From NCBI GenBank assembly GCA_039802005.1, contig JBDRVV010000023.1, positions 1 to 45,619 of the forward strand: a stretch of DNA of 45,619 bases. The letters run 5' to 3'. This document shows, piece by piece, positions 1 through 45,619 of the stretch. The translations under genes and the position numbers were made by a program. Position 1 is the first letter of the stretch. Each line of letters starts with the position of its first letter. A model generated the notes under the pieces. The model worked only from the letters and a program-made list of their open reading frames with translations, ran no database searches and was not told where the DNA came from. Source of the stretch: a candidate division WOR-3 bacterium. Lineage in GTDB: Bacteria; Hydrothermota; Tepidihabitantia; SM23-42; JAOAFX01.

Positions 1-1
1 A

Positions 2-406
2 AAGTGGGTTTCGCTTTTATTTTATTTCGGTTTATTCTTATTATTGTTTCTTATCACCACACAATTTCGGATGAGAAGAATATTTATTGAACCCTTTATT
101 TACACTTTCCTTGAGTTAATTATATTTTTGAACATCATAACGATATTCTCATTTTCCCGGACATTATATCTCCCTTTATTTGCTTTTATATTCTTTAATG
201 TTGTCGCTATTTTATTAAGAGCCAATCTGTTTTCTTACAATGGTTATTTTAGAAAAGTATACATCATTATCGGACTTTTATTGCCGCCATTGAATAGCCT
301 TATTATACATTCGCTTTCTATATTTGATGTCTTTTCTTTGGCAATATATGTTTTTTTATTATTCATATTGGCAATATATTATGTTGAGAGATACGAATTT
401 TCCTGA
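2..406 (+). CDS. Hydrophobic membrane protein, 3' part only
   Basis: The frame is open from the window edge to the stop at 406, so the gene starts upstream and only its last ~135 codons are present. A TTG at 44 could be read as a start, but no Shine-Dalgarno supports it and the frame continues without a stop to the left. The visible part is almost entirely hydrophobic, with about four membrane segments separated by short basic stretches (MRR, FRK), ending in YYVERYEFS. Its last 26 bp overlap the preferred start of the next ABC transporter gene in another frame, suggesting translational coupling. I do not recognise the family; it could be an accessory membrane subunit or an unrelated permease fragment. 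Confidence 0.55.
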   Translation, partial: KWVSLLFYFGLFLLLFLITTQFRMRRIFIEPFIYTFLELIIFLNIITIFSFSRTLYLPLFAFIFFNVVAILLRANLFSYNGYFRKVYIIIGLLLPPLNSLIIHSLSIFDVFSLAIYVFLLFILAIYYVERYEFS

Positions 407-2171
407 CAGAAATAGTCTTTTTCATTTTGATGCCGATACCTTTTTGCTTCAACGAATACCTTTCTGGAGATTTATAAAATTTCTCGTCCCCTACTGGCGT
501 AAGGGGCTTTTTGCCTTTATTTTTATGCTTCTATCAGTAGGACTACAACTCCCAATGCCATTTTTGACGAGGTTTCTTATTGATAAGGTAATCGTTCTTA
601 AAAGTTTTCAATTACTGAATATTATCGGGCTTGTCTTGATTGGCGTTCTTTTTATATATGCGGTCTCAACATTCTTACAGAGTTTCTTATTAACTACTTT
701 CCGTGGACGAGTCTTGTTTGATATAAGACTAAAATTATTTGAGCACATACAAAAATTATCACTAACATTCTTCCATAAAGAAGAGACCGGTTATCTAATG
801 TCCCGATTGAGTGATGATGTCAATGCAGTTCAGGGATTGCTTGCGGATACATTGGTCTCCGCAGGACAGAATATCTTGACTTTTATCGCTGGTGTTGGTT
901 GCACGCTATATATCCATCCCAAACTTGCTTTAATCTGCTTTTTGATTCTGCCATTTTATCTACTGTCATTAATGGTATTTAATAAGAGAATTAGAAATAT
1001 GAGTTATGAGGTGAGGGAAAGGTATGCCTTATTGAATAAAGACCTACAGGAATTATTATCCGGGGTCTCGGTGATTAAGGCATTTACTGGAGAAAAGCGA
1101 GCAACGATAAAGATGGTTAAAAAGATAAGTGAGGCAATCCGTAAGGAGGTCAGGTTAGATATTACTGCCACGATTGCCTCTATCTCTTCGGCATTAATCT
1201 CTGCGGCAGGGCCGATTGTCTTAATCTGGTATGGTTGTGCAGAGATAATGAGGGGGAATTTAACGGTTGGTAGTTTGATTGCATTCAATTCTTTTATTGG
1301 CTATCTATTTGGACCAACGAGAAATTTGTATAATTTAAATCTTAATGTTCAACGCTCACTGACGGCAGTAGAAAGAATTTTTGAAATGCTCGATTTAGCA
1401 CCTGAAAAAGACGGCAAAAAAGAGATTGAGATAAAAGAGGGCAGGGTTATATTTGAAAATGTCTCTTTTTCTTATAATGGGGCTGAGGAAGTATTAAAAG
1501 ATATTTCATTTGAGGTAAACCCTGGTGAGATAGTTGCGATTGTGGGTCGAAGCGGTGTCGGTAAGACAACATTAGTCTCTTTACTTCCAAGATTCTTTGA
1601 GCCAGAAAGGGGGAGGATATTGATTGATGGTGAGGATATAAAAGATGTAAGATTAAAATCATTAAGGGGTCAAATTGGCATATGCTCACAGGATGTATTT
1701 TTATTCTCTGATACAATAAAAGAGAATATAAGATTTGGCAATCCCGAGGCAAAAGATGGTACGATAGAAAATGCGGCAAGGTTGGCTTACGCAGATGAAT
1801 TCATTAAAAACTTGCCACAAGGGTATGAAACAAAGGTAGGTGAGCGTGGTGTTAATCTTTCTGGTGGTGAGCGACAGCGGATTGCAATAGCGCGGGCTTT
1901 AATAAAAAATCCCAAGATTTTAATTCTTGATGAGGCGACTTCACAATTGGATTCAGAATCAGAAAAGGCGATTCAAGAGGCATTAAAGAACTTATTAGAA
2001 AACCGCACCACTTTTATCATTACCCATAGATTATCAACAATTCGAAATGCGGATAAGATTTTGGTTTTAGATGAAGGCAAGATTGCTAGTATTGGAAGGC
2101 ATGAAGAATTGTATAGTTCCTGTGCGGTTTATAGACATCTTTATGATGAGCAATTTTTGAAACAAGATTAA
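381..2171 (+). CDS. ABC exporter, fused permease/ATPase, MsbA/lipid-drug exporter type
   Basis: This encodes a half-size type IV ABC exporter, a homodimer-forming permease-ATPase that moves lipids, drugs or peptides out of the cytoplasm. About 596 residues: an N-terminal six-helix membrane domain (about 30-320), then a nucleotide-binding domain. Visible motifs are Walker A GRSGVGKTT near residue 388, signature LSGGERQR near 493, Walker B ILILDEATSQLD near 513 with its catalytic Glu, and the H-loop THRLSTI near 547. All catalytic residues are intact, unlike the degenerate partner at 5828-7639, so this one can work as a homodimer. An upstream in-frame ATG at 324 exists, but the added residues are hydrophobic shadow sequence of the upstream gene, so I chose 381. 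Substrate cannot be read from the sequence. Confidence 0.9.
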   Translation: MLRDTNFPDRNSLFHFDADTFLLQRIPFWRFIKFLVPYWRKGLFAFIFMLLSVGLQLPMPFLTRFLIDKVIVLKSFQLLNIIGLVLIGVLFIYAVSTFLQSFLLTTFRGRVLFDIRLKLFEHIQKLSLTFFHKEETGYLMSRLSDDVNAVQGLLADTLVSAGQNILTFIAGVGCTLYIHPKLALICFLILPFYLLSLMVFNKRIRNMSYEVRERYALLNKDLQELLSGVSVIKAFTGEKRATIKMVKKISEAIRKEVRLDITATIASISSALISAAGPIVLIWYGCAEIMRGNLTVGSLIAFNSFIGYLFGPTRNLYNLNLNVQRSLTAVERIFEMLDLAPEKDGKKEIEIKEGRVIFENVSFSYNGAEEVLKDISFEVNPGEIVAIVGRSGVGKTTLVSLLPRFFEPERGRILIDGEDIKDVRLKSLRGQIGICSQDVFLFSDTIKENIRFGNPEAKDGTIENAARLAYADEFIKNLPQGYETKVGERGVNLSGGERQRIAIARALIKNPKILILDEATSQLDSESEKAIQEALKNLLENRTTFIITHRLSTIRNADKILVLDEGKIASIGRHEELYSSCAVYRHLYDEQFLKQD

Positions 2172-2440
2172 TGACGTAAAATATATTTAAAAGTTAATGT
2201 ATTTCTTAAGACTTGCAATAAATTCAATAGGGGCAGTTTCTCACCATCCTGTTGTTTAGACAGGCGTGGTTATTGGTCTTTGGGCATGTCAGCCTGTAAT
2301 AATAAAAATTCATTTCCAAACAGCAGCGAGAAGGGTCCTGAAAAAAGTCGTGCTATTCGGACACTTTTTAACATTCTGACACAGGAAGTATAAGTTGAAA
2401 AAGGTTAATTTACATTCAACTTGATTAGATAAAAAAATCA
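2172..2440. other. Intergenic stretch with no recognisable gene
   Basis: About 270 bases between the ABC gene and the secretin promoter. I see no ORF with start-site support, no clear terminator and no RNA gene. The base composition is less AT-rich in the middle (around 2230-2350), which may reflect decayed coding or repeat sequence, but nothing identifiable remains. Confidence 0.4.
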
Positions 2441-2468
2441 TTGACACAAAAAAATATTTATATATAAT
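2441..2468 (+). promoter_or_regulatory. Sigma70-type promoter of the secretin gene
   Basis: TTGACA at 2441-2446 and TATAAT at 2463-2468 are both exact consensus with a 16-nt spacer. The start point should fall near 2475, giving a leader of about 12 nt that is mostly Shine-Dalgarno (AAGGGGG at 2476-2482) before the ATG at 2487. Confidence 0.75.
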
Positions 2469-2486
2469 TACTAAGAAGGGGGTAAA

Positions 2487-3530
2487 ATGAAATCAAACAA
2501 TCTTAAATCCGTCATTCTTCTATTCGTCATAATTTCTTTTATACCTGCCCAAATGCAAACTGTTAAGCAGGATTTACATACTGCTGTTTTATCGTTAAAA
2601 TTTATTTCACCGGCTGAACTTGTTGATAATCTTCTAAAACAAAGACAATTGGATGATAATTATATTCTTAAAACAAAACAGGGTGATGTCAAACTTCTTG
2701 TCAACAACTCAACAAATCAATTATTGCTCACCGGAGACTCAATTTCGATTTATGAAGCAAAAAATATGATTGAATTTTTAGATGTGGCACCAAGGCAGAT
2801 TGTGGTCGAAGCCAAAATAGTAGAATTCAATAATTCAAGAATGAAGGAATTGGGTTTTGATTGGCAGAAATTTTTGGATAACACTAGAATCGGCGAGCAA
2901 CTATCGGTTGATGCATATCAAGTGAAAAGGCAATATCAGGGTAACGAAGCAGAAGAAAAAAGCATTCATACTGCGTTAAACGGCTTTATCCAGCATACCA
3001 TATCTATTGGTGACCTATTAAAAATTATTCAGGAAAATGACATTGGCAAAATAACGAATACACCACAAATAGTTACGATCAACAACAAGACCGGTATTCT
3101 ATTAGATGGTTCACGGGTGACCTATGTAGCACGCTATTCAAGTTATGCTAATATCTATGAAACTTCGGAATTGAATGCTGGTCTTTATCTTGAAGTAACC
3201 CCTTCTTTAGGTGATAATGACTACTTAAGACTTGATGTAAAAGCAAAAATCACGAGCCTGGGTGAGGTTATTGGTGGGAGTCCGAGCGAACTTGGACAGC
3301 AAGTTCAAAACACGGTAATAGTAAAGAATGGTCAGGAATTCCTGCTGGGCAGTTTTAAGAAAACAGAAAAAGTGAAAATAAAGAGAAAAACTCCGATTCT
3401 CGGCACAATATTGCCATTTCTATTCTCACGCACATATGAGGTTGATACCGCTAAGGATTTTCTGGTTATATTAAAACCGATTGTCGTTGACCTTAATCCA
3501 CCGGCACCACCGAAAATAGAAGAAAAATAA
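2487..3530 (+). CDS. Short secretin-family protein (GspD/PilQ-like C-terminal domain)
   Basis: Probably an outer-membrane secretin ring or a reduced relative. The 347-residue product begins with a Sec signal peptide (basic MKSNNLK, then a hydrophobic run to about residue 20). A single N-domain-like segment follows (about 30-105: repeated short hydrophobic strands, TNQLLLTGD, then an 'APRQIVVEAKIVE' type strand that is typical just before secretin cores). The secretin core runs to the end, with VKNGQEFLLGS and TPILGTILPFLF resembling the family's VxxG...PxLG/PxLxxLF signature region. It is much shorter than standard GspD or PilQ (over 600 residues) and lacks multiple N domains. Neighbours are ABC transporters, not pilus or type II secretion genes, so the secretion partner is unknown. 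It has its own promoter and strong SD. Confidence 0.8.
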   Translation: MKSNNLKSVILLFVIISFIPAQMQTVKQDLHTAVLSLKFISPAELVDNLLKQRQLDDNYILKTKQGDVKLLVNNSTNQLLLTGDSISIYEAKNMIEFLDVAPRQIVVEAKIVEFNNSRMKELGFDWQKFLDNTRIGEQLSVDAYQVKRQYQGNEAEEKSIHTALNGFIQHTISIGDLLKIIQENDIGKITNTPQIVTINNKTGILLDGSRVTYVARYSSYANIYETSELNAGLYLEVTPSLGDNDYLRLDVKAKITSLGEVIGGSPSELGQQVQNTVIVKNGQEFLLGSFKKTEKVKIKRKTPILGTILPFLFSRTYEVDTAKDFLVILKPIVVDLNPPAPPKIEEK

Positions 3531-3761
3531 ACTATATTACGCAAGCCGATTTAATTAAACGACTAAACAACGCATCAGCAAGCTGGTGCACTCCAGTTCT
3601 ACTCTTCATCCACAAGTTGATGTACTCCATTTTGCAGAGCAATCTCTGCCACTACAGTACTTTAACTTTAATCCTCATATTCTTTTTTTGCGTTTTCTGC
3701 AAGTGGAACGATACTGCAAGACCCGACACCGTCGGGGCGATACTGCATTTCCTGCGATTAT
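3531..3761. repeat. Convergent intergenic region with a small GC hairpin
   Basis: Between the ends of the secretin (+) and the ABC gene (-). A perfect 6-bp stem CCCGAC/GTCGGG with a 3-nt loop lies at 3722-3736, flanked by the repeated word GATACTGCA. There is no T-tract on either side, so it is not a convincing intrinsic terminator. It looks like a short dispersed-repeat fragment. Confidence 0.35.
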
Positions 3762-5831
3762 TTACTGCATTGCCTGCAATTGATAAAGATGATAATACAC
3801 ACCCTTCTTTGCAAGCAGTTCCTGATGGGTTCCGATTTCTTTTATCTCGCCTTTATGCAAAACATATATTCTATCAACATCCTTTATTGTGCTCAATCGG
3901 TGGGCAATGATTATTGCAGTCCTGCCCGTAATCAATTTCTTCAATCCATCCTGAATATACTGCTCGGTCTCCGCATCAATGCTTGCTGTTGCCTCATCCA
4001 GAATCAATATTTTCGGGTTGAATGCTAAAACCCTTGCAAATGAGAGCAACTGGCGCTCGCCAGTAGAGAGTGTCACTCCCCTTTCCATCACCATTTCGTC
4101 ATACTTATGGGGAAACCGGTCAATGAATTTATCCGCATTGATATATGCGGCAATTTCCTTTACCCGGTCATCCTCAATCGGTAGATTCAATCGGATGTTT
4201 GATTTTATATCACCGGAAAACAAGAATACATCCTGCATCACCACACCAATCTTTGAACGTAGTGATTCAAGTTTTATATCCCTGATATCAACACCATCAA
4301 TCAATATTCTCCCCTTTTGTATCTCATAAAGCCTGGAGAGCAAACTTATTATTGAAGTCTTGCCTGCACCTGTTGGACCCACAAATGCTACCTTCTCACC
4401 GGGTTTGATCTTGAAGCTCACATTTTTTAAAACCCATTCTTTCTCATCATAACTAAAACAGACATTCTGAAATTCAATCTCACCCTTGACTTCAGTCAGT
4501 TCTTTAGCACCAGGCAAAGAGGTTATCTTTATTTCTTCATCCAGCAACTGGAATATCCTTTCGCTCGATGCCATTGCGGATTGTAGTATTGTATAAGATT
4601 CGGTCAATTCCCTTATCGGTCTAAAGAACATCTCTACATAGGTCAAGAATGCCACAAGAATACCGAGCGAAAGATTGCCGGTGATTACCCTTCCTCCACC
4701 ATAATACAGAACAAGCCCTATCCCCAGCGAACTTATAACTTCAATCAGCGGTCTGAAGAATGACATAAGTGTAACTTCTTTTAAATTTGCCGATAGATAT
4801 TCCCGATTAATCACATCAAACTTTTGCTGACTCTCTTTCTCATTTGCAAATACCTTTATCACCCGCATACCTGAAATATTTTCCTGTAATGTCGCATTCA
4901 ACCGGGCAAGTTTCCGGCGCACAAGGCGATAAATCTCTCGGGCTCTAATCCTGAAGTATGAAGTCAATACTACAACCAGGGGCACGACAATAAATGTAAT
5001 CAGGGCAAGCCTGATATTTATCGCAAGTAGAATAACAACAATCCCAATTAATAGTAATATATCCCTTGAGAGTGTTGCGAAGACACTCGTCAGTGCCTCA
5101 TTTATTGCTTCCACATCATTTGTGGCACGGGTGACGAGCCGACCAACAGGATTATGGTCAAAAAATGCGAGGTCTAAATCCTGGAGTTTCTGAAAGACCT
5201 TCATTCTCAACGAATGCATAAAGAGTTGGCCAGTGTATTGCATTAGATAGAGATGAATAAAATTAACGATAACGCCTAAGAAAATAATGGCAAGAAAGAT
5301 AAGTGCCATTCTAAACACGCCGTTCAAATCATTCTTTCTAATTTTCAGCAAATCCAATGAATTTATCTTTGCTAATTTATCATAGGGTGCAATTATCAAA
5401 TTTTCATATTGCTCAAAGACTTCGGGATTATTACTTATCAATGACTGGGCATCTTTATCAATCTCATTTTTATATAAGTAATAATATCGTTCTTTCGATA
5501 GGAAATTTTCTTTCTGCCATTTATGAACGGTGTCGGGTGAGACTTTGGAGAGTTGGGATTGGGTTATGAAATAAAGATTCTCACCAAGTTTCGGCAATTT
5601 TTTATCGTATTCAACATAAAGTTTGTATCCGGTCTTGGTTATATATCTATCAATCGTAAATCTCATAATATTGGGAAAGACGAGTTCAACGAGGGCAGCA
5701 ATGATTAGAAGGACAAAAGAAATGATAAGATATTTGAGGTAAGGTTTGAGTAACCCCAGTAATCGTGCAATCAGTCTTCGGTCAAATACCCTGCCCAGGT
5801 CTTTTTCTTCAGTATGGAATTCATGCATCAT
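3762..5831 (-). CDS. Heterodimeric ABC exporter subunit with intact ATPase site (BmrD/YheH-like)
   Basis: This is the catalytically competent half of an asymmetric ABC multidrug exporter of the BmrCD / TM287-288 type. 689 residues, about 80 longer than usual. The extra length is a hydrophilic insert between TM1 and TM2 (about residues 65-165, rich in Lys, Glu and Tyr); BmrD-type subunits are known to carry an extracytoplasmic insertion at this place. The nucleotide-binding domain has Walker A GPTGAGKTS, Walker B ILILDEATASID with the catalytic Glu, and the H-loop AHRLSTI. Its signature reads LSTGERQ instead of LSGGQ, as commonly seen in the competent partner of such pairs. Its start overlaps the upstream partner's stop by 4 bp (ATGA), fitting equal production of the two subunits. 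The substrate is unknown. Confidence 0.9.
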   Translation of the reverse strand: MMHEFHTEEKDLGRVFDRRLIARLLGLLKPYLKYLIISFVLLIIAALVELVFPNIMRFTIDRYITKTGYKLYVEYDKKLPKLGENLYFITQSQLSKVSPDTVHKWQKENFLSKERYYYLYKNEIDKDAQSLISNNPEVFEQYENLIIAPYDKLAKINSLDLLKIRKNDLNGVFRMALIFLAIIFLGVIVNFIHLYLMQYTGQLFMHSLRMKVFQKLQDLDLAFFDHNPVGRLVTRATNDVEAINEALTSVFATLSRDILLLIGIVVILLAINIRLALITFIVVPLVVVLTSYFRIRAREIYRLVRRKLARLNATLQENISGMRVIKVFANEKESQQKFDVINREYLSANLKEVTLMSFFRPLIEVISSLGIGLVLYYGGGRVITGNLSLGILVAFLTYVEMFFRPIRELTESYTILQSAMASSERIFQLLDEEIKITSLPGAKELTEVKGEIEFQNVCFSYDEKEWVLKNVSFKIKPGEKVAFVGPTGAGKTSIISLLSRLYEIQKGRILIDGVDIRDIKLESLRSKIGVVMQDVFLFSGDIKSNIRLNLPIEDDRVKEIAAYINADKFIDRFPHKYDEMVMERGVTLSTGERQLLSFARVLAFNPKILILDEATASIDAETEQYIQDGLKKLITGRTAIIIAHRLSTIKDVDRIYVLHKGEIKEIGTHQELLAKKGVYYHLYQLQAMQ

Positions 5832-7639
5832 TTAGACACCGTCCTACTTCCACCCTCACCTTTTTCCTCTCCCTTCAAGGGAGAGGACAGGTGAGGGGCT
5901 GATATCTTCTCCAGTTTCATCTCAAGTTGCTGTGTTTTATAAATACTATAGTACAGACCACGCTGTTTGATCAATTCCTGATGGGTTCCTCTTTCCACAA
6001 TCCTACCTTCATCAAGCACAACAATCAACTTTGCCTCTTTTATCGCAAAAAGTCGATGGGAGATAACTATTGTCGTGCGATTTGCCACTTCTGATTTTAG
6101 ATTTTTCACAATCTTCTGTTCGGTATTTGCATCTACCGCAGAAAACGCATCATCAAGAATTAAAATCGGTCGCTTAAGAATCAGTGCCCGCGCCAGGGCA
6201 ATCCTTTGTTTCTGCCCACCACTCAAGGTAATACCCCTTTCCCCCACAATCGTCTCAAACTTATCCGGAAATTCCATTATCTCATCATAAATTTCGGCAA
6301 TCTTTGCCACATTTTCAACTTCCTGCAAACTCGCCTTTTGGTTACCAAACAGGATATTATCTTTTATTGACTCAGAAAATAAAAATGTATCCTGAGGAAC
6401 AAAGGCAATATTCTTACGCAGTTCATCAATTTTGTATTCTTTTATATCAATGCCATTGAGCAGAATTACACCATGCTGTGGTTCATAAAGTCTTAACAAC
6501 AAATGGACAAGACTTGATTTTCCTGAACCAATCGGACCGGTGATGCCGATGAATGAACCCGGTTCTATAACAAGATTGATATTACTCAATGCAGGTTTTT
6601 CTTTACCAGAATAGGTAAAAGTTACATCTCTAAATTCGATCTTCGCTTCGGCATTAGTTATTGATTGATAGCCACTTTTTATCGTTGGCTGTGTCCTGAA
6701 TATCCGGTTCAGCCTTCCCTGGGATGCAGCACCACGCTGGAACATATTTATCGCCCTGCCGATCGCCATCATAGGCCAGACCAGCATTTGTAAATAGACC
6801 ATAAATGCAACAAAAGAACCAACCGATATTGCACCGATGATTACATATCTGCCCCCCAGACCCAGAACAATCACCTCACCAATACCTGCCAGCCCCATTA
6901 TAATCGGAAAGAATAATGCAAGTATCTTCCATAACTTCATATTCTTATCCACATAATCCTGGCTTACTTTTTTAAATTTTTCTATTTCAGCATCTTCCTG
7001 GACGAATAATTTTACTACCCTGATTCCAGAAAGGTTCTCACGCACCCGTTCGGTGAGGTCAGAAAAAGACGCCTGCACTTTTTCAAACAGCCTATGGATG
7101 AAACGGCCAAAATAAGTAGAGAAAAACGCAATAAATGGAAATGGTAAAAGTGAATATAGCGTAAGGCGTGGACTGATCAGAATCATCATCACCAATGAGG
7201 CAATACCCAATGCAAATATATCAACTAAAATAACCAGTCCAAAGCCGATGGACATCCTTATTGCATTTATGTCATTCACCGCATGCGCCATTAAGTCACC
7301 GGTCTTATGGGTATCAAAGAAACTTGTATCAAGGGTTGTCAAATGGTTATAAAAATCTTCTCGTAGTTCTTTTTCAATTCTTCGTGCCGAGCCGATGAGT
7401 AGATAGCGCCACCAGAATCTACCAAATGCAATGCCGATCGCTATCACCATTATTAAAAAGAAATAATGACCAAGCAAATTAGGTGTTGCCCTACCCTGGG
7501 CAAGGGCATCTATCGCCAGTTTTAAAACCCTCGGAACGAATAACTGCAAAAGGTCAATTATGACAAGGGCAATAACGCCGATTAGAATCTGCCAGAAGTA
7601 TTTTTTGAAGTATTTTTTTAGAGCAAGCAATTCACGCAT
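5828..7639 (-). CDS. Heterodimeric ABC exporter subunit with degenerate ATPase site (BmrC/YheI-like)
   Basis: Partner of the 3762-5831 subunit. 603 residues: six-helix membrane domain (about 15-310), then an ATPase domain with Walker A GPIGSGKSS, a canonical signature LSGGQKQRIALARAL, and Walker B LILDDAFSAVD. Asp replaces the catalytic Glu after Walker B, which marks the non-hydrolysing site of TM287/288-type heterodimers; the H-loop His (SHRLFAI) is kept. The final ~25 residues (from about APHLSSPLKGEEKGEGG) are low-complexity and encoded by a 45-bp palindromic repeat, so they are probably a repeat-derived extension. The gene starts 1 nt after the stop of the secreted beta-helix gene and overlaps the next gene by 4 bp: a tight three-gene operon. 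Confidence 0.9.
   Translation of the reverse strand: MRELLALKKYFKKYFWQILIGVIALVIIDLLQLFVPRVLKLAIDALAQGRATPNLLGHYFFLIMVIAIGIAFGRFWWRYLLIGSARRIEKELREDFYNHLTTLDTSFFDTHKTGDLMAHAVNDINAIRMSIGFGLVILVDIFALGIASLVMMILISPRLTLYSLLPFPFIAFFSTYFGRFIHRLFEKVQASFSDLTERVRENLSGIRVVKLFVQEDAEIEKFKKVSQDYVDKNMKLWKILALFFPIIMGLAGIGEVIVLGLGGRYVIIGAISVGSFVAFMVYLQMLVWPMMAIGRAINMFQRGAASQGRLNRIFRTQPTIKSGYQSITNAEAKIEFRDVTFTYSGKEKPALSNINLVIEPGSFIGITGPIGSGKSSLVHLLLRLYEPQHGVILLNGIDIKEYKIDELRKNIAFVPQDTFLFSESIKDNILFGNQKASLQEVENVAKIAEIYDEIMEFPDKFETIVGERGITLSGGQKQRIALARALILKRPILILDDAFSAVDANTEQKIVKNLKSEVANRTTIVISHRLFAIKEAKLIVVLDEGRIVERGTHQELIKQRGLYYSIYKTQQLEMKLEKISAPHLSSPLKGEEKGEGGSRTVSK
5853..5897. repeat. 45-bp palindromic repeat inside the 3' end of the ABC gene
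   Basis: Nested perfect inverted repeats: outer arms CCCTCACC (5853-5860) and GGTGAGGG (5890-5897), inner arms CCTCTCCCTT (5866-5875) and AAGGGAGAGG (5877-5886). It lies in frame in the last codons of the BmrC-like gene. A related CCTCACC-bearing palindrome lies at 25271-25441, so this is a dispersed REP-like family. Confidence 0.8.
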
Positions 7640-7640
7640 A

Positions 7641-8810
7641 TTATTCTATTTTCTTTGCCCTTGGTCCACCATATATTCCCATATCTGAACGCGAACCATC
7701 CAAATCAATAATCAATGTATCACCCGCATCAATACAGGGCGAGTCTTTCTTCAAGATAAAGGTCATTCCATCAAATTTCGGGTCAACAGAGATATTCCCA
7801 TTGCTACCAGTCTGGTCATCCATTCCCTGATAATTCCCTGCTTTGTTATTCCAGAAATTATTAAATCTGATGGGGAATTTTTCTGATACCCCATTCATCC
7901 AGGCACCGACACAGGGGCATACCCATTCTTCTTTCCAACCATTCTCAGCAACGATATTGTTTTCAAAAATACCGGTCGCATTTGAATCCCATACCGCAAA
8001 TCCACAATTGCCATTATGATAAATCACATTATTCACAACCTTCATATATGAACTGCCGGTGGCAATTATTCCCCAGCCTAAATTGTCATATACCGCATTA
8101 TTCATCACCACCGCACTTGAATTTCCAAAACAACCTATCCCTTTCCAGTATTCAGATATGAAATTGCGATAAATTAAGGCATTCGCATCCCAGGTTATAC
8201 CAATTCCTGCACCCCTGCCTTTTTTAATAATATTATCAGTTATTACTGCACTCGCCCCACGATAAAGGGCAATTCCATCCCAGGTGTTGTTATAGATATA
8301 ACAATTACGGATATAAATCTCTGCCCCTTCCCTGCCGAATATGCCACCAATCCCAACGACCACCGTATCAATTCTATGGGTATTATCAATCACTGCTACA
8401 TTCTCGATCGTCACTTTGCTATTTTTAACAACAATTCCGGCATCAGTCGCATTGCCATCAGGGCTCCTTCTGCCACCGGTTATGGTGAGATTTGAAAGAT
8501 AGACACTTTCGCAGTCTTCAAAAAGTAAGCCATAACCCGCATTTGTGACCAAGACAGTGCTATCCCGTTTTTCACCGATTATTACCAGCGATTTACTTTT
8601 AATATGAAATCCAGCCGTGGTTTTTACTTCGGTCAAAGGCTCGACACAATTCCCACATATCTTTTCTATATATGGTTCTGCCCGGGCACTAAAAACTCCT
8701 TTTTTAATAAAAACTGTATCTTTGGTCTTTGCACCCATAAAGACCGAATCAAGATTCATATCAGGCATAACCGTAATAAAATCGCTTATTAAAATCAATA
8801 ATATCAACAT
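7641..8810 (-). CDS. Secreted right-handed parallel beta-helix protein
   Basis: 389 residues. The N-terminus is hydrophobic (MLILLILISDF), consistent with a short signal peptide. The body is a series of ~22-residue coils of the kind 'N-N-x-I-x-x-N-x-x-x-G-I' typical of pectate-lyase/NosD-like beta-helices (about residues 90-330). It ends in a segment reading 'DPKFDG…DSPCIDAGD', a common terminal motif of these extracellular proteins. No catalytic lyase residues could be identified, so an adhesive, structural or polysaccharide-binding role is as likely as an enzymatic one. The gene is first in an operon with the BmrCD-like exporter (1-nt gap), an unusual pairing that could mean co-regulation on the cell surface. 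The promoter lies just upstream; there is little Shine-Dalgarno. Confidence 0.8.
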   Translation of the reverse strand: MLILLILISDFITVMPDMNLDSVFMGAKTKDTVFIKKGVFSARAEPYIEKICGNCVEPLTEVKTTAGFHIKSKSLVIIGEKRDSTVLVTNAGYGLLFEDCESVYLSNLTITGGRRSPDGNATDAGIVVKNSKVTIENVAVIDNTHRIDTVVVGIGGIFGREGAEIYIRNCYIYNNTWDGIALYRGASAVITDNIIKKGRGAGIGITWDANALIYRNFISEYWKGIGCFGNSSAVVMNNAVYDNLGWGIIATGSSYMKVVNNVIYHNGNCGFAVWDSNATGIFENNIVAENGWKEEWVCPCVGAWMNGVSEKFPIRFNNFWNNKAGNYQGMDDQTGSNGNISVDPKFDGMTFILKKDSPCIDAGDTLIIDLDGSRSDMGIYGGPRAKKIE

Positions 8811-8828
8811 ATTTTTAAGTTTCTGGTA

Positions 8829-8856
8829 ATTATATCCAGATTTTAAATTTAAGCAA
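8829..8856 (-). promoter_or_regulatory. Promoter of the beta-helix / ABC exporter operon
   Basis: On the minus strand, TTGCTT at 8851-8856, a 16-nt spacer and exact TATAAT at 8829-8834. The start point should be near 8822, leaving a leader of about 11 nt before the ATG at 8810. Confidence 0.55.
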
Positions 8857-9009
8857 TACGGGTCAGAAAATTAATCCTACCTCACGACTTGTCCATTTTT
8901 GAATAAAAAAATAATCTTAGGACAGGCTTCCTTATAGACGGTTATTATCGTAATTATGGATTATCTTTCAATTAAATCCGAATCTCATGCTTTCCGCTAT
9001 TGGTGTATA

Positions 9010-10419
9010 TTATTTTACAAGAATGAATTTTTTTGAAACTTGTTTATTATTCTGTCTGATAACAAGAAAATAGATACCACCAGAAAGGTTAGTTAAGTTT
9101 AATATCTTCCGATAATTTCCTGACTCACTTTCGCCAATCTTTATTGATTTTCTCGTTGCACCTGTTATATCATATACTATAAGTTCAGCATCACAACCAT
9201 TTCTGAGATTGTATTCAATGCTTAACAACCCGTATGAAACGCTCGGATAGACCTTCATATTTAACCCTGCATCCTGCATCGTGTATCTTGTACCCACTTC
9301 TTCTATTCCTACAAGCCCGCGCCAAGCGTGCTTGAAAAATCCCGTAATAAATGAATCACACGAATATACCGCATGGATGGTATTATATTTGTCCATCTCC
9401 AAGCCGAGGTCACAAGTAAATACCCCGTCTGATGAATCACAAAGCAAACTCACATGCCATGTGATATCTTTATAATAGTAGATGGCTTTTGACTGCATCG
9501 CTGGCTTAACGGCAATATGGGGACGATCATAATTATCCAGTTCAAGCGCTATCCTCACACCTACCCAGCCAATAGTCAAAAGTGTATCTATATGCCAGGT
9601 TGAACCATCCCACCACCTATACTCAAGGTCACCACCTGCATCATATGCAAGATGGGGATATTGGTCTTTATCAAGTTCAAAATCCAAGGATCGCGCACTT
9701 AAATCAATATACTCTATCCACTTCATTACCCAGTTATTAAGACTATCATAAGTGTATATCTTTAAGGAGTTAACCCCATAACCAATCTGCTCCCTGAATG
9801 CAATATGCGGTATATTGTGTTTGTCAAATTTTAATGTCGGACTCCAATCACGGGAATCTGACTGTCCATTATACTCTACCGTTGATATCTCCCAGATGAC
9901 GCCATTATAATGGGCATATTTGATATACTGCGCCTCTATGGAATCATGTTGAATATAGGCAATGCCCGGCAATCCCAGGGTATCAAGGGCAATAGAACTC
10001 TTAATATCAGTCCAACCCGGGAATCTATACCAAATTGTGTCAATGACCGAAATATGCCAGCCATTATAATCCCGAAATGCATAACACAAAAGGGTATATT
10101 GGGAATTCTGGTCATTTACCCGGTAATAACTCATATGGGGAATGTTATTGTTATCGTAGATGAGTGAATATCCAAAACTAACAGAGAATCCGCTATCAGC
10201 AATTTCCTTTTGCCATTCATTTTCAAGCCGGCGTGCATAAAAAATCTTGTGTATAGCATCGTCGCAATAAACAACACCAGGAATACCACTGGTATCAAGT
10301 GCCAGAGAGTTAAAAACAGCAAAGTTACTTGGCGAACTCACTGTATCAATCACTTCTCTTTCCCACATAGCCTGTCCAGACCCCAATACAAAGATAAAGA
10401 ATATCAAACATTTTTTCAT
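9010..10419 (-). CDS. Secreted seven-repeat (propeller-like) protein with C-terminal sorting domain
   Basis: 469 residues with a Sec signal peptide (MKKCLIFFIFVLGSGQA). The middle (about 25-375) holds seven ~45-residue repeats. Each opens with a strand of the pattern 'xxLDxxxxPHxAYY' (for example ALDTSGIPGVVY, KFDKHNIPHIAF, ELDKDQYPHLAY) and is followed by an aromatic strand ending near 'W'. Seven such units suggest a seven-bladed beta-propeller. The last ~80 residues match the Por-type sorting domain used by type 9 secretion: 'YNLRNGCDAELIVYDITG…', 'LSGGIYFLVI', and the basic end KKFILVK. It lies 44 bp after the C25 protease gene on the same strand with an AAGGAG Shine-Dalgarno, so the two are probably co-transcribed. 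Function is unknown; ligand binding or adhesion at the surface is inferred. Confidence 0.75.
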   Translation of the reverse strand: MKKCLIFFIFVLGSGQAMWEREVIDTVSSPSNFAVFNSLALDTSGIPGVVYCDDAIHKIFYARRLENEWQKEIADSGFSVSFGYSLIYDNNNIPHMSYYRVNDQNSQYTLLCYAFRDYNGWHISVIDTIWYRFPGWTDIKSSIALDTLGLPGIAYIQHDSIEAQYIKYAHYNGVIWEISTVEYNGQSDSRDWSPTLKFDKHNIPHIAFREQIGYGVNSLKIYTYDSLNNWVMKWIEYIDLSARSLDFELDKDQYPHLAYDAGGDLEYRWWDGSTWHIDTLLTIGWVGVRIALELDNYDRPHIAVKPAMQSKAIYYYKDITWHVSLLCDSSDGVFTCDLGLEMDKYNTIHAVYSCDSFITGFFKHAWRGLVGIEEVGTRYTMQDAGLNMKVYPSVSYGLLSIEYNLRNGCDAELIVYDITGATRKSIKIGESESGNYRKILNLTNLSGGIYFLVIRQNNKQVSKKFILVK

Positions 10420-10463
10420 CTTAACTCCTTTATGAAGAGCGGCAATGGCATTTTGTTTTTCAT

Positions 10464-12893
10464 TTATTTTGTAATAATAATTTTTCTGCTCACTTTTTCT
10501 TTACCCTGTGTAAGGACAAGAAAGTAAATGCCACTTGTCAAATTTTTTAAATCTATTCGCTGTGTGTAATAACCAGGGAAAGATACCTTTTGATTGCATT
10601 CCCACACGCATGCACCGATTGAGTTATAAATTGAGATTGAAATATTATTTTGAATCGGAACCCTGTATTTTATTGTTATATTATCCTTAATCACGGTTGG
10701 TAACTCGGTAATACCGAGGGTCGCAGGAATAATCTCTTGTGCATCCGAACTCTGTTCACCACCAGGCCAACCAACCTGGCAGGTAGTCCTGGAAGGTAAA
10801 TACTGAATATAATCATCGCTAAGATTATGAGAGCGGGTGACCGTTACTTTTAGTATCCCTACTGTCTGAGGTGTAATATTAAAGGTAACCAATCCGGTAA
10901 GATCCGTGTAACCAATCAGATAAATATCCCCAGGCTTATTCAAGCAAACCTTGGCAAAAGGAACAGGACTGTTTGTTATAGCATCCCTAACCCGAACTCT
11001 AAATCGTGTTTGTTGTCCTACTGGAATCTGGATGGGATGAAAAACAATAAGATTGCGCGGTGTATTCGTCCAGACTTCTGTATACGGTGAGCCAAAGAGG
11101 TTATGGGAATAGCAGACATACCGGTATCGCCATAGATACAACCAATTAGTATCCGGCAAAAGACTCTTTGAAAGCGCTTCTGCAATACCTAATCTGGAAA
11201 ACGCATTATCATTAAATGGACTATTGTTCTGGGTAAACAAAACATCATAAAAGCTATGCTGAATTGCATGAGATGGTCCGACATCAGCATAGTCTAACTG
11301 ACCATCCCTTGTATTACCAAGATAAGCACAGGCCCCTTTGTCTGCATAGGTATCGACAAAACCATCCGCAATACAGGTGTCAGTAATCAGCAAATCCCCG
11401 TGAGCAAGTGTGTCATAAGCACCATTCCAGCAACTTATTGAATAACAAACAAAATACTTATTGTAATTATTCAATTCATTCAAACCAGCATGGCCATTTG
11501 GTGTCTGGAGATAACTATAGATATAGGAGCGAGGCTGAGGCCATCTGGAAGCAAACAGATTCACATCGCCATGGCAATCTATCGTCACAATACCATATCC
11601 TGAATTGAATTCATTTATCACTACAGAGGCATATTGGTCTTCACAATTACGATGGGAAAAATAGGACGGAAACTCATTATAAGCAAAACCCTTACCTACT
11701 TCATGATTATAGATCCATAAGGCAGTTATAAGATTATCTGGTTGGAAACCCGGTGCAATCTCATAGTTCAGTGCCTTGCATACCCAGTTGGTAACCTCAT
11801 TGGGACAACACGCAGGAATTCTACCGACAAAGACCTCAGGGAATCGATCAGCCTGATCCTGACTCAATTCACCCCACACATAATCACCGTCTACATCCCA
11901 GTTTCCGGTAAGGTCAGAATAGTACATATCACAGGGAATAGAATCAGACACTGGGATAGGCTCGCCAGGATTTTTATCCGTAGATGTTGCATATCTCACC
12001 GGTAAAAATTCAGCATCTCCCCCGAGGATGAAATAAGTTCCACCCCATTCCATATAACAGTATTTTATGTAATTGCGAATCCTTTCAGCATTATCGCAAC
12101 CTGAAAAATGCTCATATATCCATTCTGGTGTGACCATTACAGTTGGCAATCCCTGGTCAACAAGCCAATCAGCATAAGGTTGGAAATAAGGTTTGAACCA
12201 CTCGGGCGTAATTATCACTCCTGGTGCGAAATTGCTCGTCATTAATGCGGACTCATCAACCAATGTTGGTCTCATGTAATAAGCAGAAATTTCGTAATCA
12301 TTTACAACAACTTTTGCGAGTGCTTGGTCATAGACCAACTGTTCATACCTTCCCCTGACTTGCGGTCTTAATTCCGGTAGCGCATTTGGACCAAAAGAAA
12401 ATTCAAAACTGATTTGCCTTGCAAGAAAAAGTCGTTTTGTCTTTGGACGATATTGGAGTGGTTTTACTTCCACCGTAATGATCCGCGCACCATCCATAAT
12501 TCCACTGCCAATAATGCTAATAAATTTACCAGGAAAGAGACTATCAGAATTGTAGATCAAAGTATCAGGGGGAACCCAGGGTACAGATTCACCAATGGCC
12601 CGCGGCGATTGCGTAGGATAAATATAGTACTCACCAGGGATCTGAACGAGTTGGAACTGGGAAACAATTATAGAATCAGCCTTTGCATTGGGTGGAATGA
12701 TGTAATTAAGATAGACTGCGGGTAACTCAGGTGTCCCGGGTTTACAGCAAAGGCTGAACTTAGGTGCACTTATCCGGTCAAACCCATTCTCTTTATAAAA
12801 AGAAAATTCACCAGGAGAGTAATCAAGCGTATACCCCCCCCATACAAGAATGACCGGTGCACTGCTTAGTAACAGTATTTTTAAGACTTTCAT
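10464..12893 (-). CDS. Gingipain-like cysteine protease (peptidase C25) with sorting domain
   Basis: A secreted C25-family endopeptidase. 809 residues: signal peptide (MKVLKILLLSSAPVILVWG), a gingipain-type propeptide (about 20-210), the caspase-like C25 catalytic domain (about 225-610), an Ig-like segment, and a C-terminal sorting domain ending in SGIYFLVLTQG and SRKIIITK. The catalytic pair is visible: His in IDCHGD (about residue 440) and Cys in SISCWNGAYD (about residue 488), the spacing expected for C25. The start is set by a perfect AAGGAGGT a few bases before the ATG and by an upstream consensus promoter. Gingipain relatives are exported across the outer membrane by type 9 secretion and process themselves; which proteins it cleaves cannot be said. 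Confidence 0.9.
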   Translation of the reverse strand: MKVLKILLLSSAPVILVWGGYTLDYSPGEFSFYKENGFDRISAPKFSLCCKPGTPELPAVYLNYIIPPNAKADSIIVSQFQLVQIPGEYYIYPTQSPRAIGESVPWVPPDTLIYNSDSLFPGKFISIIGSGIMDGARIITVEVKPLQYRPKTKRLFLARQISFEFSFGPNALPELRPQVRGRYEQLVYDQALAKVVVNDYEISAYYMRPTLVDESALMTSNFAPGVIITPEWFKPYFQPYADWLVDQGLPTVMVTPEWIYEHFSGCDNAERIRNYIKYCYMEWGGTYFILGGDAEFLPVRYATSTDKNPGEPIPVSDSIPCDMYYSDLTGNWDVDGDYVWGELSQDQADRFPEVFVGRIPACCPNEVTNWVCKALNYEIAPGFQPDNLITALWIYNHEVGKGFAYNEFPSYFSHRNCEDQYASVVINEFNSGYGIVTIDCHGDVNLFASRWPQPRSYIYSYLQTPNGHAGLNELNNYNKYFVCYSISCWNGAYDTLAHGDLLITDTCIADGFVDTYADKGACAYLGNTRDGQLDYADVGPSHAIQHSFYDVLFTQNNSPFNDNAFSRLGIAEALSKSLLPDTNWLYLWRYRYVCYSHNLFGSPYTEVWTNTPRNLIVFHPIQIPVGQQTRFRVRVRDAITNSPVPFAKVCLNKPGDIYLIGYTDLTGLVTFNITPQTVGILKVTVTRSHNLSDDYIQYLPSRTTCQVGWPGGEQSSDAQEIIPATLGITELPTVIKDNITIKYRVPIQNNISISIYNSIGACVWECNQKVSFPGYYTQRIDLKNLTSGIYFLVLTQGKEKVSRKIIITK

Positions 12894-12936
12894 CTATACC
12901 TCCTTACATCCTTTGCCTTTGCCGCTTTTAATTCTA

Positions 12937-12964
12937 ATTATAATAAAAATTTTCAAGATGTCAA
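12937..12964 (-). promoter_or_regulatory. Consensus promoter of the C25 protease operon
   Basis: Minus strand: TTGACA at 12959-12964, a 16-nt spacer, TATAAT at 12937-12942, both exact. It drives the protease and probably the propeller gene downstream. The leader is ~40 nt and contains AAGGAGGT just before the ATG at 12893. Confidence 0.8.
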
Positions 12965-13102
12965 GAATACACTCTTTCTGCCGAGCAGACAAAGTTGATT
13001 TTTGAAAATTGCTTTAGATGGAAAAATGCTTCATTTTTCACCCACAAATAGTTTAATATTGCCGTTAAGTGAACTGTCATAATAACAAATATTATTATTT
13101 TA

Positions 13103-13130
13103 TTGACATTATACTAATTTTGTGTAATAT
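13103..13130 (+). promoter_or_regulatory. Promoter of the barrel-protein gene
   Basis: TTGACA at 13103-13108, a 16-nt spacer and TAATAT at 13125-13130; GGAGG at 13144-13148 precedes the ATG at 13153. It is divergent from the C25 protease promoter ~140 bp away. Confidence 0.65.
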
Positions 13131-13152
13131 ACCTTATTAAAATGGAGGCACA

Positions 13153-14391
13153 ATGCTGAAAGATTTAGAGTATCTGGCACTTACCATTTTATTAATCTTT
13201 CCCCTATTTGCCCAGGTTGCTGATAGCTTGACCGAAATAGAGTCACCTCGGGTCTTTATTGATTGTGAATGGATAGATATGGATTTCATCAAACAAGAAA
13301 TTCCCTATGTGAATTATGTGATTGAACGTAAAGATGCGGATATTTATATATTGATAACAAAAAGGGCAACCGCAGGGGAAGGAACAGAATATAGCATCTA
13401 TTTTACGGGTCAACAGAATTACTCCGGAATGGCTGATACCCTGCAGTATGTTGCGTTGATATCCGATTCGGATGATACAATCCGAAGAGAAATTACAAAA
13501 AGATTGAAATTAGGCCTTGTCCGTTATCTTGCCCGAACACCCATCGGTGAGAAATTACAGATATTAGTTCCAGAAAAAAAGATTACATTAAAACCCAAAG
13601 ACCCCTGGCACAACTGGGTATTCAGTATCAGTCTTAACGGTTATTTTAGCGGACAGCAAAAATACAATTTCAATAATCTATATTCCACATTCTCGGCAAA
13701 TAAAGTGCTGGAAGAATGGAAAATTCTCAATTACCTGAGTTATTATTACACAAAAAACATTTACAAATTGAACGATACCACAACGATTACCAATGAGTCA
13801 AAAAGTTATAATGGCTCAACAAACCTTGTCATCAGTCTGGGTGACCATTTTTCTGCAGGTTATTATCTGTCTTTCTACTCTTCAACCTACGAAAATGTTC
13901 TGATAAGCAGTGGCGTTGCACCGGCGGTTGAGTATAACATCTATCCTTACCGAGAATCCTCAACACGAAAATTAACAATCCTTTATGATATTGGATATGT
14001 CTATTATGAATATTATGATACAACGATATTCAATAAACTCCAAGAAAAGTTATTCAAAGAAGCGGCGTCAATAGAAACCAACATTATTCAAAAATGGGGC
14101 TCAATCAATCTCCGCCTCAAGGGTTCCCATTATTTCCACGATTTCAAAAAAAATCGCCTGACACTGTTTACCGATATCTCCCTTCCCATTGTTAAAGGTT
14201 TGTCATTCAAGGTCTATTCCTATGTCTCAATGATTCACGACCAGTTATCGTTGCCTAAGAAAGAATTGACTGAAGAAGAAATCATCCTGCAAAAAAGATT
14301 ACTTGCGACCCAATATTCTTATTATGCATCAATTGGTCTCTCTTACACATTCGGCTCAATATACAGCAATATTGTGAATCCCAGATTTTGA
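13153..14391 (+). CDS. Probable outer-membrane beta-barrel protein of unknown function
   Basis: 412 residues with a signal peptide (hydrophobic stretch to about residue 21, ending FAQVADS). The N-terminal part (about 30-135) is a soluble alternating strand/helix domain with the pattern 'PRVFIDCEWIDMDFIKQEIPYVNYV' in two pieces and 'DADIYILIT'. The rest is made of alternating aromatic strands rich in Tyr, Phe and Ser separated by turns (HFSAGYYLSFYSS, LSYYYTKNIYKL), ending in LSYTFGSIYSNIVNPRF, with the terminal Phe typical of barrels recognised by the BAM machinery. I do not recognise a named family. It converges on proC with a 1-bp gap and has its own promoter opposite the protease operon, so a role in the surface module is plausible but not shown. 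Confidence 0.65.
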   Translation: MLKDLEYLALTILLIFPLFAQVADSLTEIESPRVFIDCEWIDMDFIKQEIPYVNYVIERKDADIYILITKRATAGEGTEYSIYFTGQQNYSGMADTLQYVALISDSDDTIRREITKRLKLGLVRYLARTPIGEKLQILVPEKKITLKPKDPWHNWVFSISLNGYFSGQQKYNFNNLYSTFSANKVLEEWKILNYLSYYYTKNIYKLNDTTTITNESKSYNGSTNLVISLGDHFSAGYYLSFYSSTYENVLISSGVAPAVEYNIYPYRESSTRKLTILYDIGYVYYEYYDTTIFNKLQEKLFKEAASIETNIIQKWGSINLRLKGSHYFHDFKKNRLTLFTDISLPIVKGLSFKVYSYVSMIHDQLSLPKKELTEEEIILQKRLLATQYSYYASIGLSYTFGSIYSNIVNPRF

Positions 14392-14392
14392 T

Positions 14393-15205
14393 TTATGATT
14401 TTTTAAACAACTGCCCTGCCTTTTCCGCAGAGGTCTTTATTCCCTGAATGATTGCCGAACTGAATCCTTCGTGTTCCATCTCATTCAATCCGGCAATTGT
14501 GCAACCTCGGGGTGTAGTCACTTTATCTACTTCCTGTTCAGGGTGAAAATTAAATTCAAGCAATAATTTTGCCGCACCGAGTGCGGTTTGTGCCGACATA
14601 AATATTGCATCTTCAGGATGAAAGCCTATCTCAATCCCGCCCTGTGCCGCTGCCCTTATCCCCCTCAAAAAGAATGCAACACCACAGGCACACAGGGCGG
14701 TCGCCGCAATCATATCCCCCTCGGGGATTATTTTCGCTTTACCCAGGTTATCAAATAGTTCCTTTATAAAATTAATGTGCGGTTCGGCTTTTTTGTTGAA
14801 GGCAAGGCAGGTCATCGATTCTTGCACGGCAATAGCAGTATTAGGCATCGCCCTGATAATTGGTAGTTTCTTGCCAATTTTTTCCTCAATCGCACTAATC
14901 GGGACTCCGGTCACCACCGAAATTAATATGTGTTGTGCGGAATGAAGAACAGTTTTAATCTCGCTAAGCAGTTGCATTATTTCATCAGGCCGTACCGTGA
15001 GAAAAATATATTTAGCATTTTTAACTGCATTTCGATTATCGGTAGTTACATTAAAGCCTTTTTTTCTCAAATCACTCAGACCATCAATCCTACGTCTTGT
15101 TATCACAATCTGCTCTGGCTTATATTTTTTAGACTTCACAAGACCAATAGCGATTGCCGAACCAATATTTCCACCACCCAGGATTGCTACATTTATATTT
15201 TTCAT
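14393..15205 (-). CDS. proC: Pyrroline-5-carboxylate reductase
   Basis: Catalyses the last step of proline synthesis, reducing pyrroline-5-carboxylate with NAD(P)H. 270 residues, the usual length. Motifs: an N-terminal Rossmann motif VAILGGGNIGSAIA, the central RAMPNTA stretch, and the C-terminal family signature 'DKVTTPRGCTIAGLNEME'. I chose the ATG at 15205 rather than the TTG one codon earlier because AAAGGAG at 15212-15218 is correctly spaced for it. It lies upstream of no gene in its own direction and has its own promoter. An ornithine-type aminotransferase gene lies 2 kb away in the arginine block, so this reductase may act on semialdehyde made from ornithine as well as from glutamate; that link is inferred. 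Confidence 0.93.
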   Translation of the reverse strand: MKNINVAILGGGNIGSAIAIGLVKSKKYKPEQIVITRRRIDGLSDLRKKGFNVTTDNRNAVKNAKYIFLTVRPDEIMQLLSEIKTVLHSAQHILISVVTGVPISAIEEKIGKKLPIIRAMPNTAIAVQESMTCLAFNKKAEPHINFIKELFDNLGKAKIIPEGDMIAATALCACGVAFFLRGIRAAAQGGIEIGFHPEDAIFMSAQTALGAAKLLLEFNFHPEQEVDKVTTPRGCTIAGLNEMEHEGFSSAIIQGIKTSAEKAGQLFKKS

Positions 15206-15224
15206 CAATCGCTCCTTTCTTACA

Positions 15225-15252
15225 ATTATATTTACAATAACTCCTATTTCAA
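15225..15252 (-). promoter_or_regulatory. Promoter of proC
   Basis: Minus strand: TTGAAA at 15247-15252, a 16-nt spacer and exact TATAAT at 15225-15230, followed by AAAGGAG and the ATG at 15205. Confidence 0.6.
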
Positions 15253-15323
15253 GACACCTGATTCTTAACCTGTATTGTTCAAACCCAATATCATTTGCCG
15301 GACAAAAATGAATGCAAGCCTGA

Positions 15324-15392
15324 AGAGGCTGTGTTGCAATTAGTATTTGTCATGCTGAACAATGTCATGCCGAATTTATTTCGGCATCTCAT
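15324..15392 (+). repeat. 69-bp repeat, copy A (inverted partner at 19945-20013)
   Basis: This stretch is the exact reverse complement of 19945-20013 across all 69 bases. It contains the hairpin ATGCCGAA/TTCGGCAT (15367-15387). Homology to the other copy continues in weaker form to about 15442. It lies just outside the 3' end of the argH-argD-argG block. Confidence 0.9.
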
Positions 15393-15714
15393 GCCATATT
15401 CAGCATCCCGAAATAAGTTCGGGACGGCGTGTGAAGAATCCAACATTTTTGAGACCCTGAAATGTCCTGAATCAAGTTCAGGACAGGGTGACAAATTAAG
15501 GTTATGACACAACTTCTGAAGGTTTGCCCTACTGCGAAAAAGCATTCAATCCAGCAGTATGTAGCCGCAGCCTTTAGGGTGCGAAAGCTCTTTAGATGTA
15601 GAAAGTTTTATCCGCAGGCTAAAGCCTTGCAAATAAATCTTTATTATCAGACAATGTTTTTTCGTAATTTCGGGGCGAGACGTCCCTTGGCTGAGCGAAA
15701 AAGCAGTTGATGTA
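15393..15714. repeat. Mosaic of short palindromic repeats between proC and argH
   Basis: No gene is present. Perfect hairpins are TCCCGAA/TTCGGGA (15406-15424) and TGTCCTGAA/TTCAGGACA (15463-15485). A degenerate 'GCAAGGCT-AGCCTTGC' module lies near 15613-15630, and a 'GGTTTGCCCTAC' word near 15520 recurs at 20017-20028. These are typical dispersed palindromic elements; short ORFs that appear across them are translations of the repeat. Confidence 0.75.
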
Positions 15715-17133
15715 TCAAAATTTATCCCTCATCCGTTGTAAATTCTTGACCATGTATCTCTTCATCTCTTTAATTGATTGTCTAACATTTTTAAAACCGG
15801 TGCTACCTTCAGAAATTTTAAACCGCACCGAAAATTCAGGTTTCATCTTCTCAGTAATTATCTCGTGCGGAAACTTTGTTTTACAACTTAGCAGATGTAT
15901 AAAATTGTGAATCTCACCATTAGATTCCCTTATACATTCCGCAATAAGATTATATATGTCGCGGAACCGATAGCCATTTTTTACAAAGAATTCAACGAGG
16001 TCGGTGGCGCAAATGAAATCTGGTTTTTTCTGCCAATCCTCATTGGATTTGAATTTCGTATTAAGCAAAACCACCATTAGAATATTCAGACATTCAAGGC
16101 ATTCTTTAATTTGATTAAAGAGTATCGGCTTCAATTCCTGTAAATCACGGTTATAAGATGATGTTATCCCTTTTATAATCACCAGCCCACCTGTCAAATT
16201 TCCGATTGCCTTTGCGGACTTTGCCCGCAATAATTCACATACATCCGGATTCTTTTTTTGAGGCATAATGCTTGAACCGGTGACAACCGCATCATCAAAT
16301 TCCACAATCTTAAATTCATTGGTGCTGAAGATTATCAAATCGGTAGTTAGCATAGAGATATGGAGCATCAGCCGCGTAATGTAGTATAAAACATCTATCA
16401 GAAAATCACGGTCCGACACGCCATCAAGGGCATTCTCACAAATTTTATTGAAGCCGAGTCTCTTTGCAAGGAATCTTCTATCAATTGGAATTGATGTCCC
16501 GGCAAATGCACAACTACCCAATGGTGATACATTTACCCATTTATTGAGCAGCGCCAATTGTTCAAAATCACGCTGGAATTTATAGAAGTAACTGGCAAGG
16601 TAGAAAGGAACGAGTATGGGCTGTGCCGGCTGGAGATGGGTATAGCCCGGTATAATTACATCCTGGTATTTTGTTGACTGATTTAAGAGCACTTTTTGCA
16701 ATTCCAGGATAACTTTTAATATTTTTTTTACTGCATCCCGACAATACATTCGTAATTCGGTTGCGATCAAATCATTTCTGCTCCGCGCGGTATGTAGTTT
16801 TTCCGCAATCAAACCGATTTCTTTCTTCAACTGGAACTCCACATTCATATGGGCATCTTCAAGTTCCGTTGCTAATCTAAATTTCCCTCTTTTAAAGTCA
16901 TTCAATATTTTATTGAGTCCGTTCTTAATCTTTAAGGATTCAGATGCTGAGATAATCCGCTGCTTCCGCAACATTACGGCATGGACCAAAGAACAGGCTA
17001 TATCGTATTCAACAAGACTTTGGTCATCTATAGTTGAATCAGTAAATAGCAGAACCCGACGACATACTCTTCTTTTGACCCTTCTCTGCCAGACGGGATT
17101 TTTTTCGTTCTTATGCACTCTTGATTTTCGCAT
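15715..17133 (-). CDS. argH: Argininosuccinate lyase
   Basis: Splits argininosuccinate into arginine and fumarate, the last step of arginine synthesis. About 472 residues from the ATG at 17133, matching the usual ~460. Family features: 'DAHMNVEFQL', the 'TARSRND' loop (canonical TGRSRND), and the fumarase/aspartase signature GSSIMPQKKNPD with its catalytic Ser loop. The usual N-terminal WGGRF motif is altered: the segment reads VWQRRVKRRVCRR. An in-frame ATG at 17187 would add 18 residues and overlap the upstream gene by 77 bp; I prefer 17133, which overlaps by 23 bp and fits the family. It is the last gene of argG-argD-argH, all on the minus strand, probably translated by coupling. Confidence 0.9.
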   Translation of the reverse strand: MRKSRVHKNEKNPVWQRRVKRRVCRRVLLFTDSTIDDQSLVEYDIACSLVHAVMLRKQRIISASESLKIKNGLNKILNDFKRGKFRLATELEDAHMNVEFQLKKEIGLIAEKLHTARSRNDLIATELRMYCRDAVKKILKVILELQKVLLNQSTKYQDVIIPGYTHLQPAQPILVPFYLASYFYKFQRDFEQLALLNKWVNVSPLGSCAFAGTSIPIDRRFLAKRLGFNKICENALDGVSDRDFLIDVLYYITRLMLHISMLTTDLIIFSTNEFKIVEFDDAVVTGSSIMPQKKNPDVCELLRAKSAKAIGNLTGGLVIIKGITSSYNRDLQELKPILFNQIKECLECLNILMVVLLNTKFKSNEDWQKKPDFICATDLVEFFVKNGYRFRDIYNLIAECIRESNGEIHNFIHLLSCKTKFPHEIITEKMKPEFSVRFKISEGSTGFKNVRQSIKEMKRYMVKNLQRMRDKF

Positions 17134-18481
17134 ATTTATTTGCGGCCTCAGCACAGGCTGCTGCAAATATATCAAATCCTTTTTCAAGCAGGCTCATCGG
17201 AATATTTAAAGCAGGAACAAATCGGATGGAAGAAAATCCGCAGGGCATAAGGATAAGTCCTTTCTGGAAGCAGTATTCGGTGATATATTCAGCAAGTTCT
17301 GCATTCGGTTTCTTGGTAAATGGGTCGGTAATAAATTCACAGGCGATAAACATTCCCCGCCCCCGCACATCACCGATGAATTCATATTTTGACTTCAGTT
17401 CCTCAAGCCGCTTTTTCATATATTTCCCTTTTTCATTTGCTGCAGCAACCAGTTGCTCTTCTTCTATCACTTCCAGTGTTGCCAGCGCAGAAGCGCAACA
17501 TACTGGATTGCCGCCGAAGGTATTTGAATGGGCACCTTTTACCTTGAAATCAAATTTTGCATCGTAGATCGCCGCGCCGATTGGTAATCCTGATGCCAGC
17601 CCTTTTGCCACCGTGATAATATCCGGAATAACACCCGTATACTCTATTGCAAAGAATTTCCCGGTCCTCCCCAACCCGGTCTGTACCTCATCATCAATCA
17701 AGAGGATACCATATTTTGTCGCTATCTTTCTCAACTCCTGGATAAACTCATCCGGTGGTACAACATATCCACCCTCACCCTGTATCGGTTCAACAAGTAT
17801 TCCGGCAATCTCTTCTGGTGAAACAAGTTGCTTAAAATATATCTCTTCAATTATCTTTGCACACCAGATACCACACTTTGGATACTCCTCATGGTATGCA
17901 CACCGATAGCAATAGGCATAAGGCAGTTGCCAGACCCCAGGCATCATTGGAAAATACCTTTCACGCTGGACCACCTTACAGCCCATAAATGCATTGGCAC
18001 CCATGGTCCTGCCATGGAATCCACCGATAAATCCTATGAATTGGTTCCGTTTTGTTGACCACTTACTAATCTTTATTGCCGCCTCAACCGCCTCTGCCCC
18101 GGAATTGGCAAAAAAGACCTTTTTAGGGAATTTTCCCGGTGTGATTTCGGTCAAATGCTTTGCAAGATTTGCCTGCACCTCATACGAAAAATCGGTTCCC
18201 GCAAAATAAATAAAATCTTTAACCTGATTTTTGATTGCCTTCAGGACCTTCGGATGTCCAATGCCAATATTTGTCACACACACTCCGGTCGTAAAATCAA
18301 TAAATTTATTTCCATCAAGGTCCTCAACGATTGAACCTTTCCCTTTTTTTATGACAAGGGGAAGATGTTTGGTCGTGGTAGCAAGATATTTCTCTTCCAT
18401 TTCAATAATCTTACTTCCGTTCTTTCCCGGAACCCTTTGCTTTATGTACGGGATTTTTGATTTTTTCTTTTCATCAGACAT
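17111..18481 (-). CDS. argD: Class III aminotransferase, acetylornithine/ornithine/4-aminobutyrate type
   Basis: A PLP-dependent class III aminotransferase of 456 residues. The PLP lysine lies in ITVAKGLASGLPIGA. Other conserved elements are 'FFANSGAEAVEAAIK', 'GFHGRTMGA', 'VEPIQGEGG' and 'LLIDDEVQTGLGRTG'. A cysteine cluster (YCYRC…KCGIWC, about residues 190-207) is unlike classical ArgD (~400 residues) and recalls the longer archaeal-type enzymes annotated as ornithine/4-aminobutyrate aminotransferases. The argG-argD-argH context supports a role in arginine or ornithine metabolism, but the substrate (N-acetylornithine, ornithine or another omega-amine) is not decided by sequence. The gene follows argG after 9 bp with a GGAG Shine-Dalgarno. 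The argD symbol is positional and less certain than the family. Confidence 0.8.
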   Translation of the reverse strand: MSDEKKKSKIPYIKQRVPGKNGSKIIEMEEKYLATTTKHLPLVIKKGKGSIVEDLDGNKFIDFTTGVCVTNIGIGHPKVLKAIKNQVKDFIYFAGTDFSYEVQANLAKHLTEITPGKFPKKVFFANSGAEAVEAAIKISKWSTKRNQFIGFIGGFHGRTMGANAFMGCKVVQRERYFPMMPGVWQLPYAYCYRCAYHEEYPKCGIWCAKIIEEIYFKQLVSPEEIAGILVEPIQGEGGYVVPPDEFIQELRKIATKYGILLIDDEVQTGLGRTGKFFAIEYTGVIPDIITVAKGLASGLPIGAAIYDAKFDFKVKGAHSNTFGGNPVCCASALATLEVIEEEQLVAAANEKGKYMKKRLEELKSKYEFIGDVRGRGMFIACEFITDPFTKKPNAELAEYITEYCFQKGLILMPCGFSSIRFVPALNIPMSLLEKGFDIFAAACAEAANKYAKIKSA

Positions 18482-18490
18482 TTTTTTCTC

Positions 18491-19729
18491 CTATATTGTT
18501 GGTACCTGGACAACTGGTTTTTCTGACTCTGAAAACACTTTTTGTTCCGCCGAGACCTTTGCATAAACTTTAAGCGGCAATGACCATATCTCAATGAATC
18601 CCTTGGAATGTGTCTGGTCAAATTCATCTATTCCTTCATAGGTCGCAAGATTCTTTAAATAGAGTCCTTTTTCTGATGAACGACCCACAACCGTTGCCGA
18701 ACCTTTATACAATTTCATCCTGACTGTCCCAGAGACATTTTTCTGGGTTTCTTCAATAAATGCCGAGATTGCCTGGCGCAACGGACTGAACCAGAGGCCA
18801 TTGTAAACCAAGTCCGAAAACAAATTCTCAAGCACAGGCTTGAAATGTAAAACATCCCTGGTCAGAACCAGTTTTTCCAAATCCTGGTGTGCCTTGATGA
18901 GAATGACTGCGGCGGGTGCCTCATAGACCTCACGGGATTTTATTCCAACGAGTCGCGATTCAATATGGTCAATCCTGCCGATGCCGTGTTTCCCACCAAT
19001 TTCATTTAATTGTATTATCAGATTAAGAAGGCTCATCGCGACGCCATTTAAAGAAACCGGCACCCCCTGTTTAAATTCTATCTCAATATATTCAGGCTCA
19101 TTTGTTGCTTCCTGTGAGGATTTTGTCCACAAAAATGCATCTTCAGGTGGTTCCTGTGTTTCATCTTCAATCGGTCCGCATTCAATACTCCTTCCCCAGA
19201 GATTCTCATCTATTGAATAAACCGATTTCTTCTCTTCAACAGGAATATTATGCTTCTTTGCATACTCCATCTCATAATCGCGTTTGAGATTGAATTCGCG
19301 CATTGGTGCAATTACCTTCAAATCTGGATTCAATGCGGCAACCCCGCATTCAAAACGGACCTGGTCATTACCTTTGCCGGTGCAGCCATGGGCGATGTAA
19401 TCAGCACCAATCCTTTCAGCAATCTTTACAAGATGTTTAACAATCAATGGTCGGGCAAGTGCAGTGGCAAGCGGATAGGCTCCTTCATAAAAGGCATTTG
19501 CCTTTAGTGCCGGAATGATATAATCCCGGACAAATTCTTCTTTGGCATCATAGATGAATGCCTGAACCGCACCAATCGTCAGGGCTTTGTCCCTTATCTC
19601 CTGTATGTCCTCATTCTGCCCCACATCAACAGTCAGGGTGGCAACCTGTGCCTGATAGTTCTCTTCTATCAGTTTGATTGCCACCGTCGTATCAAGACCG
19701 CCTGAATAGGCGAGTAAGACCTTTTTCAT
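18491..19729 (-). CDS. argG: Argininosuccinate synthase
   Basis: Joins citrulline and aspartate with ATP to argininosuccinate. 412 residues, the normal size. The N-terminal PP-loop LLAYSGGLDTTVA binds ATP. Also seen are 'HGCTGKGNDQVRFE', 'SIDENLWGRSIECG', and the C-terminal 'KGSATVVGRSS'. The start is the ATG at 19729, since AAAGGGAGG (19734-19742) sits right before it; an upstream in-frame GTG/ATG 6 codons earlier lies in the leader. It is the first gene of the argG-argD-argH operon, downstream of a consensus promoter overlapped by tandem ArgR boxes, so repression by ArgR with arginine is expected. Confidence 0.96.
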   Translation of the reverse strand: MKKVLLAYSGGLDTTVAIKLIEENYQAQVATLTVDVGQNEDIQEIRDKALTIGAVQAFIYDAKEEFVRDYIIPALKANAFYEGAYPLATALARPLIVKHLVKIAERIGADYIAHGCTGKGNDQVRFECGVAALNPDLKVIAPMREFNLKRDYEMEYAKKHNIPVEEKKSVYSIDENLWGRSIECGPIEDETQEPPEDAFLWTKSSQEATNEPEYIEIEFKQGVPVSLNGVAMSLLNLIIQLNEIGGKHGIGRIDHIESRLVGIKSREVYEAPAAVILIKAHQDLEKLVLTRDVLHFKPVLENLFSDLVYNGLWFSPLRQAISAFIEETQKNVSGTVRMKLYKGSATVVGRSSEKGLYLKNLATYEGIDEFDQTHSKGFIEIWSLPLKVYAKVSAEQKVFSESEKPVVQVPTI

Positions 19730-19742
19730 TATGCCTCCCTTT

Positions 19743-19777
19743 TGCATAATTATTCATAAAAAGTGAATAATTATATT
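19743..19777 (-). promoter_or_regulatory. Tandem ARG boxes (ArgR operator) at argG
   Basis: Two boxes related to TGAATNNNNATTCA. One at 19743-19756 reads TGCATAATTATTCA (one mismatch). The other at 19764-19777 reads TGAATAATTATATT (one perfect half-site) and covers the -10 hexamer. Their centres are 21 bp apart, the spacing that lets one ArgR hexamer bind two boxes on the same DNA face. An argR gene lies ~500 bp away. Confidence 0.75.
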
Positions 19778-19797
19778 AAAAATTGAAAGAATGTCAA
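19770..19797 (-). promoter_or_regulatory. Consensus promoter of argG-argD-argH
   Basis: Minus strand: TTGACA at 19792-19797, a 16-nt spacer, TATAAT at 19770-19775. The predicted start near 19763 lies between the two ARG boxes. Confidence 0.8.
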
Positions 19798-19894
19798 GGG
19801 GAAAAATAAATGCCTAAAAATCTCAAATACCTAAATGCCTAAAAATTTACCGATGAAATCTTTTAACTGAAAATAAAGACTGTAGGACAAAGAG

Positions 19895-20013
19895 TGGATT
19901 TTTCAGACGCCGCCCCGAACTTGTTTCTGGATCTTGAAAATAGAATGAGATGCCGAAATAAATTCGGCATGACATTGTTCAGCATGACAAATACTAATTG
20001 CAACACAGCCTCT
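19895..20013 (-). repeat. 69-bp repeat, copy B, with diverged extension
   Basis: 19945-20013 is the perfect reverse complement of 15324-15392. The flank 19895-19944 matches the flank of copy A at roughly three quarters of positions. It sits upstream of argG, so the arg operon is bracketed by inverted copies 4.55 kb apart. Confidence 0.9.
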
Positions 20014-20219
20014 AAAGGTTTGCCCTACATGCTAAAAAACAATTCTAATGTAGGGCAAGGCTTTAGCCTTGCGGAATAATACTAATCCTCTAAAGGCGAA
20101 TTATCATAAGGACAGGAAGAACAGTTAAGGTGCCACCACGTGGTCAGCGTAAGCCGATTCAACCCCTGTGAATGTCGGGATGAAAATGCCAAAATGGTGA
20201 TGAACAGAAGATAGAGATA
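20014..20219. repeat. Intergenic repeat hairpin GCAAGGCT/AGCCTTGC
   Basis: A perfect 8-bp stem with a 2-nt centre at 20055-20072, next to the repeated word TGTAGGGCAA. The remaining sequence to argR shows no ORF or promoter. With 19798-19894 this makes up the ~490-base argG-argR gap, which also holds CCTAAA-rich words at 19811-19850 like those beside hypD. Confidence 0.6.
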
Positions 20220-20702
20220 TTATTCGGTCTTTGGTTTAATCAACAAATCTTGAAATCGCTTTTTTACTTTTTTTGTATTATCGGCTGAATCAACAACAAC
20301 CAGGATTGTATCATCGCCGGCAACGGTACCAAGGATATGTTCCATCTCGGCAAGGTCAATGACCCGTGCCACGCCCTGTGCCTCTCCGGGTGGTGTTTTA
20401 ATTAAAATCAAATTTCCTGTTTCTTTTATATCCCTGACAAAATTTAAAAATTTATTCTTCAATTCTTTCTCTGAAGAACTAACTTCGTCAGCAATTTTAT
20501 ATACATAATCACCGAGCCCCTTGGAAACTTTTATAACTCCAATCTCGCGCAAATCTCTTGAAAGCGTTGCCTGAGTAACCAGAACATCATGCTTCTGAAG
20601 TTCAGCAACAAGTTGCTCTTGAGTTGAAATCTCTTTTGACTGGATCAACTCCCGGATCTTTTGTTGCCTGACTTTTTTTACCTTATATTTTGATTGTGGC
20701 AT
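20220..20702 (-). CDS. argR: Arginine repressor
   Basis: Arginine-dependent transcription regulator, a hexamer. 160 residues: an N-terminal winged helix-turn-helix (about 10-75, with STQEQLVAEL and VTQATLSRDLREIG as the recognition region) and a C-terminal arginine-binding/oligomerisation domain with TPPGEAQGVARVID and the conserved GTVAGDDTILVV. The natural target, the tandem ARG boxes at the argG promoter, is in the same neighbourhood. No Shine-Dalgarno precedes the ATG; instead TATAAT ends 5 nt before it, so the mRNA is predicted to be leaderless. No alternative start exists close by and the N-terminus fits the family. Confidence 0.95.
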   Translation of the reverse strand: MPQSKYKVKKVRQQKIRELIQSKEISTQEQLVAELQKHDVLVTQATLSRDLREIGVIKVSKGLGDYVYKIADEVSSSEKELKNKFLNFVRDIKETGNLILIKTPPGEAQGVARVIDLAEMEHILGTVAGDDTILVVVDSADNTKKVKKRFQDLLIKPKTE

Positions 20703-20707
20703 AATAA

Positions 20708-20735
20708 ATTATACAAATAAAAAATAAAAAGTCAA
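20708..20735 (-). promoter_or_regulatory. Leaderless promoter of argR
   Basis: Minus strand: TTGACT at 20730-20735, a 16-nt spacer, TATAAT at 20708-20713, then 5 nt (TTATT) and the ATG. The first transcribed base should be at or within a base or two of the A of the start codon. Confidence 0.75.
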
Positions 20736-20756
20736 GTATTTATTAATGACACATTA

Positions 20757-20786
20757 AAATAAAAGGGGGTCGGCAGAACCGACCCC
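20757..20786 (-). terminator. Rho-independent terminator of hsp20
   Basis: Perfect 8-bp stem GGGGTCGG/CCGACCCC with a 5-nt loop (20766-20786). On the minus strand it is followed by CTTTTATTTT. It ends hsp20 transcription just upstream of the argR promoter. Confidence 0.85.
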
Positions 20787-20795
20787 TGTGGAAGT

Positions 20796-21239
20796 TTATT
20801 TCACTTCCACTTCAATCTCTTTTGTCTTTGCCGATTCAGGCTTTGGTAAGGTTACGGTCAGAATACCATCTTTATATGTTGCCTTAACCTTATCAGCCTC
20901 CACTGCATATGGAAGGTTAATCGTGCGGGAGAATTTTCCATAGTAGCGTTCAATCCTGTGGAATTTCTTATCTTTCGTCTCAGACTCCTGTTTCCGCTCA
21001 CCAGTTATTGATAGAACATCGCCTTCCACCGTAACCTTGAGGTCGTCCTTATTCACGCCCGGTATTTCAGCCCGCACCTCAATATTGCCGTTATTCTCGG
21101 CAATATCTATTGCCGGCATCCAGTTTCTAACTTCCGGGGCAAAAAATCTCCTGACCATTGAATCATACCAGCGGTCAAACTCATCATCAAACCTTACCAA
21201 ATCCTGAAAAGGCTCCCAAAGTTTTAGAGTGTTCTTCAT
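20796..21239 (-). CDS. Hsp20-family small heat shock protein
   Basis: An ATP-independent holdase chaperone. 147 residues: a short N-terminal arm (about 1-40), an alpha-crystallin domain (about 43-130; PAIDIAENNGNIEVRAEIPG, the strand pair around VLSITGERK, and the A-x-x-x-DGILTVTLPK signature), and a short tail with TKEIEVEVK. I chose the ATG at 21239 because the strong AGGAGGTGA (21245-21253) lies directly before it; the GTG three codons earlier falls inside this SD. An imperfect inverted repeat upstream (21271-21293) may be its operator. It ends at a clear terminator. Confidence 0.92.
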   Translation of the reverse strand: MKNTLKLWEPFQDLVRFDDEFDRWYDSMVRRFFAPEVRNWMPAIDIAENNGNIEVRAEIPGVNKDDLKVTVEGDVLSITGERKQESETKDKKFHRIERYYGKFSRTINLPYAVEADKVKATYKDGILTVTLPKPESAKTKEIEVEVK

Positions 21240-21270
21240 ATTAATCACCTCCTCATTTTTATTTCCACCT

Positions 21271-21293
21271 TTTAGACAACGAAATTGTTTAAA
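21271..21293. promoter_or_regulatory. Inverted repeat upstream of hsp20, possible operator
   Basis: TTTAGACAA and TTGTTTAAA, nine-base arms with one mismatch and a 5-nt spacer, lie in the 75-bp gap between purA and hsp20. It is not a CIRCE or a recognised HspR site. No convincing -35/-10 could be placed for hsp20, so the operator role is a guess from position. Confidence 0.35.
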
Positions 21294-21314
21294 GGTTAAA
21301 TTTGAGGTTAATAA

Positions 21315-22565
21315 TCAGAATTTCTTAATCACGGCCTCATTGGAGGCACCGACTGATATGTATGTTACCTTTAGCCCGGTATAATGTTCAATCAATTTTA
21401 TATACTCTTTTGCCTCGGAAGGCAAGTCTTCATATGTTCTAATCCCTGATATATCTTTTTTAAATCCAGGTATTTCTTCATATACGGGTAAAAGTTCATC
21501 TGCAATAAATGGATCAAATTCTTTTGCGTTTGAATAACCAACCGCAATCTTCAATGTTTCAAAATTAGATAAGACATCAAGTTTGGTTAAGAATAACTCT
21601 TTCGCATTGGTTAACCGCGCCGCATATTTTACAACGGAAGCGTCAAATGGACCGCAACGTCGTGGTCTTCCAGTTGTTGCCCCGTATTCATTTCCATATT
21701 TTCTTAAATTCTCTCCAAACTCGCCTTTATCTTCTGTAGGGAATGGACCCATACCAACCCTTGTTGTATATACCTTGGAAACACCAATCACGCGTTCAAG
21801 ATTCAACGGTACACCACCAGCACCAACAAATAGACCACCGGTTATTGTATGCGAAGAAGTGACATAAGGATAGGTTCCAAAATTTACATCAAGAAGTGCA
21901 CCCTGCGCCCCTTCAAAAAGAATCTTTTTACCTTCGGATATGATCTGTCTTATAAAATTACCGTCATCAACGATAAATGATTTTAGTTTGTACGCATATT
22001 CAAAACACTTATCAATAACCTCATTCTCAGAGAGTGGTTCCGCATGGTATATCTCCATTAAAATAAGATTCTTTCTTGATATATTCAACCTCAATTTTTT
22101 TTCTAAGTTTTCTGGATAATACAAATCACCCAATCTTATTCCTATTCTGGCATATTTATCTTCGTAGGCAATACCTATCCCCTTTTTGGTCGTCCCTATC
22201 CCGTGTGTGGTTTCTTCTTTTATCTTATCAAGGAGTATATGATAAGGAAGTATCAAATGGCAGAAACGGGATATTTTTATTCTTTTTTCAATTTCCGAAT
22301 CAAATTTTTTAAGTTCATTGAGTTCTTCAAAAAATATTGCCGGGTCAAATACACATCCCGCACCAATAAATGCAATTGTATTTTTATTTAATATTCCACT
22401 CGGAATTTGGTGGAATACATATTTGTTTTTATCACGCCAGACCGTATGCCCTGCATTGGGTCCACCCTGGAATCTAATATTTATATCAAAGTCCTTTGCC
22501 AGATAGTCAACGACCTTTCCCTTACCTTCATCACCCCATTGGAGACCAACCACTGCCGTATTCAT
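21315..22565 (-). CDS. purA: Adenylosuccinate synthetase
   Basis: First committed step from IMP to AMP: condenses IMP with aspartate using GTP. 416 residues, slightly short of the ~430 usual. Motifs: the N-terminal GTP-binding loop GLQWGDEGKGKVVD, GGPNAGHTV, 'GIGTTKKGIG' for IMP binding, 'FEGAQGALLDVNFGTYPYVTSSHT', and 'TGRPRRCGPFDA'. All conserved blocks are present. There is no Shine-Dalgarno before the ATG; a promoter lies 9 nt upstream. Confidence 0.97.
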   Translation of the reverse strand: MNTAVVGLQWGDEGKGKVVDYLAKDFDINIRFQGGPNAGHTVWRDKNKYVFHQIPSGILNKNTIAFIGAGCVFDPAIFFEELNELKKFDSEIEKRIKISRFCHLILPYHILLDKIKEETTHGIGTTKKGIGIAYEDKYARIGIRLGDLYYPENLEKKLRLNISRKNLILMEIYHAEPLSENEVIDKCFEYAYKLKSFIVDDGNFIRQIISEGKKILFEGAQGALLDVNFGTYPYVTSSHTITGGLFVGAGGVPLNLERVIGVSKVYTTRVGMGPFPTEDKGEFGENLRKYGNEYGATTGRPRRCGPFDASVVKYAARLTNAKELFLTKLDVLSNFETLKIAVGYSNAKEFDPFIADELLPVYEEIPGFKKDISGIRTYEDLPSEAKEYIKLIEHYTGLKVTYISVGASNEAVIKKF

Positions 22566-22574
22566 AAGCTTATA

Positions 22575-22602
22575 ATATTATCTATCACCTGATAAAAGTC
22601 AA
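22575..22602 (-). promoter_or_regulatory. Promoter of purA
   Basis: Minus strand: TTGACT at 22597-22602, a 16-nt spacer, TAATAT at 22575-22580, 9 nt before the ATG. An overlapping TATTAT three bases closer would give a 6-nt gap but a 19-nt spacer. Either way the leader is only a few bases and carries no SD. Confidence 0.55.
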
Positions 22603-22762
22603 TAGGTTTTATATCTTACACTTAAGCCTTGTTAATTTCTACATTCCCTTACTACTATTAATAATTTTTGAAAATATACTACAATTTTTTACAAAAATTA
22701 AAAACCAGATAAGCCCGCAAATGCAGGTAAAATCAGCATCTGCATAAAATTGCAAATAATAC

Positions 22763-22790
22763 TTGACAAAATAGAGATTTTGGATATAAT
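22763..22790 (+). promoter_or_regulatory. Consensus promoter of the ilv/leu leader
   Basis: TTGACA at 22763-22768, a 16-nt spacer, TATAAT at 22785-22790, both exact. The ATG of the leader peptide follows after 6 nt (GCTACC), so transcription is predicted to begin at the start codon. Confidence 0.85.
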
Positions 22791-22796
22791 GCTACC

Positions 22797-22886
22797 ATGA
22801 AAAAATATATTTCAAATAATTTCAGCAAAAATAGTTTGTTAGTTATCCTTATAGCCATCAGGAGGCTGGGCCTTATGTCAGCCTGA
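22797..22886 (+). CDS. Branched-chain amino-acid leader peptide (attenuator)
   Basis: A 29-codon leader peptide. Residues 14-21 read LLVILIAI, seven branched-chain codons out of eight, a run typical of ilv/leu attenuator peptides. The stop (22884-22886) lies in the first RNA stem, as expected where ribosome position chooses between antiterminator and terminator. There is no SD, but the start sits 6 nt after a consensus -10, so it is probably translated from a leaderless transcript. Its sequence shows no other domain. It regulates whatever once lay downstream; only remnants remain there. Confidence 0.85.
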   Translation: MKKYISNNFSKNSLLVILIAIRRLGLMSA

Positions 22887-22936
22887 TTTATTTATTGGAG
22901 CGATAAGGCCCACCAGAACCGGTGGGCTTTTTTTTT
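22863..22936 (+). terminator. Transcription attenuator 1 (Leu/Ile/Val controlled)
   Basis: Three mutually exclusive stems are visible. Stem 1:2 pairs AGGCTG (22863-22868) with CAGCCT (22879-22884). The antiterminator 2:3 pairs GGGCCTTAT (22868-22876) with ATAAGGCCC (22903-22911), nine perfect pairs. The terminator 3:4 pairs GCCCACC (22908-22914) with GGTGGGC (22921-22927) and is followed by nine T's. Control codons lie at 22836-22859. Confidence 0.9.
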
Positions 22937-22964
22937 AAATAAAAATGAATGAAAGGAGGTTACA

Positions 22965-23243
22965 ATGAATAATGAAGAAAAAGAAATGGAAGACAGGTTC
23001 ACACCCGAAGGGGTACCTGTCACCACGCCTATGGGTATTGAGATGAACAGAATCTTTAACCAGCCGTCTCAGAACACATACCCTAATAGTAAAACAAAGA
23101 AAAGAGGTGTGAGAACTAAAAATAGCAAACATCCTTTAAATAAAACAACCACCAAAATGGAGAATACAATTACCAATGAGATAACACAATCATTATCCGT
23201 CGTTATTATACTTATCCTACTTGGGGGTCTTTCATGGCTCTAA
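22965..23243 (+). CDS. 92-codon ORF ending in a second Leu/Ile/Val leader segment
   Basis: Starts after a strong AAAGGAGGT (22951-22959). Residues 1-65 are hydrophilic and match nothing I know; this may be the surviving start of a lost structural gene or simply a long leader. Residues 78-89 read SVVIILILLGGL, a branched-chain run, and the stop lies 22 bases before a second attenuator terminator. A shorter peptide from the internal ATG at 23157 is possible, but that ATG has neither an SD nor a promoter. The run also looks like a membrane helix, so a small membrane protein is the alternative reading. The RNA architecture downstream favours the leader function. Confidence 0.6.
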   Translation: MNNEEKEMEDRFTPEGVPVTTPMGIEMNRIFNQPSQNTYPNSKTKKRGVRTKNSKHPLNKTTTKMENTITNEITQSLSVVIILILLGGLSWL

Positions 23244-23295
23244 ACGTGTATAGAGTTCAGCGAAAGACCCACCATAAAAGGTGGGTCTTTTTTTT
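23225..23295 (+). terminator. Transcription attenuator 2
   Basis: The antiterminator pairs GGGTCTTTC (23225-23233, inside the ORF) with GAAAGACCC (23262-23270). The terminator pairs GACCCACC (23266-23273) with GGTGGGTC (23280-23287), followed by eight T's. An extra stem CTCTA/TAGAG (23238-23255) lies between. The plan is the same as attenuator 1, including shared CCCACC/GGTGGG arms, suggesting duplication. Confidence 0.88.
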
Positions 23296-23342
23296 GAACA
23301 ATCATCCCGGTAATTAGCCGAATAAGAAAGGAGGTGTAGTTA

Positions 23343-23810
23343 ATGAAAGAAGACGTCAGAGACCGATGGCATGGGTAAGGTAACGGTATATCTAAAAGCG
23401 TACGGGATGACTGTAACCGGTCGGGTGTGCATACCGATATTGTCGTTGCAAGTACCAGGGCTAATGTTGATACCTTGAATAAGTTAATATTTTCCATTGG
23501 TATGTTGCCTTCGGCAAGCGTTGGGAAAAATTCAGGACTATTTGAACCAGTGCACGGAAGTGCCCCGGGTATTGCCGGCAGGAATATCGCTAATCCCTGT
23601 GGAATAATCCTTTCCCTCGCCCTCTTATTCAGATATTCTTTAAATGAAACTCACATTGCCAAAGCAATTGAAAATGCAGTCAGCAATGTGCTTGAGAAAG
23701 GCTACCGAACTAAAGACCTTGCGGAAAAAGGTTCAAAAATATTGAGCACATCCGCTATGGAAGATTACATAAACAATGAATTGAAGAAAATACTTACCAA
23801 TAAATCCTGA
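23343..23810 (+). pseudogene. leuB: 3-isopropylmalate dehydrogenase remnant (leuB, C-terminal third)
   Basis: After attenuator 2 a strong AAAGGAGGTG leads to an ATG at 23343, but this frame stops after 11 codons (23376-23378). The same frame reopens and, from about 23490 to the stop at 23810, gives about 105 residues that match the C-terminus of Leu[30 protein letters not shown], an 'LLFRYSL' helix and '[12 protein letters not shown]…STSAMEDYI'. The first ~230 residues of the enzyme, including the substrate-binding arginines and catalytic Tyr/Lys, are absent. A GTG at 23427 could start a short product, but it would be inactive. It reads as a deletion remnant of a leu operon. Its end overlaps the convergent lipoprotein gene by 17 bp. 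Confidence 0.82.
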
Positions 23811-25065
23811 TTTCAAGAGTATCAGACCATCCTGAAAGGGCACCTTTCTTATCCTTTGCCTGGGCACTTATGTAATAAAAGCCTGGATATGTCCAGAAAT
23901 GGGATAGTGAAATTGAAGAACCGCTCGTAAAATAATTACTCCATTCAGAAATCGTTCCATCTCCCCAATCAAATCTTATCGCAATACTATCACCATCAGG
24001 GTCAACCGCGGATGAAGTGTAGTAATAAACAGAATCAACATAACCAACTGTAGGACCTATTGGAGTTGATGGCTTATTTGGTGGGTGGTTTGTTGTTGAG
24101 GAAATTGTAATCTGTTTGCTGCCAGACCAATTTGATAAAGCACCTTTACCATCCTTTGCCTGGGCTTTGATGTAATAAGTACCGGGATTTTGCCAGGAAT
24201 GATACATATGGACCGGGCTGCCACCGTAAACATAATAACTCCAGGCAGATGTATCACCATCACCCCAGGAGAACCGGATTGAGATTGTATCCCCTTCGGG
24301 GTCAGTGGCTGTTGATGAAAACAAATATGAACTATCTACAAATCCAGTTGATGGTCCAGTAGGCGTTGAAGGTGTATTTGGTGGATAATTGGTTACGATT
24401 GCAATACTCTTTATTGCGGACCATGGTGAGAGCGCACCATGGATATCCTTTGCCTGTGCATTTATATAATAATTTCCCTGCGTGCTCCATGCGTGTGAAT
24501 CAATTACTGTAGCATTATTAGCCACATAATTGCTCCAGGCAGATGTATCACCATCACCCCAGGAAAACCGGATTGAAATACTATCACCATCCGGGTCATA
24601 GGCATAAGTTGAAAATGAATAAAAACTATCCGGTTTGCCTGTTGATGGTCCTGACGGTTTTACTGGGGCATCGGGGTAGTTATTAGCACCGTAGAGCAAA
24701 ATCCTGATTGTATGGGCTGCAGACCAGTTGGAAAACGCATTACCCTCATCCTTTGCCTGGGCAGTAATGCTATATCTTCCTGTATCGCCAAAGGAATAAG
24801 ATAACGATACTGGAGAATTACTGGCAACATAATTACTCCAGGAGGATGTATCACCATTTCCCCAGGAAAATCTAATCGCAACATTATCCCCATCGGGATC
24901 ATTGGCTAAACTTGAAAAGTTGTATATAGAATCTGGATATCCATAACTGAGTCCAGTAGGTTTTACAGGCGCATCGGGTGGATTATTTCCTGTCCCAGCG
25001 CAATGGACTATCCATAATATCAAAAGTGTGATAAATAAAAATCTTTTTATCATTTTTGTTTCCAT
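23794..25065 (-). CDS. Lipoprotein made of four PKD-like repeats
   Basis: 423 residues. A lipoprotein signal peptide ends with a lipobox-like IVHC (Cys22), so the protein is likely lipid-anchored. The rest is four tandem ~98-residue repeats, each with 'P-x-x-P-x-x-P-x-G', 'Y-x-x-D-P-[DE]-G-D', an '[16 protein letters not shown]' core, and '[18 protein letters not shown]'; the DPDGD and WGDG segments are typical of PKD/Ig-like domains. The repeats are highly alike at both protein and DNA level, indicating recent internal duplication. The start ATG at 25065 has no SD and sits 7 nt after a -10 box. Such proteins usually mediate surface adhesion or protein-protein contact; no catalytic region is present. 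Confidence 0.82.
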
Positions 25066-25072
25066 AACTTTA

Positions 25073-25100
25073 ATTTTACAAAAGAAAAAACATAAGTCAA
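25073..25100 (-). promoter_or_regulatory. Leaderless promoter of the repeat lipoprotein
   Basis: Minus strand: TTGACT at 25095-25100, a 16-nt spacer, TAAAAT at 25073-25078, then 7 nt (TAAAGTT) and the ATG. No Shine-Dalgarno is present. Confidence 0.65.
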
Positions 25101-25270
25101 GCGCCTACGGTAAATACTCATTCGGCGAATAAATATTATAATCAAGTGTTAACACTAAATTCTCTCCACATTTTTGAAACTCAAATGCACAATATTTGAA
25201 AGGATTGTGGAGCTTCAATATTCTACACTAAAATTAAATTGAATAACTTATAAATAACCGCAATAATAAA

Positions 25271-25441
25271 TATCTGCCCTCCCTTGATGGGAGGGGATAA
25301 TGAGTAGGGTGATTATTTCGGGATTTTCCTCACCTTTCACCCTGAAATGAACCTGTCCTGACAGCCCGCCCTGATGTAAATCAGGGACAGGTCAGGATTC
25401 AGGGCAGGCTCTTTTTTTTCCCCCATGAAAGGGTGAGGAAA
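25271..25441. repeat. Composite nested palindromic repeat, ~170 bp
   Basis: Within the ~450-base gap before the SHMT gene. Parts: CCCTCCC/GGGAGGG (25277-25295); outer arms TTTCCTCACC (25325-25334) and GGTGAGGAAA (25432-25441); AGCCCGCCCTGA (25363-25374) against TCAGGGCAGGCT (25399-25410, one mismatch) followed by eight T's; inner CCCTGA/TCAGGG (25369-25386). Related to the palindrome at 5853-5897. The T-run could make it a plus-strand terminator. The stretch 25101-25270 has no gene; it holds a 12-bp palindrome AGTGTTAACACT at 25146-25157. Confidence 0.75.
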
Positions 25442-25468
25442 GTAGAGAGGAGTCGGGTTTTAAAATAA

Positions 25469-25496
25469 TTGACTGAATTAAAAAAACGGATATAAT
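25469..25496 (+). promoter_or_regulatory. Promoter of the SHMT-like gene
   Basis: TTGACT at 25469-25474, a 16-nt spacer, TATAAT at 25491-25496. The Shine-Dalgarno AAGGAGGT (25506-25513) lies very close to the TTG start at 25517. Confidence 0.75.
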
Positions 25497-25516
25497 TTAA
25501 AGAGCAAGGAGGTAAA

Positions 25517-26956
25517 TTGACGGTTCTTTCAGAAAAGATTAAAAATTTAGTGGAAAGAGTTGAAAAGAATAATCTCTGGCGCCAGAGAGAATGTATAAAT
25601 TTGATTCCCTCTGAAACGACGCCGAGTTTATTAGTCAAACTGTGTGAAATCTCCGACCCTTCGGGAAGGTATGCAGAACACCGGACGATGAAGGGTGAAG
25701 AAATTTATTTTTATCAGGGAACTGATTTTATCAGAGATGTTGAAGAAGAATTGAGAAAGGAAATGGCAGAATATTTTGGCTGTCCGAGCATTGAATTAAG
25801 ACCTATCAGTGGGCAGATGTCAAATGAGGTGGTTTTTAAGGCAATGGTAAAGTTTATAAATCGTGATAGAAAATTAGGTGAACCATTGCGCAGACTAAAA
25901 CTCGTTATGAATAATGATTTAAATAAAGGCGGACATCTCAGTTCCCAACCCATGGGTGCATTATTCAACTATGTAGAAGAAGATCCCGCCACCGGTAAAG
26001 AAAATGTATTAAACTTTCCAGTAAGGCAAGATTGTATGCATAAAGCAGATCTGGATAAAATTGCCGAAATCCTGCAAAAACAAAGACCAGAGTTAATTGT
26101 CTTCGGAAAGAGTATGTTTTTACATCGGGAGCCGGTTGAGTTTGTATACAATATTGTAAAAACCTGGGCTCCAAGACCTGTATTAATGTTTGATATGGCA
26201 CATGTTTTAGGATTATATGGTGCATTCCAGGAGCCATTTAAAGAAGGTGCCGATATCGTCACCGGCAGTACCCATAAAACTTTTTTTGGACCTCAGCGAG
26301 GTGTTATTGCCTCTACAATTACAAAGGATTCACCTTTCTCAAAACTCTGGATTGAAATAAAGAGCAGGGCATTCCCGGGTTCAACAAGCAATCACCATTT
26401 AGGAACCTTACTCGCATTACTTATGGCAACCTATGAAATGAATGCCTTTAAAAAAGAATACCAGACCCAGGTCATAAAAAATGCTAAGGCATTTGCCCGT
26501 GCATTAAAGGATTGCGGTATAGATGTTGAAGGAGACGAAAAAGAAGGGTACACAGAGACACATCAGGTCGTGATAAGAGTAAAGAAATATGGTAGCGGTA
26601 ATGAACTGGCACGCAGGTTGGAAAATAATAATATAATTACAAATTATCAGGCTTTACCTGATGACGAAAGTTTTCTTGATGCCAGTGGTGTGAGAATGGG
26701 TGTTCAGGAGATGACAAGGTTTGGAATGAAAGAAAAAGACTTTGGCAGTCTTGCCGAAATGATTGCCGATGTAATTATAAGGAACAAAAATGTCAAAGAA
26801 GAAGTAAAAAAATTCCGTGGCAAATTTGCAAGTATGCAATATTGCCTCCCTGCTGAAGAAGCAATTCCGTTAGCAGTAAAAATCTTCTCAAGTGTTTTTC
26901 CTGATATTGAATATTTTAAAATTTTTGTGAAAAACTTAGAAATTTTTTTAAAGTAG
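25517..26956 (+). CDS. glyA: Serine hydroxymethyltransferase-like PLP enzyme
   Basis: Fold-type I PLP enzyme of 479 residues, most like serine/glycine hydroxymethyltransferase, which interconverts serine and glycine with tetrahydrofolate. Recognisable blocks are 'INLIPSETTPS', 'SGRYAEHR', 'GCPSIELRPISGQMSNEVVF', 'NKGGHLSSQP', 'MFDMAHVLGL' and the PLP-lysine block 'IVTGSTHKTFFGPQRG'. It is more divergent and longer than typical GlyA (~420), with a C-terminal extension, so I keep 'like'. The start is TTG with a strong SD and a promoter that allows little choice. It heads an operon that continues into pncC (27 bp later). Threonine aldolase and threonine synthase genes elsewhere in the window fit glycine/serine/threonine metabolism. 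Substrate specificity is inferred. Confidence 0.8.
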   Translation: MTVLSEKIKNLVERVEKNNLWRQRECINLIPSETTPSLLVKLCEISDPSGRYAEHRTMKGEEIYFYQGTDFIRDVEEELRKEMAEYFGCPSIELRPISGQMSNEVVFKAMVKFINRDRKLGEPLRRLKLVMNNDLNKGGHLSSQPMGALFNYVEEDPATGKENVLNFPVRQDCMHKADLDKIAEILQKQRPELIVFGKSMFLHREPVEFVYNIVKTWAPRPVLMFDMAHVLGLYGAFQEPFKEGADIVTGSTHKTFFGPQRGVIASTITKDSPFSKLWIEIKSRAFPGSTSNHHLGTLLALLMATYEMNAFKKEYQTQVIKNAKAFARALKDCGIDVEGDEKEGYTETHQVVIRVKKYGSGNELARRLENNNIITNYQALPDDESFLDASGVRMGVQEMTRFGMKEKDFGSLAEMIADVIIRNKNVKEEVKKFRGKFASMQYCLPAEEAIPLAVKIFSSVFPDIEYFKIFVKNLEIFLK

Positions 26957-26983
26957 AAAGATACCCGACATAATTTGTTATTT

Positions 26984-27463
26984 ATGAATAAGTTGGCAAA
27001 AAAATTAGGAGAAATGCTGTCAAAGAAAAATCTTATTTTGAGTGTCTGTGAATCCTGTACCGGTGGCATGCTGGGCAGTATCATCACCACCGTCCCTGGA
27101 AGTTCAAATTATTTTAAGGGTGGTATAATTGCATACTCAAATGAAATCAAGAATAAAATTATCGGTGTTAAAAAAAGAACACTAAAAAATTTTGGTGCGG
27201 TGAGTAAACAAACTGCAAGCGAGATGGCAATGGGCATAAAAAGGATTATGGGCACTGATGCTGGTATCGCAATAACTGGCATTGCCGGTCCGGGTGGTGG
27301 AACAAAAAATAAACCCGTTGGTCTTGTTTACATTGGAGTTATTTTAAATAAAAAAATAAAAGTAAAAAAAAATATTTTTTCTGGAAACCGCCAGCAGATA
27401 AGGGAAAAGGCTTGTGAGCAGGCATTGAGATTATTAATTCAAATGCTCGAGGAGGAAGAATGA
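26984..27463 (+). CDS. pncC: CinA C-terminal-type nicotinamide-nucleotide amidohydrolase
   Basis: A stand-alone PncC/CinA C-terminal domain protein, about 159 residues, which deamidates nicotinamide mononucleotide to nicotinate mononucleotide in pyridine-nucleotide salvage. Family motifs: 'SVCESCTGGMLGSIIT', 'PGSSNYFKGGIIAYSNEIK', 'GAVSKQTASEMA' and 'AITGIAGPGGGTKNKPVGLVYI'. I use the ATG at 26984; an in-frame TTG lies three codons earlier and neither has an SD. A weak CATAAT lies 9 nt before the ATG, so either read-through from glyA or a weak promoter could express it. The next gene overlaps its end by 4 bp (ATGA), indicating coupling. Confidence 0.9.
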   Translation: MNKLAKKLGEMLSKKNLILSVCESCTGGMLGSIITTVPGSSNYFKGGIIAYSNEIKNKIIGVKKRTLKNFGAVSKQTASEMAMGIKRIMGTDAGIAITGIAGPGGGTKNKPVGLVYIGVILNKKIKVKKNIFSGNRQQIREKACEQALRLLIQMLEEEE

Positions 27464-28002
27464 GAACATTTATTGCCGTTGAGATACCAGAAAAAGAAAG
27501 AAAACCCATCTGGACATTGATCACCGAACAGAAAAAGAAAAACCTGCCGATAAAGTGGGTTGAATTTCAAAATCTTCATATCACTTTGAAGTTTCTGGGC
27601 GAAATTGATGAAAAAAAATTGGAAAGAATGATTCCATTGCTATCAACGATCAGTGGCAAAACAAAATCATTCAAAATGTCTCTGGAAAATATTGGCTGTT
27701 TTCCCGGGATAAGAAATCCAAGAGTTTTGTGGGTTGGCGTGATTCAGGGGTCCGATGAGTTGATTAAACTGGCTATAGACATAGAAAATGAGTTATACAA
27801 AATCGGAATTAAAAAAGAAGAAAAGAAATTCCATCCTCATCTTACAATCGGAAGGATAAAAACACCATGCAATGTGGAAGATATTATAAGTCAACCGATT
27901 AAAATCGATGAATTTGATGTAAAAGAATTTATCTTATTTAAATCAACACTTCAGCCCTCCGGACCAATTTATGAAAAATTAAAGAAATTCCCTTTACTCT
28001 GA
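27460..28002 (+). CDS. thpR: RNA 2',3'-cyclic phosphodiesterase (2H family, LigT/ThpR)
   Basis: A two-histidine phosphoesterase that opens 2',3'-cyclic phosphates at RNA ends. 180 residues, the expected size. The two catalytic motifs are LHITLKFLGEI (about residue 42) and FHPHLTIGRIK (about residue 126), in the H-x-T/S-x form of the 2H superfamily; 'MRTFIAVEIP' is the standard start. It overlaps pncC by 4 bp and so belongs to the same operon, an arrangement also common elsewhere near cinA and recA. Its last 9 bp overlap the convergent Tat-signal gene. Confidence 0.92.
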   Translation: MRTFIAVEIPEKERKPIWTLITEQKKKNLPIKWVEFQNLHITLKFLGEIDEKKLERMIPLLSTISGKTKSFKMSLENIGCFPGIRNPRVLWVGVIQGSDELIKLAIDIENELYKIGIKKEEKKFHPHLTIGRIKTPCNVEDIISQPIKIDEFDVKEFILFKSTLQPSGPIYEKLKKFPLL

Positions 28003-28851
28003 AGGTAACTCAGGGACTACCTTTATACCCCGTTTTGAACCAGGGGTATTATCAAACACTTCAACTATGTAAAATAACAGGAGAGGAAATACTCTGGGAA
28101 ATTTACCATGCATATACTCGTGGGCAAGGTTTACAAACTGCAATAATTTTTTTTCAGAAGGTAGTGCGGCATCGTCGTCAGGGTGGATAACACGGGCAAT
28201 CGTCCTCAATTCATAGGTTGGTATATCCATAAATACAATTGTTGCAACAGGATTCTCCATTATATTTAAAAAAGTATGGGTCTCAAAATCATCTGTGGTA
28301 TATAATTCAAGCGAAGTCTGTTTTCGCCAATCAAAAAAATCAGCATTTTCATATAGCGATCTCAACACATCCATTTTCTCAGGCATTTTTTTATCAAAAG
28401 TACTTTTCAAAAGTTCAATTGCTTCGTCTAATTTTTCATCCTTTGGTGCAAGACCAGTTCCTTTTACTGCGTTATTTAAAGAAAACTGCGAATCAAATCT
28501 TTTAAGGCCATAAGTCGCAACGACACCCGAATGCGGACCGCCCAGTTCCGGCATTTTACCAGTCTTTATATTGTCAATAAATTCAAGCCTTCTTTTCAGA
28601 TTCCATTCTATGAATTCTTTATTCGCTTCAATAAGATTATATACCTGCCATTTTCCATCAATCTTTGCTTTAATCTTCCCTGAATTATATAAAGAAAGGT
28701 CCACCGACTTCTGAACAAATTTACCATTCTGCCAGAAGTTCTTTTTTGAATGTTCCCATTTACCGGCCCATAAAAATTTAGGTAAACTTTTAAAAGATAA
28801 AAAAGTGCTTATAAAAAAACCAAGTGATTTAAGAAAATTTCTCCTTGTCAT
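27994..28851 (-). CDS. Tat-signal protein of unknown function
   Basis: 285 residues. The N-terminus MTRRNFLKSLGFFIS is a twin-arginine signal (R-R-N-F-L-K), so export is probably in a folded, perhaps cofactor-bearing, state. The rest is soluble, with 'AHEYMHGKFP' near residue 240, 'DDFETHTFLNIMENPVATIVFMDIPTYELR' in two pieces near 200, and 'PDDDAALPSEKK'; none is a catalytic motif I know, and HEYMH is not the HExxH zinc pattern. It starts 3 nt after the HD-GYP gene with AGGAGGT, so it is co-transcribed with a cyclic-di-GMP phosphodiesterase. I do not recognise the family. Confidence 0.7.
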   Translation of the reverse strand: MTRRNFLKSLGFFISTFLSFKSLPKFLWAGKWEHSKKNFWQNGKFVQKSVDLSLYNSGKIKAKIDGKWQVYNLIEANKEFIEWNLKRRLEFIDNIKTGKMPELGGPHSGVVATYGLKRFDSQFSLNNAVKGTGLAPKDEKLDEAIELLKSTFDKKMPEKMDVLRSLYENADFFDWRKQTSLELYTTDDFETHTFLNIMENPVATIVFMDIPTYELRTIARVIHPDDDAALPSEKKLLQFVNLAHEYMHGKFPRVFPLLLFYIVEVFDNTPGSKRGIKVVPELPSE

Positions 28852-28854
28852 TTA

Positions 28855-30870
28855 TTACCTCCTGTGTTTTTCTTCCATCATTTTTAAAAATTTTCTAACA
28901 ATATCAGGATCAAGTCTCGTTCCACTAAAGGATTTAATCGCTTCCATGGCCCCTTCATTAGAAAACGGCTTGCGATAAGAACGAATAGTTGTCATTGCAT
29001 CATAAACATCGCAGACCGCAAGAATCCTTGATTCTAAAGGAATCTCATCCCCTTTCAAACCATCTGGATAACCTGTACCATCATAATTCTCGTGGTGATG
29101 TCTTATTATCGGCACAACACCTTTTAGACCCTCAATCTGTTCAAGCATCTTTGCTCCTTCAACTGGATGCCTTTTGATTTCAGAAAATTCAAATTCATCA
29201 AGCGCACCCGGTTTATTCAATATCGCTTCACTTATCCCAATTTTCCCTATATCATGCAGTAGACAAGCCCAGTAAAGTAATTTCTTTCTACCATCAGCAA
29301 TTTCAATTTTGTCTGCCAACTTCATTGCCAGTTCGGTCACCCGTTCGGAATGTCCACGGGTATACGAATCTTTCACTTCCATCGCCAGAACAAATGCCTT
29401 TATCGTCTCCGCGTAACTTTTTTCTATTTCTTCGTAAAGGATCGCATTCTCAAGAAATGTCGCAATTCTGTGGGCAATATCATCAAGCAGATCTATCGTC
29501 ATCAAATCAAAACGATCTTTAAGCTTGCTCTGAAAATCTATCACCCCCAGAATCTTTGCCCCTGAAATAAGCGGGATTGCTATTTCCGATCTTACACCTT
29601 CAATTGCTGAAACATATCTATCATCTTTTTCTACATCTGCCACATATATCAATCGCTTTGTCTTCATTGCTTCACCAACAATGCCACGATTTAATGGTAC
29701 GTATTCAAATCCGGGTTTTATCTTGACATTGGGAGTTATTGCCTTTATTTCAAGTCTCTCATTTTTTTCATCCGGAATTAATATCGTGGTTATAAGGTTT
29801 CCCAAAGCCGAATCAATCAAATTTACTGCAGTCTTCAATAGTTCTTCAATACTCAATATACTGCTGATGTGATACTCAATTTGATAAAGCAAGGTTAAAT
29901 CATTAATCGCCTTATTCAATTGTTCAAATAAACGTGCATTATAAATTGCAATTGCAGATTGTCCTGCCATAAGTTTTAAAAACTTAACCACGCTGTTCGT
30001 AAAGATATTCTTTCTATATTTGTCCCAGCACATTATAATACCAAGGAAATTATCTCTAATCATAAGGGGAAGTGCGATAAAAGAATCGACCTCCATATCC
30101 GACGACAAATTGGCTCTGTTAAACTTCTTTAATAATTTCTTATATTCTGCGGTCAACATAACTTTCTTTTGTCTATAAATTTCAGAAAGAATCATTGAAT
30201 TATTAATACTTACTGTTGGGTGTTTATCTACACGTTTTCCATTGTGAATAAAAAACACCGGGTTCAAACTATGCCTTTCCTGGTCATAAAGATCAATCCT
30301 TAAATTTCTTACCCTGACAATTCGCTTTACCTGTTCGTACATTTTATTGTAAAGTCTTTCCGGATTTAACTCTGTGGCGACAATCCGATTTATGTCATCC
30401 ACCATTTTTAATCCATGTACCTCATCACTCATGGTTTTAAGAACTGCATAACTATGAAGACAAATTCCAAGCATCCGCAATTCTTTGTTTATTTTTGCTA
30501 TCTGTTTAGCATTTAATTTTTTCTTCGGGAATTGAACGATCAATAAACCAATAATATCTCCATTGAATTTGACCGGGAAAAACAGAATCCTGCCCGGAAT
30601 ATTATCAAATAGTTTATATTCATTCTTTTTGTTCAGAGAAAAAAACTTTTTTGAAAATTTTGGAATAGGCATGTCTCTGCCCAATTTTAATATTTCAGCA
30701 TTTTTTAAATTTATATTTTTACCAACGGCAATTAAACGGTGCAATAATTTTGTTTTTAGATCATAAGTATATATAGTGATGCTTTTTGCACCTGATTTTT
30801 CAATAAAATAGCGTGCAATTTCATTGAGATATCGCTGGACCTCTCTCAATGATGCCCGCTGAAAATTCAT
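28855..30870 (-). CDS. GAF-domain HD-GYP phosphodiesterase (cyclic-di-GMP)
   Basis: A sensory enzyme of 671 residues with no membrane segment. Order: an N-terminal GAF-like domain (about 1-150), a second (about 160-310) and a third GAF (about 325-480), then HD-GYP (about 485-665). Catalytic motifs: 'TRGHSERV', HDIGK near residue 536 and 'HHHENYDGTGYP' near 590-600, the full HD-GYP set. It should hydrolyse cyclic-di-GMP (or a related dinucleotide) under control of GAF ligands. The promoter is back-to-back with that of the CheW-MCP operon, so the two units share a 160-bp control region. The start ATG sits 6 nt after a consensus -10 with no SD. Confidence 0.93.
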   Translation of the reverse strand: MNFQRASLREVQRYLNEIARYFIEKSGAKSITIYTYDLKTKLLHRLIAVGKNINLKNAEILKLGRDMPIPKFSKKFFSLNKKNEYKLFDNIPGRILFFPVKFNGDIIGLLIVQFPKKKLNAKQIAKINKELRMLGICLHSYAVLKTMSDEVHGLKMVDDINRIVATELNPERLYNKMYEQVKRIVRVRNLRIDLYDQERHSLNPVFFIHNGKRVDKHPTVSINNSMILSEIYRQKKVMLTAEYKKLLKKFNRANLSSDMEVDSFIALPLMIRDNFLGIIMCWDKYRKNIFTNSVVKFLKLMAGQSAIAIYNARLFEQLNKAINDLTLLYQIEYHISSILSIEELLKTAVNLIDSALGNLITTILIPDEKNERLEIKAITPNVKIKPGFEYVPLNRGIVGEAMKTKRLIYVADVEKDDRYVSAIEGVRSEIAIPLISGAKILGVIDFQSKLKDRFDLMTIDLLDDIAHRIATFLENAILYEEIEKSYAETIKAFVLAMEVKDSYTRGHSERVTELAMKLADKIEIADGRKKLLYWACLLHDIGKIGISEAILNKPGALDEFEFSEIKRHPVEGAKMLEQIEGLKGVVPIIRHHHENYDGTGYPDGLKGDEIPLESRILAVCDVYDAMTTIRSYRKPFSNEGAMEAIKSFSGTRLDPDIVRKFLKMMEEKHRR

Positions 30871-30876
30871 TTGGTT

Positions 30877-30904
30877 ATTATATTTAAATACACTTAAATG
30901 TCAA
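30877..30904 (-). promoter_or_regulatory. Leaderless promoter of the HD-GYP gene
   Basis: Minus strand: TTGACA at 30899-30904, a 16-nt spacer, TATAAT at 30877-30882, then 6 nt (AACCAA) and the ATG at 30870. All consensus; no Shine-Dalgarno. Confidence 0.8.
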
Positions 30905-30919
30905 GCAGAAAAATTATGC

Positions 30920-30947
30920 TTGACAAGGACAAAAATTTATAGATAAT
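30920..30947 (+). promoter_or_regulatory. Promoter of the CheW-MCP-CheW-nitrilase operon
   Basis: TTGACA at 30920-30925, a 16-nt spacer, GATAAT at 30942-30947. The -35 boxes of this and the divergent HD-GYP promoter are 15 bp apart. An ATG lies 6 nt downstream at 30954. Confidence 0.65.
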
Positions 30948-30953
30948 TGAACT

Positions 30954-31040
30954 ATGGTTATGCATATTGAACGCTCCCATCCCGGGAATTTGAAAATCTA
31001 TATTGAAAATTTTTTAAAAGGAGCCTGTGTGTGGCTATAA
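30954..31040 (+). CDS. 28-codon ORF upstream of cheW, probably leaderless
   Basis: Begins 6 nt after the -10 box, just as the other leaderless genes do, and stops at 31038-31040, overlapping the cheW-like start (GTG at 31031) by 10 bp. The product reads MVMHIERSHPGNLKIYIEN and nine more residues, with no known domain. The cheW SD (AAAAGGAG, 31015-31022) lies inside it, so its translation could control initiation of the signalling operon. It could equally be a non-functional ORF. Confidence 0.4.
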   Translation: MVMHIERSHPGNLKIYIENFLKGACVWL

Positions 31041-31570
31041 AACCGAAAAAAAATGATAAGAAAATAACTACAGACAAAGAATCCAGTTCAGTTTTAAACT
31101 CAGTTATAAGCGACCTGCAGACAGAGAAAGGCTATGCAGTGTTCGCCGTAGGTAATGAATTTTATTGCATTGACCTTGATACCATATTTGAGATTTTGCA
31201 CGATTTTGCTATAGTGCCGGTCTCACATCTACCAAAATATTTTGAAGGAGTTATAAATTTAAGGGGAGAATCAATTCCCGTGGTCAATTTAAAAAATCTC
31301 CTAAATATCAGTTCAGCAATAACCAATTTTCAGGTGTGCATAGTTATCACATCCGGTGGTGAAAAAACAGGATTTCTGGTAGATTCAGACATAGAAATAA
31401 TAAAATCTTCTGAATGCCAGTCGTTTGCCCTGCCTGATTGTTTTAATGCAGAAGAACAAAAATTTCTTGATGGAATAATTGAATATAAAGGAAGGTTGAT
31501 TGGAATCATAAAATTAAACCAAGCCTTAAAAACGCTCACGGAATGGAGGTTAAAAAATGAAAATAAATAA
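31031..31570 (+). CDS. CheW-like coupling protein (longer form)
   Basis: 179 residues. The first ~35 are a basic, disordered-looking extension (KPKKNDKK…SSSVLNSV). A CheW domain follows (about 38-175): '[22 protein letters not shown]', '[26 protein letters not shown]', and '[22 protein letters not shown]'. CheW couples chemoreceptors to the CheA kinase. The start is GTG with AAAAGGAG ~9 nt upstream. It overlaps the receptor gene by 14 bp. No cheA, cheY or cheR lies in the window, so the kinase must be elsewhere or absent. Confidence 0.88.
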
Positions 31571-33122
31571 AAATTTGTTTCCCTTTTTGGGTTTTTTAAT
31601 TCAGGCTTTTATTTTTTTACCGGTTGCCCGAAAATTAATGTTAGTTCAAGGTAACTACACCGTTTATTTAATCATTATTGCCATAAACCTTTTCTACAAT
31701 CTGTTTTTCGGATTTAAACACTCCGCAAAAAGAATCTTTCAATTCTTTTTCTTTACCACACTTTTGGGATTTATAATTTCGGGATTGCTTTACCATCATT
31801 ATTCTGATACATTACTGTCGCTTTCTGTTTATGGTTTGATTGCAGCCTTATTTGCAGGTATAATCCAGTACCACCTCAAAAAGCTCCTGTTTGAAAAAGA
31901 AGAAAGCAGTTATCATTTTGGTCTGGAAATAATCCTTTCCTTTTTTGCACCGTCTGCATATATGCTCAGTCTGTTTTCACCCCTATCACTTATCCAATCA
32001 ATACAATTATTTGCCATTTTACTAATTGTTTCAATTCTTGTGGGGTTCATTATCACTATTTCACTCAATACCATTCTAAATCAATTCAAAAGAAAAATTT
32101 TTGAGAAATCGGATAATGTAGAACACTTAAATTGTATTCCCTTGCTAAAACAAATTTACTACACCTGCAATGAATTCTTCACCAGAACTGGCTCTTCACT
32201 TGAAGAAATAGAAAGTTTAAGTAAAGAGATCAGGAGTTCCGCTGAAGACCTTTCTTCTGCTTCTGAAGAGATGAACGCATCTCTTGAAGAAGTTTCTTCC
32301 ACCGTCCAGCATATTGCCAAAGGAGCCCAGGACCAATCAGAGGCAATCACATCAATCGCACACTCTATTGAAGAACTTGATAATCTTACGACATCAATCT
32401 CTTCCCAGGTAAAAATGGCAAATGTGTCTTCAAGAAGAACAACGGAATCAGCTAAAAAAGGAATGGAATTTACAGTCCAGCAGGCAAAAATTCTTAAAGA
32501 TATCTTTGAACAAACAAAATTAACTGAGGAAAAAATGGCAAAACTGCGGGATCAGGCTACAGAGATTAAAAAAATTGTTGATATTATTCAAGGAATTACA
32601 GAACAAACCGACCTCCTTGCTTTGAACGCAGCAATTGAAGCAGCCAGGGTGGGCGAACAGGGAAAGGGTTTTGCAGTTGTTGCGGATGAAATCAGAAATC
32701 TTGCAAATGAAACTCAACGTTCTTCAACAACGGTAGAAAATCTAATTAATGAAATAAATAGAACAACCGAAGAACTCAATAATCTTCTAAACCTTGAGCG
32801 AGGAAAAATAGATGAAGCAAACATATCTGCAAGTCAAACTGAAGAAGAATTTACTGGCATTGTTAAGGCAGTAAATCTGGTTACCGATATGATAGGTAGA
32901 ATAAATGATGCAGCTGCAAACCAGTTAACCCATACGAAGGAATTGGTTAAAAAAGTAGAACAGGTTGCCCAGGTTGCAGCTGATACTGCTGCGGCAACCG
33001 AAGAAGTCTCGGCAGCAGTAGAACAACAAACCGCTTCAATGGAACAGTTTACTTCTACTGCCCAAATACTTTCGCAGGTTGTCTCAAAATTGAATGAAAT
33101 AATCAATCAATTGAAAAAGTGA
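31557..33122 (+). CDS. Methyl-accepting chemotaxis protein with multi-helix membrane sensor
   Basis: 521 residues. The N-terminal ~175 residues form about six membrane helices with very short loops, so there is no large extracellular ligand domain; the signal would be sensed in the membrane or cytoplasm. After a short linker (no obvious HAMP) comes a long coiled coil with methylation-type Glu/Gln pairs (about 220-300). The signalling tip is [20 protein letters not shown] with [14 protein letters not shown] following, the conserved CheA/CheW-binding hairpin. The gene is flanked on both sides by CheW-domain genes and overlaps both (14 bp and 4 bp). Signal identity is unknown. Confidence 0.93.
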
Positions 33123-33544
33123 ACTATTATCTCTATTATCAGATAGGTAAAATAAAAATGGCAACCGATATTAGCGAGGTGAAGGAAATCCTGCGTCCGA
33201 AGAAAATCAATTTTGATGAGAAGTTACCGAAGAATCTTGCAGGATTTTGTGAATTTCGCGGGAAAAGATTATACATCTTTGACCTACCAATATTTTTGGA
33301 TATTGAACAAGGGAAAGAATTTGAAGTCATTATCTCCGAAATCAATAATGCACTCATAGGGTTTAAGGTTGAAAAAGTATACGGAATTGTTACCACCAAC
33401 GAGATATTTCCTTATCCGGAAATCACACAAGCAAAGGATTATTTAATTGGAATAATAAAAAAAGATGAAGAGATTATCCAGTTGCTATCTTTTTCAAAAA
33501 TTATATCAGGCTCACGCCTGAAAGCAATTCAAAAATATCTGTGA
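33119..33544 (+). CDS. CheW-like coupling protein (short form)
   Basis: 141 residues, GTG start overlapping the receptor's stop by 4 bp. A single CheW-like domain: '[23 protein letters not shown]', '[21 protein letters not shown]', '[21 protein letters not shown]'. It is more diverged than the first CheW and lacks the usual 'V-N-L-R-G' wording (here FCEFRGK), so it may play a different structural role in the array. It overlaps the next gene by 4 bp (GTGA). Confidence 0.75.
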
Positions 33545-34326
33545 AGATAGGTTTTGTTCAATTCAGCCCCGACTTTGGTAACAAAGAAAAAAATTTTGAA
33601 AAGGTAGATAATCTTTTAAGCAATGTTACTGCTGACCTAATTGTTTTGCCCGAGTTATTTAATACCGGCTATCTTTTCTTAAATAAAGAAGAACTGGTAG
33701 AAATGGCAGAGCCGAAAAAAGATGCTGAGACCTATGATTTTATTTTGGATCTATGTAAAAAGAAAAATTGTGCAATCGCTTACGGATTTGCGGAAAAGGA
33801 TAATGACAATATATATAACTCGGCAATCCTACTCTCTTCTGAAGGAATTATTGGACATTATCGTAAGACCCACCTCTTTTTTGAAGAATGGTTCATATTT
33901 ACACCTGGCAATCTTCCCTATCAGGTCTTTGAATACAAAGGAGTAAAGATTGGAATTTTGATTTGCTTTGATTATATTTATCCTGAGGCAATGAGAACCC
34001 TTGCATTGAAAGGTGCCCAGATTGTTGTCCTTCCAGCAAATCTTGTCTTACATTTCTGCCCCGATGCCATGGTCACAAGATCAGTAGAAAACCGCATTTT
34101 CACGATACTTGCTGATAGAACTGGGGTTGAAGACCGTGGAACAAAAAAACTTAAATTTATTGGCAGGAGTCAAATCGTCGCGCCAAACGGTGAGATCTTA
34201 ATAAGAGTTGGTGATGAAGAATGTGTGAAAGTAGTAGAGATTGATCCTCTAATTGCCCTCGATAAAAAAGTAACACCGCATAATGATATTTTCAAGCAGC
34301 GGCGTGAAGACTTATATTTCCTTTGA
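33541..34326 (+). CDS. Carbon-nitrogen hydrolase (nitrilase superfamily)
   Basis: 261 residues, GTG start overlapping the CheW gene by 4 bp. The catalytic triad of the superfamily is visible: Glu in VLPELFNTGY (about residue 40), Lys in HYRKTHLF (about 108), Cys in ILICFDYIYPEAMR (about 144). Such enzymes hydrolyse amides (omega-amidase, N-carbamoylputrescine or formamide-type substrates); the sequence does not decide between them. Its place at the end of a chemoreceptor operon is unusual: it might act on the compound that is sensed, but that is a guess from context. Confidence 0.87.
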   Translation: MKIGFVQFSPDFGNKEKNFEKVDNLLSNVTADLIVLPELFNTGYLFLNKEELVEMAEPKKDAETYDFILDLCKKKNCAIAYGFAEKDNDNIYNSAILLSSEGIIGHYRKTHLFFEEWFIFTPGNLPYQVFEYKGVKIGILICFDYIYPEAMRTLALKGAQIVVLPANLVLHFCPDAMVTRSVENRIFTILADRTGVEDRGTKKLKFIGRSQIVAPNGEILIRVGDEECVKVVEIDPLIALDKKVTPHNDIFKQRREDLYFL

Positions 34327-34337
34327 TAATATCTATC

Positions 34338-34365
34338 TTGCAAAAAATATTTAATTGAGTATAAT
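34338..34365 (+). promoter_or_regulatory. Leaderless promoter of the PurF-like gene
   Basis: TTGCAA at 34338-34343, a 16-nt spacer, TATAAT at 34360-34365, then 5 nt (AGCGT) and the ATG. An in-frame TAG 6 nt before the ATG rules out an upstream start. Confidence 0.7.
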
Positions 34366-34370
34366 AGCGT

Positions 34371-35777
34371 ATGAGTGGTATTGTTGGTTTAATTTCAAGA
34401 AAAGATTGCAAAGAAAATCTCTTTTATGCAACAGATTATCATTCGCACCTTGGCACCGAATATGGTGGAATTGCAATTTATGATGGCAAAAAAATAACGA
34501 AAAAAATTCACAGCATTGCCAAGGCTCAATTCAAATCAAGATTTTATGAAGATATTGACTTTATGCAAATGCATGGGAATGCGGGCTTGGGCGTTATAAG
34601 CGATCGCGATACACAACCATTGATTATGAGATTAAAATTTGGTGAGTATGCAATATGTGGCACCGGCTACATTGATAACCAAAATGAAATTGCCAGAAAG
34701 TTAATTCAGGAAGGAATTGTTTTAACAGAAGTTTATGACGATCGGGTAAATCAGATTGAACTTGTCGCCCATCTCATAAATAAAGGCAAAGAGCTGATTG
34801 ATGGTATTGTGTATATGTTCAGTCAAATTGAAGGTTCAATGTCCCTTTTACTTTTAGGAAAAGAAGGAATCTATGCGGTGCGCGATAAATACGGAAGGAC
34901 TCCCTTAATTCTGGCAACCCGTAATAGTGATAAAATTGTAGTTTCGGAAACCTGTTCTTATAAGAATTTAGGTTTCAAGACCGAAAAATTTTTAGGACCG
35001 GGTGAAATACTTTTATTAACCGAAACTAACATAAAACAAATTAAAAAACCCACCAATGATTTGAGATTGTGCACATTCTTATTTGTCTATACAGGATTCC
35101 CGGCATCTGAATATGAAGACAAAAATGTTGAGGAATTCAGAGAGGAATCGGGCAGATTAATGGCGCGGAAGGACAATGTAAATGTTGATATGGTCGCCGG
35201 AATTGCTGACTCAGGAACTGCTTATGCCCATGGTTATTCCTACGAATCAGGAGTGCCCGTTAGAATCCCCCTTTTGAAATACACACCGGGATGGGCAAGA
35301 AGTTATGTCCCACCTTCTCAGGAAATAAGAAATTTGGTGGCACTTATGAAACAAATCACGGTGGAATCCTTAATTAAAAATAAAAAAATCGCAATAACCG
35401 AGGACTCTATCGTAAGAGGAACACAATTAAAAAATTACCTGCTGGTTAAGTTATGGAACGCCGGCGCAAAAGAGATACATGTAAGACCGGCTTGTCCCGC
35501 TTTGATGTTCCCCTGCAAATTTCTCTTTTCAACCAGAACACTTGACGAACTCTTTGCCCGAAGAGTTTTAAAACAAATGTTTGGACACCATCCAAAGGAC
35601 ATCACACCCTACCTTGACACAGATTCAAAAGAATATAAAAAAATGCTCAAACAGATGGAAAAAGAACTGAATATAACATCGCTGAGATATCAAAGATTAG
35701 AAGATATGATTTTGGCAACCGGATTATCAAAGAAACAACTCTGCACATATTGTTGGACTGGTAAAGAAATCATTTAG
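34371..35777 (+). CDS. PurF-like amidophosphoribosyltransferase with inactive glutaminase site
   Basis: 468 residues with the PurF two-domain plan. The N-terminal half (about 1-225) is an Ntn-amidotransferase fold, but the sequence begins M-S-GIVG where PurF has Cys after removal of Met. The GHxRYST and HNG motifs are also replaced (QMHGNAGLG; GTGYIDN), so it should not hydrolyse glutamine. The C-terminal phosphoribosyltransferase domain keeps the PRPP loop as ITEDSIVRGTQ (usual VDDSIVRGTT). Cysteines at the four 4Fe-4S ligand positions of Bacillus-type PurF are present: LCTFLFVY, MFPCKF, and CTYCWTG. So the cluster is kept while the glutaminase is lost. It may use ammonia, work with another amidotransferase, or have a new role. 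No other pur gene is adjacent; threonine aldolase follows by 8 bp. Confidence 0.85.
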   Translation: MSGIVGLISRKDCKENLFYATDYHSHLGTEYGGIAIYDGKKITKKIHSIAKAQFKSRFYEDIDFMQMHGNAGLGVISDRDTQPLIMRLKFGEYAICGTGYIDNQNEIARKLIQEGIVLTEVYDDRVNQIELVAHLINKGKELIDGIVYMFSQIEGSMSLLLLGKEGIYAVRDKYGRTPLILATRNSDKIVVSETCSYKNLGFKTEKFLGPGEILLLTETNIKQIKKPTNDLRLCTFLFVYTGFPASEYEDKNVEEFREESGRLMARKDNVNVDMVAGIADSGTAYAHGYSYESGVPVRIPLLKYTPGWARSYVPPSQEIRNLVALMKQITVESLIKNKKIAITEDSIVRGTQLKNYLLVKLWNAGAKEIHVRPACPALMFPCKFLFSTRTLDELFARRVLKQMFGHHPKDITPYLDTDSKEYKKMLKQMEKELNITSLRYQRLEDMILATGLSKKQLCTYCWTGKEII

Positions 35778-35785
35778 TAGTAAAA

Positions 35786-36838
35786 ATGGGAAACAAAAAG
35801 TTCAGAATAATTGATTTAAGAAGTGATACAGTCACACTACCGACAGAGAAAATGCGAAAGGCAATATTCGAAGCCGAATTAGGTGATGATGTGTTTGAAG
35901 AAGACCCCACGGTCAACAGACTGGAAAAGACTGCTGCGGCAATTGTTGGAAAGGAATCAGCATTGCTTGTTTCAAGTGGAACCCAGGGCAATCTTGTCTC
36001 TATATTGGCTCACTGTAACCGAGGTGATGAGATAATTCTTGGTAATCTATCCCATACATTTCTGAACGAAGTCGGTGGAATATCAGCACTTGGAGGAATA
36101 CATCCTCATATTGTATTAAACCAAGAAGACGGCACAATGGATTTAAAAGATATTGAGTCTGCAATAAGAGGAGACAATATACATTATCCAAGGACCCGTC
36201 TGATATGTATAGAGAATACGCATAATCGTTGCTATGGTGCCCCTTTGACAGTAGAATACACTAATGCTGTATGCAATCTTGCCCACGGTCACGGTCTAAA
36301 AGTTCATCTTGACGGTGCAAGGATATTCAACGCCGCGGTGGCTTTAAATGTTGATGTCAGAGAATTGACCAAAAATGTGGATTCTTTGAGTTTCTGTCTG
36401 TCAAAAGGGCTATCTGCACCAATAGGTTCGCTCGTCTGTGGGACAAGTGAATTTATCAAAGAGGCAAGAAGATACAGAAAGATGTTAGGCGGTGGTATGC
36501 GCCAGGCAGGAATCATTGCTGCAGCAGGCATTGTGGCTCTTGAAGATATGATTGAAAGACTGTATGAAGACCATAGAAATGCCAGGGTGCTTGCTGAAGG
36601 TATATCAAAAATTCCCGGGCTGGCAATAGACCTGAAAAAAGTCCAAACCAATATCATTTATTTTGACCTTATCAGCAATAGAATTAGTGCTCAGGAATTG
36701 TTGGGAAAGATGGAAGAGCAGGGTATAAAATTTTTAAGCACCGGTCCTAATCGCTTCCGAATGGTCACCCATTACGGAATAACTGAAGAGGATATAAAAT
36801 TAACTATTGAATCACTAAAAAAATTACTTTCTTCTTAA
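35786..36838 (+). CDS. ltaE: Low-specificity L-threonine aldolase
   Basis: PLP enzyme cleaving threonine or allo-threonine into glycine and acetaldehyde. 350 residues, family length. Motifs: the start 'DLRSDTVTLPT', 'GDDVFEEDPTVNRLE', 'SGTQGNLVS', 'ENTHNRCYG', 'VHLDGARIFNA', and the PLP lysine in SFCLSKGLSAPIGS. It lies 8 bp after the PurF-like gene and is probably expressed from the same leaderless promoter. Its 3' end overlaps the convergent ferredoxin gene by 15 bp. With the SHMT-like and threonine synthase genes in the window it suggests glycine supply from threonine. Confidence 0.94.
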   Translation: MGNKKFRIIDLRSDTVTLPTEKMRKAIFEAELGDDVFEEDPTVNRLEKTAAAIVGKESALLVSSGTQGNLVSILAHCNRGDEIILGNLSHTFLNEVGGISALGGIHPHIVLNQEDGTMDLKDIESAIRGDNIHYPRTRLICIENTHNRCYGAPLTVEYTNAVCNLAHGHGLKVHLDGARIFNAAVALNVDVRELTKNVDSLSFCLSKGLSAPIGSLVCGTSEFIKEARRYRKMLGGGMRQAGIIAAAGIVALEDMIERLYEDHRNARVLAEGISKIPGLAIDLKKVQTNIIYFDLISNRISAQELLGKMEEQGIKFLSTGPNRFRMVTHYGITEEDIKLTIESLKKLLSS

Positions 36839-37273
36839 TTCAAAAAATCTTACTTCATGCTCCAGACCCTTAGGCACAGAAATGCCAATAATTGCGCAAT
36901 GGTTAAATTTTGGTGATTGCAAAACCTTCACTATTTCCACCTCGCACTTTTCTTTACCATCACGATCAAGACCTATTGCCTTATCACCCTGTTTAGGTAT
37001 CGGCAATAATTCATATGGTATATATATAATTGAATATTCTTCGGGTCTTTCATCAATTACAAAAATCGCCAGTCCAGGGCATTTTGGAATACATAATAAA
37101 CAGCCATTGCATTTTTCATAATCCACTTCGGGCAACTCAATTATACTACCCTTTATTGTGATAGCACCTTGTGGACAGGCATCCACACAGGGGTCGCAAG
37201 GTATCTTTTCCGGACATTCAATGACCACATAAGGTCTCTTTTTTTTCCTCTCAATTGAAATTTGATTATTCAT
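36824..37273 (-). CDS. Two-cluster 4Fe-4S ferredoxin-like protein
   Basis: 149 residues. Two cysteine motifs are seen: C-x5-C-x2-C-x3-CP (ECPEKIPCDPCVDACP) and C-x2-C-x2-C-x3-CP (CNGCLLCIPKCP), for two [4Fe-4S] clusters. A ~80-residue C-terminal beta-rich domain follows (GDKAIGLDRDG, FNHCAIIGISVPK). This layout, with 'PCxPCxxACPxGAI' and 'CPGLAIFVID', resembles ferredoxin-like subunits found beside amino-acid oxidase/dehydrogenase genes, though no such gene is here. An in-frame GTG one codon earlier is less likely; the ATG at 37273 sits 6 nt after a consensus -10, so the mRNA should be leaderless. It follows the flavodoxin gene by ~30 bp. Confidence 0.8.
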   Translation of the reverse strand: MNNQISIERKKKRPYVVIECPEKIPCDPCVDACPQGAITIKGSIIELPEVDYEKCNGCLLCIPKCPGLAIFVIDERPEEYSIIYIPYELLPIPKQGDKAIGLDRDGKEKCEVEIVKVLQSPKFNHCAIIGISVPKGLEHEVRFFELRRK

Positions 37274-37279
37274 CACCCT

Positions 37280-37307
37280 ATTATAAATAAAAATTTTTTA
37301 GGGTCAA
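37280..37307 (-). promoter_or_regulatory. Leaderless promoter of the ferredoxin gene
   Basis: Minus strand: TTGACC at 37302-37307, overlapping the flavodoxin stop codon; a 16-nt spacer; TATAAT at 37280-37285; then 6 nt (AGGGTG) and the ATG. Confidence 0.65.
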
Positions 37308-37780
37308 GGTTTTTTAACAATTTCAATAATATCAATTACTGCCTTGTCCATAAGTGCTTTGAAATCGTGGAATAATCTTGGTATCACAATACCTGATAGA
37401 ACCTCCGCACCTCTGCCCCTTGCTGTTTTCTCAATCTGCCGTATTGCCTGAATGCCACCGAGAAATCTAAAAGGAAATCCCATTGTGACAAAAGGAATAA
37501 CCTTTTTACCAGAAAGCCCTTCTGATTTTTTTATTACCTCAATAAGCACCGGACAGGCAGAAAAAGCCCAGACCGGACAACCAAACAGAATAAAATCAAA
37601 ATTTGAACAATCAGGTTCATTTAAAATTTTAAAACTCTGTCCCGGTCCAGTTACTTTAACATCGGTCTTAATACTTATAAGTTCAACATGATGTTTTTCT
37701 TTTATTAAACCATTGGCTATACGACTGGCAAACTCCTCAGTCGTTCCGGTAACTGAATAATAAATTATCCCGATATGCAT
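37304..37780 (-). CDS. Flavodoxin-family protein
   Basis: 158 residues. The FMN phosphate-binding loop YYSVTGTTEEFA sits at the N-terminus, as in flavodoxins, with 'DFILFGCPVWAFSACPVL' for the second flavin loop and 'FVTMGFPFRFLGG' for the third. It is likely an FMN electron carrier or a flavodoxin-like reductase. A strong AAGGAGGTAAT precedes the ATG and it lies 9 bp after the radical SAM gene, so the two are co-transcribed; radical SAM enzymes need a one-electron donor of this type, which makes it a plausible partner. Confidence 0.85.
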   Translation of the reverse strand: MHIGIIYYSVTGTTEEFASRIANGLIKEKHHVELISIKTDVKVTGPGQSFKILNEPDCSNFDFILFGCPVWAFSACPVLIEVIKKSEGLSGKKVIPFVTMGFPFRFLGGIQAIRQIEKTARGRGAEVLSGIVIPRLFHDFKALMDKAVIDIIEIVKKP

Positions 37781-37789
37781 ATTACCTCC

Positions 37790-38779
37790 TTATAAAAAAC
37801 ATTGCGGGTCTTCGGTATAAAAATCATTATTTAATGCATAAGCCAGTGCACGACAGCCAAAACATCCTTCAATTACACAATCTCTACATTTACCTTTAAG
37901 ATTCTCTCTAATGTTATTCTTGAGAATTTTCAATCTCAACAATATTTCGCCAAAATCATCCTGCAATAAATTACCAATTTTTGTGGGAAATCTTCTACAG
38001 GGAAATACATCTCCATTTGGCATCAATGCCATTGATTCTTCACCAAGATTACACAAAGCACCCTTTAATTCGCTGGGGTTCTTTAGGATTATGTGAAACG
38101 CCTTGTATTGAATTAGTTCTTTTGGACTGTAGTCAAGATTGACAAATCTTATTATATCATCTATCACAACGAACCATTCATCTCTTTTCAAATATTGAGC
38201 TTTTAATAGCAATCCTTTACCCCAAGGAACAAATCTTTCAACAATTACGCCATTAACCTTTAAACTCTTTGCGAGTTGAAGCATTCTATTTAAATTCCGA
38301 TAATTGTAACTTCCCAGGGTAAACATTAAAATGATTTCTTTGTTTGAGATACGATGGAGACTTTCAACATTCATAATAACCCTGTCAAATACCCCTTTGC
38401 CCCTTATTTTATCATTGGATTCCGGGTCGCCTCCTTCAAGCGAAATTTTTATCTCTCTTAATTTTTTCATACAATTTAGTCTTTCGATATTATCTTTATT
38501 CAATAACAACCCGTTGGTAATTATATTGAAGGTCTTTATATTATCAATTTCATTAATCGTATCAAGAAGTTTAAAGATATCCTTATATAGAAGCGGCTCA
38601 CCACCGGTTATATTTATCGTTATCTTCCCACCTTTTAGTCTTTCTGTTATCTTTAATAGAATTTTCTTATTTTCATTAATTTTAAGGTCTTCATCGCGCG
38701 AGAAGTCGTCCTGATAGCAATGATAACAGCGAAGATTACAATAGTTAGTTATATGCCATTGGAACCCAAAATTTTGCAT
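37790..38779 (-). CDS. Radical SAM protein with SPASM-like C-terminal cysteines
   Basis: 329 residues. The radical SAM motif C-x3-C-x2-C (CNLRCYHC, residues ~14-21) is near the N-terminus, with the 'TGGEPLL' SAM-binding segment at about 60. The C-terminal ~110 residues carry seven cysteines in SPASM style (CNLGEES, FPCRRF, CRDCVIEGCFGC, PQCFL), which would bind one or two auxiliary Fe-S clusters. Relatives act in peptide modification (RiPP maturation), heme-related chemistry and anaerobic sulfatase maturation. No precursor peptide or sulfatase is next to it, so the substrate is unknown. Next in the operon is a flavodoxin. The start is leaderless by the promoter. Confidence 0.88.
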   Translation of the reverse strand: MQNFGFQWHITNYCNLRCYHCYQDDFSRDEDLKINENKKILLKITERLKGGKITINITGGEPLLYKDIFKLLDTINEIDNIKTFNIITNGLLLNKDNIERLNCMKKLREIKISLEGGDPESNDKIRGKGVFDRVIMNVESLHRISNKEIILMFTLGSYNYRNLNRMLQLAKSLKVNGVIVERFVPWGKGLLLKAQYLKRDEWFVVIDDIIRFVNLDYSPKELIQYKAFHIILKNPSELKGALCNLGEESMALMPNGDVFPCRRFPTKIGNLLQDDFGEILLRLKILKNNIRENLKGKCRDCVIEGCFGCRALAYALNNDFYTEDPQCFL

Positions 38780-38784
38780 TTACT

Positions 38785-38812
38785 ATTTTATCTAAAATTA
38801 TAACTTAGTCAA
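38785..38812 (-). promoter_or_regulatory. Leaderless promoter of the radical SAM-flavodoxin operon
   Basis: Minus strand: TTGACT at 38807-38812, a 16-nt spacer, TAAAAT at 38785-38790, then 5 nt (AGTAA) and the ATG at 38779. A TATAAT at 38797-38802 also occurs but has no matching -35. Confidence 0.6.
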
Positions 38813-38855
38813 TAAAATAAACCCGGTAATATCATAAATAAATTATATTTCTATA

Positions 38856-38883
38856 TTGATTTTTTTTTAATCTTAAGTATAAT
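38856..38883 (+). promoter_or_regulatory. Promoter of the GGDEF gene
   Basis: TTGATT at 38856-38861, a 16-nt spacer, TATAAT at 38878-38883. GAGG at 38889-38892 is the SD for the ATG at 38901. Two earlier ATGs (38887, 38896) lead only to a stop after a few codons. Confidence 0.6.
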
Positions 38884-38900
38884 TATATGAGGCAAATGAC

Positions 38901-40067
38901 ATGCAATACATAATCACTGGTGCTGTTCTGTTGATTGCCGGTTTGGTCATATTCATTATAGTTATTTTCCAGAGAATGCAGAAAAAAAACGAAGTTTTAT
39001 CCCAGATTGCAATTCTCACTGATGAACTGGACCGACAGAAACAAGAAAATATCGGACTGAGAAATGAATTGCGTGAAATTATTTCTCAGGATAATATTCT
39101 TTTCTCTTCAATTATAAGGCTGACATCAAGATTAGAACCCATTGAAATTGCACGAGAAACCGTTGGTTTTTTAAACAACTACCTGAATGCCCCAAAGATT
39201 GCACTATTTTTCCTTGACGAAAAAGAAAAAAGGCTAAACCCGGTTGCCCATCATGGTTTACATGAGAATTGGATTCCCAAACTCGTCTATGATGTTGGTG
39301 AAGGCCGAGTGGGTGTGACTGCAGAAAAAAGAATACCGTTAAGTCCAAATGAATCCGAAGTTTTGAGGATTAAAGAACCTTATCCTTTCTATGTCCCCGA
39401 TATATGCTACCCACTTGTCTATCAAAACAGACTATTTGGTGTAATTGCATTCAACCGCGAACAGCCTCTTGATGAAAGAGAAAAGAATGTGGTCGGCGTG
39501 GTCGTAAGAATTGCATCAACTGCCCTCCAGAATACCTTAAGTATGGCAATTATGCGCGACCTTGCATCAATCGACCCACTAACAAAATTATATAACATTG
39601 GATTTTTCAGAGATAAACTTGCTGAGGAATTGAATCGTGCAAAGAGATTCCAGCACAATCTTTCAGTTGCAATCATTGACCTTGATAATTTTAAGTATTT
39701 TAATGATACATTCGGGCATCAGGCTGGAGATCAACTTTTAATCCGCCTTGCTAATATCTTCAGCAAATATTTCCGCGATACCGACCTTGTTGCAAGATAT
39801 GGTGGAGACGAATTTATTGTGATGTTTCCTGAAACAAAAAAAGAAGAAGCAGCAAAGATGGTTGCTACTCTATTAAGTAATTTCCGAATGTATGATTTTT
39901 CACAGGGAGAGAAAAAAATTGCATTTTCCGCAGGTATTGCAACATATCCTGATGATGGTTTGACACCGTCTGATTTGATAAAGAATGCAGACAAGGCGCT
40001 CTATGAAGCAAAGAGTGCGGGTCGCAGCCGGGTTATGATGTTCTACCACAAAGTTGAAAAAATCTAA
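38901..40067 (+). CDS. GAF-GGDEF diguanylate cyclase, membrane-anchored
   Basis: Makes cyclic-di-GMP from two GTP. 388 residues: an N-terminal membrane helix (about 3-26), a short coiled coil (about 27-70), a GAF domain (about 75-215) and a GGDEF domain (about 220-388). The active-site loop is RYGGDEF (about 298-303), fully conserved, and the product-inhibition I-site is present as RDTD just upstream. The 'LTKLYN' and 'DLDNFKYFNDTFGHQAGD' blocks are standard. With the HD-GYP phosphodiesterase at 28855 it forms the synthesis and breakdown pair in this window. hypD follows after 33 bp. Confidence 0.94.
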   Translation: MQYIITGAVLLIAGLVIFIIVIFQRMQKKNEVLSQIAILTDELDRQKQENIGLRNELREIISQDNILFSSIIRLTSRLEPIEIARETVGFLNNYLNAPKIALFFLDEKEKRLNPVAHHGLHENWIPKLVYDVGEGRVGVTAEKRIPLSPNESEVLRIKEPYPFYVPDICYPLVYQNRLFGVIAFNREQPLDEREKNVVGVVVRIASTALQNTLSMAIMRDLASIDPLTKLYNIGFFRDKLAEELNRAKRFQHNLSVAIIDLDNFKYFNDTFGHQAGDQLLIRLANIFSKYFRDTDLVARYGGDEFIVMFPETKKEEAAKMVATLLSNFRMYDFSQGEKKIAFSAGIATYPDDGLTPSDLIKNADKALYEAKSAGRSRVMMFYHKVEKI

Positions 40068-40100
40068 ATCCATTAACAATTCCAATTATGTGAAAAATCT

Positions 40101-41183
40101 ATGGAAGATATAGTAACGGAAATAAAAAAGAAACTAAACACACCAGTTTCTCTTATGGAAGTTTGTGGCACGCATACAATGGCCATTGCAAAAGCAGGTA
40201 TAAAAAAATTGTTGCCCGAAAATTTAAGACTCCTATCTGGGCCAGGGTGTCCGGTTTGTGTAACACCACAGGAAGTGATTGATTGGACGATTGAACTTGC
40301 AAAAAGAAAAGATATAATAATCACTACTTTTGGAGATATGGTCCGTGTTCCTGGAACAAAGCAAAGCCTTGAAATGTATCATCCTATAATTGTTTATTCA
40401 GCAAGGGACTCACTAACCATTGCTCAAGAAAATCCCAACAGGAATGTTGTATTCATTGGTGTCGGATTTGAGACCACATCTCCAACTATTGCCGCAACAA
40501 TCCTCGAAGCCAATGAAAGAAACATAAAAAATTTTTATATTATTCCTGCATTCAAGTTAATCCCACCTGCCCTTGAGTTTATTGCTTGCTCACCACAAAT
40601 AAAGGTCAATGGTTTTATATTACCCGGGCATGTGTCAACTATCATCGGTTCAAGACCCTATGAATTTATCGCAGAAAAATATCATATTCCAGGATGTATA
40701 ACTGGCTTTGAGCCGATTGATATTTTAATAGGAATAAAAAAACTTGTTGAGCAGATAATGAAAAAAGAGGCAAGGATAGATATCGAGTACAAAAGAGTTG
40801 TGAAACCTGAAGGAAATCCTAATGCTCTACGAATACTTGAAAAAGTCTTTAGACCGGTTGATTCCACCTGGCGCGGTATTGGGAAAATTCCAAAATCAGG
40901 TTTAACATTAAAAAAGGAATTTGAGCGATTTGATGCAACAAAAAGATTTGATATAAAAGTTTCAAAGTCAAAAGAACCAGCAGGGTGCATATGTGGTAAA
41001 ATCTTGCTTGGTGTAAAGATACCCTTAGAATGCCCCTTATTTGGTAAAAAATGCACACCAGGTAATCCGGTCGGCGCCTGTATGGTTTCCTCAGAAGGTT
41101 CTTGTGCTGCATATTACAAATACAAAGATTTTCAAATACCTAAAAATCCAAAAACTTGTCCTGATGAAGATCAGGATGCCTAA
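40101..41183 (+). CDS. hypD: Hydrogenase maturation protein HypD
   Basis: HypD is the Fe-S scaffold on which, with HypC, the Fe(CN)2CO centre of NiFe-hydrogenases is assembled. 360 residues. Conserved motifs: 'MEVCGTHT' with the Cys/His pair (about residue 20), 'LLSGPGCPVCVTP' (about 47-58), 'TFGDMVRVPG', 'VGFETTSPT', and C-terminal Fe-S cysteines (GCICGKILLG, CPLFGKKCTP, SSEGSCAAYYKY). The last ~17 residues (from about FQIPKNPKTC) lie past the usual end and are encoded by a tandem repeat. No hypC, hypE, hypF or hydrogenase subunit is in the window. Confidence 0.95.
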   Translation: MEDIVTEIKKKLNTPVSLMEVCGTHTMAIAKAGIKKLLPENLRLLSGPGCPVCVTPQEVIDWTIELAKRKDIIITTFGDMVRVPGTKQSLEMYHPIIVYSARDSLTIAQENPNRNVVFIGVGFETTSPTIAATILEANERNIKNFYIIPAFKLIPPALEFIACSPQIKVNGFILPGHVSTIIGSRPYEFIAEKYHIPGCITGFEPIDILIGIKKLVEQIMKKEARIDIEYKRVVKPEGNPNALRILEKVFRPVDSTWRGIGKIPKSGLTLKKEFERFDATKRFDIKVSKSKEPAGCICGKILLGVKIPLECPLFGKKCTPGNPVGACMVSSEGSCAAYYKYKDFQIPKNPKTCPDEDQDA

Positions 41184-41235
41184 ATACCTAAAAGTTCAAA
41201 TACTTGTCCTGATAAAAATCATGATACCTGAATAT
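41131..41235 (+). repeat. Imperfect direct repeat across the hypD 3' end
   Basis: Two units: 41154-41187 and 41202-41235 match at 28 of 34 bases (core ACTTGTCCTGAT), each with flanking TTCAAATAC and CCTAAA words. The first holds a hairpin TCCTGAT/ATCAGGA (41159-41176). It encodes the tail of HypD and fills the gap to the next gene. Similar CCTAAA-rich words occur at 19811-19850. Confidence 0.65.
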
Positions 41236-41239
41236 CTAT

Positions 41240-42112
41240 ATGAAGACGATTACAAAAGAATTAATTGAGGACTTTTATAAAATGTTAAATCCCTGCCGGC
41301 TCTGTCCCAGGGAATGCAAGGTGAATAGACTTGCCGGCGAACTGGGTAATTGCAAGGCTGGTTTTAAACCGAAGGTATCTTCCTATCATCAACATTTTGG
41401 AGAAGAATATTGTCTTGTGGGCAGATTCGGTTCAGGGACGATATTTTTTGCCCATTGCAATCTTCATTGTGTATATTGTCAGAATTATGATATAAGTCAG
41501 CATGGGATAGGCAGGGAAATTTCCATTGAAAGGCTTGCTGAAATGATGATTGAACTCCAGGCACTTGGTTGTCATAATATAAATCTCGTTACACCAACAC
41601 CCTGGGTGCCGCAAATTGTAGAAGCACTATCATTAGCCCAGCAAAATAAATTGAAAATTCCAATAGTTTACAATTGCGGTGGTTATGAGTCTATTGAAAC
41701 ACTAAAAATGCTGGAAGGGATAATAGATATTTATATGCCTGATATAAAATATGGGGATAACGAAAAAGGTGAAAAATATTCAAAAGTGCCTGATTACTGG
41801 GATGTAGTAAGAAAAGCGTTGAAAGAAATGCACAGACAGGTAGGAGATTTAGTCATTGAAAATGGTATTGCAAAAAGGGGACTTCTAATAAGACATCTCG
41901 TTCTACCCAATGGTATTGCCGATTCAAAGAAATGTCTTGAGTTCATAGCAAATGAAATATCAAAAAACTCTTTCGTTAATATTATGGATCAGTACTATCC
42001 AGCATTTCGTGCCAATGAATATTTAGAACTAAATCGTAGAATAACACCAAAGGAGTATATGGAGATAATTAAAGATTCCCCTTTTGAAAGAGGGAAAGAG
42101 ATATACTTATGA
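41240..42112 (+). CDS. Radical SAM protein of the PflA / AmmeMemoRadiSam-like type
   Basis: 290 residues. An N-terminal cysteine-rich segment (LNPCRLCPRECKVNR, GNCKAG; about 13-42) precedes the radical SAM motif CNLHCVYC (about 71-78). 'NLVTPTPWVPQIVEAL' and 'YMPDIKYGD' follow in the barrel. This matches the family annotated as pyruvate-formate-lyase-activating-enzyme-like proteins with an N-terminal CxxCPRxC motif. The glycyl-radical partner is not in the window, so the activated enzyme is unknown. There is no clear SD before the ATG, which lies in the repeat region after hypD. It overlaps the MFS gene by 4 bp. Confidence 0.9.
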   Translation: MKTITKELIEDFYKMLNPCRLCPRECKVNRLAGELGNCKAGFKPKVSSYHQHFGEEYCLVGRFGSGTIFFAHCNLHCVYCQNYDISQHGIGREISIERLAEMMIELQALGCHNINLVTPTPWVPQIVEALSLAQQNKLKIPIVYNCGGYESIETLKMLEGIIDIYMPDIKYGDNEKGEKYSKVPDYWDVVRKALKEMHRQVGDLVIENGIAKRGLLIRHLVLPNGIADSKKCLEFIANEISKNSFVNIMDQYYPAFRANEYLELNRRITPKEYMEIIKDSPFERGKEIYL

Positions 42113-43356
42113 ATAATTCTGGTGCTAGCCCGGAGAAAAATTTTTTCTTGCAAAAGACATTTCTGGCACTTCAGTATCCTAATTATAAACTCTGGTTCTT
42201 TGGGCAGTTAGTATCATTATTTGGAACCTGGATGCAAACAACTGCCCAGGGATTTTTCATTTACGAACTAACCCATTCCCCCGCATACCTGGGCTACATC
42301 GGATTTGCTGCTGGCTTGCCAACCTGGCTTTTTATGCTCTATGCTGGCGTAATTGCCGACCGCATTCCAAGAAGAAAAATAATGCTCATTACACAAAGCA
42401 CAATGATGACATTCGCATTTATCTTAGCAACCCTGACATTTTTGAAAATCGTTCAGCCCTGGCATATCATTTTACTGGCATTAGGTATGGGAACTGCCAA
42501 TGCGTTTGATGCACCGGCGCGTCAGGCATTTGTACGCGAACTCGTTGAACCCGATGCAATGACAAACGCCATAGCGTTGAACTCGGCAATGTTTAATACT
42601 GCAATTGCGATTGGTCCTGCAGTTGGTGGTGTAATATATGCAGCATTAGGACCCGCTTGGTGTTTTACAATAAATGGTTTGACATTCATTGCTGTCATCG
42701 GTGCACTTTTATCAATGAAACTAAAAGACCACAATCCAATAAGGAGTACTAATTCTCCTTTATTAGACTTAAAGCAAGGAATAAAATATACATTTAGTCA
42801 TCCGAGAATAAGGCTTTTAATTCTTACTATTGCTATTATCGCCTTGTTTGGTGCAACATTTACTACATTACTTCCAGCCTGGGCAGTAAAGATACTGAAT
42901 GGCGATGCCCGAACAAATGGATTTCTTCAGACAGCCCGCGGAATTGGTGCATTGACTTCTGCGCTATTCATCGCCTCACTCGGTATCTTTCATTTTAAGG
43001 GAAAACTTTTAACCATTGGCACTTTTTTCTATCCGGTTTTTATCATTCTTTTTTCTTCCACGAATAACTTTACTCTGGCGCTAATATTTTTGTTTGGTGC
43101 AGGTATGTCACAGATTTTGATAATGAACCTATGTAACTCTCTCGTCCAATTACAGGTTAATGAAGAAATGCGGGGAAGGGTTATGGGTATCTATACCTTT
43201 GTATTCTTTGGATTAATGCCTTTCGGTGCACTCTGGATTGGAACCGTAGCACAATTAGCAGGCGAAAGGATTGCTATATTAATTGCTTCAACAGTTACTA
43301 TGGTGTACGCAATTTTGATTTACTCTTTCGGTCGTCCACTATGGAAATTGAAATAG
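42109..43356 (+). CDS. MFS transporter, EntS/drug exporter-like
   Basis: 415 residues with 12 predicted membrane helices in two groups of six. The start 'ALQYPNYKLWFFGQLVSLFGTWMQTTAQGFFIYELT' (in two parts) and the 'GVIADRIPRRKIML' loop after helix 2 are typical of the EntS-like major facilitator group, which export siderophores or drugs by proton antiport. 'DAPARQAFVRELV' and 'NAIALNSAMFNTAIAIGPAVGG' are also family blocks. It overlaps the radical SAM gene by 4 bp, so the two are translated together. The substrate is unknown. Confidence 0.9.
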   Translation: MNNSGASPEKNFFLQKTFLALQYPNYKLWFFGQLVSLFGTWMQTTAQGFFIYELTHSPAYLGYIGFAAGLPTWLFMLYAGVIADRIPRRKIMLITQSTMMTFAFILATLTFLKIVQPWHIILLALGMGTANAFDAPARQAFVRELVEPDAMTNAIALNSAMFNTAIAIGPAVGGVIYAALGPAWCFTINGLTFIAVIGALLSMKLKDHNPIRSTNSPLLDLKQGIKYTFSHPRIRLLILTIAIIALFGATFTTLLPAWAVKILNGDARTNGFLQTARGIGALTSALFIASLGIFHFKGKLLTIGTFFYPVFIILFSSTNNFTLALIFLFGAGMSQILIMNLCNSLVQLQVNEEMRGRVMGIYTFVFFGLMPFGALWIGTVAQLAGERIAILIASTVTMVYAILIYSFGRPLWKLK

Positions 43357-43419
43357 CGATATATTAAAATAATCTCATCAAAGACAAAAATCATAATATT
43401 ATAAAAATTTAAGCAGCAA

Positions 43420-43447
43420 TTGACTTTACATTCTTTCCGAATATAAT
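43420..43447 (+). promoter_or_regulatory. Leaderless promoter of thrC
   Basis: TTGACT at 43420-43425, a 16-nt spacer, TATAAT at 43442-43447, then 7 nt (ACTACTT) and the ATG at 43455. There is no Shine-Dalgarno. Confidence 0.75.
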
Positions 43448-43454
43448 ACTACTT

Positions 43455-44555
43455 ATGATCTATTTGCTATGCCAGACCTGCGGGAAAAAATTCCCTGACA
43501 ACGAACCACTATGGCAATGTACTTGTGGTGGGATTATTGATATAAAAATAAATTCCCGATTAGCATTTAATAAACTAAAAAAAAGACCACCAGGTATATG
43601 GCGATATCGTGAAATTATTCCATTAAAAGAAGATAAAAATATTATAAGTTTTAATGAAGGATTTACACCGCTCATTGAAATCCCGATAGGAAAAAATGAA
43701 GTCCTGTTTAAGATGGACTTCTTGTTTCCAACCGGTTCTTTCAAGGACCGCGGGGCATCAGTCCTGGTGAGTAAAATCAAAGAATTGGGTATAAAAAAAG
43801 TCCTGATTGATTCTTCAGGTAATGCCGGAAGTGCGGTAAGCGCATATTGTGCAAAAGCCGGAATTGAATGTCTGGTTCTTGTGCCCGAAAATACAAGCGA
43901 AGAAAAATTAAACCAGATAAAGGCGTATGGTGCGAAGTTGTATATTGTCCAGGGCGACAGAGATGAAACCGCACGGGTTGCCCTGAAACTTGCGGAGAAG
44001 ATATATTATGCCAGCCATTATTATAACCCATATTTTGTCCATGGTACAAAGACTTTTGCCTATGAGGTTGTGGAGCAATTAAACTGGCAGGCGCCGGATG
44101 CGGTCGTCTTGCCCATTGGTAACGGCACACTCCTATTAGGTGCCTATATCGGATTTAAAGAACTACGTAAACAAAAAATTATAAAAAAGATGCCCAGACT
44201 CATTGGCATTCAGACACAGAATTGTGCGCCAATCTACTGGATGTTCAAAAATAAAACAAACCGAATTCCCGAATTGACAATCAAACCTACAATTGCTGAA
44301 GGGATAAGCGTTGGGAGACCGCCTCGGGCAGCACAGATTATCTCCGCAATAAAAGAATCAAAAGGGATAATTCTTACTGTTAGTGAGAAAGAAATCAAAC
44401 AGGCAATTAATGAGATCTATAAATGTGGAATTTATATTGAGCCAACCTCAGCAACCACAGTTGCTGGAGTAAAAAAATATTTGAAGATTGCAAAGAAAAA
44501 AGAATTGATTGTATCAACCTTCACCGGCACCGGCTTAAAATCCCATAAATTATGA
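43455..44555 (+). CDS. thrC: Threonine synthase
   Basis: PLP enzyme converting O-phosphohomoserine to threonine. 366 residues. An N-terminal zinc-ribbon-like segment (CQTCGKKFPDNEPLWQCTC, about 6-24) precedes the catalytic fold; the PLP lysine is in PTGSFKDRGAS (about residue 99), with the cofactor phosphate loop 'DSSGNAGSAVSAY' and the 'LPIGNGTLLLG' block. 'EPTSATTVAGVKKY' ends the active site. The next gene starts inside its stop (ATGA overlap). Together with the threonine aldolase it fits threonine/glycine flow. Confidence 0.92.
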   Translation: MIYLLCQTCGKKFPDNEPLWQCTCGGIIDIKINSRLAFNKLKKRPPGIWRYREIIPLKEDKNIISFNEGFTPLIEIPIGKNEVLFKMDFLFPTGSFKDRGASVLVSKIKELGIKKVLIDSSGNAGSAVSAYCAKAGIECLVLVPENTSEEKLNQIKAYGAKLYIVQGDRDETARVALKLAEKIYYASHYYNPYFVHGTKTFAYEVVEQLNWQAPDAVVLPIGNGTLLLGAYIGFKELRKQKIIKKMPRLIGIQTQNCAPIYWMFKNKTNRIPELTIKPTIAEGISVGRPPRAAQIISAIKESKGIILTVSEKEIKQAINEIYKCGIYIEPTSATTVAGVKKYLKIAKKKELIVSTFTGTGLKSHKL

Positions 44556-45619
44556 CCCTAATTATCATTGGTTTTATACTTGCCTTTATTTTCATAGTAA
44601 TCATAGGACAAAAAAATCTCCCATTAGCCCTTTTCTGCGGCACGGTTATTCTTGGATTATTCACAATCCCGCTTATAAATATTGTGAAAATATTTATAAA
44701 TACAGTCTCGGACATTCCAGTAATCCTTTTAGCATTTGTAGTATTTTTTATACCAATGATTGGCGGATTGATGCGTGAGACCGGACAGATGGATAATATC
44801 GTGAAAAATTTAAGAATTGGTAAAAAAGGGATTATGGCGGTTGCGCCAGCAATAATGGGATTATTGCCCATGCCCGGTGGTGCGTTATTCTCTGCGCCAA
44901 TAATGGAAAAGAGCGGCGAGGGTGTAAATGATGATTTGAAGGTAGCGATAAATATCTGGTACCGGCACCTTTTGATTTTGATCTATCCTTTGAGTTCGGA
45001 TTTGATTGCCACAACCAAGATCGCAGGATTAAATATCTACAATGCAATTCTATACCTCTTCCCCACTCTGATCATTGCAACAATACTTGGACAGATATTT
45101 TTTTTGAATAAAGTCAAGGGTGAAATCTCTTATACCGAAGAATTCTCATTGAGAAATCTTTTAATACCCTTGATCATAATCCTTGTTGCGCCACTTTTAG
45201 ATTTTGTCTTCCGGAGCTTCAAGATTTTTTCTTTGAAAGAAATTGGAACATTGATTGGTGTGATGACCGGATTCGGACTCGCTATGTTCTTCAGTCCGAC
45301 AAAAGTTGATTTGAAACAGGTATTTTTAAAAATGAAACCATACCGGTTTTCTTTTATTATTCTGGGGCTTTTTTATTTCCTGAATGTCTTTAAGGTATCG
45401 GGTATTGACAAAGTGATTGCCCGAATTCCATTCCCACCGCTTTTATTATGTATCATTGCAGGATTTATTTTAGGTGTTGCCACGGGCAGGGTCCTTTTGC
45501 CTTCTTCAATTGTATTTCCGATATTCTTGCTCACCAATCATATTACCCTATTAAACTTTGCTTTAATTTATACCAGTATATTTTTTGGCTATGTCATATC
45601 TCCGGTCCATCCCTGTTTG
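44552..45619 (+). CDS. DUF401-family membrane protein, 3' end cut by window
   Basis: The reading frame runs without a stop from the ATG at 44552 to the window edge, 356 codons. The ATG overlaps the thrC stop by 4 bp. The product is a polytopic membrane protein with about nine or ten helices visible; conserved wording of the DUF401 group is seen in 'IPMIGGLMRETGQM', 'LLPMPGGALFSAPIM', 'NIWYRHLLILIYPL' and, near the cut end, 'GYVISPVHPC'. Relatives look like anion or carboxylate permeases, but the function is not established. The coupling to thrC is a context hint for an amino acid-related substrate, no more. Missing: probably the last 40-60 residues. Confidence 0.85.
   Translation, partial: MTLIIIGFILAFIFIVIIGQKNLPLALFCGTVILGLFTIPLINIVKIFINTVSDIPVILLAFVVFFIPMIGGLMRETGQMDNIVKNLRIGKKGIMAVAPAIMGLLPMPGGALFSAPIMEKSGEGVNDDLKVAINIWYRHLLILIYPLSSDLIATTKIAGLNIYNAILYLFPTLIIATILGQIFFLNKVKGEISYTEEFSLRNLLIPLIIILVAPLLDFVFRSFKIFSLKEIGTLIGVMTGFGLAMFFSPTKVDLKQVFLKMKPYRFSFIILGLFYFLNVFKVSGIDKVIARIPFPPLLLCIIAGFILGVATGRVLLPSSIVFPIFLLTNHITLLNFALIYTSIFFGYVISPVHPCL

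Follow-up and report, generated by a model that had tools for sequence, protein, structure and literature searches.

Classical branched-chain attenuators have been described upstream of ilvB1NC in M. tuberculosis (PMC13236596) and of ilvBNC in C. glutamicum (PMC11857589), and the latter has also been discussed as leaderless (PMC11857589). Leader peptides without an untranslated 5' region are known from leuL, ilvL and trpL of S. lividans (PMC8079986) and from trpL of S. meliloti (PMC7298713); LeuL1 of S. lividans lacks a typical Rho-independent terminator (PMC8079986). Tandem attenuators precede mgtCBR in Salmonella, which a 2012 paper called a singular example (PMC3641672).

The locus described here lies in the genome of a candidate division WOR-3 bacterium, on a contig stretch of 45,619 nucleotides that is called the window below. 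Like the classical systems it has branched-chain leader codons and mutually exclusive antiterminator and terminator stems, arranged so that a ribosome at the stop codon would favour the terminator, but its first attenuator precedes a gene for a small protein rather than ilv or leu genes, and the second overlaps the 3' end of that gene. As in the S. lividans and S. meliloti leaders, the first peptide is predicted to have its start codon at the very 5' end of the RNA and no Shine-Dalgarno sequence; unlike LeuL1 of S. lividans, it is followed, as is the second leader, by a clear intrinsic terminator, and the lineage is also a different one. With Salmonella mgtCBR (PMC3641672) the locus shares two leader ORFs in series before one operon, but the Salmonella ORFs sense different signals (ATP and proline), whereas here branched-chain codons occur in both ORFs, the second of which forms the end of a conserved small-protein gene. 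The Rfam families Phe_leader, Thr_leader, Trp_leader and Termite-leu are likewise leader RNAs of amino-acid operons; all four scored far under their gathering cut-offs, and no Rfam leader, T-box or riboswitch family matched at gathering cut-off within the window (the best weak score was Phe_leader, 26.1 against 55 bits). We consider it likely that the locus is a ribosome-mediated transcription attenuator with two stages, both responding to branched-chain amino acids, in which stage 1 would lead to the small protein and stage 2 to a former leuACDB operon (Table 1).

Table 1. Features of the tandem attenuator locus, in window coordinates, and loci of the parallel Lys attenuators.
Feature	Position	Strand	Basis or detail
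Sigma-70-type promoter, TTGACA-16-TATAAT	22763..22790	+	12/12 consensus matches; -35 TTGACA at 22763-22768, 16-nt spacer, -10 TATAAT at 22785-22790; kept in G001
Leaderless leader peptide 1, MKKYISNNFSKNSLLVILIAIRRLGLMSA	22797..22886	+	ATG 6 nt past -10; stop codon 22884-22886
Antiterminator 1	22867..22912	+	arms 22867-22876 (region 2, close to the leader ORF end) and 22903-22912 (region 3)
Terminator 1 with nine T	22905..22936	+	stem 22905-22930, then T9
Shine-Dalgarno AGGAGG of small-protein gene	22954..22959	+	sequence
Small-protein gene (ORF2), 92 aa	22965..23243	+	G001 alignment; homologues in G004, G016, G018, G024
Antiterminator 2	23225..23270	+	arms 23225-23233 and 23262-23270; conserved in G001
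Terminator 2 with eight T	23262..23295	+	conserved in G001
leuA relic	23343..23482	+	start-codon region joined to frameshifted 3' fragment 23357-23482 (126 nt)
leuB relic, roughly the final third of isopropylmalate dehydrogenase	23492..23810	+	Pfam Iso_dh 1.1e-32
Lys attenuator	L228 ~1853-2000
Lys attenuator	L229 ~6089	-
Lys attenuator	L018 ~6878	-

A preliminary description of this DNA, made from its letters alone, had proposed two tandem branched-chain attenuators with a leaderless first leader, and the proposal held up: control codons and stems are conserved in a second species of the genus (G001), and four more genomes have related leaders. The consensus promoter that it named matches sigma-70 at every position, and the 29-codon peptide containing LLVILIAI begins where it was said to begin. 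The spacing between the -10 element and the ATG is the same in this genome (G000) and in G001 and fits the expected start of transcription. Retained in G001 are the leader 1 core VILIA(I/L)RRLGLM and both control-codon runs, LLVILIAI in leader 1 and VVIILILL at the end of ORF2. In the roughly 440 kb of this genome that were scanned, window included, leader 1 was the sole leader of its kind. A decayed copy of leader 1, MVRFTLNIISLILILVIVILLRRLGSMLPW, was seen elsewhere in the genome at L282:1487-1608 (G000:C10:12901). Over 107 nt it is about 67% identical to leader 1 of G001; it lacks a clear -35 element and has a terminator of only -7.5 kcal/mol.

The leaderless start predicted for leader 1 stood as described, and such starts are common in the lineage. 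The pattern TTGACN{17,18}TATNNTN{5,8}ATG matched 195 times in this genome versus 7 times for the reversed control; each of the other members of the order gave about 110-210 matches versus 0-7 for the control. In a sample of about 440 kb (20 stretches of this genome plus the window), 44 of 113 promoter-like sites had an ATG 5-8 nt past the -10, with about 2 per position further out. Judged by these patterns, leaderless initiation appears to be a common start mode in the order and not special to leader 1. Some families of the same phylum gave almost no matches to the pattern. The three members of the genus that were examined all have, in addition, a leaderless Lys attenuator upstream of lysA, with leader peptides MMKNFKRYWMKKVMKGRGFSFP (G000), MMKLFKRFWMKKGYKGVGLLFP (G001) and VMRLFRRYWMKKVHKGVGFSSP (G002) and the terminator core GCCCACC/GGTGGGC shared with leader 1. 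No comparable attenuator came from a relaxed scan of the LysA and trp loci of other genera and of the his/trp/aro cluster of this genome; one extra match of that scan (L230) was weak, had a poor terminator and was set aside.

Folding bore out the alternative stems, which had been claimed as a 2:3 / 3:4 switch ending in nine T's for attenuator 1 and proposed for comparison in both switches. In attenuator 1 the antiterminator folds at -19.2 kcal/mol (2 of 500 dinucleotide shuffles as good) and the terminator at -16.9 kcal/mol (0 of 300); in attenuator 2 the values are -20.6 kcal/mol (0 of 500) and -19.7 kcal/mol (0 of 300). In both switches the antiterminator 2:3 and the intrinsic terminator 3:4 are mutually exclusive. 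Region 2 begins 16-18 nt ahead of the stop codon in 8 of the 8 Leu and Lys leaders measured, and would therefore be covered by a terminating ribosome and left free by one stalled early in the control run; this argument uses the size of the ribosome footprint. Across genomes CCCACC/GGTGGG in the terminator core is replaced by CCCGCC/GGCGGG in G004 and by CCCATC/GATGGG in G018; G024 has GGGTC/GACCC in place of the antiterminator core GGGCC/GGCCC, and one antiterminator C-G pair of the Lys leaders is T-A in G001. These compensatory changes were picked out by eye in the folds rather than counted against a control. G000 and G001, the two species with the tandem arrangement, have identical stems in it, which are hence without covariation. 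It is very improbable that these are ordinary terminators beside chance hydrophobic ORFs, with no sensing of amino acids: membrane proteins do commonly have runs of hydrophobic codons, but the arrangement recurs before the same gene or leuA in six genomes, a parallel Lys type stands before lysA, and 2:3 arms complementary to the terminator arm recur at fixed spacing.

The second switch of the preliminary description is present and lies at 23225-23295, but the ORF that carries it is a 92-codon frame led by a Shine-Dalgarno sequence rather than a short leader beginning near 23157. An internal start at 23157 was rejected, as the Met is absent in G001. This second "leader ORF", which carries SVVIILILLGGL and ends in SLSVVIILILLGGLSWL, is predicted to encode a conserved small protein. 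Its conserved core, EDRFTPEGVPVTTP at 22989-23030, has the motif D-x-F-T-x-E-G-x-x-x-T-x-P, and its C-terminal VVIILILL, at 23199-23222, doubles as the control codons of attenuator 2. With a profile built from ORF2 of G000 and G001, small ORFs were also detected in G004, G018, G024 and G016 (E 5e-5 to 0.0085). Only these six genomes matched a profile of the 26-residue core (E <= 3e-14, next 0.004), and the identical six matched a leader profile (E <= 1.1e-6, next 0.08); both profiles were built from those six genomes, so that these matches are by construction, and the informative part is that neither leader nor core was found without the other. The G004 row of the 26-residue core alignment was padded with two hand-typed residues, which leaves the alignment of the six full-length translations unaffected. 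Searches of the small protein against Pfam, NCBIfam and PHROGs gave nothing above chance, and an AlphaFold2 model of ORF2 had a mean pLDDT of 58 and no usable fold.

ORF2 could instead be a second, long leader, its conserved N-terminus acting as a nascent-chain or RNA signal and not as part of an independent protein. The second control run at its C-terminus in G000 and G001 is what one would expect of such a leader, but the hydrophobic C-terminus is missing from its relatives in G004, G016, G018 and G024, and the small gene of G018 is on its own, with a convergent gene after it. Synonymous differences exceed non-synonymous ones among the core codons in 15 of 15 pairs, which also speaks for a protein, though the core was chosen for its conservation and the count is biased accordingly. 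We regard the long leader as improbable and treat ORF2 as a small-protein gene.

What stage 2 once preceded can be seen in G001, where a complete leuA-leuC-leuD-leuB operon follows the same promoter and, in unchanged order, both leaders and both switches. By alignment coordinates the window has two deletions relative to G001, of about 1.35 kb and about 2.6 kb. The remaining piece of leuA is 84% identical, with a 1-nt gap, to the 3' part of G001 leuA, and that of leuB covers positions 248-347 of 348 of the Iso_dh profile and is 74% identical to G001 leuB. At the start of the leuA relic, a run of 22 nt (23337-23358) also occurs, without mismatch, in an rpsO-like gene of G061, which is probably a coincidence. 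LeuA was not found elsewhere in this genome, a draft of 62 contigs estimated to be 97.6% complete; among the 147 genomes of the phylum that were searched it was found in 5, and most of the order lacks it. That the organism has an intact operon and the assembly has lost it is very unlikely: the draft is in 62 pieces, but an assembly error would have to explain two distinct junctions and the frameshift in what is left of leuA, together with the missing LeuA match in a nearly complete genome and the lack of LeuA in most of the order. The deletion is therefore taken as real, and the second switch is probably a relic in this genome because the leu genes downstream of it are deleted.

IlvC (PF01450) is absent from the genomes of G000, G001 and G004, and a full branched-chain pathway was dropped as context for the locus. 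This makes the pathway setting unusual, which weighs somewhat against the two-stage reading. Because G001 and G004 lack IlvC although they have leuACDB, the 2-oxoisovalerate for their leucine would have to come from elsewhere, such as from valine.

The leader was also looked for before leu genes in relatives, as the preliminary description had suggested, and was found before leuA in G001, with both switches, and in G004, a member of another family of the order, with one. The single Leu-type attenuator of G004 has different stem letters and the same geometry, and its small gene lies between leuD and leuB. In G016, G018 and G024, which belong to other genera and in which LeuA was not found, the small gene is directly preceded by a sigma-70-type promoter, a terminator and, between them, a branched-chain leader whose start lies 8-9 nt past the -10. 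These three loci were found via the small protein, with no use of the upstream leader sequence in that search. Many matches of a first DNA search were merely similar promoters or unrelated coding stretches. G018 and G024 share a common locus of uppP, an S9 peptidase and a flavodoxin-like gene followed by a threonine-dehydrogenase-like gene (names from reading translations, not from a family search), and the gene listed next in G018 is convergent, which leaves the small gene as the sole possible target of the attenuator in that genome. Downstream of the attenuator are the leu operon in G001 and G004, of leu genes only fragments in this genome, and the small-protein gene in G016, G018 and G024. 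The tandem arrangement is known from two species only, and stage 2, which might have arisen by duplication of attenuator 1 or of the Lys cassette, was seen only in this genus; stage 1 with the small protein appears to be the wider unit, because it is found without leu genes in other genera.

These comparisons also bear on whether both attenuators and the small ORF are functionless leftovers of the lost leu operon. The deletion of leuACDB, the frameshift in the leuA fragment and the decayed copy at L282, a sign that such leaders do decay, all point that way, but the promoter is perfect, terminator 1 and the small ORF are intact, and leader, terminator and small gene are kept together in the three other genera without LeuA. 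We think it rather unlikely for the locus as a whole and more likely for attenuator 2 alone. Our preferred reading is that attenuator 1 most likely controls the small protein, because leader and terminator directly precede it in three LeuA-less genera, and that attenuator 2, in the 3' end of that gene, most likely controlled leuACDB.

We infer a mechanism from the anatomy of the locus, its geometry and the few compensatory stem changes. In stage 1, transcription would start at or near the ATG, and a ribosome would load on the bare 5' end and translate leader 1. With ample charged Leu, Ile and Val tRNAs it would reach the stop codon and cover region 2, so that the terminator 3:4 forms; with charged tRNA short it would stall in LLVILIAI, 2:3 would form, and the polymerase would continue into the small-protein gene, which would be translated from its Shine-Dalgarno sequence. 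In stage 2 the last codons, VVIILILL, and the second terminator would repeat the amino-acid test before leuACDB. In this genome stage 2 would now precede fragments only, and stage 1 could still switch the small protein. The promoter, the ORFs, the alternative stems, their conservation, the link to the small protein and the deletion are read directly from sequence; start of transcription, stalling and read-through, like the expression and function of the small protein, are predicted steps of this scheme. The control codons span Leu, Ile and Val and do not by themselves fix the exact signal.

Amino-acid attenuators are usually seen as switches for making, importing or charging the amino acid concerned. 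The attenuators described here are a variant of this known type, and the small-protein target is the new part. We give about equal weight for and against the proposal that an undescribed small-protein family is the dedicated target of a leaderless branched-chain attenuator in LeuA-less bacteria, acting in a response to branched-chain starvation such as uptake, peptide breakdown or amino-acid fermentation. As a target kept in four LeuA-less genomes and without relatives in the searched libraries, the protein may offer a direct entry to an unstudied starvation response. The tandem layout, with attenuator 2 inside the 3' end of a gene, suggests a way in which a biosynthetic operon can become coupled to a gene that is otherwise regulated on its own, and the lineage is a candidate for attenuation built on leaderless translation as a normal mode of starting.
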